This document shows positions 1 through 64,000 of a stretch of 64,000 nt of DNA, in pieces; the first letter of the stretch is position 1, and the number at the start of each line of letters is the position of its first letter. Origin of the DNA: an uncultured Alphaproteobacteria bacterium (GTDB lineage Bacteria > Pseudomonadota > Alphaproteobacteria > Rhizobiales > Aestuariivirgaceae). A program made the position numbers and the translations under genes. The stretch covers positions 124,001 through 188,000 of the forward strand of contig CALMWF010000008.1 in NCBI GenBank assembly GCA_937873445.1, given 5' to 3'. The notes under the pieces were generated by a model. The model was not told the DNA's origin, did not search any database, and saw only the letters and a list, made by a program, of their open reading frames with translations.

Positions 1-1
1 C

Positions 2-187
2 CGCGCGCTTCTCCAGTGGGGATTTGGCGAAAGCCGCCCGCTCACCTTCACTGGCAGCATTCCTGCCGCCGACTACTACCGCTTCCTCGGCATGATCTCG
101 CGCTATGCCAGTGTGGTTGACGCCTTCCACTTCGGCGAGGCACCGAAACCGCCACCGGCCAGAAAGGCACGCCGCCATGTGTCGTGA
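2..187 (+). CDS. C-terminal fragment of an unidentified protein upstream of nosL
   Basis: An open frame runs in from the left edge for 61 codons and stops at a TGA that overlaps the nosL start by 11 bases. Third positions are GC-rich like the neighbouring genes, so it looks coding. The visible tail has hydrophobic and aromatic residues (ADYYRFLGMISRYASVVDAF) and ends in a Pro/Lys/Arg-rich stretch. I recognise no motif. Its place directly before nosL and a NosY-like permease would suit a nos-cluster ABC ATPase or another copper-assembly protein, but that is a guess from context only. Confidence 0.5.
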   Translation, partial: RALLQWGFGESRPLTFTGSIPAADYYRFLGMISRYASVVDAFHFGEAPKPPPARKARRHVS

Positions 188-656
188 CTGTTCCCGCCGT
201 CAAAGCCTGGTCTTTCTGATCGGTCTGCCGCTGGCCGTGGCAGGCTGCCGCCGCCAGAGCGAGGGACCGGAGGACATTCACTATTCCCGCGAAGTCTGCG
301 CCATGTGCGGCATGGTCATCTCCGACCCGCGCTATGCGGCAGAAATCCGTGGTGGGCCAGACCGGATGCTGGTGAAATTCGATGACATTGGTGACGCCGT
401 GAACTGGCTCGACATGCAGAGCTGGCGGGCTGACCCGGCCGTTGAATTCTGGGTGATGGACAGCGTCAGTGGTGGGGAATGGCTTGACGCCCGCCAGGCC
501 TTCTATATGCCAGGCACGGTAAGCCCCATGGATTATGGTTTTGCCGCCGTGAAAGAAAAGACCGAGAAGACGGTGGATTTTTCCACCATGAGCCAGCAGG
601 CGCTGGCCCGCGGCATGTCTGGCCGCTGCAATCCGGGGGAGACCCCCCAACCGTGA
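177..656 (+). CDS. nosL: NosL-type copper-binding lipoprotein
   Basis: NosL is an outer-membrane-anchored copper chaperone that supplies Cu(I) to nitrous oxide reductase. The 159-residue product starts at the ATG at 177, giving a short charged N-terminus, a hydrophobic stretch and a lipobox ending LAVAGC. The family signatures are present: the CAMCGM copper motif just after the signal and the PMDYGFAAV motif in the C-terminal third. A longer in-frame start at 105 would bury the lipobox, so it is less likely. The stop overlaps the next gene as GTGA, so the two are co-translated. nosZ, nosD and nosR are not in the window, so they either lie to the left or are missing. The family call is firm; a role on N2O reductase depends on the unseen genes. 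Confidence 0.9.
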   Translation: MCRDCSRRQSLVFLIGLPLAVAGCRRQSEGPEDIHYSREVCAMCGMVISDPRYAAEIRGGPDRMLVKFDDIGDAVNWLDMQSWRADPAVEFWVMDSVSGGEWLDARQAFYMPGTVSPMDYGFAAVKEKTEKTVDFSTMSQQALARGMSGRCNPGETPQP

Positions 657-1495
657 GCCTGTCCTTCGTCCGTGGCCTGTGGCTCGCCCTCAGGCTTGAA
701 CTCCAGGAATCCGTCCGCTCGCGCTGGTTCATCCTCTATGCGCTGGTGTTTTTCGGCCTCATGGCCCTGCTGGCGCTCACCGGCATTTCCGAATCGCGCG
801 TGCTGGGCTTCACCGGCCTGTCGCGCCTGCTCGTCACCTACATCCAGATCACCATGGCCGTGCTGCCGCTGTTCATTCTGGTCACCACGGCCCGCTCGCT
901 GGTGGGCGACCGCGAGGCCGGCAATCTTGAATATATGCTGTCCTTCCCGGTAGCGCTGAGCCAGTGGTACTGGGGCAAGTTTCTCGGCCGCCTTCTGCTG
1001 GTGGTGCTGCCGGTGGTGGGTGCCTTGCTGCTGGCCCTTGTCTATGGGGCGCTTCGGGGCCACGGTCTGCCGTGGCAACATGTCAGCCTCTATGCCGGGC
1101 TGATTGCGGCTCTTGCCCTGTGCTTCCTGGGTCTGGCCTTCCTCATCTCCAGCCTGGCGCGCTCCACCGAAGTGGCGCTGGGTGTATCGCTCGCCATCTG
1201 GCTCATTCTGGTGGCGCTGCTCGATCTGTTTCTGCTCTCCATCCTCATTCGCGCCCAGTTTGATCCGGCCTTCATCGTCGGCCTGGCGCTGGCCAATCCG
1301 CTGCAAACCTTCCGCACCGCCGCCATGATCCTGTTTGACCCGCAGCTCATTCTCCTGGGCCCGGCCTCCTATGTCATTCTCGATCATTTCGGAGTAACCG
1401 GCTATGTCGTCTGGGCGCTGGCCTATCCGGCCCTGCTGGGCCTGGCCTTTGCGGCCCTCGGCTTCTGGCGCTTTGCCCGCACCGACCTGGTCTGA
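653..1495 (+). CDS. nosY: NosY-like ABC transporter permease
   Basis: This 280-residue protein is an ABC-2 type permease with about six hydrophobic segments. The segment order (a first helix near residue 25, the conserved GDREAGNLEYMLSFPV stretch near residue 90, and a final helix before FWRFARTDLV) is that of NosY, which works with NosF and periplasmic NosD in maturing the CuZ site of N2O reductase. It starts at GTG in a four-base GTGA overlap with nosL. The order nosL-nosY differs from the common DFYL order. No ATPase partner follows, because the next gene is on the other strand, so its ATPase must be upstream of the window or elsewhere. Other ABC-2 permeases look similar; the NosY call relies partly on the nosL neighbour. 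Confidence 0.78.
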   Translation: MSLSFVRGLWLALRLELQESVRSRWFILYALVFFGLMALLALTGISESRVLGFTGLSRLLVTYIQITMAVLPLFILVTTARSLVGDREAGNLEYMLSFPVALSQWYWGKFLGRLLLVVLPVVGALLLALVYGALRGHGLPWQHVSLYAGLIAALALCFLGLAFLISSLARSTEVALGVSLAIWLILVALLDLFLLSILIRAQFDPAFIVGLALANPLQTFRTAAMILFDPQLILLGPASYVILDHFGVTGYVVWALAYPALLGLAFAALGFWRFARTDLV

Positions 1496-2026
1496 TCAGC
1501 GGCTGCTCAGGTTTTTCAGCCAGGCCAGGGTTTTTTCATCGCTCCACTGCGCCGCCCCCGCAACGGTGGCCACATGTTCGCCCCTGCCATTCAGAATGAG
1601 TGTGGTGGGCAGGCCGGAAAGTCCCGTCACCTCTTTCAGATTTTCGCCATCGCCCACCAGCACCGGCAGATTGCTGATGCCGGTTTCGGCATAGAACTGG
1701 CGCACGCCAATCTTGCCCTTCCAGTCGAAGGCCAATGGCACCACCACAACACCGTCCGTCCTCAGCTGTTTCTGCAGCGCCGCAAGCTCCGGCATTTCCT
1801 TGCGGCAGGGCAGGCACCAGGGCGCCCACAGATTAAGCACCACCACGCGGCCGCGATAGGCCGACAGGCTGACGGACCGGTCCTCGCCATCGCGCATGGC
1901 CAGACCGTCGATGGTGCGGGCCGCAGCCATGACCATCACATCGGCGGCCGGCAGCGAAACAGCATCGGCGCGCACCGCCACCGCCAGCAGAAGTGCCGCC
2001 AGCGCCGAAGCAACCGCCCGCTTCAC
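1496..2026 (-). CDS. TlpA-like periplasmic thiol-disulfide oxidoreductase
   Basis: A 176-residue thioredoxin-fold protein with an N-terminal signal segment and the active site WCLPC (Cys71 and Cys74), followed by the KEMPEL stretch usual in TlpA/ResA proteins and the cis-Pro loop GLPTT. Such proteins keep cysteines reduced in the periplasm, often in copper-site or cytochrome c assembly. I place the start at the GTG at 2026, one base after the stop of the SCO gene; a longer frame upstream reads antisense-like sequence within SCO. Pairing with SCO resembles the TlpA/ScoI copper-centre assembly pair, in which TlpA reduces SCO. The pair is therefore likely to serve a Cu enzyme such as an oxidase or N2O reductase; the client is inferred. 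Confidence 0.85.
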   Translation of the reverse strand: MKRAVASALAALLLAVAVRADAVSLPAADVMVMAAARTIDGLAMRDGEDRSVSLSAYRGRVVVLNLWAPWCLPCRKEMPELAALQKQLRTDGVVVVPLAFDWKGKIGVRQFYAETGISNLPVLVGDGENLKEVTGLSGLPTTLILNGRGEHVATVAGAAQWSDEKTLAWLKNLSSR

Positions 2027-2027
2027 C

Positions 2028-2636
2028 TCAGGGTGCCGGATGAGCCGCCATGACCTTTGCCAGGTCTTCGGCCATCTGTTCGGCCGTTGTGCCGTAGGGG
2101 TAGCGCTTGATGAGCACGCCATCCGGCCCCACCAGTGCGATGGAGGCGGTGTGGTCCACCGTGTAGTGGGTGGGATCATCGGGGTCGGCGGGCTTGATCT
2201 CATATTTGGCATTATAGGCCTTCACCATGGCATCGGTGTAGGCCTTGGGCCCGCGCAGTGCCACAATGCGCTCATCGAACGACTGGACATATTCAGAAAG
2301 GTGCTTGGCCGTATCCCGGTCGGGATCAACGGTGACGAACAGCGGCAGCACCTTCTCGGACTTCTTGTCCTTGTCCAATGCCTTCAGGGCATTGGCCAGC
2401 ACCAGCAGGCTGGTGGGGCAGATGTCGGGGCAGTTGGTATAGCCGAAATAGATCAGCGTATAGCGCCCCTTCAGATTTTCGTCGGTCACCACCTCGCCGT
2501 TCACATCCTGCATCATGAAACGGCGTGACACAGGCGCCTCGCCGGCGTCGGCAGCGGCAGGGGCGGAATCTTCGGCACGCACACCGAGAGGCAGCATGAC
2601 CGAACAGGCAAGGGCGAGGAAATGGCGGCGCAGCAC
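2028..2636 (-). CDS. SCO1/SenC family copper chaperone
   Basis: This 202-residue protein has a signal or membrane anchor at residues 1-20 and the SCO copper site: CPDIC (Cys69, Cys73) and the distal His162 in the YTVDHTAS motif. SCO proteins bind one copper and pass it to the CuA or CuB site of oxidases, or act as a thiol reductase. The start is GTG at 2636, preceded by a good AGGAGTG ribosome site on the minus strand. It is the first gene of a two-gene minus-strand unit with the TlpA-like protein and is divergent from the BASS-family carrier. The nearby NosL gene suggests a copper-handling island. Confidence 0.93.
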   Translation of the reverse strand: MLRRHFLALACSVMLPLGVRAEDSAPAAADAGEAPVSRRFMMQDVNGEVVTDENLKGRYTLIYFGYTNCPDICPTSLLVLANALKALDKDKKSEKVLPLFVTVDPDRDTAKHLSEYVQSFDERIVALRGPKAYTDAMVKAYNAKYEIKPADPDDPTHYTVDHTASIALVGPDGVLIKRYPYGTTAEQMAEDLAKVMAAHPAP

Positions 2637-2753
2637 GGTATCACTCCTGGAAGATTGCTGCCCAGTCTAATCCCAACTGCCGCCGCAGCCTTGACTTTCG
2701 TCAGGGCGGGGGCGCAGTCGCCCGGCTTCTATGCGGGGCTGATTGAGGGGTTC

Positions 2754-3587
2754 ATGCTCGGGTTCGGTCTGGCCTTTTTGATGCTGGTTGTGGGGTTGCG
2801 GCTGGAGGCCGCAAGTCTCGCCTTCACCTTCCGCCACCCGCGAGCCCTTCTGCTGGGCCTTGCTGTTCAGATGCTGGTCCTGCCGCTGCTTGCCCTGCTG
2901 TTGAACCGGATCTTTGCCCTGCCGCCTGAACTGGCCCTTGGCCTTCTGGTCATTGCCGCGGCCCCTGGCGGCATCACATCCAACTATGTGGCGCTGCTGG
3001 CCCGCGCCGACCTGGCCCTTTCCACCGCCATGACCCTCACGACCAGCCTGCTGGCGCCGGTGAGCCTGCCTGTCGTCCTGTCCCTCTCGGGGGCGCTTTC
3101 GGGCGCGGCCGGGTTTGATCTTGCCGGTGCCACGCTACGCCTGGCGCTGGGGGTCACGGCGGTGGCAGCCCTGCCGCTTGCACTGGGCCTGTGGCTTCAG
3201 CGCCGCTTTGCCGCCGGTGTGAGGCGCTGGCAGGCAGGGCTGGAGCGTGCCGCCCGCCTCGTCTTCGCCCTCATTGTGCTGACGACCTTCTGGGCCAACC
3301 GTGCCGTCATGCTTCAGCATTTCGGCAGCCTGGGTGCCGCCGCCCTGGCGCTTAATCTGGGGGCAGTGACAGCCGGCCTGTCGCTGCGTCTGGTCGGCCT
3401 GTCAGCGGGCCAAGCCCTGGCCGCCGCCGTTGAATGCGGCCTGCAGAACGCCGCCATTGCCATCTTCGTGGCGGTCACGGTTCTGGGCCGGACAGAGCTT
3501 GCCGTGCCGGCCCTGATCTATGCTGTCATCATGAATGTCACGGCCCTTGCTCTGGTCGGTCTGGCGCGCCGCAACGTCACCGCGTAA
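2754..3587 (+). CDS. BASS-family (bile acid:sodium symporter-like) membrane carrier
   Basis: A very hydrophobic protein of about 277 residues with eight to ten membrane segments. It shows the family signatures GGITSNYVALLARADLALS (crossover region of the first half) and ECGLQNAAIAIFVAVTV in the second half. BASS carriers move organic anions such as bile acids, pantoate or 2-keto acids with sodium; the substrate here is unknown. The start is uncertain: the frame is open back to 2622, but that would overlap the SCO start and its ribosome site on the other strand, so I chose the ATG at 2754 before the first family helix. It stands alone, divergent from the SCO gene. Confidence 0.75.
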   Translation: MLGFGLAFLMLVVGLRLEAASLAFTFRHPRALLLGLAVQMLVLPLLALLLNRIFALPPELALGLLVIAAAPGGITSNYVALLARADLALSTAMTLTTSLLAPVSLPVVLSLSGALSGAAGFDLAGATLRLALGVTAVAALPLALGLWLQRRFAAGVRRWQAGLERAARLVFALIVLTTFWANRAVMLQHFGSLGAAALALNLGAVTAGLSLRLVGLSAGQALAAAVECGLQNAAIAIFVAVTVLGRTELAVPALIYAVIMNVTALALVGLARRNVTA

Positions 3588-3780
3588 CCATCTTGTTCAA
3601 TTCGAAAATACATCATTATATCAAATTGTTATTGGAAAATTTTGAAACAGGAAAGCGGCCTGCTCCGGCTCGCCTGCGCTGTCCTGACACAGTCCCGGAA
3701 CAGGGCTTTTTCCCTAAACTCCCAACCACTGCGCGGGGCTGAAAACAGCAGGTCGCAGGGCTGTGTTTCCGTTCCCAGCA

Positions 3781-3794
3781 ACCCGCATGCGGGT
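3781..3794 (+). promoter_or_regulatory. Perfect palindrome overlapping the ribosome site of the sensor gene
   Basis: ACCCGCATGCGGGT is a perfect 14-base palindrome ending eight bases before the ATG at 3803. As RNA it can form a five-pair stem with a CATG loop whose right arm runs into the GGTGAG ribosome-binding sequence, so it could limit translation; as DNA it could be an operator. The rest of the 215-base gap (3588-3802) is AT-rich near 3600-3650 and probably holds the promoter, but I see no clear -35/-10 pair. Confidence 0.45.
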
Positions 3795-3802
3795 GAGAAA
3801 CG

Positions 3803-6520
3803 ATGAGTGGCATGGACTATGAGTATGTCAGGGTCGGGATCACTGAAATCGACGCTGATCACGCGCGCCTGATTGCCCATCTCGAGAAACTGGAAACAGC
3901 CCATGCCAGCGGCCATGCGCGCGCCGTCACCAGGCTGCTCCGTTCCTTCCTGACGGCCTTTGACCAGCACTTCGACATGGAATCGCGCATTCTGCGCGAC
4001 CAGGGCTTCCGTGATCTCGATCGCCGCCACTCCGAATTTCTCACCTCGCGTTCGTGGATCATGTCGCATCCGCTTGATGTGCGCGACGCCGAGCAGGTGG
4101 GACGGATCATTGAATTTGTCCGGGCCTGGCTGTTTGATCACATCACCCGCCAGGATGGCGCCATCGCCGAGCAGCAGATGCGCCGCGATCCGCGCCGCCG
4201 CTTCCTGCGCAGCCTGCGCCTCGCCCTCATTCCGCTGCGCTGGCGGCTGGTTCTCATCGGCGCCATTCCGCTGGCCATCATGCTGGCGCTCACCTCCATG
4301 TTCCTGTCGGGCCTGGTGGACAAATGGCGCACCGCCGCCTGGCTGCAGCATGTGGTTCGGGTTGATGAGAGCCTGGGTGATCTTGTTCAGGAACTGCAGG
4401 AGGAGGGCAACAAGGCCATCCTCGTGGTGGGCTCGCCCCATCAGGACCGGAGCTATCTCGATGCCCAGATCGTGCGCACCAACGAGAAAATCAAAGCCTT
4501 CCACGATGCCGCGGCTGCCATGCGCAGCGAGGTTCCGGATCCGGCCGTGGTGGAGGTTCTGGGCAACGCGGAAGACTCGCTGGCGCTCATCGGGCGGTCG
4601 CGCTCGGATGTTCAGACCGGTTCCTATGATGTGTTCAGCACCATTGAATATTACGAAACCATTGTTTCCGATCTGATGGCCGTTGTGCCGGCGGTGAACC
4701 GCACGCTCGATGGCTCGGTTGTCACCCGGTCAGTGAATTCCTACGGCTTTCTGCTCAAGGCGGCCGAACGCGCCGGCGCCGAACGCCTGCTCGGCACATC
4801 GCTGCTTGCCGGTGTGAAGGTCAACGTCACCACCCATGACCCCCGCTTCATCACCCAGTTTGCTACCGAGCAGGAAACCCTGGGCCGAACCTTCATGTCG
4901 CTGGCCGACAACCGCTCCGCCACGCTGTTTGAGGAAGCCATGGCCACCTCGCCCATGCTGGACAGCATGCGTGACGCCATTGTCCGCTCGGCCGATCTGC
5001 CCAGCCCGGAAAGCTGGTCCAGAACCACTGCCCTCAGGCTGGAGCGCATGCGCGCGGTTGAGCGCAATGTGGCTGCCGATATCATTGCCCAGGCCGCCGC
5101 CCTGCAACTTCAGGCCAATCAGCATGTAACCGTGGTGGGCGGCAGCGTGCTTCTGGCCCTGTTCCTGTCGCTCGCCTTCCTGTCGCTGCTGGGGCTCAGC
5201 GTGGTGCCGCCCCTGAAACGTCTCGGGCTGGCCTTGCGTCGGCTGGCCAACGGCGAAAGACTGGTTGCACTGCCTGACATTCGTGACCGTGATGACATCG
5301 GCGGGCTGGCACGTGACATTGCAGCACTCCGCGAGCGGCTCATTCAGGGCGACCTTCTGGAAGCGCGCCGCGGCACCGAAACGGCCGATCGCCTGCGCAC
5401 CACGCTCGACAGCCTGCCCGGCATTGTCTTCCGCGTGGCCCAGATGGAGGGAGCGCCCGTGCGGGTGGTCGGTGTCAGCCGCAAATTCTATCAGTTGCTC
5501 GGCCTGCGTGATCAGGACGTGGTGGACCGCAGCCTGGGCTCGGTGCTGCGCGCCTGTGTCGAGCCCGGTGACCGCCTGTCGCTGATGCACATGCTGCGCC
5601 GCATGGAGGGGGGCTCTCTCGACTTTGAATGCCGCCTGCTGCGCAAACCGGGTCAGCCGACCATCTGGGTGCGCATCCTGGCCACTCCGGTCCACACCAA
5701 CAATGGCCGCCTGTGGGACGGCGTGGCGCTGGATGTGACTGATGCCAAGCACGCCGAGATCGAGCGTCGCCGCCTGCAGGATGAATTTGATCGGCTGCGT
5801 CTGTCGCAAACCACCAAACGCATGGCCGCAGGCATTGGCAATGAACTGGCCCAGTTGTGGGGGCCCTTGCGCGCCAATGCCGAGGAATTCATCCGCTCCC
5901 TGCCGGAGGGATCACCGCTGCATGCCAAGGCGCGCGAAGTTCATGCCATTGCGCTGCGCACCGAACGGCTGGCCGCGCAGCTGGACCGCACCCTCGACCA
6001 GAGCCGTGCGGTTCAACCCATAGCCGTGGTCGATGAGCTGGCGGCGGCCTTCTCCGCCCTGCCGGCCAGCGGGCTTGGCGATGCCAGCCTTGAGTGCAGC
6101 TTCGGCGGACGGAACGCGCGGGTGTCGCATGATCCCGAGGCAATCGGCCACATGATCAGCCATCTGATGAATCACGTTTCAGAAATCGTGCGCGCCGAAG
6201 GCGGCCTGGTGTCGATAACCACCGCTGTTCGTGAATTTCATGCGCGCGAGCATCTGTCCATCACCATCACCGATGAACATGTGGCCGCCCCCGGAACACT
6301 GTCGAAGGTGCTGCAATTGAACACTATGCGCAAGGGTGCAAACCGGGGTGAAGGTTTGTCGCTGGCCATTGTCCGCGTAGTCGTTGATGGCGCGCAGGGC
6401 TTCATGCAGTCCCAGGTAACCCCCACCGGGGGCAATGTCCTCGAAATTCTGCTGCCGGTCATGACCGACCGTCCCAATAATGTCATTCGTCTGGAAAGAT
6501 CAGCCAAATGGCCGAAATGA
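3803..6520 (+). CDS. Hemerythrin-NIT-HAMP-PAS membrane sensor with degenerate histidine kinase core
   Basis: This 905-residue protein has, in order: a bacteriohemerythrin-like domain (1-125); a helix (147-170); a periplasmic domain matching the nitrate/nitrite-sensing NIT fold (about 175-435, with LVQELQEEG near 195 and FLLKAAERAGAERLL at 316-330); a second helix (443-467); HAMP (468-515); PAS (530-645); and a kinase-like region. Di-iron ligands His20, His56, Glu60, His76, His113 and Asp118 are visible, but the first His of the usual HxxxH is Leu72. The kinase core looks dead: the phospho-acceptor His is Asn680 (AAGIGNELAQLW), and the N and G boxes of the ATPase are eroded (ITDEHVAAPG, GEGLSLAIV). 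It overlaps the Crp/Fnr gene by 13 bases. I infer a sensor of O2 or NO plus nitrate/nitrite that signals without its own phosphorylation. Confidence 0.85.
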   Translation: MSGMDYEYVRVGITEIDADHARLIAHLEKLETAHASGHARAVTRLLRSFLTAFDQHFDMESRILRDQGFRDLDRRHSEFLTSRSWIMSHPLDVRDAEQVGRIIEFVRAWLFDHITRQDGAIAEQQMRRDPRRRFLRSLRLALIPLRWRLVLIGAIPLAIMLALTSMFLSGLVDKWRTAAWLQHVVRVDESLGDLVQELQEEGNKAILVVGSPHQDRSYLDAQIVRTNEKIKAFHDAAAAMRSEVPDPAVVEVLGNAEDSLALIGRSRSDVQTGSYDVFSTIEYYETIVSDLMAVVPAVNRTLDGSVVTRSVNSYGFLLKAAERAGAERLLGTSLLAGVKVNVTTHDPRFITQFATEQETLGRTFMSLADNRSATLFEEAMATSPMLDSMRDAIVRSADLPSPESWSRTTALRLERMRAVERNVAADIIAQAAALQLQANQHVTVVGGSVLLALFLSLAFLSLLGLSVVPPLKRLGLALRRLANGERLVALPDIRDRDDIGGLARDIAALRERLIQGDLLEARRGTETADRLRTTLDSLPGIVFRVAQMEGAPVRVVGVSRKFYQLLGLRDQDVVDRSLGSVLRACVEPGDRLSLMHMLRRMEGGSLDFECRLLRKPGQPTIWVRILATPVHTNNGRLWDGVALDVTDAKHAEIERRRLQDEFDRLRLSQTTKRMAAGIGNELAQLWGPLRANAEEFIRSLPEGSPLHAKAREVHAIALRTERLAAQLDRTLDQSRAVQPIAVVDELAAAFSALPASGLGDASLECSFGGRNARVSHDPEAIGHMISHLMNHVSEIVRAEGGLVSITTAVREFHAREHLSITITDEHVAAPGTLSKVLQLNTMRKGANRGEGLSLAIVRVVVDGAQGFMQSQVTPTGGNVLEILLPVMTDRPNNVIRLERSAKWPK

Positions 6521-7182
6521 AATCTGCACCCGCAGCCCCGCCGGCTGCCAAGAACGAACCTCTGGTTCAGGTCATCAGGCGGCTGTTCCCGCAGGAAAGT
6601 GCTGTCATAACGCCGCTTCGCCCGCGCTCCTATGTTTTCCACCAGGGCACGCCGGTCACATCGGTTTATCTCATTCTGCGCGGCATGATGGTGCTGGAGC
6701 GCATTGATGAAGCCGGCCGCATGGCCATGTTCGGCAATCATGGTTCTGGCTCGCTTCTGGCCTGGCAGGATTTGTTGAATGGCGGCAGCCACCGCAGCAG
6801 TTGCGAAGCCATGACCGCGTGCGAGGTGGTGGTCATCGCCGCTGAACGCTTTGAGGCGGTGCTGCGCGAAAGCGAAGCACTTCTGATGGAGCTCATGCAG
6901 CAGGCAGCCATTCAGACCAGCTCCTATGAGGAGCATATCTTCCGTCTTGCCACGCTTGATGTGCCCGACCGTGTTTATCGCACCCTGGTTCACCTGGCCG
7001 GTGACGCCAAGGGCGAGGGGGAAATGGTCGAGGTGGATACGCCGTTCCGCAAGCGTGACATTGCTGCTCTGGCTGGCACAACGCCTGAAACCCTGTCGCG
7101 CGGGCTGCGCCGCCTGTCCAAGCTGCGCATTGCCGAATTCAAGGAAAAGAACCGCTTCCGCGTCGTGCTGCGCAAGGAATGA
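6508..7182 (+). CDS. Crp/Fnr-family transcription regulator
   Basis: This 224-residue protein has a cyclic-nucleotide-type beta-roll (about 30-125), a long dimer helix (125-150) and a winged helix-turn-helix (180-203). The recognition helix TTPETLSRGLRRL has Glu194, Ser197 and Arg198, the E-x-x-S-R pattern by which FNR, Dnr and FixK read TTGA half-sites. It lacks the N-terminal cysteines of FNR, so it binds no 4Fe-4S cluster of that type; the N-terminus is Ala/Pro-rich. The ATG lies inside the end of the sensor gene (13-base overlap), which implies coupled translation and joint function. Ligand unknown; NO-heme (Dnr-like), protein contact with the sensor, or no ligand (FixK-like) are all possible. 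Confidence 0.88.
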   Translation: MAEMKSAPAAPPAAKNEPLVQVIRRLFPQESAVITPLRPRSYVFHQGTPVTSVYLILRGMMVLERIDEAGRMAMFGNHGSGSLLAWQDLLNGGSHRSSCEAMTACEVVVIAAERFEAVLRESEALLMELMQQAAIQTSSYEEHIFRLATLDVPDRVYRTLVHLAGDAKGEGEMVEVDTPFRKRDIAALAGTTPETLSRGLRRLSKLRIAEFKEKNRFRVVLRKE

Positions 7183-7216
7183 CTCTGCCGCGCCTGGGCA
7201 CTGGCGCTCCGTCCTG

Positions 7217-8866
7217 TCAGCGGGTGAACAACTGGTTCTGAATGACGGCTTGCGCAGGCAGCAGGGCCGGGTCAGCCGCATCGGCGCAGCGCTTCACCAC
7301 ATGGGCGAAGTAGCGGTCGTGCACATCAAGCCCCAGCCAGTCCACCAGCACCGGCGACAGGCAGTACAGCGGACGCCCCATCAGCCGGTCACGCAGGGAT
7401 GACACGTTTTCGCTGTTGGAGGAGACAATGAGCGGCACACTGTGCAGCCGCGGGTCTGTCTCCTTGCGGTAGCCCATGGTCCATTGGTGATTGCGCAGGC
7501 CCGGCAGGTGGTCACCGAAGGCCACCAGCACAAAGGGCCGCCCCCGCGCCCTCAAGGCGGCCTCGAAATTCCTGAACGAGGTTACAGCCTGTGAAAGCCG
7601 GTTGTGATAGTCGGTAATGCCGGGGTGAACCACGCCGTCAATGCGGTCAATGTTGCGGTCTTCCGCATAGGGACCGTGGGTTTCCACCGTGACAATGAAG
7701 TTAAGCTGCGGTCCGCTGGCAGTGGCAGTGCGCTCCAGCACATGGCTGTAAAGCCCCTGGTCGGTGGGCCAGCCATTGGCCTGCGTCACCAGCGTCATGT
7801 CGTCACGGCTGCTGAAACTGGCAAAGCCCATTTTCGGGTAAATCTGATTCCGCAGCCAGAACGTGGCCGTAAAATTGTGATGGGCATGAGCCGCATAGCC
7901 AAGGCCCGCAAGCAGCGATGGCAGGCTGCGCAGGCCGGGTGAGAAATAGCTCACATAGTGCTGGAACGGAATGATGCCGGACGGGAAGGATCGCATCGGC
8001 ACGCCCGTCAGCACCTCGAATTCCGCATTGGGGGTGGTGCCGCCATAGACCGGCGAGATCATGGTGCCCTCCACGGCGCCCATGTCCTTCAGAAGATTGA
8101 GCGGTGAAAAGCTGTCTGACGGATCGCGCCACCAGGCCTCGCCCAGCACCACATAAATGTCAGGCGCAGGCGTTGCGCGCGGCGCCGGCGGAGCGGCGGT
8201 GTCCAGCGCGGCCATTGCCGCGGCCACCTCATCAGGCCCATGGGTTTTCAGACGCAGCCCCGCCGTCGAGAAATAGAGATGGGTGGCAAGCCCGTTCATG
8301 CGCTCGCTTTCCGCCTGGCTGAAGGTCAGGTTCTCCACGCCGATCCACCAGGCGTTGTCGTGAATCCATGTGCTCACCCGCTCCAGCCGGTAAGTGGAAA
8401 GCAACGCCACACAGAGCACCAGGGCCGGCCCGCTCCACCAGCGCAGGCGCGTCCGCATGAGCGCATAGGCAAGGGCCGGGATGAACAGTGCTGCCACCGC
8501 CCATTGCGGCACACTCACATAGCCGGTGAGGTGTGTGCCCTGGCCGGCCAGAAAAAAGTCAGAAACCTGAAGAGGCTCGCCCGTTGCCGCCCGCTTCACC
8601 GCCGAGGCCATGCCGATGCTGAGCAGGCCAGAAGCCGTGAGCAGGGCTGCGGGCACCAGCCGCACCAGGCTTGCCACGGCGGCCACCATCACCATGGCCA
8701 CCACCATGCGTGTGGCCATGAAATGCCACCATGTCCGGCCCTGAAGATAGTCTGGCCACCACCGGCCCAGCAGGGTCAGCACCGCGAGCAGCAGCAGATA
8801 GGCAAAGCCCCATTTGACAAACCAGGACAGGCCGCGCTGAACGGCGGTGGCGGGCGGGCGCATCAT
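7217..8866 (-). CDS. Membrane sulfatase-fold transferase (LtaS/OpgB-type phosphoglycerol transferase)
   Basis: The 549-residue protein has about five N-terminal membrane helices (to roughly residue 170) and a periplasmic alkaline-phosphatase/sulfatase domain. Family motifs are clear: YGGTTPNAEFEVLTG with the nucleophile Thr, VETHGPY, and FGDHLPG with metal-binding Asp-His. LtaS/OpgB enzymes move phosphoglycerol from phosphatidylglycerol to a glycan. The ATG overlaps the opgH stop (ATGA), so it is the third gene of the opg operon and most likely decorates periplasmic glucans with phosphoglycerol. It is shorter than E. coli OpgB (over 700 residues), and OpgE-like phosphoethanolamine transfer is an alternative. 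Confidence 0.85.
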   Translation of the reverse strand: MMRPPATAVQRGLSWFVKWGFAYLLLLAVLTLLGRWWPDYLQGRTWWHFMATRMVVAMVMVAAVASLVRLVPAALLTASGLLSIGMASAVKRAATGEPLQVSDFFLAGQGTHLTGYVSVPQWAVAALFIPALAYALMRTRLRWWSGPALVLCVALLSTYRLERVSTWIHDNAWWIGVENLTFSQAESERMNGLATHLYFSTAGLRLKTHGPDEVAAAMAALDTAAPPAPRATPAPDIYVVLGEAWWRDPSDSFSPLNLLKDMGAVEGTMISPVYGGTTPNAEFEVLTGVPMRSFPSGIIPFQHYVSYFSPGLRSLPSLLAGLGYAAHAHHNFTATFWLRNQIYPKMGFASFSSRDDMTLVTQANGWPTDQGLYSHVLERTATASGPQLNFIVTVETHGPYAEDRNIDRIDGVVHPGITDYHNRLSQAVTSFRNFEAALRARGRPFVLVAFGDHLPGLRNHQWTMGYRKETDPRLHSVPLIVSSNSENVSSLRDRLMGRPLYCLSPVLVDWLGLDVHDRYFAHVVKRCADAADPALLPAQAVIQNQLFTR

Positions 8867-10704
8867 TCATGCCCATGGCTGCGGGCAGGGCGGGCGGCCT
8901 GCGCTTCGTCGGGCGTGCGGAACACGTTGCTGTCGTAAAGCTGCACACCGGCGGCAACCCTGGCTGTCCACCATGACAGCAGCGGTGCCCCCACCAGCCC
9001 GCTGATGATGGGCAGGAACCACAACAGCGTTTGCCACGAGATCAGCAGCGCCAGAACGGCAAAGGCCAGCCCCGCCGCCATATGCAGCGCATGCGGCTTC
9101 ACAAAGGCCGAGAGGGGTGCTTCGCGGCTTTCGCGGTTCTGCGCATTCCAGCCGGAATCCCGCCCCATGACGACATCAAGGACAAAGCGGGTCTGAATCA
9201 GCATCATGATGGGCGACAGCACCATGGACAGAACAGTTTCGCCCGCCACACTGCGCAACAGGCCCATGCCGCCGCCGCAGCCGCGCCGCAGGTCGGGATC
9301 ACGCCAGGCCAGAATGACGCCAAGCAGCTTGGGCAGATAAAGAACAATGCCGGTGATGATGAGCAGCCGCAAGGCCAGCACGGGATCGAACACCGGCCAG
9401 GCAGGAAACAGCGAGAAGCCATCAGGAAAATAATTGGGTTCGGTATAGCGCGCCACCATGGCCAGGGTCAGGCCCGCCAGCAGCAGCATGAGCCACAGCG
9501 GCGAGGCGAGATAGGACATGATGCCCTGAATGAGATGAACGCGGCTGATCCAGTGCAGACCCTTCGCGCCAACAATCTTCATGTGCTGAAGATTGCCCTG
9601 CGCCCAGCGCCGGTCGCGCACCGCGAGATCAAGCAGCGAGGGTGGCGTCTCCTCATAGGAACCAAGCAGATCAGGCAGCATGTAGACCGCCCAGCCCGCC
9701 CGCCGCATCAGCGCGGCCTCGATGAAGTCGTGACTGAGCACATGGCCGCCGAAGGGCTTGCGGCCGTGAAGCTCCGGCAGGCCGGCCGCCTCGGCAAAGG
9801 CCGCAACCCGGATAATGGCGTTGTGACCCCAGTAATTGCCGTCCCGGCCATGCCATGAGGCCAGACCCGCCGCCACCACTGGCCCATAGACCCGGCCGGC
9901 AAACTGCGTCATGCGCGCATAGGGCGTCCATTGATTGCGCAGATGCGGCAGAGACTGAATGATGCCGGCCGTGGCGTCGGCGGCCATGGCGCGTGCCAGT
10001 GTTGTCAGGGTCTCGGCCGTCATGTCGCTATCGGCATCCAGAACCACCATGTGGTCAAAGGCCCCGCCCCAGCGCGTGACAAAATCGGCAATATTGCCGG
10101 CCTTGCGGTGATGATTGACCGAGCGCCGGCGGTAATAGACCGGCAGCAGGCCGCCGATGCGCTGGCGGAGATCGGCAAAGGCCGTTTCCTCGCGCGCGGC
10201 CGCGTCGTCCTTGCGGGTGTCGGAAAGAATGAACAGGGCGAAGTGTGCGACCGCTCCACGTTCTGCAAGGTCGCGCACCATGCGCTCCAGCGTGGCGAAG
10301 ACGCGGGCGGGATCTTCATTGTAAATCGGCATGAGAAGGGCATTGCGCCCCATCTGGTCTGCAGCCGCCAGAACGGGTGTCCGGTGCCAGCCGGTCAGCA
10401 GCAGAAAGAAACCCAGAATGGCCGAAGCGCAGGCAAAGGAAATCCAGGTGAAGGTGAGCGCGAACAGGGCGGCAAACACCGCCTGAAGCCAGGTTACATT
10501 GACCGGGCTGATCACCTGATACATGCCATAGGTGCCAAGCGCGGTGATGATGCCGGTCATGCCGAAGACAAACAGCCGCGCCAGATTGGTGCCGTGATGA
10601 GACGCCAGGACACGAGCCCCGCCTGGCCAGTCACGCAGTGACTGCACCGGCATGGCCAGTCGGTGTTCCGGCGGTGTCAGGCCCTCGTCCAGCGGTAAAG
10701 CCAC
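8863..10704 (-). CDS. opgH: OpgH/MdoH glucan glucosyltransferase
   Basis: OpgH polymerises the beta-1,2-linked glucose backbone of osmoregulated periplasmic glucans from UDP-glucose and helps pass it across the inner membrane. The 613-residue protein has two helices at about 45-105, a family 2 glycosyltransferase domain with VVLDADSDM (Asp223-Ala-Asp225), HDFIEAALMRRAGW, and the acceptor/processivity motif DRRWAQGN (364-370), then several C-terminal helices. The E. coli enzyme is about 230 residues longer, so this is a compact version. The GTG start lies inside the end of opgG (28-base overlap) and is preceded by AAGGTGAG on the minus strand. It is followed by the sulfatase-fold gene in an ATGA overlap. 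Confidence 0.93.
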   Translation of the reverse strand: MALPLDEGLTPPEHRLAMPVQSLRDWPGGARVLASHHGTNLARLFVFGMTGIITALGTYGMYQVISPVNVTWLQAVFAALFALTFTWISFACASAILGFFLLLTGWHRTPVLAAADQMGRNALLMPIYNEDPARVFATLERMVRDLAERGAVAHFALFILSDTRKDDAAAREETAFADLRQRIGGLLPVYYRRRSVNHHRKAGNIADFVTRWGGAFDHMVVLDADSDMTAETLTTLARAMAADATAGIIQSLPHLRNQWTPYARMTQFAGRVYGPVVAAGLASWHGRDGNYWGHNAIIRVAAFAEAAGLPELHGRKPFGGHVLSHDFIEAALMRRAGWAVYMLPDLLGSYEETPPSLLDLAVRDRRWAQGNLQHMKIVGAKGLHWISRVHLIQGIMSYLASPLWLMLLLAGLTLAMVARYTEPNYFPDGFSLFPAWPVFDPVLALRLLIITGIVLYLPKLLGVILAWRDPDLRRGCGGGMGLLRSVAGETVLSMVLSPIMMLIQTRFVLDVVMGRDSGWNAQNRESREAPLSAFVKPHALHMAAGLAFAVLALLISWQTLLWFLPIISGLVGAPLLSWWTARVAAGVQLYDSNVFRTPDEAQAARPARSHGHE

Positions 10705-12248
10705 GTTTCACTCACCTTGGTTTCACCGCGCTTCAGCACTGCCCGGAGTTCTGCCAGCTCGGCTCCTTGCGCATCGTGGCGGAAGGTGAGCCGCGTGGTC
10801 TGCGCCTGGTCATTGGCATAGACCACCACATTGGAAACAACCCCGGCGCTGGCCGAGACATCGGCAGTGGCCGTCACGATGTTGTCACCGCCGGAAAACT
10901 CAACGACATAAAGGCGCAGATCAGGATTGATCTCCGGCGGATTCTTGGCGTAGTCCACATCAATGCCGGAGCCGGAGAACACCACTGTTGCGGGCTGCTT
11001 CGGAGCCACCAGCGGCCACTGCGGGCACCAGTGCAGGCGATAGACATAGGCCCGGCTTTCACCCTTCTTCAGCGGCTCCTTCGGGTGCCACAGCGCCACA
11101 ATGTTGTCGTTGGTTTCAAACTGGGTGGGGATCTCATAAAGCTCCACCGCACCCGTTGACCAATCGCCGATGGGCTCCACCCACAGGCTGGGGCGGCGCT
11201 CATATCTGGCTTCCAGATCAAGGAAATCCTCATAGCGCCGGCTGCGCTGCATCAGCCCGAAACCGCGGGGTGAAAGATCCTGAAAGGCTGAAACCTGCAG
11301 CGACTTCGGATTGGCGAGCGGCCGCCACAGCCATTCACCGGTGCCGGTGAGCATCATCAACCCGTCGGAATCATGAACCGCATTGCGATAGTCCGCCAAC
11401 GGACGATTCATCGCATTGAACAGATACATGGAGGTGAGCGGCGCAATGCCCACCTGCTCCAGGTCGCGGCGCGGATAAAGGGTCATCTCCACGTCGATCT
11501 GCGTGTCTTCGCCCGGCTTGATGGAGAAGCGGTAGGCGCCGGTTATGGACGGGCTGTCCAGCAGGGCCTCCACCACAATGACACCGGCAGGCGCTTCAGG
11601 CTTGCGCACCCAGAAGGCGCGGAAGAAGGGAAACTCCTCGCCCGTGGGCTGGCCCACGCCAATGGCCAGGCCGCGCGCCGACAGGCCATAGAGAAGCCCC
11701 TTGCCCACGGCGCGGAAATAGGACGCGCCCTGAAACACGGCCACTTCGTCAAAAATGCCCGCAGCATTGATGGGATAACGCAGCCTCAGGCCGGCATAGT
11801 GCAGATCGGTCTTGCCGTCCGGCACCTTCACATCGGCGCCGAAGACAAACAGGCTGGGATCGTAGTTGAGCCGCGCCTGCTGGCCTGCCTCCACCACATG
11901 GATGTCCACCGGCCGGGTGAACAGAAAGCCGGGATGAAAAAGATCGAAGGAGAAGCCATGCGCCTCTCCCTTCCAGATGGACCGGTCGGGGTTGAAGCGG
12001 ATGTTGCGGTATTGGTCATAGGTAAGCTTGTCGAGCCCCTCCGGCAGGGCCAATGTCTCATCCTTGAAGGGTTTGCCGGAAAGTTCCTTGGCCAGTGTGC
12101 GCACGTAGTCGTCGGGAAATTCCGTGGGCTTGCCGGTGAGCAGGGGGGCGGCGTCAGCCAGTGCCGGCAGCGTTCCCTGCCGGATGAGAACGGCCAGTGC
12201 CGCCAGGCGCGTGGCTGCGTGCAGAAGGTGTCGGCGATTGAGGGTCAT
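10677..12248 (-). CDS. opgG: OpgG/MdoG periplasmic glucan biosynthesis protein
   Basis: OpgG/OpgD proteins act in the periplasm on the nascent beta-1,2 glucan; members of this family are now known as glucan hydrolases or transglycosidases. The 523-residue protein starts at the ATG at 12248, giving an export signal whose NRRHLLHAA head resembles a twin-arginine motif, so it may use the Tat path like OpgD. The mature part shows family stretches such as LTYDQYRNIRFNPDRSIW near residue 75 and FLDLEARYERRPSLWVEP in the second half. A longer upstream frame exists but lacks a signal peptide at its start. It is the first gene of the opgG-opgH-transferase operon. Confidence 0.92.
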   Translation of the reverse strand: MTLNRRHLLHAATRLAALAVLIRQGTLPALADAAPLLTGKPTEFPDDYVRTLAKELSGKPFKDETLALPEGLDKLTYDQYRNIRFNPDRSIWKGEAHGFSFDLFHPGFLFTRPVDIHVVEAGQQARLNYDPSLFVFGADVKVPDGKTDLHYAGLRLRYPINAAGIFDEVAVFQGASYFRAVGKGLLYGLSARGLAIGVGQPTGEEFPFFRAFWVRKPEAPAGVIVVEALLDSPSITGAYRFSIKPGEDTQIDVEMTLYPRRDLEQVGIAPLTSMYLFNAMNRPLADYRNAVHDSDGLMMLTGTGEWLWRPLANPKSLQVSAFQDLSPRGFGLMQRSRRYEDFLDLEARYERRPSLWVEPIGDWSTGAVELYEIPTQFETNDNIVALWHPKEPLKKGESRAYVYRLHWCPQWPLVAPKQPATVVFSGSGIDVDYAKNPPEINPDLRLYVVEFSGGDNIVTATADVSASAGVVSNVVVYANDQAQTTRLTFRHDAQGAELAELRAVLKRGETKVSETWLYRWTRA

Positions 12249-12738
12249 GGTCCTGAGGGGCCGGTCTTGCGGCAGTGCAACATTTGGTCGTCCCGTTATG
12301 ATTTGTAAAGTGGCGAGTTTGTGACCGAACGCAATGAATTCACCGGGTTTTCTGCAGGTGATCGAAGGTTCTGCGACAACGCAACGGTGGGTGGTGCAGC
12401 CGGGCGGATGCGCATCCCCCCTGTCAGTGCCCACCGCCCCTGCCAGCCGCCCTAGAGGGGCGGCGCGGACATGAACTGGGATAGCCAATAACCTATACGT
12501 GAACTAGCGGCATTAAAAGTGAGGTGAAAAGCCTCACCGGAAACACAAGGTCAGCAGTCAGCGGCCAGAACACCCCGCCTCATTTCGCACGTGCAGCAAA
12601 ATAGCCCATGCTTTATGAGAGTTTTTGCATTTCTTCATGAGCGGATTCGTTTTGGTCGCTTGAAGAGATCCCATTGACATCATTTCCCATCGTGTTTACG
12701 TACACGTCAACATAAGGTCATAATCGGGAGGGTGCGCC
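12249..12738. other. 490-base divergent intergenic region between opgG and the beta-oxidation operon
   Basis: No convincing gene is seen here. It must hold the opg promoter (minus strand) and the SCP2-fadD promoter (plus strand). A small stem (GTGAGG at 12519-12524 with CCTCAC at 12532-12537, loop of seven) lies in the middle; its role is unknown. The MerR-type operator at 12694-12711 is listed separately. The right half is more AT-rich than the flanking genes. Confidence 0.6.
12674..12711 (+). promoter_or_regulatory. Promoter with MerR-type palindromic operator before the fatty-acid operon
   Basis: A consensus -35 hexamer TTGACA (12674-12679) is followed after 17 bases by TACGTA (12697-12702), a weak -10. 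The imperfect palindrome GTTTACGTACACGTCAAC (12694-12711; 14 of 18 bases symmetric) covers that -10 position. It closely resembles the TTTACGT..ACGTAAA operators described for LiuR-type MerR regulators of acyl-CoA catabolism. A MerR gene lies in the operon this promoter would drive, so autoregulation is likely. The first gene (GTG at 12739) starts 27 bases downstream. Confidence 0.65.
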
Positions 12739-13035
12739 GTGTCTGATGAGATTGAATCCATCGTGCAGGAAACCTTGCCCAAGCTGTCGCGCCTCAACGC
12801 GGTGGTGCGCTTTGACCTGGGCGAGGGGGGCTATACCATTGATGCCCGCCAGGCTCCGGCGGCGCTGGCCGAAGATGGCAGCGTCGATCCCGACTGCACC
12901 ATCAAGGTCAGCCGCGACAATCTTGTCAAACTCATCAACGGCCAGATGGACCCCATGCTGGGCTACACGCTGGGCCGCATCAAGGTGCAGGGCTCCCTCG
13001 AGGTGGCCATGCGCCTGGTGAAGGCCATCACCTGA
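12739..13035 (+). CDS. Small SCP2 sterol-carrier-domain protein
   Basis: A 98-residue single-domain protein. The order of features fits the SCP2 lipid-carrier fold: VVRFDLGEGGYTIDA (central strands), DCTIKVSRDNLVKLINGQMDPMLGY (helix with the conserved G.MDP..) and the closing GRIKVQGSLEVAMRL. SCP2 domains hold fatty acyl-CoA or other lipids in a hydrophobic tunnel. It opens the operon and lies 70 bases before fadD, so it probably supplies or buffers acyl chains for the synthetase. The start is GTG at 12739, 10 bases after a GGGAGGG ribosome site. Confidence 0.85.
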   Translation: MSDEIESIVQETLPKLSRLNAVVRFDLGEGGYTIDARQAPAALAEDGSVDPDCTIKVSRDNLVKLINGQMDPMLGYTLGRIKVQGSLEVAMRLVKAIT

Positions 13036-13105
13036 CCATGCCACTGAAACCGCCCCTGGCGGGCGGAACGCCAACGAGCGGCGGCAGGCCGCCGGGAGGA
13101 ACCCA

Positions 13106-14776
13106 ATGACCACCACATTGCCGGAAGTGCCGGTGCGCCCGCTTTATGAATTTCTCGATCAGGCGGCGGCAAGCCACAGCCAGAAGCCCGCCATGGATTT
13201 TCTCGGCCGCCAGTGGACCTACGCCGAACTGGGTGACATGGTGAACCGCGCCGCCGCGGGTTTCCGCATGATCGGCGTGGGCAAGGGTGTCAAGGTTGGC
13301 CTGTGCCTGCCCAACACGCCCTATCATGTCGTCTGCTATTTCGCCATTCTCAAGGCGGGCGGCACGGTGGTGAACTACAACCCGCTCTATGTCGAGCGCG
13401 AACTCTCTCACCAGGTAAAGGATTCCGGCACCACCATCATGGTGACGCTGGACCTGGCGCAGATTTATCCCAAGGTGGCAGCGCTGCTCGGCCAGAGCCC
13501 GCTGGAAAAGATCGTCATCTGCCCCATGAGCGGCATTCTGCCCACCGTGAAGAGCTGGCTGTTCAAGGTGCTGAAGCGCAGCGAAATCGCCACAATTCCG
13601 GATGACTCAAACCACGTGACCTTTGACCATCTGCTCGCGGCGGGCCGTCTTGATCACCCCGAGCCGATCAATCCGAAGCAGGACATCGCCGTGCTGCAAT
13701 ACACCGGCGGCACCACCGGTGTGCCCAAGGGCGCGGTCCTCACCCATGCCAACATTTCTGCCAATGTTGAACAGTTGTGCCAGTGGGTGTCGTGTTTTGA
13801 GCTGCAGGATGAGCGCATGTTGTGTGCGCTGCCCTTCTTCCACGTCTTCGGCATGACGGTTGCCATGCTGGTGGGCGTGGCGCTGGGCGCTGAACTCATT
13901 CTTCTGCCGCGCTTTGAGATCGAGCAGGTCGTCAAGGTCATGGCCAGGAAACGCCCCACCATGTTCCCCGGCGTGCCCACCATCTATATTGCCATCAACC
14001 GCCACATTGCCACCAATGGCATCACCCTCGACCTCAGGTCCATCCGCGCCTGCATTTCGGGGGGTGCGCCCCTGCCTCTGGAAGTGCGCCAGGAATTTGA
14101 GCGCATCACCGGGGCCAGCCTGGTGGAGGGCTATGGCCTGTCGGAATGTTCACCGGTGGCCACCTGCAATCCCTTTGACCGTCCGGTCCGTGATGGCTCC
14201 ATCGGCCTGCCCATGCCGGGCACCCGCGTTGAAATCCGCTCGCTGGTGGATGTGCGCAAAGCCGTGCCCCAGGGCGAGAAGGGTGAGGTCTGCGTAAAGG
14301 GTCCGCAGGTCATGGCCGGCTATTGGCAGAAGCCGGACGAGACCGATCATGTGATGGTGGATGGCTGGCTGCGCACCGGCGATGTCGGCTACATTGATGA
14401 AGACGGCTTTGTCTTCATCGTCGACCGCCTGAAGGAAGTCATCATCTGCGGTGGCTACAATGTCTATCCGCGCGTCATTGAAGAGGCGCTCTATCGTCAT
14501 GAAGCGGTGGCGGAGGCTGCGGTCATTGCCATTCCCGACCAGTATCGCGGCCAGGCGCCAAAGGCCTTCGTCAAACTGAAGGAAGGCAAAACGGCCAGCG
14601 CCGATGAACTGAAGGCCTTTCTGGTGGACCAGGTGTCGCGCCTGGAAATGCCGAAGATCATTGAAATCCGGCGTGAACTGCCGCGCACCATGGTGGGCAA
14701 GCTGTCCAAGAAGGTGCTGATGGATGAGGAAAAGGCGCGCAGCGCCGAAGCCGCAGTCATGACCCAGAAGAACTGA
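13106..14776 (+). CDS. fadD: Long-chain acyl-CoA synthetase (FadD-type)
   Basis: This enzyme activates free fatty acids to acyl-CoA with ATP. The 556-residue protein carries the AMP-binding P-loop YTGGTTGVPKGAVLTHAN near residue 197, the adenylate motif GYGLSECSPV near 340, the hinge region TGDVGYIDEDGFVFIVDRLKE near 423, and a C-terminal lysine in the PRTMVGKLSKK stretch. All of these are intact, so it should be active. It follows the SCP2 gene and precedes a merR regulator 11 bases downstream. The chain-length range cannot be read from sequence; long to medium chain is typical. Confidence 0.93.
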   Translation: MTTTLPEVPVRPLYEFLDQAAASHSQKPAMDFLGRQWTYAELGDMVNRAAAGFRMIGVGKGVKVGLCLPNTPYHVVCYFAILKAGGTVVNYNPLYVERELSHQVKDSGTTIMVTLDLAQIYPKVAALLGQSPLEKIVICPMSGILPTVKSWLFKVLKRSEIATIPDDSNHVTFDHLLAAGRLDHPEPINPKQDIAVLQYTGGTTGVPKGAVLTHANISANVEQLCQWVSCFELQDERMLCALPFFHVFGMTVAMLVGVALGAELILLPRFEIEQVVKVMARKRPTMFPGVPTIYIAINRHIATNGITLDLRSIRACISGGAPLPLEVRQEFERITGASLVEGYGLSECSPVATCNPFDRPVRDGSIGLPMPGTRVEIRSLVDVRKAVPQGEKGEVCVKGPQVMAGYWQKPDETDHVMVDGWLRTGDVGYIDEDGFVFIVDRLKEVIICGGYNVYPRVIEEALYRHEAVAEAAVIAIPDQYRGQAPKAFVKLKEGKTASADELKAFLVDQVSRLEMPKIIEIRRELPRTMVGKLSKKVLMDEEKARSAEAAVMTQKN

Positions 14777-14787
14777 GGAATAGTGAC

Positions 14788-15264
14788 GTGATGAATGATT
14801 TTGGCTTGAAGGTGACGTTAGGTGCGGAAGGCGCTCGCAAGCGTCACGCCTTGCTGGAGGATGACATAACCGTGACCGACAAACTCTATTCCGTAAGCCA
14901 GCTGGCGCAGGATCTGGGTGTCACCCCGCGCGCCATCCGCTTCTATGAAGACAAGGGCCTGCTGTTGCCGCAGCGCATGGGCAAGACCCGCGTCTACACC
15001 CACCGCGACCGGGTGCGCATGATCCTCATTCTGCGCGGCAAGCGCATGGGCTTCTCGCTCCGTGAGATCAAGGAATTCCTCGATCTCTATGTGGTGGACC
15101 ACACCCAGGTGGAGCAGATGCACCACCTGCTGAAAAAGGTGCGGGGCCGCATTACCCTGCTTGAAGACCAGTTGCAGGCGGTGCAGCAGAGCCTCACCGA
15201 ACTGCGCAACATGGAACGCATTTCCATTGAATCCCTCAAGGCCAAGGGCATTTCCGCCGCCTGA
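14788..15264 (+). CDS. MerR-family regulator of the acyl-CoA operon
   Basis: The protein (up to 158 residues) has a MerR winged helix: YSVSQLAQDLGVTPRAIRFYEDKGLL at about residues 34-60, then a second part through RGKRMGFSLREIKEFLDLY, and a C-terminal coiled coil (about 110-150) for dimers. No metal-binding cysteines are seen, so it is not of the metal class; MerR proteins of this type (LiuR-like) control acyl-CoA catabolism. GTG at 14788 and ATG at 14791 are both possible starts, and the first 30 residues look like a variable extension. It sits between fadD and fadA, consistent with local control through the palindrome at 12694-12711. Confidence 0.88.
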   Translation: MMNDFGLKVTLGAEGARKRHALLEDDITVTDKLYSVSQLAQDLGVTPRAIRFYEDKGLLLPQRMGKTRVYTHRDRVRMILILRGKRMGFSLREIKEFLDLYVVDHTQVEQMHHLLKKVRGRITLLEDQLQAVQQSLTELRNMERISIESLKAKGISAA

Positions 15265-15307
15265 GGCCACAACCCGCCATCCCATCATTGAACACCGGAG
15301 AACAGAC

Positions 15308-16444
15308 ATGACCAAGGCCGTTATCGCAGGCTATGTGCGCTCGCCCTTCACGGCGGCAAAAAAGGGTGAACTGGCCTCGGTTCGCCCCGACGACCTGGCC
15401 GCCCAGGTGGTGAAGGCGCTGGTGGAGAAGACCGGCGTGAACCCCGCCGACCTCGAAGATCTGCTGCTCGGCTGCGCCTTTCCGGAGGGCGAGCAGGGCT
15501 TCAACCTCGCCCGTCTGGTCAGCCTCATGGCGGGCCTGCCCATTTCGCTGGGGGCGGCCACCATCAACCGCTTCTGCGGCTCGTCCATGACCTCGGTGCA
15601 TGTGGCCGCCGGGGCCATCGCCATGGGGGCGGGTGACGCCTTCATCTGCGCCGGTGTGGAAAGCATGAGCCGCGTGCCCATGATGGGCTTCAACCCGCTG
15701 CCCAACCCCGACCTCGCCAAGGCCATGCCCGGTGCCTACATCGGTATGGGCGACACGGCGGAAAATGTCGCCGCCAAGTGGAAGATCACCCGCAAGGAAC
15801 AGGAGGAGCTGGCGGTTGAATCGCACCGCCGCGCCGCCGCCGCGCGTGAAGCCGGCAAGTTTGCCGACGAGATCGTGGCCATCAAGGGCCGCAAGGGCAC
15901 CGTCACCGCCGATGGCCTGATCCGCCCCGAAACCACCATGGAGATTCTCGCCGGTCTGAAGCCCGCCTTCAACGCCGAAGGCGTGGTCACCGCCGGCACC
16001 TCCTCGCCCCTCACCGATGGTGCGGCAGCACTTCTCGTCGTCTCGGAAGGCTATGCCAAAAAGCACAAGCTGCCGATGATTGCGGCGGTGAAGTCGGTGG
16101 CCGTGTGCGGCTGTGCGCCGGATATCATGGGCATCGGCCCGGTGGGCGCGTCGAAAAAGGCGCTGGCCCGCGCCGGCCTCAAGGCCTCCGACCTTGATGT
16201 GGTGGAATTGAACGAAGCCTTCGGCTCCCAGGCCATCGCCTCCATGCGCGACATCGGCCTTGATCCGGCCAAGGTGAATATTGACGGCGGCGCCATTGCG
16301 CTGGGCCATCCCTTGGGCGCCACCGGGGCCCGCATCGTCGGCAAGGCCGCCACCCTGCTGAAGCGCGAGAAGGGCAAATATGCCCTCGCCACCCAGTGCA
16401 TCGGCGGCGGCCAGGGCATCGCCACCATTCTGGAGGCCATTTGA
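15308..16444 (+). CDS. fadA: Acetyl-CoA C-acyltransferase (3-ketoacyl-CoA thiolase)
   Basis: This thiolase catalyses the last step of each beta-oxidation round, cleaving 3-ketoacyl-CoA with CoA. The 378-residue protein has the acylated cysteine in INRFCGSSM (Cys about residue 90), the NEAF motif, the active-site GHPLGATGAR histidine, and the second cysteine in CIGGGQG near the C-terminus. I chose the ATG at 15308, seven bases after GGAGAA; the open frame continues upstream into merR. Its stop shares one base with the fadB start (TGATG), the usual coupling for a FadA-FadB complex. Confidence 0.94.
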   Translation: MTKAVIAGYVRSPFTAAKKGELASVRPDDLAAQVVKALVEKTGVNPADLEDLLLGCAFPEGEQGFNLARLVSLMAGLPISLGAATINRFCGSSMTSVHVAAGAIAMGAGDAFICAGVESMSRVPMMGFNPLPNPDLAKAMPGAYIGMGDTAENVAAKWKITRKEQEELAVESHRRAAAAREAGKFADEIVAIKGRKGTVTADGLIRPETTMEILAGLKPAFNAEGVVTAGTSSPLTDGAAALLVVSEGYAKKHKLPMIAAVKSVAVCGCAPDIMGIGPVGASKKALARAGLKASDLDVVELNEAFGSQAIASMRDIGLDPAKVNIDGGAIALGHPLGATGARIVGKAATLLKREKGKYALATQCIGGGQGIATILEAI

Positions 16445-18765
16445 TGACTGACATCAGGAAAGTCGCCGTCATCGGCGCGGGCGTCATGGGCGCCGGCATT
16501 GCCGCTCATGTGGCCAATGCGGGTGTGCCCGTGGTGCTGCTCGACATCCTTCCCAAGGAGGGAGACAACCGCAACGCCATCGCCGAGGGCGCCATAGAGC
16601 GCATGCTCAAGGCCGATCCCGCCCCCTTCATGAACCGGGCAGCGGCCAAACTCGTCACCCCCGGCAACACCGAGGATCATCTCGACCTGCTGAAGGACTG
16701 CGACTGGATCGTGGAGGCGGTCATCGAACGCCTCGACATCAAGCAGGCCCTCTATCAGAAGATCGACAAGCTGCGGAAGAAGGGCAGCGTGGTGTCGTCC
16801 AACACCTCCACCATTCCGCTGGCCGATCTCACCCGCGGCCTGGGCGAAGGCTTCGCCCGCGACTTCCTCATCACCCACTTCTTCAATCCGCCGCGCTACA
16901 TGCGGCTTCTGGAAATCGTCCAGGGCGACAAGACCGCCCCGGCAGCGGTTGACGCCATTGCCGCCTTCGCCGACCACAAGCTCGGCAAGAGCGTGGTCAT
17001 GTGCAAGGACAGCCCCGGCTTCATTGCCAACCGTCTCGGCGTGTTCTGGCTGCAGGCGGCGGTGGTGGAAGCCTTTGCGGCGGGCCTCGACGTTGAGGAG
17101 GCCGACGCCATCATCGGCCGCCCCATGGGCATTCCCAAAACCGGCGTCTTCGGCCTGCTCGATCTGGTGGGGCTTGACCTCATGCCCCATGTCAACGCCT
17201 CCATGGCGGCCTCGCTGCCCAAGGACGATCCCTTCCACGCGCTGAACAAGCCGCTGCCGCTGATTGAAAGACTGATCAGGGACGGCTACACCGGGCGCAA
17301 GGGCAAGGGTGGCTTCTACCGTCTCAACCGCGAGATGGGCAAACGCAAGGAAGCCCTTGACCTCGTCTCCGGCCAGTATCGCGCCCAGCGCAAGGCCGAG
17401 GTGGATGCCATCGCAGATTCGGGCCGCAGCCTGGCCCGGCTCCTCTCCCATGACAGCAAGCATGGCCGCTATGCCTGGCAGGTCATGGGTCCGACGCTGG
17501 CCTATGCCGCCGCGCGCGCCGGTGAAGTGACGGATAACATTGCCGACATCGATGAGGCCATGCGCCTCGGCTATAACTGGAAGTTCGGCCCCTTTGAGCT
17601 CATCGACCAGTTGGGCAGCCAGTGGTTTGCCGACCGGCTGGCCAGGGAAGGCATGGCCGTTCCCGCCATTCTCAAACTGGCGGCGGGCCGTCCCTTCTAC
17701 CGCATCGACAAGGGTGAGCGTCAGGTCATGGGCCTTGACGGCAACTACCACACCATCCGGCGGCCCGATGGCGTCCTCATGCTGGAGGATATCAAGCGCC
17801 GCTCCGAACCGCTGCTCAAGAACGGCTCTGCCGCCGTCTGGGACATTGGTGACGGCGTGGTGTGCTTTGAATTCACCAGCAAGATGAACTCCCTCGATTC
17901 CGACACCATGGCGCTGTTCATGAAGGCCATTGCTCTGGTCAAGAAAAGCTACAAGGCCATGGTGGTTTATAATGAGGGCAACCACTTCTCGGCCGGGGCC
18001 AACCTCGGCCTGGCCGCCTTCGCCGCCAATATTGCCGCCTGGGGCGAGATTGAAAATCTCGTGGGCGGCGGCCAGTCCACCTATATGGCGCTGCGTTATG
18101 CGCCCTTCCCGGTGGTCTCGGCGCCTTCTGGCATGGCGCTGGGCGGCGGCTGCGAAATCCTGCTCGCCTCCGACGCGGTGCAGGCCCATGCCGAAACCTA
18201 TACGGGGCTTGTGGAGGTGGGCGTTGGCCTGATCCCCGGCTGGGGCGGCTGCAAGGAAATGCTCCACCGCTGGGCCACCCTTGGCAACCTGCCCAAGGGC
18301 CCCATGCCCGCCGTGGCCAAGGCCTTCGAGATCATCTCGGTGGCCACCGTGGCAAAATCCGCCGCCGAGGCCAAGGACTATCTGTTCATGCGGCCCAGCG
18401 ACGGCATTACCATGAACCGCTACCGCCTGCTGGCCGACGCCAAGGCCAAGGCCCTCGACCTGGCCAGGGACTACAAGCCGCCGGAGCCGCCCACCTTCAA
18501 CCTGCCCGGGCCTTCGGGCCGGGTGGCGCTGGACATGGCGGTGCAGGGCTTCCACCGCCAGGGCAAGGCCACCGACTATGACCTCGTGGTGCTGGGCGAA
18601 CTGGCCGAGGTGCTGTCGGGTGGCGATACCGATGTTCTCACGACCATGACAGAGGCCGATGTGCTGGAGCTGGAGCGCACCCGCTTCATGAACCTCGTTC
18701 ACAATGAAGGCTCGCTGGACCGCATTACCCACATGCTGGAAACCGGCAAGCCGCTGCGCAACTGA
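16444..18765 (+). CDS. fadB: Bifunctional 3-hydroxyacyl-CoA dehydrogenase/enoyl-CoA hydratase
   Basis: The 773-residue protein hydrates enoyl-CoA and oxidises the hydroxyacyl-CoA product with NAD. Domain order is dehydrogenase first: a Rossmann motif GAGVMGAG at 11-18 and SSNTSTIPLADL near 120, then a second dehydrogenase half, and a crotonase domain at the C-terminal end (SAGANLGL and GMALGGGCEILLASD near 515-580). This is the order of FadN-type enzymes and the reverse of E. coli FadB. It is coupled to fadA by a one-base overlap, and the acyl-CoA dehydrogenase gene starts 19 bases after its stop. Confidence 0.93.
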   Translation: MTDIRKVAVIGAGVMGAGIAAHVANAGVPVVLLDILPKEGDNRNAIAEGAIERMLKADPAPFMNRAAAKLVTPGNTEDHLDLLKDCDWIVEAVIERLDIKQALYQKIDKLRKKGSVVSSNTSTIPLADLTRGLGEGFARDFLITHFFNPPRYMRLLEIVQGDKTAPAAVDAIAAFADHKLGKSVVMCKDSPGFIANRLGVFWLQAAVVEAFAAGLDVEEADAIIGRPMGIPKTGVFGLLDLVGLDLMPHVNASMAASLPKDDPFHALNKPLPLIERLIRDGYTGRKGKGGFYRLNREMGKRKEALDLVSGQYRAQRKAEVDAIADSGRSLARLLSHDSKHGRYAWQVMGPTLAYAAARAGEVTDNIADIDEAMRLGYNWKFGPFELIDQLGSQWFADRLAREGMAVPAILKLAAGRPFYRIDKGERQVMGLDGNYHTIRRPDGVLMLEDIKRRSEPLLKNGSAAVWDIGDGVVCFEFTSKMNSLDSDTMALFMKAIALVKKSYKAMVVYNEGNHFSAGANLGLAAFAANIAAWGEIENLVGGGQSTYMALRYAPFPVVSAPSGMALGGGCEILLASDAVQAHAETYTGLVEVGVGLIPGWGGCKEMLHRWATLGNLPKGPMPAVAKAFEIISVATVAKSAAEAKDYLFMRPSDGITMNRYRLLADAKAKALDLARDYKPPEPPTFNLPGPSGRVALDMAVQGFHRQGKATDYDLVVLGELAEVLSGGDTDVLTTMTEADVLELERTRFMNLVHNEGSLDRITHMLETGKPLRN

Positions 18766-18784
18766 CCGCAAGAGGAGAAAACCC

Positions 18785-20572
18785 ATGGCAAACTACAAGG
18801 CTCCCCTGCGCGACATGCGCTTTGCCCTCTATGAACTGAACGCCGGTGACGAGCTGGCGACACTGCCGGGCTATGAGGACTTCACCCGCGACCTCATCGA
18901 CCCCGTGCTCGACGAGGCAGCCAAGATCTGTGAGGAGGTGCTGCACCCCCTCAACCGCTCCGGCGATGAGGAGGGCTGCCACTGGGACAATGGCGTGGTC
19001 CGCACCCCCAAGGGCTTCAAGGACGCCTACACCCTGTTCCGTGAGGGCGGCTGGACCTCCATTGCCTGCGATCCGGCCTATGGCGGCCAGGGCATGCCCA
19101 AGGCAGTGAACGTGCTGATGGAGGAGATGATCTGCTCCGCCAACCTGTCCTTCGGCATGTATCCGGGCCTGTCGCATGGCGCCTATGTGGCGCTGCACGG
19201 CTATGGTTCAGACGCCTTGAAGGCGGCCTATCTGCCCAAAATGGTGGACGGCACCTGGTCTGGCACCATGTGCCTGACCGAACCCCATTGCGGCACCGAC
19301 CTTGGCCTCTTGCGCAGCAAGGCCGTGCCCAATGGCGACGGCAGCTACAAGATCAGCGGCACCAAGATTTTCATTTCGGCGGGCGAACATGACCTCACCG
19401 AAAACATCATCCATCTGGTGCTGGCCAAACTGCCCGATGCGCCCAAGGGCGTGAAGGGCATCAGTCTGTTCCTGGTGCCCAAGTTCCTGCCCAGGGACGA
19501 CGGCACGCCGGGTGAGCGCAATGGCGTCACCTGCGCTTCCATCGAACACAAGATGGGCATCAAGGCGTCGGCCACCTGTGTGCTGAACTTTGACGAAGCC
19601 AGGGGCTGGCTGGTGGGCGAACCCCACAAGGGCATGCGCGCCATGTTCGCCATGATGAACACCGAGCGCCTGTCGGTGGGTGTGCAGGGTCTGGGCCTGG
19701 CCGAGGCCTCCTATCAGGGGGCTGTGGCCTATGCCCGGGAACGCCTGCAGGGCCGCTCGCTCTCGGGCACCAAATATCCCGACAAGCCTGCTGATCCGCT
19801 CCTTGTTCACCCCGACATCCGCCGCATGCTGCTCACCCAGCGCGCTCTGGTGGAAGGCTCACGGGCGCTCTCGGTCTGGGCGGCCACGGCCCTCGACCGG
19901 TCCAAGCATCACCCCGATGCCAGGGAGCGTGAGCGCGCCGAAGATTTCATTGCCGTCATCACCCCGGTGGTGAAGGCTCTGCTGACCGATTTCGGTTTTG
20001 ACGTGACCAATCTTGGCGTGCAGGTGTTCGGTGGCCATGGCTACATCCGCGAACATGGCATGGAACAATATGTCCGTGATGCCCGCATCGCCCAGATCTA
20101 TGAAGGCACCAACGGCATTCAGGCCCTTGATCTGGTGGGCCGCAAGATGCCCGCCCATGCCGGGCGCTACCTGCGCCAGCTGTTCCACCCCATCTCGGCC
20201 TATATTGAAAAGACCATCGACAAGGACGGCATGACGGAATTTGTCGAGCCGCTGGCCAAGGTTTTTGGCCGGCTGCAGCAGGCCACCGCCCAGGTGGCCC
20301 GCACCGGCATGGCCCGGCCCGATGAGGCCGGTGCGGCCGCCACGGATTATCTCCGGCTCATGGGCTTCACCGTGCTTGCCTATCTCTGGGCGCGCATGGC
20401 CGAGGTTTCCCTGCCCAGGCTGGAGAAGGATGATCCGGACGGCTTCTACAAGGCCAAGGTCATGACGGCGCGCTTCTTCATGGAACGCCTCTTGCCCCAG
20501 GCCACCGCCCATTTCCAGGCGGTGATGGCGGGCGGCAAGACCATGATGGCCTTCGAGGACGCAGCGTTCTGA
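18785..20572 (+). CDS. Acyl-CoA dehydrogenase (long, C-terminally extended type)
   Basis: This FAD enzyme makes the first double bond in beta-oxidation. The 595-residue protein has the three ACAD parts plus a C-terminal extension (from about 470) typical of the DmdC/FadE-like long class. Motifs: TMCLTEPHCGTDLG (FAD/substrate loop near 160), TERLSVGVQGLGLAEASY near 295, and the catalytic-base region YEGTNGIQALDLVGRK near 440. The ATG at 18785 follows an AGAGGAG ribosome site. It is in the same unit as fadAB, giving a complete beta-oxidation set apart from an electron-transfer flavoprotein, which is not in this window. Confidence 0.92.
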   Translation: MANYKAPLRDMRFALYELNAGDELATLPGYEDFTRDLIDPVLDEAAKICEEVLHPLNRSGDEEGCHWDNGVVRTPKGFKDAYTLFREGGWTSIACDPAYGGQGMPKAVNVLMEEMICSANLSFGMYPGLSHGAYVALHGYGSDALKAAYLPKMVDGTWSGTMCLTEPHCGTDLGLLRSKAVPNGDGSYKISGTKIFISAGEHDLTENIIHLVLAKLPDAPKGVKGISLFLVPKFLPRDDGTPGERNGVTCASIEHKMGIKASATCVLNFDEARGWLVGEPHKGMRAMFAMMNTERLSVGVQGLGLAEASYQGAVAYARERLQGRSLSGTKYPDKPADPLLVHPDIRRMLLTQRALVEGSRALSVWAATALDRSKHHPDARERERAEDFIAVITPVVKALLTDFGFDVTNLGVQVFGGHGYIREHGMEQYVRDARIAQIYEGTNGIQALDLVGRKMPAHAGRYLRQLFHPISAYIEKTIDKDGMTEFVEPLAKVFGRLQQATAQVARTGMARPDEAGAAATDYLRLMGFTVLAYLWARMAEVSLPRLEKDDPDGFYKAKVMTARFFMERLLPQATAHFQAVMAGGKTMMAFEDAAF

Positions 20573-20588
20573 GCAAAGGGCAGGGATT

Positions 20589-21134
20589 ATGAACCTGTGG
20601 TTCCGCCTGCTCCGGGTTCTGGTGCAGGGTCTGTTGCGGGCGCGCGTTCCCTGGGATGCGCGCACGCGGCTCGACTTCCGGGTCTGGCCGCTCGACCTCG
20701 ACCTCAACCTGCACATGACCAATGCGCGCTACATGGCGCTCATGGATCTGGGCCGCATGAACCTGATTTTGCAAACCGGGCTGGGCCGGCTGGTGGTCAA
20801 GGAACGCTGGGGGCCGGTCATTGCCTCGGCGCTGGTGCGTTTCCGCCGCCCGCTCCATCTCCTTGAGGCTTTCTCGCTCTCCACCCGGATCATCGGCTGG
20901 GATGAGAAGTGGATCTTCATCGAACACCGGCTGGAGCGGGGCGGCGATCTTATCTGCCATGCGCTGGTGAAGGGTCTGTTCATGTCGCCCAAGGGCGCGG
21001 TGCCGCCGGCGCGCATCGCCGAGGCGCTGGGCCATGATGGTGACTCACCGGTTCTGCCGGACTGGATCAGCGACTGGATGGCGGTGGAAGCCGCGCAAAC
21101 CCGCTTCGGCGTGGTGAATGGAGGCGAGACATGA
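20589..21134 (+). CDS. Hotdog-fold acyl-CoA thioesterase-like protein
   Basis: A 181-residue hotdog protein. The stretch WPLDLDLNLHMTNARYMALMDLGR has the D-x-N-x-H-x-N-N/R-Y pattern of the 4-hydroxybenzoyl-CoA thioesterase/THEM6 group, including the catalytic Asp. A hydrophobic N-terminal helix (residues 1-17) suggests membrane contact. In this operon it would release fatty acids or relieve CoA sequestration. The stop overlaps the SDR start as ATGA. Substrate unknown. Confidence 0.82.
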   Translation: MNLWFRLLRVLVQGLLRARVPWDARTRLDFRVWPLDLDLNLHMTNARYMALMDLGRMNLILQTGLGRLVVKERWGPVIASALVRFRRPLHLLEAFSLSTRIIGWDEKWIFIEHRLERGGDLICHALVKGLFMSPKGAVPPARIAEALGHDGDSPVLPDWISDWMAVEAAQTRFGVVNGGET

Positions 21135-21967
21135 CCACACTCAAGGGTAAGACCCTGTTCATCACCGGGGCCTCGCGCGGCATCGGCAGGGCTATTGCCC
21201 TGCGGGCAGCGCGTGATGGCGCCAGCATTGTGGTGGCGGCCAAGACCGAGACGGTCAACCCGCGCCTGCCCGGCACCATTCATTCCGCCGCCGCCGATAT
21301 TGAGGCGGCCGGCGGCAAGGCCCTGCCGGTGGTGGTGGATGTGCGCGACGAAGACAGCATCAGGGCCGGGGTTGCCGCCGCCGTGGATCGTTTCGGCGGC
21401 ATCGATATTGTCATTAATAATGCCAGCGCCATCAACCTCACCGCCACGGCGGATACGCCGATGCGCCGCTATGACCTGATGATGCAGGTCAACCAGCGCG
21501 GCACCTTCGCCGTCACCCAGGCCTGCCTGCCGCATCTGAAGAAGGCGGCGAACCCGCACATTCTCACCCTGTCGCCGCCGCCGTCCCTCGACCCCAAATG
21601 GTATGGCCCCCATGTTGCCTACACCATGTCCAAGATGGGCATGAGCCTGTGCGTGCTGGGCTGGGCCGCGGAATTCCGCGCCGCAGGCATCGCCGCCAAT
21701 GCGCTGTGGCCGCGCACCATCATCGACACGGCAGCACTCGCCATGCTGGGCGGCGTCATCAAGCCCGAGCACTGCCGCACGCCGGACATCGTGGCCGATG
21801 CGGCCCATGCCATCCTCACCCGGCCCGCCCGCCACTGCACCGGCAATTTCTTCATTGATGAAGATGTGCTGGCCGAAGAGGGGGTGACTGACCTGTCGGC
21901 CTATGCCGTGGTGCCGGGGGCGAGACCCCTCACCGATCTGTTCGTGGAAGGCTTCGGCACGGTCTGA
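21131..21967 (+). CDS. Short-chain dehydrogenase/reductase (HSDL2-like)
   Basis: A 278-residue SDR with the NAD(P) motif TGASRGIG near residue 12, the NNAS motif near 98 and an active-site YTMSK near 165. The loop LSPPPSLDPKWYGPHVAYTMSKMGM is characteristic of the HSDL2 branch, whose members are linked to fatty-acid metabolism. It is the last gene of the acyl-CoA operon, overlapping the thioesterase gene by four bases. The SCP2 protein at the operon head is notable because eukaryotic HSDL2 itself carries a C-terminal SCP2 domain; here the two parts are separate. The exact reaction is not known. Confidence 0.86.
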   Translation: MTTLKGKTLFITGASRGIGRAIALRAARDGASIVVAAKTETVNPRLPGTIHSAAADIEAAGGKALPVVVDVRDEDSIRAGVAAAVDRFGGIDIVINNASAINLTATADTPMRRYDLMMQVNQRGTFAVTQACLPHLKKAANPHILTLSPPPSLDPKWYGPHVAYTMSKMGMSLCVLGWAAEFRAAGIAANALWPRTIIDTAALAMLGGVIKPEHCRTPDIVADAAHAILTRPARHCTGNFFIDEDVLAEEGVTDLSAYAVVPGARPLTDLFVEGFGTV

Positions 21968-22061
21968 CCGCCTCTTTGCCGCTGTCACTTTGGCGTGAGA
22001 GGGGGAACGGCGCGAGGCATGTCGCGTTGAGCCATGACACCCTCCTGCGGACAGCGCTTTC

Positions 22062-23627
22062 ATGGCCCTCACCATCGGCAGTCTTCTGGCGCTCAGCTTT
22101 GTCATTTCGCTGCTGGCCCTGCTGTTTCTCATCTGGGCCATCAGCGGCGGCCAGCTCGATGTCGACCAGCGCGATGCTTATGTGATTTTCACGCCCGGCG
22201 AGGCCGCCTCGGCCGGGGCGCCGCCGGGAACAGAAACCGATCTTCCCCATCATTTCGATACCGAAAGGACGGGCATAGACCCGATATCGCGCCGCCCGGT
22301 CATGGTGCTGCTGGCCAGTGCCGTGTTCTGGCTGGTGCTGGGCTCATTTTTCGGCCTCCTCAGTTCTCTCAAGATGCACTGGTCGGATCTTCTCGACCAG
22401 TGGGCACCGCTCACCTTCGGGCGCCTGCGCACCCTCCATCTCAATCTCGTGGCCTATGGCTGGTCATCGCTCGGTGGCATTGCCGGGGTCCTGTGGCTGG
22501 TGCCACGCCTTTTCCACACGCCGCTGCGCCTGCCGCACCTGCCTGTGTGGGGCGCGCTATTCTGGAATGCCGGGCTGGCGGCCGGGGCGGTGGCCATTGC
22601 CGCAGGCTGGACCGATGGTCTGGAATGGCTGGAAATTCCCTGGCAGATTGACGGGCTGCTCGCCCTCGGCGGGGCGCTGTTCGCCCTTCCGCTCATCGTT
22701 TCGGCTCTGAATCGATCGGTCAACCACATCTATGTCTCGGGCTGGTATTTCATTGCCGCCCTGTGCTGGTTTCCGGTGCTCTTCATCATCGCCAATGTCC
22801 CCTATCTCCATTCCGGGGCTGAACAGGCAGCGGTGAATTGGTGGTTTGCCCATAATGTGCTGGGCCTGTGGCTGACACCGCTGGGGGTCGGCATCGCCTA
22901 TTATTTCATCCCCAAGATCATCGGCAAACCCATTTACTCCTACAGCCTGTCGCTGGTCGGCTTCTGGGGGCTGGCCCTGTTCTACAGCCAGGTCGGCATT
23001 CATCATCTCATCGGCGGCCCGCTGCCCACCTGGCTGGTCAATGTCTCCATCGTTCATTCCGTCATGATGTTTCTGCCGGTCATCGCCGTGGCCGTGAACC
23101 AGCATGTGACGGTGGCCGACAATCTCTGGGCCCTGCGCTATTCAGTGCCGCTCCGCTTCATCTGGCTGGGCGCCCTCATGTATACGGCGGCTTCCCTGCA
23201 GGGCTCGGTGGAAGCCCTGCGCAGCGTCAACACCATCACCCATTTCACCCACTACACCGTGGGCCATGCCCACCTGGGGGTCTATGGCTTTGTCGCCTTT
23301 GTTCTGTTCGGATTCATCTATGAGGTGGGGCCGCGCCTGACCGGAAGGCCCTGGCCGTGGCCTCGCCTTATCCAGTTTCATTTCTGGCTGGTGGTGGTGG
23401 GCTTTGCCATCTATTTCGCCGCCCTCACCCTGGGCGGCTGGCTGCAGGGCAGGGCCATGCTCGACGCCCTGCGGCCCTTCTCCGACAGCGTCATTCTGCT
23501 CAAGCCCTATCTTGAAGCGCGCTCCCTGGGCGGGGCGCTGATGACGCTGGGCCATTTGGTTTTCGCCTTCCATGTGGCAGCCCTGTTCATGGGCCATGCC
23601 CCGCGCCGCGCGCCGGTGCCTGCATGA
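22062..23627 (+). CDS. ccoN: cbb3-type oxidase subunit I with a CcoS-like N-terminal extension
   Basis: The 521-residue protein is a heme-copper oxidase catalytic subunit. Low-spin heme ligand His126 (RTLHLNLVAYGW), CuB ligands His264 and His314-His315 (GIHHL), and heme ligands His402/His404 (GHAHLGVYG) are visible. Tyr308, six residues before the HH pair, matches the helix VII cross-linked Tyr of cbb3 enzymes; the Glu of NO reductases near the WWFAHN motif is absent. Residues 1-45 form a helix followed by IWAISGGQLDVDQRDAYVIF, which matches the cofactor-insertion protein CcoS. The gene therefore looks like a CcoS-CcoN fusion. It overlaps the next gene by four bases. Confidence 0.87.
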   Translation: MALTIGSLLALSFVISLLALLFLIWAISGGQLDVDQRDAYVIFTPGEAASAGAPPGTETDLPHHFDTERTGIDPISRRPVMVLLASAVFWLVLGSFFGLLSSLKMHWSDLLDQWAPLTFGRLRTLHLNLVAYGWSSLGGIAGVLWLVPRLFHTPLRLPHLPVWGALFWNAGLAAGAVAIAAGWTDGLEWLEIPWQIDGLLALGGALFALPLIVSALNRSVNHIYVSGWYFIAALCWFPVLFIIANVPYLHSGAEQAAVNWWFAHNVLGLWLTPLGVGIAYYFIPKIIGKPIYSYSLSLVGFWGLALFYSQVGIHHLIGGPLPTWLVNVSIVHSVMMFLPVIAVAVNQHVTVADNLWALRYSVPLRFIWLGALMYTAASLQGSVEALRSVNTITHFTHYTVGHAHLGVYGFVAFVLFGFIYEVGPRLTGRPWPWPRLIQFHFWLVVVGFAIYFAALTLGGWLQGRAMLDALRPFSDSVILLKPYLEARSLGGALMTLGHLVFAFHVAALFMGHAPRRAPVPA

Positions 23628-24244
23628 ACCGGGTCTTTCCACTGGCCATCATTGCCCTGGCCATTCTGGCCTTCGCCACCCTTGTTCTGGTGGTGGCGCC
23701 GGGCCTGCAGGTGACAGCACTTGGCCCCACGCCGGGGCTTCGGCCCTACACGGCGCAGCAACTGCGTGGCCGTGCCCAATATGTGGGCCTCGGCTGTGTC
23801 TACTGCCACAGCCAGCAGCCGCGCAGCCTGGCCCAGGCGCCTGACGCTGCGCGCGGCTGGGGCCGGGCGGCGGTGGCATCCGATTATTACTACGATCGCC
23901 CCCACCTTCTGGGCACCATGCGCAGCGGCCCCGACCTGTTCAACATCGGTGTGCGCCTGCCCAGCCAGGGCTGGCATCTCACCCACCTCTATCAGCCGCG
24001 CGCCATTGCCCCCTGGTCCATCATGCCGGCCTATCCCTTCCTGTTTGAACACAAGGACAAGGCCGGGGCAGCCGATGTGGTGGTGGCCCTGCCGCCGCCA
24101 TTCGCGCCGGGACGGGGGGTCATTGTCGCCCGGCCCGAGGCGCTGGATCTGGTGGCCTATCTGCAGGCGCTGAAACACACCGAGCCGGCACCCGCCGCAT
24201 CACCCCGTGACGAAGGCTACACCCCGGCGGGAACACCGCCATGA
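23624..24244 (+). CDS. ccoO: CcoO-like membrane monoheme cytochrome c
   Basis: A 206-residue protein with an N-terminal anchor (about 5-25) and one heme c site, GCVYCHSQQ (Cys58, Cys61, His62), typical of CcoO/FixO. The axial methionine is likely Met134 in PWSIMPAYPFL, again a CcoO hallmark, and the DYYYDRPHLLGTMRSGPDL stretch matches the family core. It starts inside the ccoN end (ATGA overlap) and ends in an ATGA overlap with the diheme cytochrome. It would pass electrons from the diheme subunit to heme b of subunit I. Confidence 0.9.
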   Translation: MNRVFPLAIIALAILAFATLVLVVAPGLQVTALGPTPGLRPYTAQQLRGRAQYVGLGCVYCHSQQPRSLAQAPDAARGWGRAAVASDYYYDRPHLLGTMRSGPDLFNIGVRLPSQGWHLTHLYQPRAIAPWSIMPAYPFLFEHKDKAGAADVVVALPPPFAPGRGVIVARPEALDLVAYLQALKHTEPAPAASPRDEGYTPAGTPP

Positions 24245-25065
24245 CGCCGCGCCGCCGACACCGTCCCAGCGATCATTTCGAACCCTATGAGGAAGAGCGC
24301 GGCATTCCCGCCCCCTTCTATCTCGCGGGCTTTGGCCTGCTGCTCTGGGGCGTGTCGGTTTTTATCATGGACAAGGCGCCGGTGCCGCAGTGGCTGGGCC
24401 CTGACGCAGGTGCGCCAGCCCGCCCGCCGGCCACCGTTGCCCCGCCCCTGGCACTGCGTCAGCCGATGCCCGATCTGGCCCGCGATCCCGCCGCCATGGC
24501 CATCATCATGCGTGGCACGGGTGCTGCCTGGGCCTGTGCCTCATGCCATGGCATGGCGGGCGAGGGAACGGCTGTGGTGCCGCGCCTGGCCGGCCTGTCG
24601 GCAGGCTACATCACCAAGCAGCTTGCCGACTTTGCCAGCGGCGCGCGCCCTCAGGACTCCATGAGCCTGGTGGCCAGGGCGCTTACCGACGATGAGCGCA
24701 CCCGCCTCGGCCTTGCCTATGCCGCCATGGCCACGCCGCCAGTGGCCCACCCCCTGCCGGAGGGCGATGTGAAGCGCGGTGAACAGCTTGCCACGGCGGG
24801 TGATGACGGGCGGGGTCTTGTGGCCTGCTTCACCTGCCATGGCGACCGGGGCCTTGGCGTCGAGCCGGATTTTCCAGCGCTCGCCGGCCAGCCTGCCGCC
24901 TATCTCGACCAGCAGCTCATCCTGTGGTCGGCGGGCTTGCGTCATAACTCCCCCGAAACGATGATGAATGACATTGCCCGCAGCCTGTCGCCGGGGGACC
25001 GGCGGGCCGTGGCCGCCTATCTGGCCGGCCTTCCGCCGCCCGACCCGCGCATCCCTGCAAACTGA
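24241..25065 (+). CDS. Membrane-anchored diheme cytochrome c (c4-like) in the place of CcoP
   Basis: The 274-residue protein has a cytoplasmic N-terminus, one helix (about 25-45), a Pro/Ala linker and two cytochrome c domains with CASCH (Cys99-His103) and CFTCH (Cys196-His200). The motifs GMAGEGTAVVPRLAGLSAGYITKQL and DFPALAGQPAAYLDQQL are those of cytochrome c4/CccA-type dihemes rather than CcoP, though the one-helix anchor and gene position are CcoP-like. It likely takes electrons from the bc1 complex or a soluble cytochrome. The N-terminus EPYEEERGIPAPFY resembles the start of some CcoP proteins, so a divergent CcoP is an alternative. Confidence 0.85.
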   Translation: MTPRRRHRPSDHFEPYEEERGIPAPFYLAGFGLLLWGVSVFIMDKAPVPQWLGPDAGAPARPPATVAPPLALRQPMPDLARDPAAMAIIMRGTGAAWACASCHGMAGEGTAVVPRLAGLSAGYITKQLADFASGARPQDSMSLVARALTDDERTRLGLAYAAMATPPVAHPLPEGDVKRGEQLATAGDDGRGLVACFTCHGDRGLGVEPDFPALAGQPAAYLDQQLILWSAGLRHNSPETMMNDIARSLSPGDRRAVAAYLAGLPPPDPRIPAN

Positions 25066-25507
25066 CACCTGCCGATCAACCATTCCGGCTTCGGAATAGT
25101 TGTGCTGCTGACGCAGCGTAAGAGGATATTCACTGTAAGTTTGTCAGGTTCAGTGCGAGTCAACTGACAAAACGCCGGGCAGAACCCGCATTCATCCGTT
25201 AGGGGTTAAGGTAAATTGTAATTCGTTTTTTGCGCGCCTGCCCTGCAAGATTGCCTTGGGAATCCAAAAAACCGAATTTGCTCAACCTCTTCGCAAATTC
25301 TATCAACGCTGCTGCATTATAAGTATCTAATATACAGCGTTTTTCTTCCCTTGCCCGCTCTATAGCAAGGTGCAAACATTAGCACATGCTGTTGAGACAA
25401 GGGGCAATACTCCCCCGAAACGAACGGCAAAGCCGACCCCGCTGGCGGGCGGACCCATGGTGGACGCGGATGCGGGAGGTCGCATCTGAACTGGAGGGAC
25501 ACGGGTT
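25066..25507. other. 442-base intergenic region before the RND operon
   Basis: No gene is supported here. Besides the stem at 25078-25101, there is a perfect inverted repeat TTGTCAG (25141-25147) and CTGACAA (25164-25170) with a 16-base spacer, a possible operator. The stretch 25200-25340 is markedly AT-richer than its surroundings and contains TATAAG near 25318, so the operon promoter is probably there. The last 130 bases are GC-rich with several short complementary segments and could form a structured leader; I could not match it to a known riboswitch. Confidence 0.5.
25078..25101 (+). terminator. Stem-loop after the oxidase operon
   Basis: ATTCCG (25082-25087) pairs with CGGAAT (25092-25097) around a GCTT loop, with AAC and GTT extending the stem past one mismatch. 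It begins 12 bases after the stop codon. No T-run follows, so it is either a weak or factor-dependent terminator or an RNA-end stabiliser. Confidence 0.5.
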
Positions 25508-25912
25508 ATGGCAACGCTTTTTTCAGACGACTGGATGGTGGATTTCGGTAACGCCTGGAATGACGAAAAGGAGCTGGGCGACGCTCTCGCCAAGATCGGC
25601 TTCAATTCCGTCATCGGCTACGGCTTCGAGGGCGAAGACAAGCCGCGCGGTTTCATCAAGGTTGAGAATGGCTATGTCACGGGCGCTGGCGCCTATGACG
25701 GCTCGGCCATGAACTGGGACCTGCGGGCCTCTCCCGCCGATTGGGAGAAGTGGTGTGCCAACGGCATCGGCATGATGGCGCTTGGCCTCGCCTATACCGC
25801 CGGCAAGCTTAAGTTCAAGAGCGGTGACTATGGCGCGATGATCAAGAATCCCGCCATGGCTGGCCCGTTCATCAAGAGTTTCACAGTCATGGGGCGTGTG
25901 CCCCGCAGTTAG
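25508..25912 (+). CDS. SCP2-like small lipid-carrier-type protein
   Basis: A 134-residue cytoplasmic protein without signal or helix anchors. The pattern of strands ending FIKVENGYVTGAGAYD, the segment LRASPADWEKWCANGIGM and the closing AYTAGKLKFKSGDYGAMIKN is like SCP2 sterol-carrier domains, where GKLK..GD marks the lipid-tunnel end. It lies 38 bases before the RND adaptor gene and is probably the first gene of that operon. A lipid-carrying protein next to an RND exporter suggests a lipid or hydrophobic substrate; that is inference. The family call is moderate. Confidence 0.65.
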   Translation: MATLFSDDWMVDFGNAWNDEKELGDALAKIGFNSVIGYGFEGEDKPRGFIKVENGYVTGAGAYDGSAMNWDLRASPADWEKWCANGIGMMALGLAYTAGKLKFKSGDYGAMIKNPAMAGPFIKSFTVMGRVPRS

Positions 25913-25950
25913 TCCCCGCCCTTGGCGTCGGGTGTGTGTGAGGGAGTAGG

Positions 25951-27243
25951 GTGGCCATGTTGTCGTTGGTCAAAAGGTTTGTTCCAACCTTTGCTGCCGC
26001 CGTCCTCGGCGGACTGACGGTGTGGGCATTGGGCGGGTCGGAGAAACCCGCCATTCCCACCATTACGACACCGGCTGCGGCACTGTTCGGCGCGCCCGCC
26101 GCCAATCTGGCTGAAGTGACCGAACTTCCTGCCGCGGCGCGCCTGCGCCTCGGCGGTTATGTGGAAGCGCGCAACAGCGTTCACCTCACCGCCCAGATGC
26201 CGGGCCGCGTCATCTATGTGGCCGGGCAGGAGGGCGAACACGTCTCGGCAGGCCAGCTGGTCGTGGCCCTGGACGATGAGGCCCTGCGCCCCGAATACCG
26301 CGCCGCCTGGGCCAATCTGGCCGGTGAGATGAGCGACACCACCAACGCCCAGACCCAGCTTTACAACAACATCTATGGCAGGCCTGCCTCACCGCTCGGC
26401 GGCCCCGGCTATGACGCCTATGAGCGCATGGCCGTGCCCTTCTATAACATGGCCCAGTCCATGTTCGGCGGCATGATGCCGGGCACCAGTGGCGCCAGTC
26501 CCTATGGCCCGATGATGACCACCGAGCAGCAGCGCCACAGCCCGTCCGCCATTTCCAATGCACGCGCCGACTATGAGCGCCGCCTGGCCGGCCTGGCTGG
26601 GGCGCAGTCGCGCATTGACAGCCTGGACGCCAAGGTCCGCGACTTCCGGGCCATCGCGCCCTGGCCGGCCGTCATCGTCAAGAAATACATCCACGCCGGC
26701 GACGTGGTGCAGCCCGGCCAGCCGCTGGTTGATCTCGCAACACCCGATGCGCTCAACTTCCGCATTGAGGTGCCGGTCTCGCAGATCAGCAATCTCAACC
26801 GCGGCGATCTTGTGCCCGTTTCCCTCAATGGTGAAAACCTCTGGGCCGAGGTGGGGCAGATCTTCCCCGTGGCCGATGGTGCCCAGCGCACTGTGACCGT
26901 GAAACTGGCCCTGCCGCCGGGCACCCGTGCCGCCCCTGGCATGTATGGCGTGGCCTGGCTGGCCCAGCCCGGCGGCGGCAGCCCGCAGGCCCTTGCCCCG
27001 GCTGTGCCTCAGGCCGCCATCGCCTATCGCGGCAGCCTGCCGGTGGCCTACACCGTCAATGCTCAGGGCATGGTGGAAATGCGCATCCTGCGCCTCGGCG
27101 ACAGCCAGGGTGACCGGGTGGCGGTGCTCTCCGGCCTCAGCAAAGGTGAGCGCGTGGTGCTGAACCCGGCTCCCAGTCTCAAATCGGGCGAGGCCTACAG
27201 CCCCGCTCCCCTCATGCCTGAAATCGTGACCGGCAAACCGTAA
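25951..27243 (+). CDS. RND-pump periplasmic adaptor (membrane fusion protein)
   Basis: The 430-residue protein has an N-terminal anchor or signal (about 8-28), a lipoyl half-motif GYVEARNSVHLTAQMPGRV near 70, a central insert, the second lipoyl half VIVKKYIHAGDVVQPGQPLVDLA near 242, then beta-barrel and membrane-proximal domains. It links the inner-membrane pump to an outer-membrane channel. The hairpin section (about 120-205) is unusual: instead of a long coiled coil it has a Tyr/Met/Gly/Pro-rich stretch (YNNIYGRPASPLGGPGYDAY, then FGGMMPGTSGASPYGPMM), similar in flavour to the exported proteins of this operon. The start may be GTG 25951 or ATG 25957. Confidence 0.88.
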   Translation: MAMLSLVKRFVPTFAAAVLGGLTVWALGGSEKPAIPTITTPAAALFGAPAANLAEVTELPAAARLRLGGYVEARNSVHLTAQMPGRVIYVAGQEGEHVSAGQLVVALDDEALRPEYRAAWANLAGEMSDTTNAQTQLYNNIYGRPASPLGGPGYDAYERMAVPFYNMAQSMFGGMMPGTSGASPYGPMMTTEQQRHSPSAISNARADYERRLAGLAGAQSRIDSLDAKVRDFRAIAPWPAVIVKKYIHAGDVVQPGQPLVDLATPDALNFRIEVPVSQISNLNRGDLVPVSLNGENLWAEVGQIFPVADGAQRTVTVKLALPPGTRAAPGMYGVAWLAQPGGGSPQALAPAVPQAAIAYRGSLPVAYTVNAQGMVEMRILRLGDSQGDRVAVLSGLSKGERVVLNPAPSLKSGEAYSPAPLMPEIVTGKP

Positions 27244-27256
27244 TGGCGGCAGCATC

Positions 27257-30200
27257 ATGACCAGCGGTCCCAGCCAGCACGCCGATCCCGGAACAGCGGG
27301 CGCCTATTGTGCGCCGCCGCCCAGCCACAGTGGCATTTCCGGACGCATCGCCGCCTATTTCATCAAGTCGCCGCTGACACCGCTGCTGCTCATTGCCTTC
27401 TTCCTCATTGGCCTTCTGGGCACTGCCATCACCCCGCGCGAGGAAGATCCGCAGATCTCTGTCCCCATGGTTGACATTCTCGTTGCCTATCCGGGGGCGG
27501 GCGCCAATGAGGTGAGCAATCTTATCTCCGAGCCGCTGGAGCGGCTGATGTCGGAACTGTCCGGCGTCAAGCACGTCTATTCCGCTTCGCGCGACGGCAT
27601 GGCCATGGTGACGGTGCGGTTCAACGTCGGCGAGGAAATGGAACCCTCGCTGGTCAAGCTCTATGACAAGCTTCAATCACACATGGACCTGATCCCCAAG
27701 GGGGTCATGCCGCCGCTGGTCAAGCCGAAGAGCATTGACGACGTGCCGGTGGTGACGGTGTCCCTGTCTTCCAGAGACATTGATCTGGTGCAGCTGCGCA
27801 AGCTTGGCCTTGATCTGCAGCAGCGCTTCAAGTCGCTGCCCGGCACCGGCCAGAGCTTTGTCACCGGCGGCAGTTTCGAACAGCTCAGGGTGGAGGTGGA
27901 ACCGGCGCTGCTGGCCACCCACGGCCTGACCATGAGCCAGATTGCTCAGTCGCTGACCGCCGCCAACCAGCGGCTCAAGGCCGGTGACATTGTCGACGGC
28001 AATGCCTGGTTTGATGTCTATACCGGCGACTTCCTGAAATCCGCCGATGAAGTGGGCGAACTGGTGATCGCCACCGAGCAGGGCCGCCCCGTCTACCTGC
28101 GCGATGTGGCAAAGATCCACCACGGCGAGTCGGAGCAGAAATCCATTGTCACCGACACGGTGCGCACCGAAGACGGCGGCTTCACCACCAGTCCGGCCGT
28201 CACCGTGGCCGTGGCCAAGAAGCGCGGCACCAATGGCGTTACCGTGGCCGAAGACATTCTGACCGAACTGCACGCGGCCCGCGGCAGCCTCATTCCGGAC
28301 AATGTCACGGTCACCGTGTCGCGCGACTATGGCGCCACCGCCAAGGACAAGGTCACCCACCTCATCCTGAAACTGTTCATCGTCTCGGCGCTGGTCACCA
28401 TCCTCGCCCTTGTCGCCATGGGCTTCAGGCCGGCCCTCATCGTGCTCATCACCATTCCCGTGGTGCTGCTCATGTCGCTGGCGGTCGCCTATGTCTTCAA
28501 TTTCACCATCAACCGCGTTTCCATGTTTGCCCTGGTCTTCGCCATCGGCATTCTGGTGGATGATGCCATTGTGGTGGTGGAGAACGTCTATCGCCGCTGG
28601 CTGGAATCGGGCCGCACCGACGATGTCATGACCGCCGAGGCCGTGGATGAGGTGGGCAATCCCACCATTCTTGCCACCTTCACCGTGGTGGCGGCCCTTC
28701 TGCCCATGGGCTTTGTGTCCGACATGATGGGCCCCTACATGCTGCCCATTCCGGTTCTGTCATCGGCGGCCATGGTGTTTTCGCTGCTGGCGGCCTTCGC
28801 CTTTGTGCCGTGGATTGCCGCGCGGCTGAAGCCCAGCATGAGCGCCCTGGAAAAGGCCGCCGAGCGCGAGCACCGCCAGAGCCACCACATTGCCCGCGCC
28901 TATGACGCGGTGGTGGGCCCCATCATGCGCTCGCGCCTGCTGGGCCGCCTCACCCTGCTCGGCATCATCCTGGCCATGCTGGCCGCCGTGGCGCTGTTTC
29001 CGTTCAAGGCCGTGGCCTTCAAGATGCTGCCCTATGACAACAAGTCGGAGCTGCAGATTGTTCTCGACATGCCGGAGGGGTCCGACCTCATTGCCACCGC
29101 CAATCTGATGAACCGCTTTGGCGAGGCGTTGCAGAAGATCCCGGAAGTCACCGCCTTCCAGACCTATTCCGGCTCCAACTCGCCCTTCAACTTCAATGGC
29201 CTGGTGCGCCATTACTTCATGCGCCAGCAGCCCTGGCAGGGCGACATTGCCGTGCAACTGCTCGACAAGGCCGAACGCCACCGCACCAGCCATGAGGTGG
29301 CCATGCAGATCCGCTCCATCGTGGCGCCCATGGCCGAGGCCGCCGGCGCGCGCGTGGTGGTGGCCGAAGCCCCGCCCGGACCGCCGGTGCTTGCCCCCGT
29401 GGTGGCTGAAATTTATGGCCCCACGCCGGAAAGCCGCCGCCAGATGGCCCATGACATGCTGGCCATGATGAAGAAGACGCCCGACCTTGTTGACATCAAC
29501 ACCTTCATGGAAGGGCCGCACAGCCGCATCACCTTCAAGGCCGACCGCCAGCGTGCCAGCATGTATGGCGTGGCCCTGGCCGACATCAACCGCGAGGTGT
29601 TGATGGCCACCGGCGGCTTCGAGGCGGGCCCCCTCAAGAGTGAGCGCAACCTCGAACAGGCGGTCATCGTTCTGCAGGCCCCGCTCACCACCCGTGTCAA
29701 TCTCGGCAATCTTCTGGAGCTGCCTGTGCGCGCCGCCAATGGCACCTCCGTGCCGCTGGGCGAGCTTGGCCGCTTCGAGGTCGAACAGGTGGGTGAACCC
29801 ATCTACCACAAGGACCTGCGTGCCGTTGAATATGTCACCGCCGACGTGGTGGGCAGAATGGGTGCCCCCCTTTATGGCATGCTGGGCGTGGAAAGAGCGC
29901 TCACGGACTACACCGCCCCCGACGGCCACTCGGTTTCCGGGCATTTCTTCTCGCGCCCCGCCGAAACCAACATCTCCGGCTTCAAGTGGGACGGTGAATG
30001 GGAAGTCACCTATGTCACCTTCCGCGACATGGGCCTGGCCTTCATGGCCGCGCTGGTTCTCATTTACATTCTGGTGGTGGCCGAGTTCCGCAGCTTCCTG
30101 CTGCCGCTCATTGTCATGGCCCCCATTCCGCTAACCCTCATCGGCATTGTTCCCGGTCATTGGCTGCTCGGGGCCGACTTCACCGCCACCTCGATGATCG

Positions 30201-30871
30201 GCTTCATCGCGCTGGCCGGCATCATCGTGCGCAACTCCATCCTGCTGGTGGAATTCGCCCGTGCCAAGGTGGCCGAGGGCATGGCGGTGAAGGACGCAAT
30301 CACGCTGGCCGCGCAGGTTCGTCTGCGCCCCATTCTCATCACCGCGCTGGCGCTGGTCATCGGTTCCATGGTGCTGCTGTCCGACCCCATCTTCCAGGGC
30401 ATGGCGGTGTCGCTGCTGTTCGGCTCGCTGGTGGCCACTTTCCTCACTCTGGTGGTGATCCCGCTCGGCTGCATTTCGGCTCACCGTTTCGTTGCCCCGC
30501 CGCCCGCCCCCGCCGGTGGCCCCGGTTTCGGCGGCCCCGTGCCGCCTGTGCCGCCCGTGACCCCCTCAGGCAGCCACGGCGAAGCGCCGGTGCCTGCGGC
30601 CCGCCCGCCGCGTCTGACCAGAAAGACCGAAGCGGTGGATGCCCCACCGGCTGCCGCCCCGGTGATGCCGGAATCTTCCGGCCGTCCGCCGCGTCTGATG
30701 AAGAAGGCTGAGGCCGTAGCGGAAGCCGCTGTCGCAGCGCCGGTGGTCAGCGGGCCGGAAGTGTTGGCCCGTCCGCCGCGCCTGAAGAAAAAGAGCGAGA
30801 GCGAAGAACCGTCCCTGCCGCTGAACGACGGCGCGCGCGATCCCGGCGACAGCGAGGAGCAACCCACATGA
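27257..30871 (+). CDS. RND-family exporter permease with a repeat-bearing C-terminal tail
   Basis: This 1204-residue inner-membrane pump has 12 predicted helices and two large periplasmic loops. The proton-relay region GILVDDAIVVVENVYRRW (helix 4) and GFIALAGIIVRNSILLVEFARAK (helix 10-11 region) are clear, and AITPREEDPQISVP after helix 1 is the family start. The core ends near residue 1076. The remaining 128 residues are a Pro/Ala/Lys tail, predicted cytoplasmic, with three copies of RPPRLxxK (about 1116, 1143, 1172), each followed by a charged or Ala-rich spacer, and an acidic end. Such tails are not usual in RND pumps. No outer-membrane channel gene is nearby. It overlaps the next gene by four bases. 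Confidence 0.92.
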   Translation: MTSGPSQHADPGTAGAYCAPPPSHSGISGRIAAYFIKSPLTPLLLIAFFLIGLLGTAITPREEDPQISVPMVDILVAYPGAGANEVSNLISEPLERLMSELSGVKHVYSASRDGMAMVTVRFNVGEEMEPSLVKLYDKLQSHMDLIPKGVMPPLVKPKSIDDVPVVTVSLSSRDIDLVQLRKLGLDLQQRFKSLPGTGQSFVTGGSFEQLRVEVEPALLATHGLTMSQIAQSLTAANQRLKAGDIVDGNAWFDVYTGDFLKSADEVGELVIATEQGRPVYLRDVAKIHHGESEQKSIVTDTVRTEDGGFTTSPAVTVAVAKKRGTNGVTVAEDILTELHAARGSLIPDNVTVTVSRDYGATAKDKVTHLILKLFIVSALVTILALVAMGFRPALIVLITIPVVLLMSLAVAYVFNFTINRVSMFALVFAIGILVDDAIVVVENVYRRWLESGRTDDVMTAEAVDEVGNPTILATFTVVAALLPMGFVSDMMGPYMLPIPVLSSAAMVFSLLAAFAFVPWIAARLKPSMSALEKAAEREHRQSHHIARAYDAVVGPIMRSRLLGRLTLLGIILAMLAAVALFPFKAVAFKMLPYDNKSELQIVLDMPEGSDLIATANLMNRFGEALQKIPEVTAFQTYSGSNSPFNFNGLVRHYFMRQQPWQGDIAVQLLDKAERHRTSHEVAMQIRSIVAPMAEAAGARVVVAEAPPGPPVLAPVVAEIYGPTPESRRQMAHDMLAMMKKTPDLVDINTFMEGPHSRITFKADRQRASMYGVALADINREVLMATGGFEAGPLKSERNLEQAVIVLQAPLTTRVNLGNLLELPVRAANGTSVPLGELGRFEVEQVGEPIYHKDLRAVEYVTADVVGRMGAPLYGMLGVERALTDYTAPDGHSVSGHFFSRPAETNISGFKWDGEWEVTYVTFRDMGLAFMAALVLIYILVVAEFRSFLLPLIVMAPIPLTLIGIVPGHWLLGADFTATSMIGFIALAGIIVRNSILLVEFARAKVAEGMAVKDAITLAAQVRLRPILITALALVIGSMVLLSDPIFQGMAVSLLFGSLVATFLTLVVIPLGCISAHRFVAPPPAPAGGPGFGGPVPPVPPVTPSGSHGEAPVPAARPPRLTRKTEAVDAPPAAAPVMPESSGRPPRLMKKAEAVAEAAVAAPVVSGPEVLARPPRLKKKSESEEPSLPLNDGARDPGDSEEQPT

Positions 30872-31410
30872 CGAGGAGTAACGCCATGCTTGTGCGTCTG
30901 GCCTGTGCGGTCTTCATGACGGCGGCGGTGTCGGTTCCGGCGCGCGCCGCCACCTTTGGGGAATTGAGCGCAGGCCCCGGTGCCGCCACCACCATGAACC
31001 CGGCCGTCATGCCCGGCCCCTATGCCATGCCGCCCATGGGCCAGATGTCCGGCGGCCAGATGCCCGGCGGCCAGATGTCCGGCGGCCAGATGCCCGGCGG
31101 CCAGGGCTTTGGCGGGCCGGAGGGGGTGTTTCCGGGTGCGCTTGACCAGCCGCCGCAGCTGATGATTCCTGCCTATCAGGCCAATCCGCGCGCCTTCATG
31201 CCCATCAGTCCCAACGGCGATCAGCCGACTGGTCAGCTTCAGCTCTGGAGCTTCGGCCAGATGAACACGGCAACCGACCCCTTCAATCCCTGGGGTCTCA
31301 GCACACCCGACATGTTTGTGCCATGGGGAACGCCGCTTTCCGGCTGGACCAATGCACAAACCTGGAATTGGTGGCGGGAGCGTTCCGGCGCCCTGCCGCG
31401 CAACTGGTGA
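30868..31410 (+). CDS. Exported Met/Gly/Pro-rich protein with QM(S/P)GG repeats
   Basis: The protein (180 residues) has a Sec signal (about residues 7-28, cleavage after ARAA) and a mature part rich in Met, Gly, Pro and Gln. Four QMSGG/QMPGG units lie at about residues 59-78. The C-terminal part (LQLWSFGQMNTATDPFNPWG, then a Trp-rich end) seems ordered. It starts at ATG 30868, overlapping the pump stop, or at ATG 30886, which has a better-spaced GAGGAG and a more usual signal peptide. No family is recognised. Met-rich repeats can bind Cu(I) or Ag(I), which is possible but unproven here. Confidence 0.75.
   Translation: MTRSNAMLVRLACAVFMTAAVSVPARAATFGELSAGPGAATTMNPAVMPGPYAMPPMGQMSGGQMPGGQMSGGQMPGGQGFGGPEGVFPGALDQPPQLMIPAYQANPRAFMPISPNGDQPTGQLQLWSFGQMNTATDPFNPWGLSTPDMFVPWGTPLSGWTNAQTWNWWRERSGALPRNW
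31041..31100 (+). repeat. Four tandem 15-base units encoding QM(S/P)GG
   Basis: Four adjacent copies of CCAGATGYCCGGCGG (Y alternates T, C, T, C) occupy 31041-31100. The alternation means the larger unit is 30 bases present twice, so the array probably grew by duplication of a pair. Length changes would add or remove five residues without a frameshift. Confidence 0.9.
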
Positions 31411-31452
31411 AAGTCCAGCGAGCTTTTAACCGGAGGAAAACAGGAGGGTTCA

Positions 31453-31944
31453 ATGCGTCATCTTCCGCTTCTCGTCAGTGCTTCTTTGATTGCCTTTGCC
31501 TCTGCCGCTGCAGCACAGCAGGCAGCGCCGCCGCCGCCCGGCCCCTATGGCCAGGCCCAGGTTGCGCCTGCCGCGCCGGCTGCGCCGGCTGCCGGTGCTG
31601 AAGTGGCGGCTCCCGCTGCGCCGGCTCCGGCTCCGGGCTGGGGCGCTCCGCCGCCGCCGGCTGCCTGGGGTGCGCCGCCCCCGCCGCCCTATGGCTATGC
31701 GCCCTACGGTGGCTATGGCTATGCGCCCTATGGTGGCTATGGCTATCCGGGCTACGGCTATGGCCCCTACGGCTACGGCTACAATGACTACTATGGCCGT
31801 GGTTACGGCTATGGCCGGGGTAACGGCCGTGGCCGCATGACCGGCAACTTCTCCTTCGGTGGCGATGCCGACATGGATGGCAACGGCTGGGGCAACGGCT
31901 GGGGCAACAACAACGGCCGCGGCTGGTGGCCGGGCAATTGGTAA
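31453..31944 (+). CDS. Exported Gly/Tyr/Pro-rich low-complexity protein (sulfur-globule-protein-like)
   Basis: The 163-residue protein has a signal peptide (1-22, ending ASAAAAQQ), an Ala/Pro-rich segment, PYGGYGYA-type repeats (about 78-115), then a core with YYGRGYGYGRGNGRG, NFSFGGDADMDG and GNGWGNGWGNN. The composition resembles the sulfur globule proteins of purple sulfur bacteria, but annotation by composition is weak and no sulfur-oxidation gene is visible. The core from YNDYYGRG onward recurs in the next protein, so the two are duplicates. The ATG follows GGAGG at a normal distance. Confidence 0.75.
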   Translation: MRHLPLLVSASLIAFASAAAAQQAAPPPPGPYGQAQVAPAAPAAPAAGAEVAAPAAPAPAPGWGAPPPPAAWGAPPPPPYGYAPYGGYGYAPYGGYGYPGYGYGPYGYGYNDYYGRGYGYGRGNGRGRMTGNFSFGGDADMDGNGWGNGWGNNNGRGWWPGNW

Positions 31945-31950
31945 TCGACC

Positions 31951-31978
31951 GGGCGGAGATCAATCCTGGTCTCCGCCC
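31951..31978 (+). terminator. Intergenic stem-loop (GGGCGGAG/CTCCGCCC)
   Basis: GGGCGGAG (31951-31958) pairs perfectly with CTCCGCCC (31971-31978) around a 12-base loop; TCCTTGTT follows. It lies between two low-complexity protein genes and may cause partial termination or protect the upstream mRNA end. The same stem core recurs at 33138-33158. Confidence 0.65.
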
Positions 31979-32003
31979 TCCTTGTTCAAACATGAGGTGT
32001 GTA

Positions 32004-32594
32004 ATGAAGAAGTATCTCCTTGCGGCCGTTGCGGTCATGGCCATGCCGGTCATGGTTCACGCCGCTGACTCCAATGCGCCCGCCCCCGGCATGGCTCCGG
32101 CCCCGGCGGCGACCGATTGCTGGAACAACCCGCCGCAGCCCATGGGTCCGCCCCCGGGCTGGGATCAGCCGCCTCCGGGCTGGGATCAGCCCCCCGGCTG
32201 GGGCCAGCAGGGCATGTCTGGCATGTCCGGCATGTCCGGCATGCAGGGTATGTCGGGAATGTCCGGCATGCAGGGAATGAGCGGCATGTCCGGCATGCAG
32301 GGCAACCAGGCTCCGGCCCAGGCCGCGCCTGCGGCCCCGCCCGCCTATGGCGCCTATCCGCCGCCGCCCCCGCCGCCGCCCTATGGCTACGGCTATGGCC
32401 CCTATGGCTATCCGGGCTACGGCTACAACGGCTACAATGACTACTATGGCCGTGGTTATGGCAGCGGCCGTGGTTCGGGCCGTGGCAACATGCGTGGCAA
32501 CTTCTCCTTCGGCGGTGACGCCGACATGGATGGCCGCAGCTGGGGCAATGGCTGGGGCAACAACAGCGGCCGCGGCTGGGGTCCGGGCTGGTAA
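32004..32594 (+). CDS. Exported Gly/Tyr/Met-rich low-complexity protein, paralogue of the preceding one
   Basis: The 196-residue protein has a signal peptide (1-20, ending VMVHAADS), WDQPPPG-type repeats, a GMSGMSGMQ repeat block (DNA about 32211-32300), a Pro/Tyr-rich stretch and the core YNDYYGRGYGSGRGSGRG, NFSFGGDADMDG, GNGWGNN shared with the protein encoded at 31453. I use the ATG at 32004, preceded by GAGG; the open frame extends upstream without a signal. The Met repeats recall the QM(S/P)GG protein, so this gene combines features of both neighbours. Function unknown; a structural or metal-binding envelope protein is possible. Confidence 0.75.
   Translation: MKKYLLAAVAVMAMPVMVHAADSNAPAPGMAPAPAATDCWNNPPQPMGPPPGWDQPPPGWDQPPGWGQQGMSGMSGMSGMQGMSGMSGMQGMSGMSGMQGNQAPAQAAPAAPPAYGAYPPPPPPPPYGYGYGPYGYPGYGYNGYNDYYGRGYGSGRGSGRGNMRGNFSFGGDADMDGRSWGNGWGNNSGRGWGPGW
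32211..32300 (+). repeat. Tandem nine-base units encoding GMS/GMQ
   Basis: About ten copies of a nine-base unit related to GGCATGTCC run through 32211-32300, with every third or so encoding GMQ instead of GMS. The array is imperfect at the DNA level. Confidence 0.8.
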
Positions 32595-32606
32595 GCATCA
32601 CCTTGC

Positions 32607-32634
32607 GGGCGCGGCACCATCACCAGCCGCGCCC
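32607..32634 (+). terminator. Intergenic stem-loop (GGGCGCGGC/GCCGCGCCC)
   Basis: A perfect nine-pair stem, GGGCGCGGC at 32607-32615 with GCCGCGCCC at 32626-32634, and a 10-base loop. It lies between the second and third Gly/Tyr-rich genes. No T-run follows; the next gene's AAAAGGAGGAG ribosome site begins 13 bases later. Confidence 0.65.
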
Positions 32635-32661
32635 GGATCATCCTGAAAAGGAGGAGTGTGC

Positions 32662-33120
32662 ATGAAACACATCAGCAAGATTCTCGCTGCCACGGCGCTT
32701 GCCGTCACCCTGCTGTCGCCGGGCACTGCCCAGGCCCAGTGGTGGGGTGGCAATCCGTGGTATGGCGGTGGCCCCTATGGCGCCGGCCCCTGGGGCCCGG
32801 ACTATGGCGGCTATGGCTATGGCAACGGCTATGGCCGGGGTTATGGCCGTGGTCTTGGCCGCCTGAATTTTTCCGCCGACCTGTCGGGCTGGGGCAACGG
32901 CCTTGGCAACGGCTGGGGCAGCCCCTGGAACAGCTGGGGCGGCAGCCCGTGGGGTGGCAGCCCGTGGGGTGGCAGCCCCTGGGGCGGCAGCCCGTGGGGC
33001 GGTGGTCCCTGGGGTGGCGGTCCCGGCATGAGCCCCTTTGGTGGCTTTCCGGGCGGCGGCTTTCCCGGCATGAGCCCCTGGGGCGGTGGCCCGTGGGGCG
33101 GATCGCCCTTCAGCTGGTAA
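32662..33120 (+). CDS. Exported Gly/Trp/Pro-rich low-complexity protein with GGSPW repeats
   Basis: The 152-residue protein has a clear signal peptide (1-26, ending GTAQAQ) and starts at ATG 32662 behind a strong AAAAGGAGGAG ribosome site. The mature part has GGYGYGNGYGRGYGRG, then LNFSADLSGWGNGLGNGWG, which parallels the NFSFGGDADMDG..GNGWG core of the two preceding proteins, and a C-terminal GGSPW repeat array. Trp is unusually frequent. It is the third member of this local family and, given its ribosome site, may be the most highly translated. No function is known. Confidence 0.77.
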   Translation: MKHISKILAATALAVTLLSPGTAQAQWWGGNPWYGGGPYGAGPWGPDYGGYGYGNGYGRGYGRGLGRLNFSADLSGWGNGLGNGWGSPWNSWGGSPWGGSPWGGSPWGGSPWGGGPWGGGPGMSPFGGFPGGGFPGMSPWGGGPWGGSPFSW

Positions 33121-33137
33121 CGTAACGCATCATCCGT

Positions 33138-33158
33138 GGGCGGAGGAAACCTCCGCCC
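33138..33158 (+). terminator. Intergenic stem-loop (GGGCGGAGG/CCTCCGCCC)
   Basis: A perfect nine-pair stem with an AAA loop (33138-33146, 33150-33158), sharing its core with the stem at 31951-31978. It lies between the last low-complexity gene and the TPR gene. GCGCC rather than T follows, so it may stabilise the upstream message or only partly terminate. Confidence 0.65.
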
Positions 33159-33182
33159 GCGCCATAATCGGGGAGAAACGCC

Positions 33183-33725
33183 ATGATCCATCGCATTGCC
33201 ATTGGCCTGTTCTATGCCGCGCTGTTTTTCATTCTTGGCGCCTGGCTGGGTCCGGAAAAGAGTGATCTTGCCCGCTGGTGGAACGGCGGCACAGCGGTGG
33301 CCCATAGCGGCTGGACCACAGCCACGGGCTGGTTTGGCAGCAAACCTGTCACGGGCGGCATGACGGCCGACACGTCGCCGGCGCCCGAAGCCGTTTCAAC
33401 CCTGTCGCAGGCGCCCTCGGCCCCGCCCTTTGCCACTCTGGCTGCCGCCCGCGCGGCCTATGCCAAGGGCGACATCGACACCGCCATCTCCATCTATGAC
33501 GCGCTGCAGCGCGCCGAGCCCGGCAACCTCGCCGCTCGTGGTGAAATGGCCAATGTGCTGTTCAATGTCGGCCGCCTGCAGGAGGCTGCGGAAATATACT
33601 TCACCGTTGCCACCCAGTGGCTGGCCCAGGGCGAAAGGGACAAGGCGCGCGCTCTTGAACCGGCCATCCGCCGCGGCAGCCCATCCCATGCCGACGAATT
33701 GAACCGCCTTCTTGGCGTGAAGTAG
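33183..33725 (+). CDS. Membrane-anchored TPR protein
   Basis: A 180-residue protein with an N-terminal helix (about 5-23), a variable Ser/Thr/Pro linker and TPR-like helices from about residue 85 (FATLAAARAAYAKGDIDTAISIYDALQRAEPGN, then a second unit through VGRLQEAAEIYFTVA). One to two repeats bind partner peptides. The TPR part is probably periplasmic. It follows the low-complexity genes in the same direction and could be an assembly or scaffold factor for them. It ends 25 bases before the coiled-coil gene. Confidence 0.78.
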   Translation: MIHRIAIGLFYAALFFILGAWLGPEKSDLARWWNGGTAVAHSGWTTATGWFGSKPVTGGMTADTSPAPEAVSTLSQAPSAPPFATLAAARAAYAKGDIDTAISIYDALQRAEPGNLAARGEMANVLFNVGRLQEAAEIYFTVATQWLAQGERDKARALEPAIRRGSPSHADELNRLLGVK

Positions 33726-33750
33726 GCACTTCAGGAGAAGGACGGGGGAA

Positions 33751-34377
33751 ATGGTCCAGGAAGTTCATGAGATTCATCGCGGTGACCGCGTCATGCAGGA
33801 GGCGGAGAAGAAAAACGCCGCCAAGACGCTGGAGCCGCCGGAATTCAAGGACAGCCGGGGCTATCATCCCTCGGCCTATCGTCGGCCCGAATATCTCGAG
33901 TATCTCGAGAAGGCCACCCTGGCCATGCGCACCATCCGGCTTGTCGTCTATGTCGGCATGGCCGGTTTCGTCCTGCTGTCGGCCTATGGCTTCTTCCTCA
34001 TCTACAAGCTCACCAATGACATGCACAAAATGGTCGAGCAATCGGTGGTGATGAGCCAGCAGATGCAGGCCATGACCCGCATCATGACCAATCTCGACGG
34101 CTCGGTGGCCGGGCTGGACACCAGTGTCACCGATATGAAGAAGTCGGTTTCCACCATGAACGGCTCCCTCAACACCGTGTCGACCCAGCTTGGCCAGATG
34201 GGCAACACCGTGGCGCTGATGCAGCATTCGGCCCGCAATCTCGATCAGAGCATCGGCCCGGCCATGGGCACCTTCAACCGCATGGTGCCGTTCAACTGGA
34301 TGGGCAGCCAGTATAACGGTGCCCCGCCCTATGCCCCGCCGGTCACCATGCCGCAGCAGCCGGCACCGCAGCGCTGA
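33751..34377 (+). CDS. Single-pass membrane protein with a long coiled coil
   Basis: The 208-residue protein has a charged cytoplasmic head (1-55, with RGYHPSAYRRPEYLEYL), one membrane helix (about 62-88) and then a predicted coiled coil rich in Met, Thr and Ser (about 90-165, MTRIMTNLDGSVAGLDTSV and similar heptads), ending in a Pro/Tyr/Gln-rich tail. I do not recognise a family. It is the last gene of the presumed RND operon and ends four bases before the converging pyruvate carboxylase stop. Confidence 0.72.
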   Translation: MVQEVHEIHRGDRVMQEAEKKNAAKTLEPPEFKDSRGYHPSAYRRPEYLEYLEKATLAMRTIRLVVYVGMAGFVLLSAYGFFLIYKLTNDMHKMVEQSVVMSQQMQAMTRIMTNLDGSVAGLDTSVTDMKKSVSTMNGSLNTVSTQLGQMGNTVALMQHSARNLDQSIGPAMGTFNRMVPFNWMGSQYNGAPPYAPPVTMPQQPAPQR

Positions 34378-34381
34378 GCCG

Positions 34382-37300
34382 TCAGCCCAGCACCACCAGC
34401 AGGTCCTTGGCGTCGATGAGGTCGCCAACCTTGACCAGCACTTCCTTGACCGTGCCGGCCCGGTCGGCGTGCAGGGCCGCTTCCATTTTCATGGCCTCGA
34501 TGGACACCAGCACATCGCCCGCCTTGATGGTCTGGCCCGGCTGAACCGCCACCGCCGAGATGACCCCCGGCATGGGCGCTCCCACCTGCGTGTCATCGCC
34601 CGGCGTCACCTTGCGCCTCACCCGCGCGCCCTTGGCGCCATGCGCCCGGTCCGGCACCTTGATGCGGCGCGGCTGGCCGTTCAGTTCGAAGAACACGGTG
34701 ACCATGCCTTCCTCGTCGGCTTCGCCCACCGCAAGGCAGCGGATCACCAGCGTCTTGCCGCGCTCCATCTCGACGAAGATTTCCTCCTCCGGCGCCAGAC
34801 CGTAGAAATAAACCGGAGTGGGCAGGATGGCGACGGGGCCATAGGCCTCGCTGGCGGCGGCAAAATCGCTGAACACCTTGGGATACATGAGCCACGAGGC
34901 AAACTCGCGGTCGGAAAGGGCGCGCTCCAGCTTGCCTTCAATGTCCGTGCGCAGGGCGGCAAGGTCGGCGGGCTTGATGAGGGCACCGGGCCGCTCGGTG
35001 ATGGGCCTGGCCCCCTTCAGCGCCTTTTTCTGCAAGGCCCCAGGCCAGCCGCCCGGCGGTTGCCCCAGATCACCCCGCAGCATGGATATGACGGACTCGG
35101 GGAAGGCCACATCGCGGGCCGGGTCTTCAACCTCCGCCACGCTCAGGTCCTGGCTCACCATCATCAGCGCCATGTCGCCCACCACCTTGGACGAGGGCGT
35201 CACCTTCACAATGTCGCCGAACATGCGGTTCACATCGGCATAGGCCTGCGCCACCTCATGCCAGCGCATCTCCAGACCCAGCGCGCGCGCCTGCTCCTTG
35301 AGATTGGTGAACTGCCCCCCCGGCATCTCATGGAGATAGACTTCCGATGCCGGACTCTTCAGGTCGCTTTCAAAGGCGGCATATTGATTGCGCACCGCCT
35401 CCCAATAGAAGGAAATCTTCCTGATCCAGCTGGGGTCAAGTCCGCTGTCGCGCTCTGTGCCCGACAGCGCCTCCACAATGGAGCCAAGGCAGGGCTGGGC
35501 GGTGGTGCCGGACAGGGCGTCCATGGCGCCGTCCACCGCATCGGCCCCGGCCTCCACCGCCGCCAGCACCGTGGCCCCGGCAATGCCTGATGTGTCATGG
35601 GTGTGGAAATGCAGCGGCAGGTCAGTGGCCTCGCGCAACGCCTTGAACAGCACCCGCGCCGCCGCGGGCTTCAAAAGCCCCGCCATGTCCTTCACCGCAA
35701 TGATGTGGGCGCCCGCCTGCTCCAGCTCGCGCGCCAGAGCGACGTAATATTTGAGATCATATTTGGCGCGGGCGGGATCGAGAATGTCGCCCGTGTAGCA
35801 CATGGCGGCTTCGCACAGCTTGCCCGCCTTGTTCACCGCCTCCATGGCAATGCGCATGTTGTCCACCCAGTTCAGGCAGTCAAACACGCGGAACAGGTCC
35901 ACCCCTTCGCGCGCCGCCTGGGCCACGAAATACTGCACCACATTGTCGGCGTAGTTTGTGTAGCCCACGCCATTGGCGCCGCGCAGCAGCATCTGCAGAA
36001 GCAGGTTGGGGGCGGCCTCGCGGATGGCCGACAGCCGTTCCCACGGGTCTTCGGTGAGAAAGCGCATGGCCACGTCAAAGGTGGCGCCGCCCCAGCATTC
36101 GAGCGACAGAAGCTGGGGCAGGGCACGCGCATAGGTGCCGGCAATGGCGGCAATGTCGGCGCTGCGCATGCGCGTGGCCAGAAGCGACTGGTGGGCATCA
36201 CGCATGGTGGTGTCGGTGATCAGCACGCGCCGCTCAGCCCGCATCCAGCGGGCGAAGGCCTGCGGCCCGTCGCGGTCCAGCCGCTGTTTCGTTCCCTCGG
36301 GAACGGCGCCGCCATGGAACGGCACGCGCGGGCTGGCGGCGTGGGGGTTTGGTCTGGCCCGGCCCTTGGCTTCGGGATGGCCGTTCACCGTCACATCGGC
36401 CAGATAGTTCATCAGCTTGGTGGCGCGGTCGCGGCGCTTCACCTGATGAAACAGTTCCGGCGTTTCGTCGATGAAGCGCGTGGTGTAATCGGCGGCAATG
36501 AAGGAAGCATGGCCGATGATGGCTTCCAGAAAGGTGAGATTGGTGGCCACCCCGCGGATGCGGAATTCGCGGAGCGCCCGGTCCATGCGGGCAATGGCCT
36601 CCTCCGGCGTCGGTGCCCAGGCGGTGACTTTCTCCAGCAGCGGGTCATAGAAGCGGGTGATGACGGCACCCGAATAGGCCGTGCCGCCATCCAGCCTAAT
36701 GCCAAAGCCGGTGGCGCCGCGATAGGCGGTGATGCGGCCGTAGTCGGGAATGAAATTCTGTTCCGGGTCTTCGGTGGTGATGCGGCATTGCAGGGCGTGG
36801 CCGTTCAGCTCGATGTCCTTCTGCGCCGGAACGCCGGATTGCGGGGTGCCGATCTTCGCACCCTGCACCAGCCGGATCTGCGCCTTCACAATGTCGATGC
36901 CGGTCACTTCCTCGGTCACCGTGTGTTCCACCTGAATGCGCGGATTGACCTCGATGAAATAGAACGCCCCGGTATCGGCATTCATCAGGAACTCCACCGT
37001 GCCCGCCGCCACGTAACCCACAGCGCGGGCAAGCTTCATGGCATGGTCGCACACCTCATCGCGCTGGGCGGCGGTGAGAAAGGGGGCCGGTGCCCGCTCC
37101 ACGACCTTCTGATTGCGGCGCTGAATGGAACAGTCGCGCTCGAACAGATGCACCACCTGGCCATGCCGGTCGCCCAGAATCTGCACTTCGATGTGGCGCG
37201 CCCGCTCCACCAGCTTTTCCAGATAGACCTCATCCTTGCCGAAGGCGGCCTTGGCCTCGCGCTTGCCTTCCGTCACCTCGCGGTCAAGGTCGGCCTCGCT

Positions 37301-37840
37301 GCGGATGACGCGCATGCCGCGCCCGCCGCCGCCCCAGCTTGCCTTCAGCATCACCGGATAGCCCACCGCACGGGCCAGCGTCTTCACTGTGGCCATGTCC
37401 TCCGGCAACGGCCCCGTGACCGGCACCACCGGCACCTTCACCTCCTCGGCCAGATTGCGCGCCGCCACCTTGTTGCCCAGGCGGCGCATGGTGTCGGGCG
37501 AGGGGCCGATGAAGGTCAGCCCCGCTTCGGCGCAGGCTTCGGCAAATTCCGGACTTTCCGACAGCAGGCCATAGCCGGGGTGAATGGCGTCTGCCCCGGA
37601 CAGTTTCGCCACCCGCAGGATTTCCGGGATCGACAGATAGGATTCAATCGGCCCCATGTCGCGGGCCAGATGGGCCCCGCGCCCCACCTGATAGCTTTCA
37701 TCGGCCTTGAAGCGGTGCAACGCCAGCTTGTCTTCCTCGGCCCATATGGCCACGGTTTTGAGACCGAGTTCATTGGCCGCGCGGAACACGCGGATGGCAA
37801 TCTCGGAGCGGTTGGCGACAAGGATCTTGCTGATCGGCAC
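34382..37840 (-). CDS. pyc: Pyruvate carboxylase
   Basis: A single-chain 1152-residue enzyme making oxaloacetate from pyruvate, bicarbonate and ATP. Domains in order: biotin carboxylase/ATP-grasp (about 1-455, beginning KILVANRSEIAIRVFRA, with the glycine-rich KASWGGGGRGMR loop near 170), carboxyltransferase (about 535-810, beginning TTMRDAHQSLLATRMR with metal-binding His in HFHTHDTSG), the PYC/OADA domain, and a biotinyl domain with Lys1118 in EAMKMEA. All key motifs are intact and the length is normal. It is monocistronic and convergent with the RND operon. It feeds the citric acid cycle; together with the fatty-acid operon it suggests flexible carbon use. Confidence 0.97.
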   Translation of the reverse strand: MPISKILVANRSEIAIRVFRAANELGLKTVAIWAEEDKLALHRFKADESYQVGRGAHLARDMGPIESYLSIPEILRVAKLSGADAIHPGYGLLSESPEFAEACAEAGLTFIGPSPDTMRRLGNKVAARNLAEEVKVPVVPVTGPLPEDMATVKTLARAVGYPVMLKASWGGGGRGMRVIRSEADLDREVTEGKREAKAAFGKDEVYLEKLVERARHIEVQILGDRHGQVVHLFERDCSIQRRNQKVVERAPAPFLTAAQRDEVCDHAMKLARAVGYVAAGTVEFLMNADTGAFYFIEVNPRIQVEHTVTEEVTGIDIVKAQIRLVQGAKIGTPQSGVPAQKDIELNGHALQCRITTEDPEQNFIPDYGRITAYRGATGFGIRLDGGTAYSGAVITRFYDPLLEKVTAWAPTPEEAIARMDRALREFRIRGVATNLTFLEAIIGHASFIAADYTTRFIDETPELFHQVKRRDRATKLMNYLADVTVNGHPEAKGRARPNPHAASPRVPFHGGAVPEGTKQRLDRDGPQAFARWMRAERRVLITDTTMRDAHQSLLATRMRSADIAAIAGTYARALPQLLSLECWGGATFDVAMRFLTEDPWERLSAIREAAPNLLLQMLLRGANGVGYTNYADNVVQYFVAQAAREGVDLFRVFDCLNWVDNMRIAMEAVNKAGKLCEAAMCYTGDILDPARAKYDLKYYVALARELEQAGAHIIAVKDMAGLLKPAAARVLFKALREATDLPLHFHTHDTSGIAGATVLAAVEAGADAVDGAMDALSGTTAQPCLGSIVEALSGTERDSGLDPSWIRKISFYWEAVRNQYAAFESDLKSPASEVYLHEMPGGQFTNLKEQARALGLEMRWHEVAQAYADVNRMFGDIVKVTPSSKVVGDMALMMVSQDLSVAEVEDPARDVAFPESVISMLRGDLGQPPGGWPGALQKKALKGARPITERPGALIKPADLAALRTDIEGKLERALSDREFASWLMYPKVFSDFAAASEAYGPVAILPTPVYFYGLAPEEEIFVEMERGKTLVIRCLAVGEADEEGMVTVFFELNGQPRRIKVPDRAHGAKGARVRRKVTPGDDTQVGAPMPGVISAVAVQPGQTIKAGDVLVSIEAMKMEAALHADRAGTVKEVLVKVGDLIDAKDLLVVLG

Positions 37841-38001
37841 GAGGGGTCTCCGGACGCATCAGGCGAAAGTCTAGGGTGATGTTTGCCGGGGGTAACGCGG
37901 GCCGTCAATCGGCAGTCATTCTTTGCGACGCATTTCTGCCAAATACGCCGTGAAGCAACAGGGCGAGTGTGAATTTACCGTTTTCCTGCCCCGACGGTGC
38001 G

Positions 38002-38055
38002 TTGACGCCTTTGCATCTTCGGTAATAGGCTTTTGTCCGCGCAGCGAGCAAAAGC
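38002..38055 (+). promoter_or_regulatory. Putative promoter and leader stem of the betaine ABC operon
   Basis: TTGACG at 38002-38007 followed after 15 bases by TAATAG (38023-38028) is a possible but short-spaced sigma-70 promoter. Directly after it, GCTTTTG (38029-38035) and CAAAAGC (38049-38055) form a perfect seven-pair stem with a 13-base loop, which could be an operator or a 5'-leader hairpin. The gap 37841-38084 between pyc and this operon holds nothing else I can identify. Confidence 0.4.
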
Positions 38056-38084
38056 GCAGATCAAGTCCAACCGGAGGGACACCC

Positions 38085-39086
38085 ATGAAGAAACTCATTG
38101 CCGTCTCCACCCTTGCCCTGGCGCTGGCGGCCTTCGCCGGCGCGGCATCAGCCGCTGATTGCGGAAAGGTCACCATTGCCAGCATGAACTGGCAGTCGGC
38201 CGAAGTGCTGGCCAATATCGACAAGATCATTCTCAACGCCGGTTACGGCTGTGATGCTGAAATCATCCAGGGCGACACGGTGCCCACCCTCACCTCCATG
38301 GTGGAAAAGGGCCAGCCCGACATTGCCCCCGAAGGTTGGGTGGAAATGGTCGCCGACGTGATGAAGCGCGGCGTGGAAGAGAAGAAGATCGTCACCGCCG
38401 GTCATGTGCTGACCGATGGCGGTGTGCAGGGCTGGTGGGTGCCGAAATATCTGATCGACGCCAACCCCGGGATCAAGACCATCGACGATGCCCTGAAGCA
38501 TCCCGAACTCTTCCCCGCCCCGGAAGATCCCAAGAAGGGTGCCGTGACCAATGGTCCGGCGGGCTGGGGCGGCACCAAGGTGACGAGCCAGTTGTTCAAG
38601 GCCTATGAAGCCGAAAAGGCGGGCTTCGTTCTGGTCGATCCGGGTTCGGCGGCGGGTCTCGATGGCTCCATCGCCAAGGCCTATGAGCGCAAGCAGGGCT
38701 GGATGGGTTATTACTGGGAGCCGACGGCCCTTCTCGGCAAATACGAGATGGTGAAGCTTGATTTCGGCGTGCCCAACGACCCGGTGGAATGGAAGCGCTG
38801 CAACGCCGACGACAAGTGCCCCGATCCCAAGAAGAATGCCTGGGCCAAGGAGAATGTCGACACGGTGGTGACGCAGGCCTTCGCCGAACGCGCCGGTCCG
38901 GTCATGGACTATCTCAAGACCCGCAGCTGGGGCAACGCCACGGTCAACAAGCTTCTGGCCTGGATGACCGACAACCAGGCCACCGGCGAGGATGGTGCCA
39001 AGTACTTCCTCAAGAACAGCCCGGACATCTGGACCAAGTGGGTTCCGGCTGATGTGGCTGAGAAGGTCAAGAAGGCGGTTGAATAG
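38085..39086 (+). CDS. proX: Glycine betaine/proline-type ABC transporter substrate-binding protein
   Basis: A 333-residue periplasmic binding protein with a signal peptide (1-23, ending GAASAADC). The start KVTIASMNWQSAEVLANIDKIILNAGYGC and the GVQGWWVPKYLIDANPG and GWMGYYWEPTALL stretches are those of the OpuAC/ProX cluster; the repeated aromatic residues build the cage for quaternary ammonium ligands. I chose the ATG at 38085 with a CCGGAGGG ribosome site; the open frame upstream lacks a signal. It is the first gene of a binding protein-permease-ATPase operon. The ligand may be betaine, choline or proline betaine. Confidence 0.92.
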   Translation: MKKLIAVSTLALALAAFAGAASAADCGKVTIASMNWQSAEVLANIDKIILNAGYGCDAEIIQGDTVPTLTSMVEKGQPDIAPEGWVEMVADVMKRGVEEKKIVTAGHVLTDGGVQGWWVPKYLIDANPGIKTIDDALKHPELFPAPEDPKKGAVTNGPAGWGGTKVTSQLFKAYEAEKAGFVLVDPGSAAGLDGSIAKAYERKQGWMGYYWEPTALLGKYEMVKLDFGVPNDPVEWKRCNADDKCPDPKKNAWAKENVDTVVTQAFAERAGPVMDYLKTRSWGNATVNKLLAWMTDNQATGEDGAKYFLKNSPDIWTKWVPADVAEKVKKAVE

Positions 39087-39114
39087 GCCGCACTGATCCC
39101 TCATGCTTCTTGCG

Positions 39115-39139
39115 AGGCGGCGGCAAACCCGCCGCCTCT
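39115..39139 (+). terminator. Strong stem-loop between the binding-protein and permease genes
   Basis: GAGGCGGCGG (39115-39124) pairs perfectly with CCGCCGCCTC (39130-39139) around a five-base CAAAC loop, 28 bases after the proX stop. Such intercistronic stems often keep the binding-protein message stable and reduce read-through to the membrane genes. TATTCCTT follows, so partial termination is possible. Confidence 0.75.
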
Positions 39140-39165
39140 ATTCCTTGGCGCACGGGAGAGCTCTC

Positions 39166-40053
39166 ATGGAATGGCTGTCGAAATTTCCAAACCTCAGTGA
39201 CGACACTCTGCGGGTGGTGAAACAGACCATTGATGAATCCTTCCGCGCCTTCACCCGTGCCTATGGCGAAGGCATTGAGGCCTTCTTCAACCCGCTCAAG
39301 CAGTTTCTCATCGCCTCGGAACAGGTGATGATTTCCACCCCCTGGCCGCTGGTGCTGCTGGCCGTGGGCCTCATTGCCTGGTTTGCCAGCCGCAACTGGA
39401 AGATCGTCGCCGGCACCATCGCCACGCTGCTCATTATCGGCCTGTTTGACATGTGGGATGATACCATGCGCACCATCTCCATGATCTTCGTGTGCACGCT
39501 GCTCTCCATCCTCATCGGCGTGCCCATCGGCATTGCCATGTCGCGGTCAAACCGCCTGCAATCCATCATCAACCCCGTGCTGGATGTGATGCAGACCATG
39601 CCCAGCTTCGTCTATCTCATTCCCGTGGTCATGCTGCTGGGCATCGGCAAGGTGCCGGGCCTCATCGCGGTGGTGATCTATGCCCTGCCGCCCATGATCC
39701 GCCTTACCAACCTTGGCATCCGTCTGGTCGATCACGAGGTGATCGAGGCGGCGGATGCCTTCGGTTCCTCGCCCTGGCAGAGGCTGAAGAATGTCCAGAT
39801 TCCTCTGGCGCTGCCCACCATCATGGCGGGCATCAACCAGACCATCATGATGGCCCTGTCCATGGTGGTCATCGCCTCCATGATCGGCGTGGCGGGCCTG
39901 GGCCAGCCGGTGCTGCGCGCCATCAACAACCAGTATTTCGCTCTGGGCGTTTTCAACGGCCTGGCCATTGTCGGCATTGCCATCATCTTTGACCGCGTCA
40001 GCCAGGCCTTTGGCCGCCGCTTGCAGAAGCATCGGGAAGTGGTTCATGGCTGA
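39166..40053 (+). CDS. proW: Glycine betaine-type ABC transporter permease
   Basis: The 295-residue protein has a cytoplasmic or amphipathic N-terminus followed by six or so helices from about residue 60, and the EAA loop EAADAFGSSPWQRLKNVQIPLALPTIMAGINQ near 205, which docks with the ATPase. The pattern IGVAGLGQPVLRAINNQ near the end is typical of ProW/OpuAB. The ATG at 39166 follows GGGAGAG. The gene overlaps the ATPase gene by eight bases. Confidence 0.94.
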   Translation: MEWLSKFPNLSDDTLRVVKQTIDESFRAFTRAYGEGIEAFFNPLKQFLIASEQVMISTPWPLVLLAVGLIAWFASRNWKIVAGTIATLLIIGLFDMWDDTMRTISMIFVCTLLSILIGVPIGIAMSRSNRLQSIINPVLDVMQTMPSFVYLIPVVMLLGIGKVPGLIAVVIYALPPMIRLTNLGIRLVDHEVIEAADAFGSSPWQRLKNVQIPLALPTIMAGINQTIMMALSMVVIASMIGVAGLGQPVLRAINNQYFALGVFNGLAIVGIAIIFDRVSQAFGRRLQKHREVVHG

Positions 40054-41077
40054 CGCCCCCGCCATTGAGATCAGATCGCTCTACAAGATCTTTGGCCCGC
40101 ACGCGCATCAGCATGTGGCAGCGGTCAAGGACGGCATGAGCAAGACCGAGCTCAACCATCAAACCGGTCACGTGCTGGGCCTGAAGGACATCAACATTGC
40201 CATGCCCGGCGGTTCCATTCAGGTCATCATGGGCCTGTCGGGATCGGGCAAGTCCACCCTCATCCGCCACATTAACCGCCTCATTGACCCCACGGCGGGC
40301 GAGGTGCTGGTGGGCGGCGTTGATGTGGTGAAGATGGGCAGCGATGAATTGCGCGAGTTTCGCCGCCATCAGACCGCCATGGTGTTTCAGAAATTCGCCC
40401 TGCTGCCGCACCGCACCGTGCTCGACAACACCGTCTATGGGCTGGAAATCCAGGGCCTGCCGCGCGCCACGCAGGTGGCCGCTGCCATGCGCTGGATCGA
40501 GCGCGTCGGCCTCAAGGGCTTTGAAGGCAAATATCCCAACCAGCTCTCGGGCGGCATGCAGCAGCGCGTTGGTCTGGCCCGCGCGCTCACCAATGATGCC
40601 CCCATTCTGCTCATGGACGAGGCCTTCTCGGCCCTTGATCCCCTGATCCGCATGGACATGCAGAGCGTGCTTCTCGATCTGCAGAAGGAAATCCGCAAGA
40701 CCATCGTGTTCATCACCCATGATCTTGACGAGGCGCTCCGCCTCGGTGACCGCATTGCCATCCTGCGCGACGGCGAGGTGATCCAGCAGGGCACAGGCCA
40801 GCAGATCGTGCTCAATCCGGCCGATGATTACATCGCCAAATTTGTCCGCGAAGTGAACCGGGGCCGGGTGGTGGAGGTGGTGTCGGTGATGACGCCGGGC
40901 GGCGAAGCGCCGAAGGGCGCCATCACGCTGGCCCCCCTCGACACGCTGGAGCAGGCGGCCCGGCGGCTTTCGGAAAGCACGGTCAAGACGGCACGCGTGG
41001 CCGGTGCCGATGGCGCCACGCTGGGAACCGTGAAGCTGGAGGCCATTGTCGCCGCCATGGTGAAACCGGTGGACTGA
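40046..41077 (+). CDS. proV: Glycine betaine-type ABC transporter ATP-binding protein
   Basis: The 343-residue ATPase has Walker A GLSGSGKST (near 61-69), the Q-loop at MVFQKFALLPHRTV, signature LSGGMQQRVGLARAL, Walker B ILLMDEAFSALDP and the switch His in FITHDLDEAL. The N-terminal extension with the GMSKTELNHQTG segment is typical of ProV/OpuAA. The C-terminal part is shorter than the paired CBS domains of OpuAA and carries only about 70 residues of a degenerate CBS-like region, so ionic-strength gating is doubtful. It closes the operon. Confidence 0.95.
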   Translation: MADAPAIEIRSLYKIFGPHAHQHVAAVKDGMSKTELNHQTGHVLGLKDINIAMPGGSIQVIMGLSGSGKSTLIRHINRLIDPTAGEVLVGGVDVVKMGSDELREFRRHQTAMVFQKFALLPHRTVLDNTVYGLEIQGLPRATQVAAAMRWIERVGLKGFEGKYPNQLSGGMQQRVGLARALTNDAPILLMDEAFSALDPLIRMDMQSVLLDLQKEIRKTIVFITHDLDEALRLGDRIAILRDGEVIQQGTGQQIVLNPADDYIAKFVREVNRGRVVEVVSVMTPGGEAPKGAITLAPLDTLEQAARRLSESTVKTARVAGADGATLGTVKLEAIVAAMVKPVD

Positions 41078-41115
41078 ACGGCCTGGCGGCGCGGGCGGGA
41101 AGTTCGTGACGCGGG

Positions 41116-41152
41116 CCCCGGTGCTGGCTATGCTGAACCGGCAACACCGGGG
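41116..41152 (+). terminator. Inverted repeat after the betaine operon
   Basis: CCCCGGTG (41116-41123) and CACCGGGG (41145-41152) are perfect complements with a 21-base spacer. They lie between proV and the next gene, whose ATG is at 41160, so the right arm also contains the only purine-rich segment that could serve as its ribosome site. Either a terminator or a translation-masking stem is possible. Confidence 0.45.
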
Positions 41153-41159
41153 GGTGGCC

Positions 41160-41627
41160 ATGATATCACGCAAGACAATGGCGGCTGTGCTGTGGACGCT
41201 GACTGCCTGTGGCAGCGCATGGGCTGAAAATGCCGCCAGACAGCCCGCCCCGCCGCCCATTGCCACCGCACCGCCGGAAATGGCCGCCGTGCTCGATGGC
41301 CGCTATGGCACGGATTGCGCGGCCCTTGATCTCAACACCTGGCGTCATCCCGTCCGCACCGTGCTGGAGAACCGGCCCGAGGTCCATCTGCAATGGGGTT
41401 TGCTTTGCCAGAGGCGAACCTATCCGGTTTTCGGTGTTGATTTTGATCTCGATCCGCAGGGCGAGACCGATCGCTTCTTTCATCCGCTGTTTCACGATCT
41501 GCTGCAGGCCAATGGCTGGTGGACCTATACGCTGGTTGCCGCGCGCGATGGCCTCACCATCACCGTGTCCGGTTCCCGCAAGGGCGACATGGCCATCCAC
41601 TATGGCGAGATCACTGAAGCGCCCTAG
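41160..41627 (+). CDS. Hypothetical periplasmic protein
   Basis: A 155-residue protein with an export signal (1-23, MISRKTMAAVLWTLTACGSAWA). The mature part has two cysteines (DCAALDL and LLCQRRTYP) that could form a disulfide, and an ordered pattern with FGVDFDLDPQGETDRFFHPLFHDLLQ and a C-terminal strand region ending HYGEITEAP. I recognise no family. The ATG at 41160 was chosen because the signal peptide begins there; an upstream in-frame ATG at 41106 gives a charged leader. It is followed by a convergent stem-loop. Confidence 0.65.
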   Translation: MISRKTMAAVLWTLTACGSAWAENAARQPAPPPIATAPPEMAAVLDGRYGTDCAALDLNTWRHPVRTVLENRPEVHLQWGLLCQRRTYPVFGVDFDLDPQGETDRFFHPLFHDLLQANGWWTYTLVAARDGLTITVSGSRKGDMAIHYGEITEAP

Positions 41628-41633
41628 AGCCGC

Positions 41634-41663
41634 CTGCCTTTTGCCGCCAGCGGCAAGAGGCAG
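41634..41663. terminator. Stem-loop between convergent genes
   Basis: CTGCCTTTTGCCG (41634-41646) pairs with CGGCAAGAGGCAG (41651-41663) around CCAG, 13 pairs with one G-U wobble. It lies seven bases past the stop of the periplasmic protein gene and about 70 bases past the end of the FTR1 permease gene on the other strand, so it may serve both directions. Confidence 0.75.
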
Positions 41664-41736
41664 AAAGGGGCCAGCCGACCATGAGCGAGAGCGGACGTTT
41701 GGACGATCAAAACGCTTGCCACTCCCGCATTGTGCT

Positions 41737-42561
41737 TCAGGCCCGTGAGGGCGCAGACAGTCGTGGGCCGGGCCGGAAATAAAAGGTCAGCGCCACGGCC
41801 AGGAAACCAAGGTAGACCAGAACCTCACCCAGGCTGGCGTGATCACGATAGCCCATAAGGCCGTTGAGCATGGCACCCGGCAGACCATCGGCAGGCAGAT
41901 GACCGCGCAGGTCATAGGCCGCCTGTGGCAGAACCGTCCACAGCCCCAGTTCGGAGAATTCATGGATGGCGGTGGCGATCAGCCCCGCTGCCACCACAAT
42001 GATGAAGGCCCCCGTCCAGCGGAAGAAGCGGCGCAGATCAAGAACCAGGCTGCCGCGGTAGAGCGCGGCTCCCAGGGCCAGGGCCAGGGCCAGACCAAGC
42101 ACCGCCCCGGTCAGCACGGGGAGGCCGTTGTCCTGCTGCATCATGGCCGTCAGGAAAAAGGCTGATTCCAGCCCCTCGCGCACCACGGCGAGGAACACCA
42201 GCGCCACCAGCGGCCAGAGAGCCGCATGATCGCGCACGCGCGCCTCCACCTGCTGGGCAAGGTCGGTCTTGAGTTGGCGTGCCGCGCGCCGCATCCAGAA
42301 CACCATGCTGATGAGCAGGCCCGCCGCCACCAGACTGACCACGCCTTCAAACAGGGCATAGCGTTCTTCCGGGAATTCAGCGGCAACCAGCCGCAGGCCT
42401 GTACCCGCCAGCAGCGACACCGCCACCGCAAGGCCGGCCCCCACCCAGACGGCGGGAAGCCAGTTATGCCGCCCGGTACGGGTGAGATATCCCGCAATAA
42501 TGCCGGTGATGAGAGCGGCTTCCAGCCCTTCACGGACCATGATGAGAAAGGCTGCCAGCAC
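41737..42561 (-). CDS. FTR1-family iron permease (EfeU-like)
   Basis: A 274-residue membrane protein with seven or so helices and two REGLE motifs (MVREGLEAAL near the N-terminus and VVREGLESAFF near residue 130) that carry iron through FTR1 permeases. The start is GTG at 42561, behind a strong AGGAGG site; an upstream frame from 42618 lacks a ribosome site. No EfeO or EfeB partner or multicopper oxidase is next to it, so it is an orphan permease. It is divergent from the hydrogenase operon, where an iron supply would be useful, but a functional link is inference. The region upstream, near 42610-42625, is AT-rich and may hold its promoter. Confidence 0.88.
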   Translation of the reverse strand: MLAAFLIMVREGLEAALITGIIAGYLTRTGRHNWLPAVWVGAGLAVAVSLLAGTGLRLVAAEFPEERYALFEGVVSLVAAGLLISMVFWMRRAARQLKTDLAQQVEARVRDHAALWPLVALVFLAVVREGLESAFFLTAMMQQDNGLPVLTGAVLGLALALALGAALYRGSLVLDLRRFFRWTGAFIIVVAAGLIATAIHEFSELGLWTVLPQAAYDLRGHLPADGLPGAMLNGLMGYRDHASLGEVLVYLGFLAVALTFYFRPGPRLSAPSRA

Positions 42562-42661
42562 GCGGACCTCCTGTGGCAATGACGGGCGCAGCCTCCTATA
42601 GCCGACAAAATTAGTCAATTAATGAGCGGTCACAATTGCGGCATCACCAACTGGAAAGCTT

Positions 42662-42679
42662 CTTGCCTGTTCAGGCAAG
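42662..42679. promoter_or_regulatory. Palindromic upstream element before the hydrogenase sigma-54 promoter
   Basis: CTTGCCTGTTCAGGCAAG is a palindrome with two perfect eight-base arms around a TT centre, about 85-100 bases upstream of the sigma-54 promoter. This is the usual place for an enhancer bound by an NtrC-family activator, and HupR is encoded in the same operon. The same arm sequence recurs in the palindrome at 46666-46677. HupR binding is inferred. Confidence 0.6.
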
Positions 42680-42760
42680 TGAAAAGCTGGTGACCAGGGA
42701 TGGTTTGGCGTCTTATCCGCTAAGCTGTTGTATGTGAACGGTAATAATTTCCCATCTGTC

Positions 42761-42776
42761 TGGCATCAGGCTTGCA
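42761..42776 (+). promoter_or_regulatory. Sigma-54 (-24/-12) promoter of the hup operon
   Basis: TGGCATCAGGCTTGCA matches the RpoN consensus TGGCAC-N5-TTGCA with the invariant GG (42762-42763) and GC (42774-42775) 10 bases apart. It lies 71 bases before the hupS ATG, which has a GGAGGAGG ribosome site. With HupR encoded downstream as a GAFTGA-bearing activator, sigma-54 control of the hydrogenase is well supported. Other hup systems (for example in Rhodobacter) use sigma-70 instead. Confidence 0.85.
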
Positions 42777-42846
42777 AATGCCCCTTTAACAATAATTAAC
42801 AACGGCAGAACCGGAAAGCGGACTGCCAGGAGGAGGAACGGCCGAG

Positions 42847-43917
42847 ATGCGCGAGACCTTTTATGATGTCATGCGGCGACAGGGAATCTCCCGGCGCAGC
42901 TTCCTGAAATTCTGCAGCCTCACCGCGGCCTCCCTGGGCCTGGGGCCGGAATTTGCCCCAACCATTGCCCACGCCATGGAGACGAAGCCCCGCCTGCCGG
43001 TGTTGTGGCTGCACGGGCTTGAATGCACCTGCTGTTCGGAAAGCTTCATCCGCTCGGCCCATCCGCTGGTCAAGGATGTGGTGCTGTCCATGCTGTCGCT
43101 CGACTATGACGACACCATCATGGCCTCGGCGGGCGGCGCGGCGGAAGCCATCGTCACCGAGATCGTCGAGAAATACAAAGGCAACTACATCCTCGCGGTG
43201 GAGGGCAATCCGCCGCTCAATGAAGATGGCATGTTCTGCATCATCGGCGGCAAGCCCTTTGTGGAGCAACTGCGCTATGCCGCTTCCAACGCCAAGGCCA
43301 TCGTCTCCTGGGGGTCCTGCGCCTCCTGGGGCTGTGTGCAGGCGGCCCGCCCCAACCCCACCCGCGCCACGCCGGTGCATCAGGTCATCACCGACAAGCC
43401 CATCATCAAGGTGCCGGGCTGCCCGCCCATCGCCGAGGTGATGACGGCGGTCATCACCTATATCCTCACCTTCGAGAAATTCCCGGAGCTTGACCGTCAG
43501 GGTCGGCCCAAGATGTTCTACAGCCAGCGCATTCACGACAAGTGCTACCGCCGCCCCCACTTTGACGCCGGCCAGTTTGTCGAAAGCTGGGACGACGAAG
43601 GCGCGCGCAAGGGTTATTGCCTCTACAAGATGGGCTGCAAGGGCCCCACCACCTACAATGCCTGTTCCACCGTGCGCTGGAACGGCGGCATCTCCTTCCC
43701 CATCCAGTCGGGCCATGGCTGCATCGGCTGTTCCGAGGACGGCTTCTGGGACAAGGGCGGCTTCTATGACCGCCTCACCGACATTCATCAGTTTGGCATT
43801 GAGGCCAACGCCGACCAGGTTGGCAAGGCCGCCGTCGGTGTTGTGGGTGCGGCGGTTGCCGCCCATGCCGCCGTGACCGCGCTGAAGCGCGCCCGTGATG
43901 CAGGAGACAAGTCATGA
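42847..43917 (+). CDS. hupS: Uptake [NiFe]-hydrogenase small subunit, six-Cys O2-tolerant type
   Basis: The 356-residue subunit carries the FeS relay from the NiFe site to HupC. It has a Tat signal (SRRSFLK at 15-21, cleaved near residue 43). The proximal-cluster ligands include the two extra cysteines of O2-tolerant enzymes: Cys60, Cys62, Cys63 (ECTCCSES), Cys158 and Cys163 (SCASWGC) and Cys192; ordinary enzymes have Gly at positions 62 and 163. Offsets match mature E. coli Hyd-1 numbering (17, 19, 20, 115, 120, 149) exactly. It predicts a [4Fe-3S] cluster and group 1d membership. The C-terminal helix (about 328-348) anchors it. It overlaps hupL by four bases. Confidence 0.97.
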
Positions 43918-45707
43918 CCGTCCAGACGCCCAACGGCTTCACCCTCGACACCGCCGGCAAGCGTGTCGTCGTCGATCCCGTCACCCGCATCGAAGGCCAT
44001 ATGCGCTGCGAGGTGAACGTCAACGATCAGAACGTCATCACCAATGCCGTTTCCACCGGCACCATGTGGCGCGGGCTTGAGGTGATCCTCAAGGGCCGCG
44101 ACCCGCGCGACGCCTGGGCTTTCGTGCAGCGCATCTGCGGCGTCTGCACCGGCACCCATGCGCTCACCTCGGTGCGCGCGGTTGAAGATGCCCTTGGTAT
44201 CACCATCCCGGAGAACGCCAACTCCATCCGCAACATCATGCAGCTCTGCCTGCAGGTGCATGACCATCTGGTGCATTTCTACCACCTGCACGCCCTCGAT
44301 TGGGTCAACCCGGTCAACGCGCTGAAGGCCGATCCCAATGCCACCAGCCAGTTGCAGCAGCAAGTCTCGCCCAGCCATCCGAAGTCATCGCCCGGTTATT
44401 TCCGCGATGTGCAGAACCGGCTGAAGGCCTTTGTGGAATCGGGCCAGCTTGGCCCCTTCAAGAACGGCTACTGGACCAACCCGGCCTATCTGTTGCCGCC
44501 GGAGGCCGATCTCATGGCCGTCACCCATTATCTGGAGGCTCTCGACTTCCAGAAGGACATCATGAAGATCCGCACCGTCTTCGGCGGCAAGGATCCGCAC
44601 CCCAACTGGATTGTCGGCGGTGTGCCCTGCGCCATCAACATTGATGGCGTGGGTTCGGTGGGCGCCATCAACATGGAGCGCCTCAACCTGGTGTCCTCCA
44701 TCATCAATGACAGCATAACCTTCGTGAACAATGTCTATATTCCCGACATTGTCGCCATCGGCTCGCTCTACAAGGGCTGGCTCTATGGCGGCGGCCTGTC
44801 GTCGCAGGCGGTGCTGGCCTATGGCGACATTCCCGACAAGGCCAATGACTACACTGCCGCCAATCTGATGATGCCGCACGGCGCCATCATCAACGGCAAT
44901 CTCAAGGAAGTGCACGAGGTGGACCTGCGCGACCCCGAGCAGATCCAGGAATTCGTGCCCCACTCCTGGTATGCCTATGCCGATGAGAAGAAGGGCCTGC
45001 ATCCCTGGGATGGCGTCACCCAGCCCAATTATCAGCTCGGTCCCAATCTGGTGGGCAGCCGCACCAACATTCAGCAGATTGACGAGGGCGGCAAATATTC
45101 CTGGATCAAGGCGCCGCGCTGGAAGGGCCATGCCATGGAGGTGGGGCCGCTTTCCCGCTACATCATCGGCTATGCCAAAGGCCACACCGAGATCACCGAC
45201 CAGATCAAGGGCTTGCTCGGCCAGCTCAACGCCCCGGTGGAGGCGCTGTTCTCCACCCTGGGCCGCACCGCGGCGCGCGCGCTGGAAGCCCAGTGGGCCG
45301 CCTACAAGATGCGCTATTTCATGGACAAGATGATCGCCAACCTCAAGGCGGGCGATTCATCCACCGCCAACACCACCAATTGGCGGCCCGAAACCTGGCC
45401 CAAGGAGGCCAAGGGCGTGGGCTTCACCGAAGCCCCGCGCGGCGCACTGGCCCACTGGATCAAGATCAAGGACATGAAGATCGACAATTACCAGTGCGTG
45501 GTGCCCACCACCTGGAACGGTTCACCCCGCGACAATGAAGGCAACATCGGTGCCTTTGAAGCCGCACTGATGAACACCCGGATGGAGCGGCCGGAGGAAC
45601 CGGTGGAAATCCTCCGTACCCTGCACAGTTTCGATCCCTGTCTGGCCTGCTCCACCCATGTGATGAGCGAGGATGGCCAGGAATTGACAGACGTCCGCGT
45701 GCGCTGA
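43914..45707 (+). CDS. hupL: Uptake [NiFe]-hydrogenase large subunit
   Basis: The 597-residue catalytic subunit has the N-terminal nickel motif RICGVC (Cys75, Cys78) and the C-terminal DPCLAC (Cys576, Cys579). Sequence after His582 (15 residues starting VMSEDG) would be cut off by the HupD protease after nickel insertion. The overlap ATGA with hupS couples the two. All ligands are intact, so an active H2-oxidising enzyme is expected; it rides to the periplasm with the Tat-bearing small subunit. Confidence 0.97.
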
Positions 45708-45717
45708 GGGCCATGCC

Positions 45718-46524
45718 ATGACCGACACGCCATTGACCGACACGCCATTGACCGATACCACCGCCCACCCCAACCGGGGCCAGGCCATCAAGGGTGCGAC
45801 CAATCTGGGTCCGGCCTATCATGGCCGGCTCGGCTCGCGCTTTGACGCCGTCTATGTCTATGAGGCACCGGTGCGCATTTGGCACTGGATCAATGCCTTC
45901 GCCATTCTGGTGCTGGGGGTGAGCGGCTATTTCATCGCCTCGCCTCTGCCGTCACTCTCCGGCGAGGCGTCCGATCATTATCTCATGGGTTACATCCGCT
46001 TTGCCCATTTTGCGGCGGCCTATGTCATGATCCTGGGCTTCCTATTCCGCATCTATTGGGCCGTGGTGGGCAACCGCCACGCCCGGCAGATCTTCACCCC
46101 GCCGCTGCTCAGCATGAAATGGTGGGGAGGCATTCTCTATTCCATCCGCTGGTATTTCTTCATGGAGCCGGAGGCGCGCAAATATGTCGGCCATAATCCG
46201 CTCGCCACCTTCGGCATGCACTTCGGCTTTGTCTGGGTGACGATCTTCATGATCGTGACCGGCCTTGCCCTCTACGGCGAGGGCGCGGGCATGGCCTCCT
46301 GGCAATACCGCTTCTTCTCTTCCTGGGTGATCCCGCTGTTCGGCCAGAGTCAGGATGTGCACACCTGGCACCATGTCGGCCTGTGGGCGATGGTCGTTTT
46401 CATCATCATCCATATCTACGCCGCCATCCGCGAGGATATCATGTCGCGCCAGAGCATGATTTCCTCCGTCACCAGCGGCTGGCGCACCTTCAAGGATGAT
46501 CGGCCGCTCGACGAAGATCACTGA
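45718..46524 (+). CDS. hupC: Hydrogenase cytochrome b subunit (electron transfer to quinone)
   Basis: HupC/HyaC anchors the hydrogenase and passes electrons to the quinone pool through two b hemes. The 268-residue protein has four helices with heme-ligand histidines in RIWHWINAF, YIRFAHFAAAY and VHTWHHVGLW, all in the family positions. The N-terminus (about 35 residues) is a low-complexity extension starting with a TDTPL repeat, not needed for the fold. It ends 26 bases before an intrinsic terminator. Confidence 0.95.
   Translation: MTDTPLTDTPLTDTTAHPNRGQAIKGATNLGPAYHGRLGSRFDAVYVYEAPVRIWHWINAFAILVLGVSGYFIASPLPSLSGEASDHYLMGYIRFAHFAAAYVMILGFLFRIYWAVVGNRHARQIFTPPLLSMKWWGGILYSIRWYFFMEPEARKYVGHNPLATFGMHFGFVWVTIFMIVTGLALYGEGAGMASWQYRFFSSWVIPLFGQSQDVHTWHHVGLWAMVVFIIIHIYAAIREDIMSRQSMISSVTSGWRTFKDDRPLDEDH
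45721..45759 (+). repeat. Tandem 15-base repeat at the start of hupC
   Basis: ACCGACACGCCATTG occurs twice in a row (45721-45750) and is followed by a nine-base partial copy with one change. It encodes TDTPL-TDTPL-TDT right after the initiator Met, so length changes stay in frame and would alter only the N-terminal tail. Confidence 0.9.
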
Positions 46525-46549
46525 GCGAGAGACCGGCAGAAAACGTCGG

Positions 46550-46577
46550 GCGTGGGGACCACACCCCACGCTCTTTT
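46550..46577 (+). terminator. Intrinsic terminator after hupSLC
   Basis: GCGTGGGG (46550-46557) pairs perfectly with CCCCACGC (46564-46571) around a six-base loop, followed by TCTTTT. This is a standard Rho-independent terminator. It separates the structural genes from the accessory genes hupD onward, so those are transcribed by read-through or from a promoter within 46580-46700. Confidence 0.88.
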
Positions 46578-46665
46578 GATGTGAAAATGTGATTTTCAGT
46601 TCAGGTTTTTCTGGAAAGTTATCTGTCATTTGGCTAGGGTTAACGCAGGGACCAGCCGTTTTTTC

Positions 46666-46677
46666 AGGCAATTGCCT
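46666..46677. promoter_or_regulatory. Perfect palindrome upstream of hupD
   Basis: AGGCAATTGCCT is a perfect 12-base palindrome 30 bases before the hupD ATG. Its half-sites (AGGCAA, TTGCCT) are those of the palindrome before the sigma-54 promoter at 42662-42679, but in reverse order and without a spacer. It could be an operator for the accessory genes; the regulator is unknown. Confidence 0.45.
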
Positions 46678-46707
46678 TTCCATCATGCGGCACGAAAGAG
46701 AGTCCGA

Positions 46708-47340
46708 ATGGGAGATAAACAACACATCCTCGTTCTGGGGATCGGCAATCTGCTCTGGGCCGATGAGGGCTGGGGTGTTCGCGTGGTGGAAGACATGCAC
46801 CGCCGCTATGAGTTTCCTGACAATGTCCGCCTGCTGGATGGCGGCACCCAGGGTCTTTATCTGGTGCAGGACATCTGCGACGCCGACGCACTGCTGGTGT
46901 TTGACGCCATTGATTATGGTCTTGAGCCAGGCACCCTGAAACTGGTGGAGGGGGCCGAGGTGCCGCGCTTCATGGGTGCCAAGAAGATGAGCCTGCATCA
47001 GACCGGCTTTCAGGAAGTCATCATGTCGGCGGAACTTCTCGGCCGCTGCCCCAGGCACATGCTGCTGGTGGGCCTGCAGCCGGTGGAACTGGAAGACTTT
47101 GGCGGTTCGCTGCGGGACATCTCCAAGGCGAAAATGCCGGACGCCATTGCCGCGGGCCTTGCCTGGCTTGGCCGCTTCGGCATCACCGCCCGCGAGCGCG
47201 CCGAACCGCTTGCCGCTGCCGCCACCATTGCCAGCGCCGAAATGGCGCTTGACCTCTATGAGCAGGGCAGGCCCAGCGAAACGGAAGCCTGCCGCACCGC
47301 CGATATCCGATTTGTGGGAAAGCCACCCAGGGAGCCGTGA
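46708..47340 (+). CDS. hupD: Hydrogenase maturation endopeptidase
   Basis: HupD removes the C-terminal peptide of HupL after nickel is in place. The 210-residue protein has the family start ILVLGIGNLLWADEGWGVRVVE with the nickel-sensing Glu/Asp, DAIDYG in the middle and SLHQTGFQEV (His) near residue 96. I chose the ATG at 46708; the frame extends upstream but without family similarity. It begins the accessory gene run after the terminator. Confidence 0.93.
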   Translation: MGDKQHILVLGIGNLLWADEGWGVRVVEDMHRRYEFPDNVRLLDGGTQGLYLVQDICDADALLVFDAIDYGLEPGTLKLVEGAEVPRFMGAKKMSLHQTGFQEVIMSAELLGRCPRHMLLVGLQPVELEDFGGSLRDISKAKMPDAIAAGLAWLGRFGITARERAEPLAAAATIASAEMALDLYEQGRPSETEACRTADIRFVGKPPREP

Positions 47341-47343
47341 ATC

Positions 47344-47655
47344 ATGTGCATTGGAACCCCCATGCAGATCGTTGAGAGCAGCGATTTTTCCGCCCGCTGT
47401 GCCGCCGACGGCACCGAGGCGCAGGTCGACCTGAGCCTGGTGGGGCCGCAGGAAAAGGGCACCTGGGTTCTGGTCTTCCTCGGTTCGGCGCGCGAGGTGC
47501 TGACAGCGGAGGATGCCCAGCGCATCCGCGATGCCCACACCGCGCTGCGCGCCGCCATGACCGGCAGCAACCCCAACATCGATCATCTCTTTGCCGACCT
47601 CGTGAACCGCGAGCCGGAACTGCCGCCTTCCCTCATGACGCCGGAGAAGACCTGA
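47344..47655 (+). CDS. hupF: HypC-like hydrogenase chaperone HupF
   Basis: A 103-residue HypC/HupF protein beginning MCIGTPMQIV, where the N-terminal Cys2 (after Met removal) contacts the large subunit precursor. The C-terminal extension beyond the usual HypC length (about 80) is typical of HupF, which protects hydrogenase maturation under oxygen. This fits the O2-tolerant enzyme. It starts three bases after hupD. Confidence 0.93.
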   Translation: MCIGTPMQIVESSDFSARCAADGTEAQVDLSLVGPQEKGTWVLVFLGSAREVLTAEDAQRIRDAHTALRAAMTGSNPNIDHLFADLVNREPELPPSLMTPEKT

Positions 47656-47658
47656 TCC

Positions 47659-48117
47659 ATGTCCAGGCCAGCCCCCGATTTTTCCCCGCTGCTCAAGAAC
47701 GTCATTGCGCGCCACGGTTTGGACGTGGTGAGTGAGGCAACGCTGGCCACTGTGCTGGGCCATCATCAGCATACGGCATTATTTTTTCTGGGTGACTGGG
47801 AGAGGCTGGCCGAGAGCAATGACGTGGCCGCCGTTCTGCCCGAACTGATGAAGATAGCCCCCGGCCTGAAGATTGCCGTGGTGGAGCGCGGCGCCGAACG
47901 CGCCCTGCAACTGCGCTACCGCTTCAACAAGTTTCCCGCCCTGGTGTTCACGCGGGGTGAGGGCTATCTCGGTGCGCTCCTGGGCATGCAGGACTGGGGC
48001 GACTATGCCCGCGAAATTCCGGCCCTGCTCAAGGGCGATGTATCCGAGCCGCCGCCCTTCAAATTTCCCGAAGGCTGCGCCCCAGCCCCCGCCACCGGCG
48101 ACACCCCGTTTCATTGA
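47659..48117 (+). CDS. hupG: HupG/HyaE thioredoxin-like chaperone
   Basis: A 152-residue HyaE/HupG family protein with a thioredoxin fold but no CxxC pair, as usual for the family (TALFFLGDWERLAESNDVAAVLPEL, then FPALVFTRGEGYLGALLGMQDW). These proteins bind the Tat signal of the small subunit as a proofreading chaperone. It starts three bases after hupF. Confidence 0.9.
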   Translation: MSRPAPDFSPLLKNVIARHGLDVVSEATLATVLGHHQHTALFFLGDWERLAESNDVAAVLPELMKIAPGLKIAVVERGAERALQLRYRFNKFPALVFTRGEGYLGALLGMQDWGDYAREIPALLKGDVSEPPPFKFPEGCAPAPATGDTPFH

Positions 48118-48126
48118 GGTTCAGGC

Positions 48127-48969
48127 ATGACCAGCACACCCTTTCCCCTTGGTCCCGGCTCGCAGCCGGAGGAAGATGATGCCGTTCTCGAATACATGGC
48201 GCTGCCCGAGGGCATGGCCACCTGGCAGCGCCCGGTTCTGCCCGAGCCTGGAGACGTGAAGGGGCTGGAATCCGGCATGGCCGCCCTTGACCAGGTTCTT
48301 GAGGCGCTGCGTCACTTCAAGCTCGGCCAGCCGACCTATGAGATTGATGTCACCCCTCTCGATGACAAGAACCGCGCCTTTGTTGATGATGTGCTGGGCG
48401 AGGGCGAAGTGTCCATCATCGCGGGCACCGAATTGCAGGCGCAGGAATCGGTGCTCGCCGGGGTGTGGCGGGTGCGCACGGGCGCCGAACAGGGCAAGCC
48501 CGCCGCCGATGTGATCGAGGTGGGTCATGTGCCGGCGCGCGTTCATGAGATTGCCTTCCGCGCGGCGCGGCGGGGCGTTGCCGCACCAGAGGGGCAATTG
48601 GCGGATGGCCTGCTGGCCGCGCCGTCATTGTTGGCGGAACTGCACAATGCCGTCACCTCGGACAAGGGCGACGATGCCGAACACGCCATCAACCTGTCGC
48701 TGCTGCCCCACACGCCGGAGGATCTGGTTCTGCTCGATCAGCAGCTGGGTCAGGGTGATGTCCACATTCTGTCGCGGGGCTATGGCAATTGCCGCATCTC
48801 CTCCACCGCCACGCGCAACATCTGGTGGGTGCGCTATTTCAATTCGCAGGACGCGCTGATCCTCAATTCGCTGGAGGTGGCGCGCATTCCGGAAGTGGCC
48901 TTCGCCGCCATTGAAGACATTCACGACAGCGAAAAGCGTCTGGCTGAAATTCTCGGTGTCTACCGGTGA
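48127..48969 (+). CDS. hupH: HupH/HyaF hydrogenase expression protein
   Basis: A 280-residue HupH/HyaF family protein. It has two repeats of the family domain; FVDDVLGEGEVSIIAGTELQAQESVLAGVWRV near residue 80 and LLDQQLGQGDVHILSRGYGNCRISSTATRNIWWVRYFN near 200 are diagnostic. These proteins help mature the small subunit and its FeS clusters, especially in air. The stop overlaps the rubredoxin start (GTGA). Confidence 0.93.
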   Translation: MTSTPFPLGPGSQPEEDDAVLEYMALPEGMATWQRPVLPEPGDVKGLESGMAALDQVLEALRHFKLGQPTYEIDVTPLDDKNRAFVDDVLGEGEVSIIAGTELQAQESVLAGVWRVRTGAEQGKPAADVIEVGHVPARVHEIAFRAARRGVAAPEGQLADGLLAAPSLLAELHNAVTSDKGDDAEHAINLSLLPHTPEDLVLLDQQLGQGDVHILSRGYGNCRISSTATRNIWWVRYFNSQDALILNSLEVARIPEVAFAAIEDIHDSEKRLAEILGVYR

Positions 48970-49187
48970 GCGATCATTTCTTCTCCGGTTCCTATGGCGG
49001 CGACGCCAGCAAGGTGACGTCCGCCACGCGCTTTGAATGCAAGATCTGCTGGTGGGTCTATGATCCGGCACTGGGCGATGACGCCCGCCAGATTCCGCCG
49101 GGCACCGCCTTCACCGACCTGCCCTGGGACTGGTCCTGCCCCAATTGCTCCGGCGAAAAAAAGGACTTTCTGGTTCTGGAGGGATGA
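48966..49187 (+). CDS. hupI: Rubredoxin HupI
   Basis: A 73-residue rubredoxin with iron ligands Cys25, Cys28 (CKIC) and Cys58, Cys61 (CPNC) and the IPPGTAFTDLPWDWSCP segment typical of HupI/HoxR. In O2-tolerant hydrogenase systems this protein is needed for proper small-subunit maturation in air. It starts with GTG in a four-base overlap with hupH and overlaps hupJ at its end. Confidence 0.95.
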   Translation: MSDHFFSGSYGGDASKVTSATRFECKICWWVYDPALGDDARQIPPGTAFTDLPWDWSCPNCSGEKKDFLVLEG

Positions 49188-49681
49188 TGGACGAGGCGGG
49201 CACCATCGCTGCACGGCTGACGGCGGCCTTCCGCGCCATCGCCGACACGCGCATGAAGGATGTGCCCATCCTCAATTCCGCGCTTGCGGTGGACTGCGTG
49301 GGGCCGGTGGCCTGGCAGGGTGACTGGTTGGCGGTTGTCGTCACCCCGTGGTTCATGAATCTCATGCTGCTGCCGCAGACCCCCGGCGCCTGGCACCATG
49401 CGCAAGGCAGCACGGTGGAGCGCATGCTGCCCAGCGGCAGCTATGCCTTTGTGGCGGGCGAGGATGAGCAGCTGGGGCCGTCGCTGTCATGCTCGCTGTT
49501 CTCGCCCATGTTTGATTTCACCAGCCAGGATGAGGCCATGGCTCTGGCCCGCGACATTCTCGCCGCGGCCATGGCCGGTGATGAAACTGAAGCACCGCCG
49601 CCGCCCGCCGCCGCGCCGGAAAAGCCATCGCGCCGCGCCCTGTTTGGCCTGGGGCGTAAGGCCGCCGGGGAGACGGCGTGA
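49184..49681 (+). CDS. hupJ: HupJ/HybE-family hydrogenase chaperone
   Basis: A 165-residue protein of the HupJ/HybE family (NSALAVDCVGPVAWQGDWLAVVVTPWFMNLMLLP near residue 28, then LPSGSYAFVAGEDEQLG). The family assists subunit assembly; HybE guards the Tat export of the precursor. The C-terminus (from about 130) is a variable Pro/Lys-rich tail. The ATG at 49184 overlaps the rubredoxin stop (ATGA). Confidence 0.9.
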   Translation: MMDEAGTIAARLTAAFRAIADTRMKDVPILNSALAVDCVGPVAWQGDWLAVVVTPWFMNLMLLPQTPGAWHHAQGSTVERMLPSGSYAFVAGEDEQLGPSLSCSLFSPMFDFTSQDEAMALARDILAAAMAGDETEAPPPPAAAPEKPSRRALFGLGRKAAGETA

Positions 49682-50631
49682 TGGATGCGGGCCACATCAC
49701 CATCTGTCTGGGGCAGGGGCTTTCCATCCGCTCCACCCGGCCCGCCAATATCGGTGTGGTTTTCGCGGGCAGGAGAGTGGCCGATGTGGCGCGCCTCATG
49801 CCGCTGCTCTTTGCCGTATGCGGCCGGGCCCAGACCCAGGCCAGCCAGTGGGCGCTGGCAATGGCGGCAGGAGAAACGCCCGATTCCACCGTGCCTGCGG
49901 CAGTCACCGCCGAGGCCATCCGCGAACACATGATGCGCATTGCCGTGGACTGGGCCAAGGCGCTGGACCTGACGCCCGACACCACAATTCTGCGCCGCAT
50001 CCACGCCCTGCCGAAACAGGCGAGCGAAGGAACGCGCCGGGACGTGGCGCATCTGGCAGATGAATTGCTCACCGAACTCGTGTCCAGCCGCGCCCGGCTT
50101 GCCGCCGGGGATTGGTCAGGTCTTTTCACGGAGACCAGCCTGGCGGGCCGCCTTCTGCATCATGTGGTGGCGCGCGGCTGGAGTGACTGGGGCCGCAGCG
50201 CCAGCAGCGATCCCGCTGAAACCAGCGCCTTCACCCTGGTGCGTGATGACCCTGCCATGGCCGCTCTGGTGGCGCAGCACGGCGACGGTCTGCTGCCCCG
50301 CCTCAGCGCCAGGCTGGTGCATCTGGCGCGGCTCATCGAAACGCTGGCGGATGGCGGGGCCAAGGCTCGCCTGCACCGTCATGAAGGCTGGGGCGAGGCC
50401 ACGCTGCCCACCTCGCGCGGGCTTCTCACCCACCGCGTGAAGCGCGCGGACGATCTGGTCATCGCCTATGACATCATTGCCCCCACCGACATTAATTTCC
50501 GACCCCACGGCATTGCCGCGGCCAGCCTCAAGTCCTTTTATCCGTCAACGGACGAACAAGCCATGCGCCTCATGGTCGAGGCCATTGACCCCTGCGTGTC
50601 CTACTCCTTCACGGAGACCGTTTCACCATGA
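49678..50631 (+). CDS. hupK: HupK hydrogenase assembly protein
   Basis: HupK/HoxV is a remnant of a large subunit that serves as scaffold for the Fe(CN)2CO group. The 317-residue protein ends with IDPCVSYSF, matching DPCxxC of large subunits but with the second Cys replaced (Cys306 kept); the DIIAPTDINFRPHG segment matches the large-subunit IIAPTTWNFSPRD region. It overlaps hupJ and hupR by four bases each. Confidence 0.88.
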   Translation: MMDAGHITICLGQGLSIRSTRPANIGVVFAGRRVADVARLMPLLFAVCGRAQTQASQWALAMAAGETPDSTVPAAVTAEAIREHMMRIAVDWAKALDLTPDTTILRRIHALPKQASEGTRRDVAHLADELLTELVSSRARLAAGDWSGLFTETSLAGRLLHHVVARGWSDWGRSASSDPAETSAFTLVRDDPAMAALVAQHGDGLLPRLSARLVHLARLIETLADGGAKARLHRHEGWGEATLPTSRGLLTHRVKRADDLVIAYDIIAPTDINFRPHGIAAASLKSFYPSTDEQAMRLMVEAIDPCVSYSFTETVSP

Positions 50632-52124
50632 CCGCCAGCCTGCCAACAGTTCTTGTCATTGATGATGAGGCCCGCAGCCTCGAAACCCTGCACCGTGTCC
50701 TGTGTGAGGACTTTGATGTCAAGACCGCGCAGAATGTCACGGAGGCCACCGCCATTCTCGAACGCGACTGGATTCAGATCATTCTGTGTGACCAGCGCAT
50801 GCCCGACAAAAGTGGCGTCGATTTCCTGACCGAGGTGCGTGACCGCTGGCCGGAGATCATCCGCATCATCATTTCCGGCTATACTGATACTGAGGATGTG
50901 ATCCGCGGCATCAATCAGGCCGGCATCTTCCAGTACATCACCAAGCCCTGGCAGCCGGACAGCCTCATCCTGACCTTGAAGAACGCGGCCCACATCTTTG
51001 ACCTCAACCGCCAGAACGAAATGCTCTCGGCGGAACTGAAGATGGCCCCGCGCCATGTCGAGTCGGTGTTGAAGGACCGCCGCCAGGTGGTGCGCGAGCG
51101 TTTCCGCATGGATGATGGCATCATCCGCGCCGCATCGAGCCCCATGAATGCCGTCTGCGATCGCCTGCTGCAGATCGCGCCCTTTGATGTGTCCGTGCTG
51201 TTGCAGGGCGAGTCCGGCACCGGCAAGGAGCTCGCTGCCCGCGCCCTGCATTACAACAGCCTGCGCTGGAACAAGCCCTTCGTGGCCGAAAACTGCGGCG
51301 CCGTGCCCGATGAATTGCTGGAAAGCGAACTTTTTGGCCACAAGCGCGGCGCCTTCACCGGGGCGGTCAATGACCATACCGGTCTGTTTGAGCGCGCCAA
51401 TGGCGGCACCGTGTTTCTGGATGAAGTGGGAGAGATTTCTCCCGCCTTTCAGGTGAAATTGCTCCGTGTACTGCAGAACGGTGAAATTCGCCCCGTCGGC
51501 TCACCCAAGGCGCTCAAGGTTGATGTGCGCGTTGTTGCCGCCACCAACAAGACGCTTGAAGATGAAGTGCGGGCCGGACGCTTCCGCGAGGATCTCTATT
51601 ACCGTCTGGCGGCGGTGACCATCCATCTGCCGGCGCTGCGCGAGCGGGTCATGGATATTCCGGTCATCGCAAATACCTACCTCGACAATGCCATGGCCAG
51701 TTTCGGCAAGAAAAGCCACGGCCTGAGCGACGAGACTCTGGCCGCACTGGCCCGCTATTCATGGCCCGGAAACATCCGCGAATTGCAGAATGAGTTGCAG
51801 CGTCTGCTCATCATGTCGCCCGAGGACGGTAAAATTCCGGCGAGCATGCTGTCGCCGCGCATTTCCGGGGCTGCCTCCGCCTCGGCCCTTCCGGAGGAAG
51901 CGGCGTCGCTTGGCGGCATCGTTGGCATGGGCGGGTCGCTCAGAGACCGCATTGACCTTCTGGAGGAGAATATCCTGCGCGAAACGCTGATCCGTCACCG
52001 CTGGAACAAGAGCAGGGCAGCACGGGAATTGGGTTTGTCGCGGGTGGGTTTGCGCCTTAAGCTTCAGCGCTACGGCCTTGAGAAAACCGATTTTGTTGGC
52101 AGGCCGCGCGCACTCGCCAATTGA
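50628..52124 (+). CDS. hupR: HupR/HoxA NtrC-family response regulator
   Basis: A 498-residue activator with a receiver domain (1-125, phospho-acceptor Asp55 in ILCDQRMPD), an AAA+ domain with Walker A GESGTGKE (194-201) and the sigma-54 contact GAFTGA (241-246), and a C-terminal Fis-type helix-turn-helix ([23 protein letters not shown]). HupR proteins are active when not phosphorylated, and HupT turns them off when H2 is absent. Intact GAFTGA agrees with the sigma-54 promoter before hupS; Rhodobacter HupR, which works with sigma-70, differs there. Confidence 0.94.
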
Positions 52125-52135
52125 GGAGGACGTCC

Positions 52136-53506
52136 ATGTGGCCCTCTGACGGCAAGACCCAGAGCAAGGCCGAAAGCGGCCTGATCGAACGTGCCGGCGT
52201 GGGCGCGGCACTGGGCGAGGGCCGCGTGTCGGAAGAAGCGTGGATCGAGGTCATCCACCGCATGGACGAGGTCTATGCCGACCTGGTGCGGAACCAGCTG
52301 GAACTGGAGGAGAAGAACGGCGCGCTGGAGGATGCGCAACACTTCATCGACAGCGTTCTCTCCTCCATGACCGACATTCTCATTGTCTGCGATCTGGATG
52401 GGCGCATCGTGCGCGTGAACGCGGGTGCAGAGCGCATCATCGGTGGTGCCGCCACGGCACTCCGTCAGGTGTTTGCGCCAGAGTCAAAAATTCTCACTGA
52501 TATATTTGCCAGCCGCATTCTCACCGGCGCCACCATCAACGACGTGGAGGCCGCCATTCAGTCGCAGGACGGCAGCACTGTTCCCATGTCGGTCAACTGC
52601 GCGCCCCAGCACGACCATCAGGGGCGGCTTGTCGGTTTTGTGCTCATTGGCCGGCCTATGGGCGAACTGCGCCGCGCCTTCGCCGAACTGGATCAGGCCC
52701 ACCGCAAATTGACGCGCACCCAGCAGCAGCTGGTGGCCGCCGAAAAAATGGCAGCCCTTGGCCAGCTGGTGGCGGGTGTTGCCCACGAACTCAACAACCC
52801 CATCAGCTTCGTCTTCGGCAACCTGCATGCGCTGAACCGCTATGGCGAGACGTTGACGCGCTATCTCGATCAGGTGGCAGCCTGTGAAACCCCGGAAGAT
52901 GTGACCCGCCTGAAGGACAATGCTGCCATACGGCGCATCACCGGCGATATCAGGCCCCTTATTGAAGGCACATTGGAGGGCGCCCAGCGCGTCAGCGAAA
53001 TCGTTCAGGACCTGCGCCGCTTCTCCTCCAGCCAGAAGGAGGAAGCGGATCATTTCAATCTCGTGCGCCTGGCTCAGACCGCTTCCGACTGGGTGGTGAA
53101 GTCGGCGCGCACCAAGCCAGCCATCACCATAGAGCCGGAAGGTCCGCTGGAAGTCAAAACCCTGCAGCGCTCGGTCCATCAGATCATCGTCAATTTCGTG
53201 CAGAATTCCGTGGATGTTCTGAAGGCGCGGGCCGATGGCCGGATCGACATCACCTGCCGGGTGGAGGCAGGCTGGGGCCGTGTGACGGTGTGCGATAACG
53301 GACCGGGGGTGAAGCCTGATCACCTGAACCGTATCTTCGAGCCCTTCTTCACCACCAAGGCCGTGGGCGAGGGCACCGGGCTTGGCCTCTATGTGAGTTA
53401 CAACCTGGCCCAGGAACTGGGTGGCCGCATCGAAGTGGAAAACCGTGGTGAGGGTGGCGCCTGTTTTACCCTCTATTTCCCCTGTCAGGGCTGCGCCGAT
53501 GGCTGA
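52136..53506 (+). CDS. hupT: HupT/HoxJ hydrogen-responsive histidine kinase
   Basis: A 456-residue soluble kinase with a coiled segment, a PAS domain (about 65-175, DILIVCDLDGRIVRVNAGAERI), the dimer/phospho-acceptor helix with His217 (VAGVAHELNNPISF), and an intact ATPase with DNGPGV and GEGTGLGL boxes. It has no membrane helix. It receives the H2 signal from HupUV through its PAS part and acts on HupR. The ATG at 52136 has a GAGGAGG site; the stop overlaps hupU by eight bases. Confidence 0.93.
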   Translation: MWPSDGKTQSKAESGLIERAGVGAALGEGRVSEEAWIEVIHRMDEVYADLVRNQLELEEKNGALEDAQHFIDSVLSSMTDILIVCDLDGRIVRVNAGAERIIGGAATALRQVFAPESKILTDIFASRILTGATINDVEAAIQSQDGSTVPMSVNCAPQHDHQGRLVGFVLIGRPMGELRRAFAELDQAHRKLTRTQQQLVAAEKMAALGQLVAGVAHELNNPISFVFGNLHALNRYGETLTRYLDQVAACETPEDVTRLKDNAAIRRITGDIRPLIEGTLEGAQRVSEIVQDLRRFSSSQKEEADHFNLVRLAQTASDWVVKSARTKPAITIEPEGPLEVKTLQRSVHQIIVNFVQNSVDVLKARADGRIDITCRVEAGWGRVTVCDNGPGVKPDHLNRIFEPFFTTKAVGEGTGLGLYVSYNLAQELGGRIEVENRGEGGACFTLYFPCQGCADG

Positions 53507-54512
53507 GCCGCGCCGTCCCACGCTGCTCTGGCTGCAATCCGGCGGTTGCGGCGGCTGTTCCATGTCCATGCTGTGCGCCGAGGGGCCGGATTTCCTGACC
53601 GCGCTGGAAGCGGCTGGCATTGACCTGCTCTGGCACCCATCGCTGTCCGAGGCTTCGGGGACGCAACTCATCAGCCTGCTTGATGACATCGCCGCGGGCC
53701 GCACCGTGCTTGACATTCTCTGTCTCGAAGGATCGGTGATGACCGGCCCCGCCGGCACGGGCCGCTTTCACATGCTGGGCGGCACCGAAAAACCCATGAT
53801 GCACTGGTTGACCGAACTGGCGGCGCGCGCTGCCCATGTGGTGGCGGTGGGATCATGCGCGGCCTATGGCGGCATCACGGCGGCAGGCGGCAATGAGGCC
53901 GGCGCCACCGGCCTGGCCCATGACGGCGAGAAACCCGGCGGGCTGCTGGGTGAAACCTTCCGGGCACGGAGTGGTTTGCCGGTCATCAACATTGCCGGCT
54001 GCCCCACCCACCCCAACTGGATCATCGAAACCCTGATGCAGCTGAGCCTCGGAAGCTTCACTGCCGATGACATGGACGCACTGGGCCGCCCGCGCAGCTA
54101 TGCGGATCATCTGGTGCACCATGGCTGCCCGCGCAATGAGTTCTATGAATTCAAGGCCTCTGCCGAACAGCCTTCCGATCTGGGCTGCATGATGGAGAAC
54201 CTGGGCTGCAAGGGCACCCAGGCCCATGGCGACTGCAACACAAGGCTGTGGAACGGCGAAGGCTCGTGCCTGCGCGGCGGCTATGCCTGCATCAACTGCA
54301 CCGCCCCGCGTTTTGAAGAGCCGGGCCATCCCTTCACGGCCACGCCGAAATTTGCCGGCATTCCCATCGGCATCCCCACCGACATGCCCAAGGCCTGGTT
54401 TGTCGCCATTGCCTCGCTGGCCAAGGCGGCAACCCCCCATCGGTTGCGCCATAATGCAGTGGCCGATCACATTGTGGTGCCGCCCAGCACACCCAAGGGG
54501 CCGAAGAAATGA
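53499..54512 (+). CDS. hupU: Regulatory (H2-sensing) hydrogenase small subunit HupU
   Basis: The 337-residue subunit has no Tat signal, so it stays in the cytoplasm, and it has a standard four-Cys proximal site beginning SGGCGGC (Cys17, Cys20), unlike hupS. Further cluster ligands lie in GSCAAYGG, AGCPTHP and the C-terminal Cys-rich part (MMENLGCKG, RGGYACINCT). HupUV/HoxBC sensors bind H2 and relay to HupT/HoxJ. ATGA overlap with hupV. Confidence 0.94.
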   Translation: MAEPRRPTLLWLQSGGCGGCSMSMLCAEGPDFLTALEAAGIDLLWHPSLSEASGTQLISLLDDIAAGRTVLDILCLEGSVMTGPAGTGRFHMLGGTEKPMMHWLTELAARAAHVVAVGSCAAYGGITAAGGNEAGATGLAHDGEKPGGLLGETFRARSGLPVINIAGCPTHPNWIIETLMQLSLGSFTADDMDALGRPRSYADHLVHHGCPRNEFYEFKASAEQPSDLGCMMENLGCKGTQAHGDCNTRLWNGEGSCLRGGYACINCTAPRFEEPGHPFTATPKFAGIPIGIPTDMPKAWFVAIASLAKAATPHRLRHNAVADHIVVPPSTPKGPKK

Positions 54513-55951
54513 CCAGGCGCGTGTTGGGTCCCTTCAACCGGGTGGAGGGTGATCTTGAGGTGAAGATCGAGGTCGAGAATGGCGCGGTGGCCCAGGCCTG
54601 GGTCAACGCACCACTGTATCGCGGCTTCGAGCACATCTTGCGCGGCAAGAACCCGCGTGATGCCCTGGTCTATGCGCCGCGCATCTGCGGCATCTGTTCG
54701 GTGTCGCAATCGGTGGCGGCTGCGCGGGCGCTTGCCACAGCGCAGGGACTGACGCCCGTGCCCAACGGCCTGTTGGCCACGGACCTCTCACTGGCGGTGG
54801 AAAATATTTCCGACCATCTCAGCCATTTCTATCTGTTCTTCATGCCGGACTTTGCCCGGCCGGTCTATTCGGGCGAGGCGTGGCATGCGGATATTGCCGC
54901 CCGCTTCCGCGCCATGACGGGCACTGCCGCCTCGCCCTATCTTGCTGCCCATGCCGATTTCAAACACATGCTCGGCATTCTTGCGGGCAAGTGGCCGCAC
55001 ACTCTTGCGGTGCAGCCCGGCGGCTCTACCCGGCCAGTGGAAGCACAGGAAGTGATCCGCCTGCTGATGATACTCTCCGGCTTCCGGCGCTTTCTCGAGA
55101 CCGTGGTTTATGATGCGCCGCTTGAGGCTTTCGCCGAAATGACTTCGCGCACAGCGCTGGACCACTGGGCGCAAGCATCCAGGGGCGATCTTGCCCGCTT
55201 CTGGCGTCTGTCACAGATGTTGAATCTCCACCACCTCGGGCGTGCCGAAGACCGGTTCATGAGCTATGGCAGCTATGGCAGCCATGCCGCGCCGCTGTTC
55301 CGCTCCGGCACCTATCACCATGGCCGCCGCGCCGACCTTCAGGCCGCCGCCATCAGCGAAGATGCAAGCCATGCCTGGCTGCGGCAGCAGGAAGGGCCGC
55401 GCCATCCCTTCGCCGGTGTCACGTTGCCGGATCTGGATCGTCCTGATGGCTATAGCTGGTGCAAGGCGCCGCGCCTCAATGGTGAGGTCATGGAGGTGGG
55501 CGCACTGGCCCGCCAGGTGGTGGATGGCCAGCCGCTGGCGCTGGATCTGGTTGAGCATGAAGGTGGCAATGTGCGCAGCCGTGTTCTCGGACGCTTCATT
55601 GAAATTGCCCGTCTGGTGCCCGCCATGGAGGGTTGGGTCAAGGCGCTGAGGCCGCGCCAGCCCTTCTGCGAGACAGTGAACCTGCCGGATGAGGCGGAGG
55701 GCGCAGGCCTGGTCGAGGCGGCGCGCGGCGCCCTTGGCCACTGGCTCAGGATCAGCAAGGGCCACATCCTCAACTATCAGATCATCGCCCCAACCACCTG
55801 GAATTTTTCACCGCGTGACGAAGGCGGCAGGCCCGGTGCGCTGGAGCAGGCGCTGGTGGGCGCGCCCGTGCGCCCTGGTGAAGACGACCCCATCGCCGTC
55901 CAGCATATTGTGCGCTCCTTCGATCCCTGCATGGTTTGCACCGTGCATTGA
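54509..55951 (+). CDS. hupV: Regulatory (H2-sensing) hydrogenase large subunit HupV
   Basis: The 480-residue subunit has RICGIC (Cys60, Cys63) and ends exactly at DPCMVCTVH (Cys474, Cys477, His480). There is no C-terminal extension, as known for sensor hydrogenases, which are assembled without a protease. All NiFe ligands are present. It is the last gene of the plus-strand hup run and stops 11 bases before the converging hyfI. Confidence 0.95.
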   Translation: MTRRVLGPFNRVEGDLEVKIEVENGAVAQAWVNAPLYRGFEHILRGKNPRDALVYAPRICGICSVSQSVAAARALATAQGLTPVPNGLLATDLSLAVENISDHLSHFYLFFMPDFARPVYSGEAWHADIAARFRAMTGTAASPYLAAHADFKHMLGILAGKWPHTLAVQPGGSTRPVEAQEVIRLLMILSGFRRFLETVVYDAPLEAFAEMTSRTALDHWAQASRGDLARFWRLSQMLNLHHLGRAEDRFMSYGSYGSHAAPLFRSGTYHHGRRADLQAAAISEDASHAWLRQQEGPRHPFAGVTLPDLDRPDGYSWCKAPRLNGEVMEVGALARQVVDGQPLALDLVEHEGGNVRSRVLGRFIEIARLVPAMEGWVKALRPRQPFCETVNLPDEAEGAGLVEAARGALGHWLRISKGHILNYQIIAPTTWNFSPRDEGGRPGALEQALVGAPVRPGEDDPIAVQHIVRSFDPCMVCTVH

Positions 55952-55962
55952 CGGCGCGAGCG

Positions 55963-56481
55963 TCAGGCGCTCATCTTCTCAGCCAGCGCCAGCAGGCCCC
56001 GGAGAATGTCGAGGGGCGGCGGCGGACAGCCGCGAATGGTGAGATCCACCGGAATGATGTCGGCCACGGCTCCGGCGATGGCATAGGAGCCCTTGAACAC
56101 ATGGCAGTCAAAGGCGCAGTCCCCCAGCGCCACAACGAATTTCGGTGCTGGCGTTGCGGCATAGGTGCGTTCCAGGGCCTGCCGCATGTTCCACGCCACG
56201 GGACCGGTGACCAGTAGCACATCGGCATGGCGCGGGGAGGCCACGAATTTCAAGCCGAAGCGCTCGCAGTCATAAACCGGATTGTTGAGCGCATGAATTT
56301 CCAGCTCACAGCCATTGCACGATCCGGCATCAACCTCGCGGATGGCCAGCGACCGGCCCAGCCTCTCGCGAATGCGCTGCTCGAGGGCCGCCCCCACTTC
56401 CGCCAGTGCGGCCTCGGAACTGCCCGGTGATGCAATCACCGCCGGACCCTGAACCAGTGACTTGAACAGCAGCGAGCGCAT
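55963..56481 (-). CDS. hyfI: NuoB/HyfI-type FeS subunit
   Basis: A 172-residue homologue of the small subunit of group 4 hydrogenases and complex I subunit B. The N2-type 4Fe-4S ligands are complete: Cys55 and Cys58 (SCNGCE), Cys122 (GDC) and Cys152 (GCPPPP). It is the last gene of the six-gene minus-strand hyf unit; its start overlaps the hyfG stop by one base. A cluster with no visible electron donor or acceptor in the operon is odd. Confidence 0.92.
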   Translation of the reverse strand: MRSLLFKSLVQGPAVIASPGSSEAALAEVGAALEQRIRERLGRSLAIREVDAGSCNGCELEIHALNNPVYDCERFGLKFVASPRHADVLLVTGPVAWNMRQALERTYAATPAPKFVVALGDCAFDCHVFKGSYAIAGAVADIIPVDLTIRGCPPPPLDILRGLLALAEKMSA

Positions 56482-57992
56482 CAGAGATCATGCCCGGCAT
56501 AGGAACAGTTGAAGGATTTGTTGCACAGCGGAAAGTCGGCCACGATGTTGCCCTCAATGGCCGCCTCCAGCAGCGGCCACTGAAACACCGACGGGTCACG
56601 GAGGTGAATCTCGACCACCCCATGGGCTTCAGCCAGCGTCACGCTTACGAAGACATCGCCCCGGAAACTTTCCACCATGGCACAGGCCTGTGCCTGCCGG
56701 GCGCGAGGTGCGGCGGCAACAAGCGGCCCCGGCTCCAGCCGGGCCAGCAGCTGGCGGATCAGGTCAACCGAGGAATGAACCTCATCCACCCGGATCCAGA
56801 GCCTCGCATTCACGTCGCCCTCGTGGCGCAGGGCAGGCGTCAGCACCAGCTCGTCATAGGGCGCATAGGGATAGACCACGCGGGTGTCGCAGGCCCGGCC
56901 CGAAGCCCGGCCGACAGGACCTCCGGCGGCAAAGCGTGCCACCAGTTCCGGTTTCACAATGCCGGTGGTGGCGGTGCGGTCCTGAAGCGACGGCGCTTCA
57001 TCATAAACAGCGACGATGCGGTCAAAATCGCCAATCACCCGCGACAGCAGGGCAGCCAGGCTGCCCGCCGCTTCCGCCGTCAAATCCACGGCCACACCGC
57101 CGGGAATGACACGGTCCATCATCAGCCGGTGGCCGAAACACTGCGCCGCCTGTTGCAGTATGGTTTCACGCAGCAACATGCATTGCGCCTGAATGACGAT
57201 GACGCTGGCGTCATTGCACACCGCGCCGAAATCACCGATGTGATTGGCAAGGCGCTCAACCTCGGCCATGATGGCCCGCAGCAGAACGGCCCGGCGCGGC
57301 ACCTTCCAGCCCAAAGCCACCTCCACCGCGCGGGCAAAGGCCCAGGACCAGGCTACCGTGTTGTCGCCCGAAATGCGTGCGGCAAGGGCCGCCGCATCGG
57401 CAATCGTCCGGCCACGGATCAAATCTTCAGCGCCCCGGTGCACATAACCCAGTCGCTCTTCCAGCCGCGCCACCGCCTCGCCGTTGGCGGTGAAGCGGAA
57501 GTGGCCCGGCTCGATGATCCCGGCATGAACCGGACCCACCGGAATCTGGTGCAGTCCTTCACCCTCAACCGGCAGGAATGTATAGGTGGACGCGGCGCGC
57601 GGCCGCTTCTGGTCGATCTTGCGCGCGGGCCATGTGCCATGGTCGATCCAGCCGCGCGGGTCGGTATGGCCCGCAGCCTCTGGCCCCTTGAGGTCGCGGA
57701 TGGTACGCTCCAGCCTGAGCGCCGGGGGATGGTTGAGGCCGACGGAAGGGTATTGCCCCTTCTTGATGGGATGGGAGACGATGGCCCGCAGACCGTCAGG
57801 AATGACGCAGAGCCCCATGCACACCACATTGCCCTCGGTCCACAGCGCCAGCAGGTCTTGCAGACCCTGCGCGCAGCCCAGGGCCAGACAAATCCAGTCG
57901 CGCTCATTGACATCAAAACGGAAGAAACCGTCTGCGCCGGGCTTCCTTCCGGCGGTGAGCGCTTTGAGGGCAAGGGGGGCAGGGCGCTTCAT
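56481..57992 (-). CDS. hyfG: HyfG-like large subunit lacking the NiFe-binding cysteines
   Basis: The 503-residue protein joins a NuoC-like N-terminal part (about 20-125) to a NuoD/HycE-like large-subunit part. Where hydrogenases have CGIC, it reads ARISGDNTVAWS (206-216), so both cysteines are gone; at the C-terminus CNKSFNCSYAGHDL replaces DPCxxC. It should therefore not bind NiFe. This matches the energy-converting hydrogenase-related (Ehr) proteins. It retains the HRGAEDL and SGDN loop near the quinone site of complex I subunit D. Role unknown. Confidence 0.9.
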   Translation of the reverse strand: MKRPAPLALKALTAGRKPGADGFFRFDVNERDWICLALGCAQGLQDLLALWTEGNVVCMGLCVIPDGLRAIVSHPIKKGQYPSVGLNHPPALRLERTIRDLKGPEAAGHTDPRGWIDHGTWPARKIDQKRPRAASTYTFLPVEGEGLHQIPVGPVHAGIIEPGHFRFTANGEAVARLEERLGYVHRGAEDLIRGRTIADAAALAARISGDNTVAWSWAFARAVEVALGWKVPRRAVLLRAIMAEVERLANHIGDFGAVCNDASVIVIQAQCMLLRETILQQAAQCFGHRLMMDRVIPGGVAVDLTAEAAGSLAALLSRVIGDFDRIVAVYDEAPSLQDRTATTGIVKPELVARFAAGGPVGRASGRACDTRVVYPYAPYDELVLTPALRHEGDVNARLWIRVDEVHSSVDLIRQLLARLEPGPLVAAAPRARQAQACAMVESFRGDVFVSVTLAEAHGVVEIHLRDPSVFQWPLLEAAIEGNIVADFPLCNKSFNCSYAGHDL

Positions 57993-59425
57993 CGCAGCAG
58001 CTCCGCCGCCTTCTGGAACCAGTGCTGCAGGGGCGTGGGCAGGTAAATGCCCGCCAGCAGCACCAGCGCCAGATGAATGAAAATCGGCAGTGATGATGCC
58101 TTGACCCGGTGATTGGGCGCGCTCGGCGCACCGAACAGAAAGCCCTGCAACCGCAACAGCAGCGCCCCGAAGGCGAGCAGCAGCCCGAACACCGCCAGAA
58201 CCGCCAGCCAGGGCGCGCGGGCAAAGGTTGAGGTGATGATGAGAAACTCACTCATGAACACGCCGAAGGGCGGCAGACCGGCAATGGCGAAAACCCCCGC
58301 CGCCAGCGCCAGCGCCAGGCCGGGATGCGACACCGAAAGCCCGCGGATATCGGCAATGCGCTGCGTGGCCTTGGCCTGGGCCACATGGCCCACGGCATAG
58401 AAGATGGCCGATTTGGTCAGGCTGTGCATGGCCATGTGCAGAAGGCCGGCGAAATTGGCAATGGGTCCGCCCATGCCGAAGGCAAAGGTGATGAGGCCCA
58501 TATGTTCGATGGAGGAATAGGCAAACAGCCGTTTGATGTCGCGGCGCTGATACAGCATGAAGGCGGCAAAAATCAGCGACACCAGCCCCATGACGATGAA
58601 GATGGGCCCCGGCTGAATGGCGGTGGGATGGGCCGACACAATCATCTTGAAACGCAGCAGCGCATAAAGCGCGACGTTGAGCAGCAGTCCCGAGAGAACG
58701 GCGGAAATGGGGGTGGGGCCTTCCGAATGGGCGTCCGGCAGCCAGGCATGCAGCGGCGCCAGCCCCACCTTGGTGCCATAGCCGATGAGCAGGAAAATGA
58801 AGGCGAGATTGAGCAGCGAGGCATCAAGCTGTGGAGCAGCACCCAGCAGCAGGTTCCAGGTCATGGCCGGGCTGCCTTCGCCCAGAACCTTCTGGCCCGC
58901 AAGATAGATCAGGATGGTGCCGAAGAAGGCGAGCGAAATGCCGACCGAGCCGAGGATGAAATATTTCCACGATGCCTCCAGCGCCGAAGGCGTGCGGTAA
59001 ATGCCCACCATGACCACGGTGATGAGCGTGGCCAGCTCCAGCCCCACCCACATCAGCCCGATGTTGTTGGCGGTAAGCGCAATGTTCATCGCCCCCATCA
59101 TTGACAGGAACATGGCGTGATAGAAGCGCACGAACAGCGGGGTCAGCTTGCCGGTTTCGATTTCATGGCCGATATAGCTGGCGCTGAACAGCGAGGCGGT
59201 GAAGCCCACCAGTGTGTTGAGCACAATGAACACGATGTTCATGTCGTCGATGATGAAATAGGCCCCGGTGGTGCGCTCTGTGGCGAGCAGCGAAAGCCCG
59301 GCCACCAGCGTGGCCGCCATGGCCGCCACATTGCCATAGGCGGAGATGCGGTAATTCGGCACAAAGGCCAGCACCGCCGCTGCCGCAAAGGGCATCCCGT
59401 CGATGATGGCAATGGGCGAAATCAT
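57989..59425 (-). CDS. hyfF: HyfF/NuoN-like antiporter-type membrane subunit
   Basis: A 478-residue protein with about 14 helices of the Mrp/Nuo antiporter family. The conserved Glu of helix 5 (LMWVGLELATL), Lys of helix 7 and the GYGTKVGLAPLHAWLPDAHSEGPTPISA signature are visible. Such subunits move protons or sodium. It lies between hyfE and hyfG with four-base overlaps on each side. Confidence 0.93.
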   Translation of the reverse strand: MISPIAIIDGMPFAAAAVLAFVPNYRISAYGNVAAMAATLVAGLSLLATERTTGAYFIIDDMNIVFIVLNTLVGFTASLFSASYIGHEIETGKLTPLFVRFYHAMFLSMMGAMNIALTANNIGLMWVGLELATLITVVMVGIYRTPSALEASWKYFILGSVGISLAFFGTILIYLAGQKVLGEGSPAMTWNLLLGAAPQLDASLLNLAFIFLLIGYGTKVGLAPLHAWLPDAHSEGPTPISAVLSGLLLNVALYALLRFKMIVSAHPTAIQPGPIFIVMGLVSLIFAAFMLYQRRDIKRLFAYSSIEHMGLITFAFGMGGPIANFAGLLHMAMHSLTKSAIFYAVGHVAQAKATQRIADIRGLSVSHPGLALALAAGVFAIAGLPPFGVFMSEFLIITSTFARAPWLAVLAVFGLLLAFGALLLRLQGFLFGAPSAPNHRVKASSLPIFIHLALVLLAGIYLPTPLQHWFQKAAELLR

Positions 59426-60081
59426 GACTGGTCGCCCCGCGCATTGTCCAGTGCCTCGATGTCCACGCTGTCAAAGCGCTCGCGGATGCGGAACACGAAG
59501 ACGGCGAACACAAACAGCGCAATCAGCACCGAAAAGGCCACGCTGATTTCCACCACCAACGGCATGCCGCGCGCCCCCGTGGCAGCCAGGATCAAGCCGT
59601 TTTCCAGCGACATGAAGCCGACAATCTGGGTTATGGCGTTCTGGCGGGTAATCATCATCAGGAAGCCGAGCAGGATGATGGCCAGCGCCAGCGCCAGGCC
59701 TTCGCGGGTGAAGGATTCCGCCGCGGTGGTGATCTTGAGCACCAAGAGCAGCGACAGCGAGGTGAGCGCCAGACCGATGAGCAGCGTCTTGCCCACGCCC
59801 ACCACCTGATCAATGTCACGGTGCACGCCGAGCTTCACGATCATGCGGTGCAGCGCCACCGGAATGATGATGCCCTTGAGGCCCAGCGCCAGCGCGGCGG
59901 TGATGAACAGATGCGGGCGCTGCTGTGTATAGGCCTCCCAGCCCACGGCAATGGCAAGAAGAATGGCCTGGGCGGCGAAGATGTTGAGCACCGAGAACAG
60001 CCGGTCCTGATAGAGCAGGGCAAAGCTTGCCACCAGCATCAGCCCGGCAAAGAAATGCGACACGTCATAGGCGTGGGTCAC
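59422..60081 (-). CDS. hyfE: HyfE/NuoK-like membrane subunit
   Basis: A 219-residue protein with six or seven helices, of the HyfE family, whose C-terminal half resembles NuoK/MrpC (ITQIVGFMSLENGLILAATGARG with the channel Glu). The C-terminus has a charged cytoplasmic tail (RIRERFDSVDIEALDNARGDQS). Overlaps of four bases with both neighbours imply co-translation. Confidence 0.9.
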   Translation of the reverse strand: MTHAYDVSHFFAGLMLVASFALLYQDRLFSVLNIFAAQAILLAIAVGWEAYTQQRPHLFITAALALGLKGIIIPVALHRMIVKLGVHRDIDQVVGVGKTLLIGLALTSLSLLLVLKITTAAESFTREGLALALAIILLGFLMMITRQNAITQIVGFMSLENGLILAATGARGMPLVVEISVAFSVLIALFVFAVFVFRIRERFDSVDIEALDNARGDQS

Positions 60082-61046
60082 TGCATCACCTCCCGCGTCA
60101 CGAAGGCCAGCAGAATGGCCAGGAAGGCAAAGACAAAGGCCCCACCGAGGAATTCACCGACCCGGAACACCCGCATCTTGGCAATGCTCGCCTCCCAGAT
60201 GCCCAGCAGTGCCGCGCCAAGAACCAGCTTGGCGACAAAAACCAGAAGCCCCACCGCCCAGGCGCCCGGCCCGGCCTGCGCCGGAGCCATGCCGAAGGGC
60301 ACAAACAGGCAGACAATGAGGGCGATATAGAGCACCAGCTTCAGTTGCGCCGCCAGTTCAATCATGGCGAGGTGGCGGCCCGAATATTCCAGAACCATGG
60401 CCTCATGCACCATGGTGAGTTCAAGGTGGGTGGCAGGATTGTCAATGGGAATGCGCGCGTTCTCGGCCAGCGCCACGATGATCAGCGCCACCAGCGCCAG
60501 CGCCAGCGACACCCGCACCGTCATCGGCTGCGAGACAAGGAAGTTGGCGATTTCGGGAAGCCGCGTGGTGCCCGCGGTCAGCGCGATGGTGAGCGCCACC
60601 AGCAGCATGGCGGGTTCGGCCAGTGTGGCGATCATCAGCTCGCGCGAGGTGCCGATGCCGCCGAAGGCCGTGCCCACATCCATGCCGGCCAGCGCCAGAA
60701 TGGCCCGTGCCGCGCCGAGCAGCGCCACCAGCGCCACCACATCCGCCGCCCAGTTGAACATCAGGCCGGAGGCAAAGGTGGGCACCAGCGCCGTGGCCAC
60801 CCAGGTAAAGGCGAGAATGGCATAGGGCGCCACCCGGAATAACCACGATGCCGTTTCCGCCACCACGGTCTCCTTCTTCACCAGCTTGTAGAGATCGCGG
60901 TAGGGCTGGATGATGGGGGCGCCCTGCCGCCGGGTTGCCCTGGCCTTGACCTGCCGGACAATGCCGGTGATGGCGGGGGCCAGCAGGATCACCAGAAACA
61001 TCTGGATGGACTGGCCAAAGAGCAGGATGAGTCCGGTGCCGGTCAT
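60078..61046 (-). CDS. hyfC: HyfC/NuoH-like membrane subunit
   Basis: A 322-residue protein with eight helices related to NuoH, the subunit that joins the soluble arm to the membrane part. Family stretches: GAPIIQPYRDLYKLVKKE near residue 44, and ARIPIDNPATHLELTMVHEAMVLEYSG near 195, where the acidic residues line the quinone/proton path. The ATG at 61046 overlaps the hyfB stop; the longer upstream frame lies within hyfB and has no family similarity. Confidence 0.94.
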   Translation of the reverse strand: MTGTGLILLFGQSIQMFLVILLAPAITGIVRQVKARATRRQGAPIIQPYRDLYKLVKKETVVAETASWLFRVAPYAILAFTWVATALVPTFASGLMFNWAADVVALVALLGAARAILALAGMDVGTAFGGIGTSRELMIATLAEPAMLLVALTIALTAGTTRLPEIANFLVSQPMTVRVSLALALVALIIVALAENARIPIDNPATHLELTMVHEAMVLEYSGRHLAMIELAAQLKLVLYIALIVCLFVPFGMAPAQAGPGAWAVGLLVFVAKLVLGAALLGIWEASIAKMRVFRVGEFLGGAFVFAFLAILLAFVTREVMQ

Positions 61047-63073
61047 AGCCACACCGCCGCCAGCAGAAGCAGAATGATCAGCGCACTGAACATCATCATC
61101 AGATTGGCGCGGATCGACAGGAACTGGATGGCGTTGAGCCGCGCCGAAACCGCCACCAGCCATTGCGCCGGCGCGGCATAAAGCCAGTTCCACACATAGT
61201 CGGTGAACCACACGGTGAGGCGGGCAGGGCGCAGATCGCCCGGTGGCGGCATGTCCACCTCCTCGCGCACCCCGAACACCGACGTTGCATAGACGCGGCG
61301 GATGGGCTGCGACAGGCTGGAGGCCGTGTATTGGGTCAGCGGTGACGGGTCGGGGAAGCCGCAATCCCAGGCGGGCGCGAGCCGCGTTTTCCGCCCCGAC
61401 AGCCAGTGCACCAGCATGGAAGTGAGCGTGCCGGAAATGAGCAGGAACACGGCAATGGTGGGCGCGTCATAGATCGACCGGTCAGCCGAAAAGGCGACCA
61501 GTGAAAAGGCAGTCGGTCCGGTGCCGGTGCCGGGCAGGGCCGCCCCTGCCAGCCGCTGCAGAATGGGCTGCAGCATGGCCACCGTCACATCGCCGAACAG
61601 GCCGCCATAGGCGCAGAGCAGCGCCAGCAGCGCCATGGCCATAAGCTGCGGCCGGCTGGTTTCGTGGGCCACGGCGGCCTGGCCGCTGCGGGGCCGGCCG
61701 AGGAAGGTGATGCCATAGACGCGCACGAAGGTGGCCGCCGCCAGCGCCGCCGCCAGTGCCAGCATGGCGCCCACGGCGGGCGACATGAAGCGCAGCACCG
61801 CCTCCGGCAGCACCGGCCCCGCCAGCACCGCCTGGAACAGCAGCCACTCCGACACGAAGCCGTTGAACGGCGGCAGCGCCGAGATCGACAGCGTGCCGAC
61901 GAGGAACAATGCCGCCGTCACCGGCATGCGGTGAATGAGGCCGCCGAGATGGTCAAAGCTGCGCCGGCCGGTGGCGTGCAGCACCGCCCCCGCGCCGAGG
62001 AACAGCAGCGACTTGAACCACGAGTGGTTGAGGGCATGCAGCAGGCCCGCCGCCAGCGCCACGGCGGCAGCGGCAGTATAACCGCCTGACTTGAAGGCCA
62101 GCGCCAGGCCAAGGGCAACGAAGATGATGCCGATATTCTCCACCGTGGAATAGGCCAGAACCCGCTTCAGGTCGCAGTCCAGCACCGCATAGAGCAGGCC
62201 CAGCACCGCCGTGGCGGCGCCCAGAATGAGGAAGGGCAGCGCCCACCACCAGGCGGGCGTGCCAAGCAGGTCAAACACCACGCGGATGATGGCATATATC
62301 GCCACCTTGGTCATGACGCCGCTCATCAGCGCCGAGACATGGCTGGGCGCGGCAGGGTGGGCCAGCGGCAGCCAGGCATGGAGCGGTGCAATGCCGGCCT
62401 TGGACCCCGCCCCCGCCAGTGTGGCGGCCAGAATGACGGCACTGGCCAGCGGGCCATAGCTGGTGGAGCGCATGGCCGCGAAGTCATAGGTGCCCGAGGC
62501 ACCCGCCAGCGTGCCGAAGGCAAAGAGCAGGGCGGCCGTGCCCATGGCCGCCATCACCAGATAGACATGACCGGCATGGCGCGCCGCGGCGTCGTCATGG
62601 CGCGCCACCACCAGCGCCCATGAGGTGAGCGACATGAGTTCCCAGAAGAACAGGAAGGAGAACGCATCGCCCGCCAGCACCACCAGATTCATGGCGGCCG
62701 CGAAGATGGCAAAGAACGGCTCGATTCGGGGTGAGAGGTCGCGGGCCCGGTCCAGCCCGATGCCATAGAGCGCGGTGGCCGCCACGCCGCCATTGATAAT
62801 GAGCCCGAAGAAGGCCGACAGCGTGTCGAGACTGATGTGCAGGCCGATCACCGGCAGCCCGATGGGCAGCACCAGTCCCTGGTGATGATTGGCCAGAACC
62901 CCCCACAGATTTGCCGCCGCCCCGATCAGGGCGGCCACCAGCGCCAGGGGATAGACGGAAGCCAGGGCGGCGCGGCTGCGGTGCAGGGTGGCGGCCAGCC
63001 CCGCCGCCAGCACGTAGAGCGCAATGGCGACGGCCAGACCGCCCAGCGGCCACTCCAGCCCCGCCGGGATCAC
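61043..63073 (-). CDS. hyfB: HyfB/NuoL-like antiporter-type membrane subunit
   Basis: The 676-residue protein, of about the size of E. coli HyfB, has 15 or so helices. Key features: FWELMSLTSWALV (helix 5 Glu), AGSKAGIAPLHAWLPLAHPAAPSHVSALMSGVMTK (helix 7-8 Lys region), and a C-terminal segment with PLTQYTASSLSQPIRRVYATSVFG typical of HyfB/HycC. It starts with GTG at 63073 behind AAGAGGTG and is the first gene of the unit. Ion-pumping residues look intact. Confidence 0.93.
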   Translation of the reverse strand: MIPAGLEWPLGGLAVAIALYVLAAGLAATLHRSRAALASVYPLALVAALIGAAANLWGVLANHHQGLVLPIGLPVIGLHISLDTLSAFFGLIINGGVAATALYGIGLDRARDLSPRIEPFFAIFAAAMNLVVLAGDAFSFLFFWELMSLTSWALVVARHDDAAARHAGHVYLVMAAMGTAALLFAFGTLAGASGTYDFAAMRSTSYGPLASAVILAATLAGAGSKAGIAPLHAWLPLAHPAAPSHVSALMSGVMTKVAIYAIIRVVFDLLGTPAWWWALPFLILGAATAVLGLLYAVLDCDLKRVLAYSTVENIGIIFVALGLALAFKSGGYTAAAAVALAAGLLHALNHSWFKSLLFLGAGAVLHATGRRSFDHLGGLIHRMPVTAALFLVGTLSISALPPFNGFVSEWLLFQAVLAGPVLPEAVLRFMSPAVGAMLALAAALAAATFVRVYGITFLGRPRSGQAAVAHETSRPQLMAMALLALLCAYGGLFGDVTVAMLQPILQRLAGAALPGTGTGPTAFSLVAFSADRSIYDAPTIAVFLLISGTLTSMLVHWLSGRKTRLAPAWDCGFPDPSPLTQYTASSLSQPIRRVYATSVFGVREEVDMPPPGDLRPARLTVWFTDYVWNWLYAAPAQWLVAVSARLNAIQFLSIRANLMMMFSALIILLLLAAVWL

Positions 63074-63097
63074 GTCCGCACCTCTTCATGTCTCATG

Positions 63098-63115
63098 ACA
63101 GTCAAAACAGTCAAA
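63098..63115. promoter_or_regulatory. Tandem nine-base direct repeat upstream of hyfB
   Basis: ACAGTCAAA occurs twice with no spacer (63098-63106, 63107-63115), reading TTTGACTGT twice on the hyf strand, 25 bases before the hyfB start. It is too close to the start to be a simple -35 box, so a repressor or activator site is more likely. A seven-pair stem (CCTGTCC 63146-63152, GGACAGG 63161-63167) lies just beyond. The rest of the gap to the LysM gene (63168-63368) shows nothing I can name. Confidence 0.4.
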
Positions 63116-63368
63116 CTGCCGCCCGTTCTGGCTGAGCGCCCCAGCCCTGTCCCGGCCACCGGACAGGCCCGATGATTCCGCACACATCATAGTGCTAAAC
63201 CGTCAGTTCCGGGCTGTAAATTCAAAACCCCGGCAGGCGGCTGCGCAGCCGACATTTTGTCACTTGCACCACCATTTTGGCAATGGAACAGTCAGGGCGA
63301 GCGTGCCGGGCTGCTCCGAAAGGACTGGCCCCTGTGGGGTGAGACAGAACCGAGTTCAAGAGGATGCT

Positions 63369-63764
63369 ATGAGGATACTGACCCCCATGGCGGTTATGGC
63401 GATTTCCGCCCTCGCGCTGACCGTCGGCAAACCGCCGCTGGCTGCCGAGGCAGGCGTCGTCATTCCCCCGCCCCCCTTCATGATGCAGCACAACGGATTT
63501 CTGGGTCCGGTGCCGCCGCCGCCCTTCATGACCGCGCCCGACCGGCAGATCAAACAGAACCTGATTCCGCCGCCCCCGGCAGCGGTGGGCAAGGCTTTGC
63601 CCTTCACTCTGGCTGGCCATTATGTGGTTCAGAAGGGCGACAATTTCTGGAAGCTGGCCAAGCGCTTCTATGGCAAGGGCGACCTTTGGGAAAAAATCGC
63701 CGCCGCCAACCCCGGCAAGAAGGCCAGGGATCTGCAGATCGGCGACACGCTCTTCATTCCCTGA
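63369..63764 (+). CDS. Exported LysM-domain protein
   Basis: The 131-residue protein has a signal peptide (about 1-26), a Pro-rich region with a repeated PPPPFM motif (IPPPPFMMQ and VPPPPFMTA, about 31-56), and one LysM domain at the C-terminus (HYVVQKGDNFWKLAKRFYGKGDLWEKIAAANP to IGDTLFIP). LysM binds peptidoglycan, so it probably sits on the cell wall. There is no catalytic domain. I chose the ATG at 63369; the open frame upstream carries no signal. It stands alone, divergent from the hyf unit. Confidence 0.88.
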   Translation: MRILTPMAVMAISALALTVGKPPLAAEAGVVIPPPPFMMQHNGFLGPVPPPPFMTAPDRQIKQNLIPPPPAAVGKALPFTLAGHYVVQKGDNFWKLAKRFYGKGDLWEKIAAANPGKKARDLQIGDTLFIP

Positions 63765-63790
63765 GGCGTGATCCGGATCGGAACCCCGAT

Positions 63791-63819
63791 GCGGCGGCGA
63801 ATGCACACTTCGCCGCCGC
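63791..63819 (+). terminator. Strong stem-loop after the LysM gene
   Basis: GCGGCGGCGAA (63791-63801) pairs perfectly with TTCGCCGCCGC (63809-63819), 11 pairs, around a seven-base loop, 26 bases after the stop. No T-run follows, so termination may need help, but the stem is among the strongest in the window. Confidence 0.7.
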
Positions 63820-63961
63820 CGTCCTGTCACGTCATCCCCGTGGATCACGACACTCCCAAGGCTTCCCGGGGCAAGTGGAAAGTGACTATCCAAATATGAT
63901 CTTAAGTCATTACTTTTGTTAGAAGATCCTGCGCTTTCAAATTGTCGCGGCTGGCCTTTTA

Positions 63962-63975
63962 TTGATTTATGTCAA
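63962..63975 (+). promoter_or_regulatory. FNR/FixK-type box near the right edge
   Basis: TTGATTTATGTCAA matches the FNR-family consensus TTGAT-N4-ATCAA with one change (TTGAT-N4-GTCAA). It lies in AT-rich DNA (63880-64000) with no gene, so it most likely controls a gene beyond the window, on either strand. The Crp/Fnr regulator at 6508-7182 has the E-x-x-S-R recognition helix suited to such sites. Confidence 0.7.
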
Positions 63976-64000
63976 CCCCGATAGGGTGTGTTTCACATAA

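Follow-up and report, generated by a model that had tools for sequence, protein, structure and literature searches.

The usual view of Crp/Fnr proteins is that of one-component switches whose ligand or cluster is built in. In the NifL-NifA system nifL lies directly before nifA, NifL is soluble and NifA is a sigma-54 activator. PipX of cyanobacteria is a small soluble adaptor. In the excerpted accounts of NifL, the protein is described as a histidine-kinase-like sensor that carries out no phosphotransfer and binds the activator NifA through its DHp/GHKL core in response to oxygen or redox input; it senses with an FAD-PAS domain, and its inhibition of NifA depends on nucleotide status (PMC12998174, PMC3466315). 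For cyanobacterial NtcA-PipX, the excerpted source reports that the bound protein partner raises the activity of a CRP-family regulator, and its authors regard it as conceivable that further members of the CRP family have comparable partners (PMC6243067). DivL, which has a residue other than His at the phospho-acceptor site, is described in part of another source as working without kinase activity, binding a response regulator and keeping its N, G1, F and G2 boxes (PMC4211667).

Here we describe a sensor gene that overlaps a Crp/Fnr gene in the window, i.e., the whole stretch of 64,000 nucleotides that was analysed. As in NifL-NifA of Azotobacter vinelandii and others, the sensor has a histidine-kinase-like core that has lost key catalytic residues, and its gene lies beside that of its likely partner. 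Unlike NifL, it is predicted to cross the membrane twice, it carries a hemerythrin and a NIT domain, and its nucleotide boxes are altered; it is not a NifL. Unlike NifA, the partner is a Crp/Fnr protein. The NifL-NifA complex (9qq6) was fold match 26, which is explained by the PAS-kinase fold in general and does not prove kinship. The first-pass annotation of this DNA knew of no described pathway of this form, a statement that has to be given up since NifL-NifA, as excerpted, is one (PMC12998174, PMC3466315). What is new is the pairing of a Crp/Fnr partner with a hemerythrin/NIT sensor. NtcA-PipX, in its excerpted description, is a precedent for a CRP-family regulator with a protein partner, a contact that would have its counterpart here; unlike PipX, which activates, the partner is a membrane sensor and kinase relative. 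With DivL and other pseudo-histidine kinases, as far as the excerpted source goes, the sensor shares the non-His phospho-acceptor residue and, probably, a mode of action that needs no kinase activity; unlike in DivL, the N, G1 and G2 boxes are changed throughout the sensor family and the proposed partner is a Crp/Fnr protein rather than a response regulator. No literature on the sensor-Crp/Fnr pair was found among open-access publications judged by titles and the starts of abstracts, which is weak evidence.

The gene pair and its distribution

Both open reading frames and their overlap were as first annotated (Table 1). The overlap between the frames is 13 nt, or 4 nt if the second ATG of the Crp/Fnr gene (6517) is the start, and the earlier wording "fused by overlap" is apt for overlapping reading frames, no fusion protein being meant. 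In the window protein the domains follow the order hemerythrin, transmembrane segment, NIT, transmembrane segment, HAMP, PAS and HisKA/HATPase-like core, and this set, proposed at first pass, was borne out by Pfam, TIGR02481 and alignments of seven sensors. The predicted structural model of the sensor was of low confidence (mean pLDDT, 65.3; pTM, 0.37).

Table 1. Predicted features of the locus, in window coordinates
Feature	Residues	Position	Strand	Basis or remark
19-bp conserved upstream element, CTGCGCTGTCCTGACACAG		3674..3692	+	129 nt before sensor start
Sensor pseudokinase gene (putative)		3803..6520	+	905-aa ORF
Hemerythrin-like domain	8-123	3824..4171	+	TIGR02481 over cut-off; ligand residues invariant in 7/7
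First transmembrane segment	150-168	4250..4306	+	Hydropathy
NIT domain	193-427	4379..5083	+	PF08376, E 6.7e-27; alignments to NasR 4akk and NIT chemoreceptor-like relatives
Second transmembrane segment	450-468	5150..5206	+	Hydropathy
HAMP domain	468-514	5204..5344	+	PF00672, E 0.012, under cut-off in window protein
PAS domain	554-647	5462..5743	+	PF13426 (PAS_9), E 2.6e-7
HisKA-like helices, Asn680 at phospho-acceptor position	654-735	5762..6007	+	Alignment to CckA 5idj and ZraS 9jfj
HATPase_c-like domain	777-886	6131..6460	+	PF02518, E 2.9e-6; box residues
Crp/Fnr-family regulator gene		6508..7182	+	224 aa; recognition helix PETLSR; without FNR cysteines; PF00027, PF13545, alignment of 7 regulators

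Seven distinct full-length sensors were found in six genomes, all of one order. In a sample of 397 genomes of the window's order, sensor and Crp/Fnr subfamily occur in the same 6, and among the sampled genomes of the class 1 of 385 carries the family, namely, the window's own. No relatives were seen on plasmids or viral contigs at the limits used. Every one of the seven full sensors runs into an overlapping gene of a single Crp/Fnr subfamily, so that the linkage noted at first pass proved to be conserved in the neighbourhood survey; Pinisolibacter aquiterrae B13 contains two complete sensor-regulator pairs in one genome. Across the 397 genomes an eighth Crp/Fnr gene sits behind an apparent sensor remnant, as read by eye. 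The divergence of the sensors matched that of the regulators (r = 0.96 over 21 non-independent pairs). When the flanks were compared, several of which end at contig ends, the two-gene pair alone was common to the seven loci, and no common partner gene is therefore linked to it.

A connection to nitrous oxide metabolism was considered and rejected. The pair in the window follows nosL/nosY-like genes, SCO1 and a transporter, and no frame of these matched the flanks of the six other loci, several of which are cut at contig ends. Long NosZ-like matches (E <= 1e-80), all short of the curated cut-off of the family, occurred in 5 of the 6 carrier genomes; NnrS passed its cut-off in 6 of 6. These counts refer to carrier genomes only, and no association is claimed.

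The family consensus of the 19-bp element, CTGCGCTGWTCSGACACAG, was found upstream of all seven sensor genes with 0 to 3 mismatches, and the window holds a single place within 3 mismatches of it. With up to 2 mismatches allowed, the six genomes hold 8 sites, of which 6 precede sensor genes, and the reversed control gave 5; with 3 mismatches allowed, the figures were 28 sites and 21 control matches. An FNR-like box at up to 1 mismatch gave 14 matches, 5 of them before sensor genes, and 0 control matches.

The regulator belongs to the Crp/Fnr family, with a cNMP-type domain (PF00027, E 1.2e-15) and a Crp-type helix-turn-helix (PF13545, E 1.5e-10). No invariant cysteine was present in the alignment of seven regulators, which places them outside the FNR iron-sulfur subgroup and agrees with the first description of the protein. 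Trp86, Arg96, Tyr140 and Glu141, invariant in the seven regulators, correspond to E72, R82, T127 and S128, the cAMP contacts of CRP. Among these four only R82 is retained (as Arg96), which sets the regulator apart from cAMP-binding CRP. Retention of this arginine leaves room for a small-molecule ligand of the regulator itself.

Input domains of the sensor

The N-terminal part of the window protein matched the bacteriohemerythrin family profile TIGR02481 with 52.1 bits (cut-off, 51.75). The PF01814 match was borderline, falling just under the cut-off in the window protein (25.1 bits versus 25.3) and over it in a genome scan of the same stretch (29.4 bits); at E <= 10 all seven homologues were matched (best, 4.3e-7). 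The residues H20, H56, E60, H76, E78, H113 and D118 form the ligand set H-HxxxE-HxE-HxxxxD, which is invariant in the seven sensors, and the HxxxH of the canonical H-HxxxE-HxxxH-HxxxxD was absent from all seven sensors checked. A damaged site lacking HxxxH was considered and dropped, the HxE variant being the better fit. The variant is the iron ligand motif of the hemerythrin-like domains of P1B-5-ATPases, among them those of Acidothermus and Sinorhizobium meliloti; in the excerpted source that domain lies at the C terminus of a metal pump, whereas the sensor described here carries it at its N terminus (PMC9388753). Because the ligand set is of this HxE type, a di-iron site in the sensor is plausible. 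The hemerythrin domain of the first-pass annotation is thus retained, with a variant and not a canonical ligand set.

The two hydrophobic segments, beginning at residues 150 and 450, and an Arg-rich stretch ahead of the first in the hydropathy profile suggest that the hemerythrin-like domain is inside and the NIT domain outside. The HAMP profile PF00672 reached E 1.7e-5 in the best family member.

The search of the NIT region with PF08376, proposed at first pass, gave a clear match (Table 1); the profile of seven sensors matched NasR (4akk) with E 9e-9, and the NIT fold was also supported by fold match 42. As in NasR and NIT-HAMP chemoreceptor-like proteins, the fold is accompanied by the nitrate-type GxxR of helix 5 (residues 325 to 328 of the window protein). 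NasR and the chemoreceptor-like relatives examined (6 of 6) have a nitrate-type arginine in helix 1; in its place the window protein has Gly202, and Gly or Ala stands there in all seven sensors. With one of the two nitrate-type arginines gone from the whole family, nitrate sensing by this domain is doubtful, and the nitrate/nitrite input first suggested for it is weakened. The NIT-HAMP relatives (about 25% identity) were rejected as kinases, since by eye they were chemoreceptor-like in the six read (L005, L007, L008, L010, L012 and L023; L004, L006, L009 and L011 were left out). L023 is without the helix-5 GxxR.

The kinase-like core

HATPase_c was detected in the window protein just above cut-off (Table 1) and HisKA was not detected by Pfam, so that the profile search envisaged for the core succeeded for one of its two halves. 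The profile of seven sensors matched the DHp/CA fold of CckA (5idj, E 1.5e-13) and ZraS (9jfj, E 4.3e-12), and alignment of the seven sensors to these solved structures set the position of the phospho-acceptor His. The residues found there were N, S, T, G, G, S and N, never His, and the Asn first reported for the window sensor corresponds to Asn680. The N-box Asn was lost in all seven (His in the window, Tyr in the other six), as were the G1 glycines, with DDGPG changed to DEHVA or DDRxx. The G2 motif GTGLGL was least altered in the window, where it reads GEGLSL and retains two of the glycines, and reads G(E/D)(E/D)LSL in the other six. The "eroded ATP boxes" of the first-pass annotation therefore apply to the N-box and G1, the change in G2 being milder in the window protein. 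The milder change leaves the pseudokinase argument standing, since that argument rests on the His site, N-box and G1. Catalytic residues are lost in seven of seven sensors, which shows that the loss is not a sequencing variant; with this result and the conserved linkage, the idea withstood two of the three refuting conditions named at first pass. The residue just ahead of the N-box site is Asn in the window protein and S, G, A or T in its homologues.

From these changes we infer that the core has no kinase activity. The acidic residue directly after the His site and the G1 Asp are kept in all seven sensors, and because these and the two window G2 glycines persist, the core may still bind nucleotide weakly. 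Between the two P. aquiterrae copies, dN was well under dS in every domain (HisKA-like, 0.109 and 0.69; HATPase-like, 0.089 and 0.57); purifying selection thus still acts on the core. Of nine loci examined for ordinary kinases near the core, the frame was recovered in four; there the His and G1 boxes were intact in 4 of 4 and the N-box pattern in 3 of 4. One of the nine (L016) has a distant Crp-like gene (E 7.6e-8).

Proposed mechanism and rival explanations

The most likely reading, slightly more probable than not, is that the dead membrane sensor controls the Crp/Fnr protein by direct binding, in the manner of NifL, set by O2, NO or redox state. The two genes would then make up a self-contained signalling unit without phosphorylation. 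The sensor would be a membrane protein, assumed from its HisKA-like helices to be a dimer, with its dead kinase core retained as a binding module. The cytoplasmic di-iron hemerythrin-like domain and the altered periplasmic NIT domain would set the conformation of HAMP, PAS and the module. In one state the module would directly bind the co-translated Crp/Fnr protein and, by analogy with NifL and NifA, most likely prevent it from reaching DNA; the other state would release the regulator, which could act at FNR-type sites, perhaps including its own promoter. We infer that the sensor binds iron and takes O2, NO or redox input, that it contacts the regulator directly, and that control is by sequestration, not activation. 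Plain co-regulation would also give conserved linkage and overlap, and the family is rare (7 sensors in 6 genomes).

Such co-regulation is at the centre of an unlikely but credible alternative, in which the Crp/Fnr protein answers its own small ligand and shares an operon with the sensor for the same physiology, with no contact between them. The invariance of Arg96 (phosphate-binding cassette) and Trp86 (pocket region) in seven regulators is consistent with this, and CRP-family proteins with other ligands exist, the c-di-GMP-responsive CLP (3iwz) being among the fold matches. It would, however, leave the sensor without a known output, and the one-to-one pairing, which extends to both P. aquiterrae copies, exceeds ordinary operon sharing. 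Distinctly improbable is a dead sensor that acts on a normal histidine kinase encoded elsewhere in the genome, through mixed dimers, or on a response regulator, and whose co-expression with the Crp/Fnr gene is incidental. DivL and a ChrS variant are described in excerpted sources as acting via other two-component proteins (PMC4211667, PMC9491836), and the window's genome has another frame with 24% identity to sensor residues 442 to 886. Against this, the pair was all that the compared flanks had in common, a heterodimer model does not predict that all 8 Crp/Fnr genes in 397 genomes lie behind a sensor or an apparent remnant, and in its excerpted account DivL retains the very boxes, N, G1 and G2, that are changed here (PMC4211667).

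That the kinase remains active by an unusual route, for instance through phosphorylation of another residue, has very little probability. In its favour are a HATPase fold that can still be recognised, the retained G1 Asp, the retained acidic residue that follows the His site, and a G2 box that is changed only in part in the window protein. Against it, two of the seven sensors have Gly at the His position, and none has kept the N-box Asn or the G1 glycines. The simultaneous alteration of several catalytic sites would also fit a decaying gene or an assembly error, a reading whose chances are negligible and which is refuted by seven full-length frames without internal stops and by the low dN relative to dS noted above.

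Direct control of the Crp/Fnr protein by the sensor is testable, because the named strain P. aquiterrae B13 has two complete pairs. Whether the sensor is the first known dead histidine kinase to serve as a membrane-bound protein ligand of a Crp/Fnr regulator, in a "one-and-a-half-component" system across the membrane, where an internal di-iron O2/NO/redox signal and an external altered-NIT signal are combined and passed on by direct contact, we regard as evenly poised. If true, a membrane sensor can govern Crp/Fnr proteins with no phosphate chemistry involved, and the NifL-like repurposing of histidine kinases would also have reached an unrelated class of regulator. It would bear as well on the question, raised in the excerpted discussion of NtcA-PipX, of protein partners for other CRP-family proteins (PMC6243067).

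Domain make-up and occurrence of the sensor

Reading frames and profile searches confirmed that, as the first-pass annotation had described, a single sensor joins hemerythrin, NIT, HAMP, PAS and kinase-like parts and that its gene overlaps that of a Crp/Fnr protein. Profiles detected the hemerythrin, NIT and PAS domains, a weak HAMP and a HATPase_c-like end, and two hydrophobic stretches begin at residues 150 and 450. The HisKA profile had no match in the window sensor (best E value of 0.42, in one of the seven homologues), and a profile built from the seven full-length sensors could be aligned over the whole core to the solved kinases CckA (E value of 1.5e-13) and ZraS (E value of 4.3e-12). 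The structure model of the sensor was poor (mean pLDDT of 65.3; pTM 0.37), and its fold matches, to LOV-kinases, phytochromes, NasR (rank 42) and the NifL-NifA complex (rank 26), agree with the assigned domains and prove nothing further.

Features of the window around the sensor-regulator pair
Feature	Position	Strand	Remarks
NosL-like and NosY-like genes	105-1495		end of nos cluster; NosL-like match weak, below cut-off
SCO1/SenC and redoxin-type gene	1496-2636	-	between nos genes and transporter
19-bp element	3674-3692		also upstream of the sensor in loci L035, L036, L037, L038, L039 and L040
Sensor gene, 905 aa	3803-6520	+	end overlaps Crp/Fnr gene
Crp/Fnr gene, 224 aa	6508-7182	+	start within sensor gene
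Sulfatase-type, glycosyltransferase and MdoG genes	7217-12488	-	in a row, as for osmoregulated periplasmic glucans
TTGATTTATGTCAA	63962-63975		sole zero-mismatch fit to TTGAYNNNNRTCAA in the window

Matches at an E value of ≤0.001 occurred in 41 of 100 relatives, with full-length sensors in only three genomes, the window's own, G014 and G085, the last with two. A collection of named genomes contributed seven loci; six hold a full-length sensor, and the seventh (L041), a partial match of 99 residues, was dropped. In the order sample, 8 of 397 genomes matched at ≤1e-22, six of them full-length; G073 and G120, with NIT-HAMP matches of 23-24%, were set aside. The class sample gave 1 of 385 genomes at ≤1e-60, the window's own, and the Pinisolibacter family gave 4 of 15. 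In total, seven distinct full-length sensors were found in six genomes; the named carriers are Pinisolibacter aquiterrae B13 (two copies), a Siculibacillus MAG, a Hyphomicrobiales MAG, a Phyllobacteriaceae MAG and an uncultured alphaproteobacterial MAG.

Ligand sites and the kinase-like core

The hemerythrin-like domain has seven residues invariant in all seven sensors (H20, H56, E60, H76, E78, H113 and D118), giving H-HxxxE-HxE-HxxxxD. According to the available part of a review (PMC9388753), this is the motif of the hemerythrin-like domains of P1B-5-ATPases, the canonical form having HxxxH instead, and whether those domains sense oxygen, redox state or iron is left open; the same doubt applies to the signal of the sensor. 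For the NIT domain, the first-pass annotation had proposed a nitrate or nitrite input. Available sections of two papers describe a G-x-x-R nitrate motif in nitrate-sensing kinases, with NasR having Gln for one Gly and both arginines present (PMC8199190), and E175 and R176 in NasR (PMC7496416). The helix-5 GxER is kept in the sensors, as in five of six chemoreceptor-like relatives, whereas every sensor has Gly or Ala in place of the helix-1 Arg that NasR and all six relatives possess. The proposed input is weakened by this, and we read the loss of the helix-1 Arg as a probable change of ligand.

The residues at the His position are N, S, T, G, G, S and N, followed by an acidic residue that is kept. 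The N-box Asn is replaced by His in the window sensor, which has an Asn one position earlier, and by Tyr in the other six; the G1 glycines are gone in all seven, with the Asp kept. The G2 motif is GEGLSL in the window sensor and G(E/D)(E/D)LSL in its six homologues, compared with GTGLGL in CckA, and so is altered rather than lost. The claim of a missing His and eroded ATP boxes therefore held for the His site, the N-box Asn and the G1 glycines, G2 being altered only. Mean identity among the seven was 0.63 for the HisKA-like and 0.58 for the HATPase-like part, 0.61 for NIT and 0.69 for hemerythrin, and a comparison of the two P. aquiterrae copies gave dN and dS of 0.109 and 0.69 (HisKA-like) and 0.089 and 0.57 (HATPase-like). 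The core is maintained as a protein, and we strongly infer that it is no enzyme.

The paired regulator and the sensor promoter

All seven full-length sensor genes overlap the start of a gene from one Crp/Fnr subfamily, the overlap being 13 nt long in the window and 22 nt in the other six loci. A profile of this subfamily (E value of ≤1e-30) found eight genes in 6 of the 397 order genomes, the same six that carry the sensor, which upheld the proposed linkage; two random sets of six would coincide with a chance of 1.9e-13, a figure that ignores relatedness. The eighth gene (G370:C428, at 10392-11371 of locus L063) is preceded by a reading frame some 60 residues long, resembling by eye the sensor C-terminal end, and is perhaps a regulator whose sensor was lost. 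Among frames of at least 110 codons in the seven loci, with flanks of 1 to 12 kb, some ending at a contig end, all between-locus matches at ≤1e-8 lay on or overlapped the sensor or regulator, which suggests that the two genes form a self-contained unit. DnaB, pyruvate kinase and an MFS transporter are among the genes encoded in the flanks. In the window and locus L031, the NosL-like and NosY-like genes close a nos cluster that has genes of NosZ and NosD type further upstream, and an NnrS gene adjoins another Crp/Fnr gene. Since a purine-rich stretch ahead of the regulator start falls within codons of the sensor tail, conservation of the tail may partly reflect a ribosome-binding site for the regulator.

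Both Crp domains of the regulator were found by profile, and its best model (mean pLDDT of 78.5, compared with 53 to 69 for four others) gave fold matches to CRP proteins. Its alignment has no conserved cysteine, which bears out the description of a protein without the FNR cysteines. CRP residues E72, R82, T127 and S128, which hold cAMP, are here invariantly Trp, Arg retained, Tyr and Glu, respectively. The recognition helix, PETLSR, fits the E--SR pattern of FNR-type proteins, and recognition of TTGA-type half sites would be expected.

A 19-bp element, CTGCGCTGWTCSGACACAG, precedes each of the seven sensor genes, at 129 to 170 nt from the assigned start and with 0 to 3 mismatches; it shows partial dyad symmetry (CTGYG-N9-CRCAG). 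It occurred at ≤4 mismatches in 5 of 2,100 shuffled promoters, a partly circular test, as the consensus came from the same promoters; of the 17-mers taken from the window promoter, the best one accumulated 18 mismatches across the six remaining promoters, where the average over all 17-mers was 39. Across the six genomes, the five sites with 0 or 1 mismatch were all upstream of sensor genes; at ≤2 mismatches there were 8 sites versus 5 control hits and at three mismatches 28 versus 21, so the weaker sites are meaningless. The element looks like a candidate private operator of the sensor operon. An FNR-like box, TTGAYnTGnRTCACGGC, begins 36 nt past the start of the element in five of the seven promoters and is absent at that position from those of the window and G014; it suggests autoregulation of the operon or control by a different FNR-type protein. 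At ≤1 mismatch, TTGAYNNNNRTCAA had 7 sites in the window versus 3.58 expected.

Proposed control by contact

The sequence observations of the first-pass annotation were thus confirmed, and its interpretation was only partly supported. Its statement that no pathway of such form had been described did not hold: in the available parts of two papers, NifL has kinase-like domains without phosphotransfer and holds NifA via its DHp/GHKL core under oxygen (PMC12998174, PMC3466315), a contact-based control like that proposed here. A precedent for a CRP-family regulator with a protein partner is NtcA-PipX, and the reviewers, in the section available, consider further such partners conceivable (PMC6243067). 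Because the sensor lacks catalytic residues, goes with a single regulator gene and shares no further neighbour across the loci, action by contact is the simplest reading. The dead sensor would bind its paired Crp/Fnr regulator directly, which we consider slightly favored; that this contact would sequester the regulator rather than activate it is given less weight.
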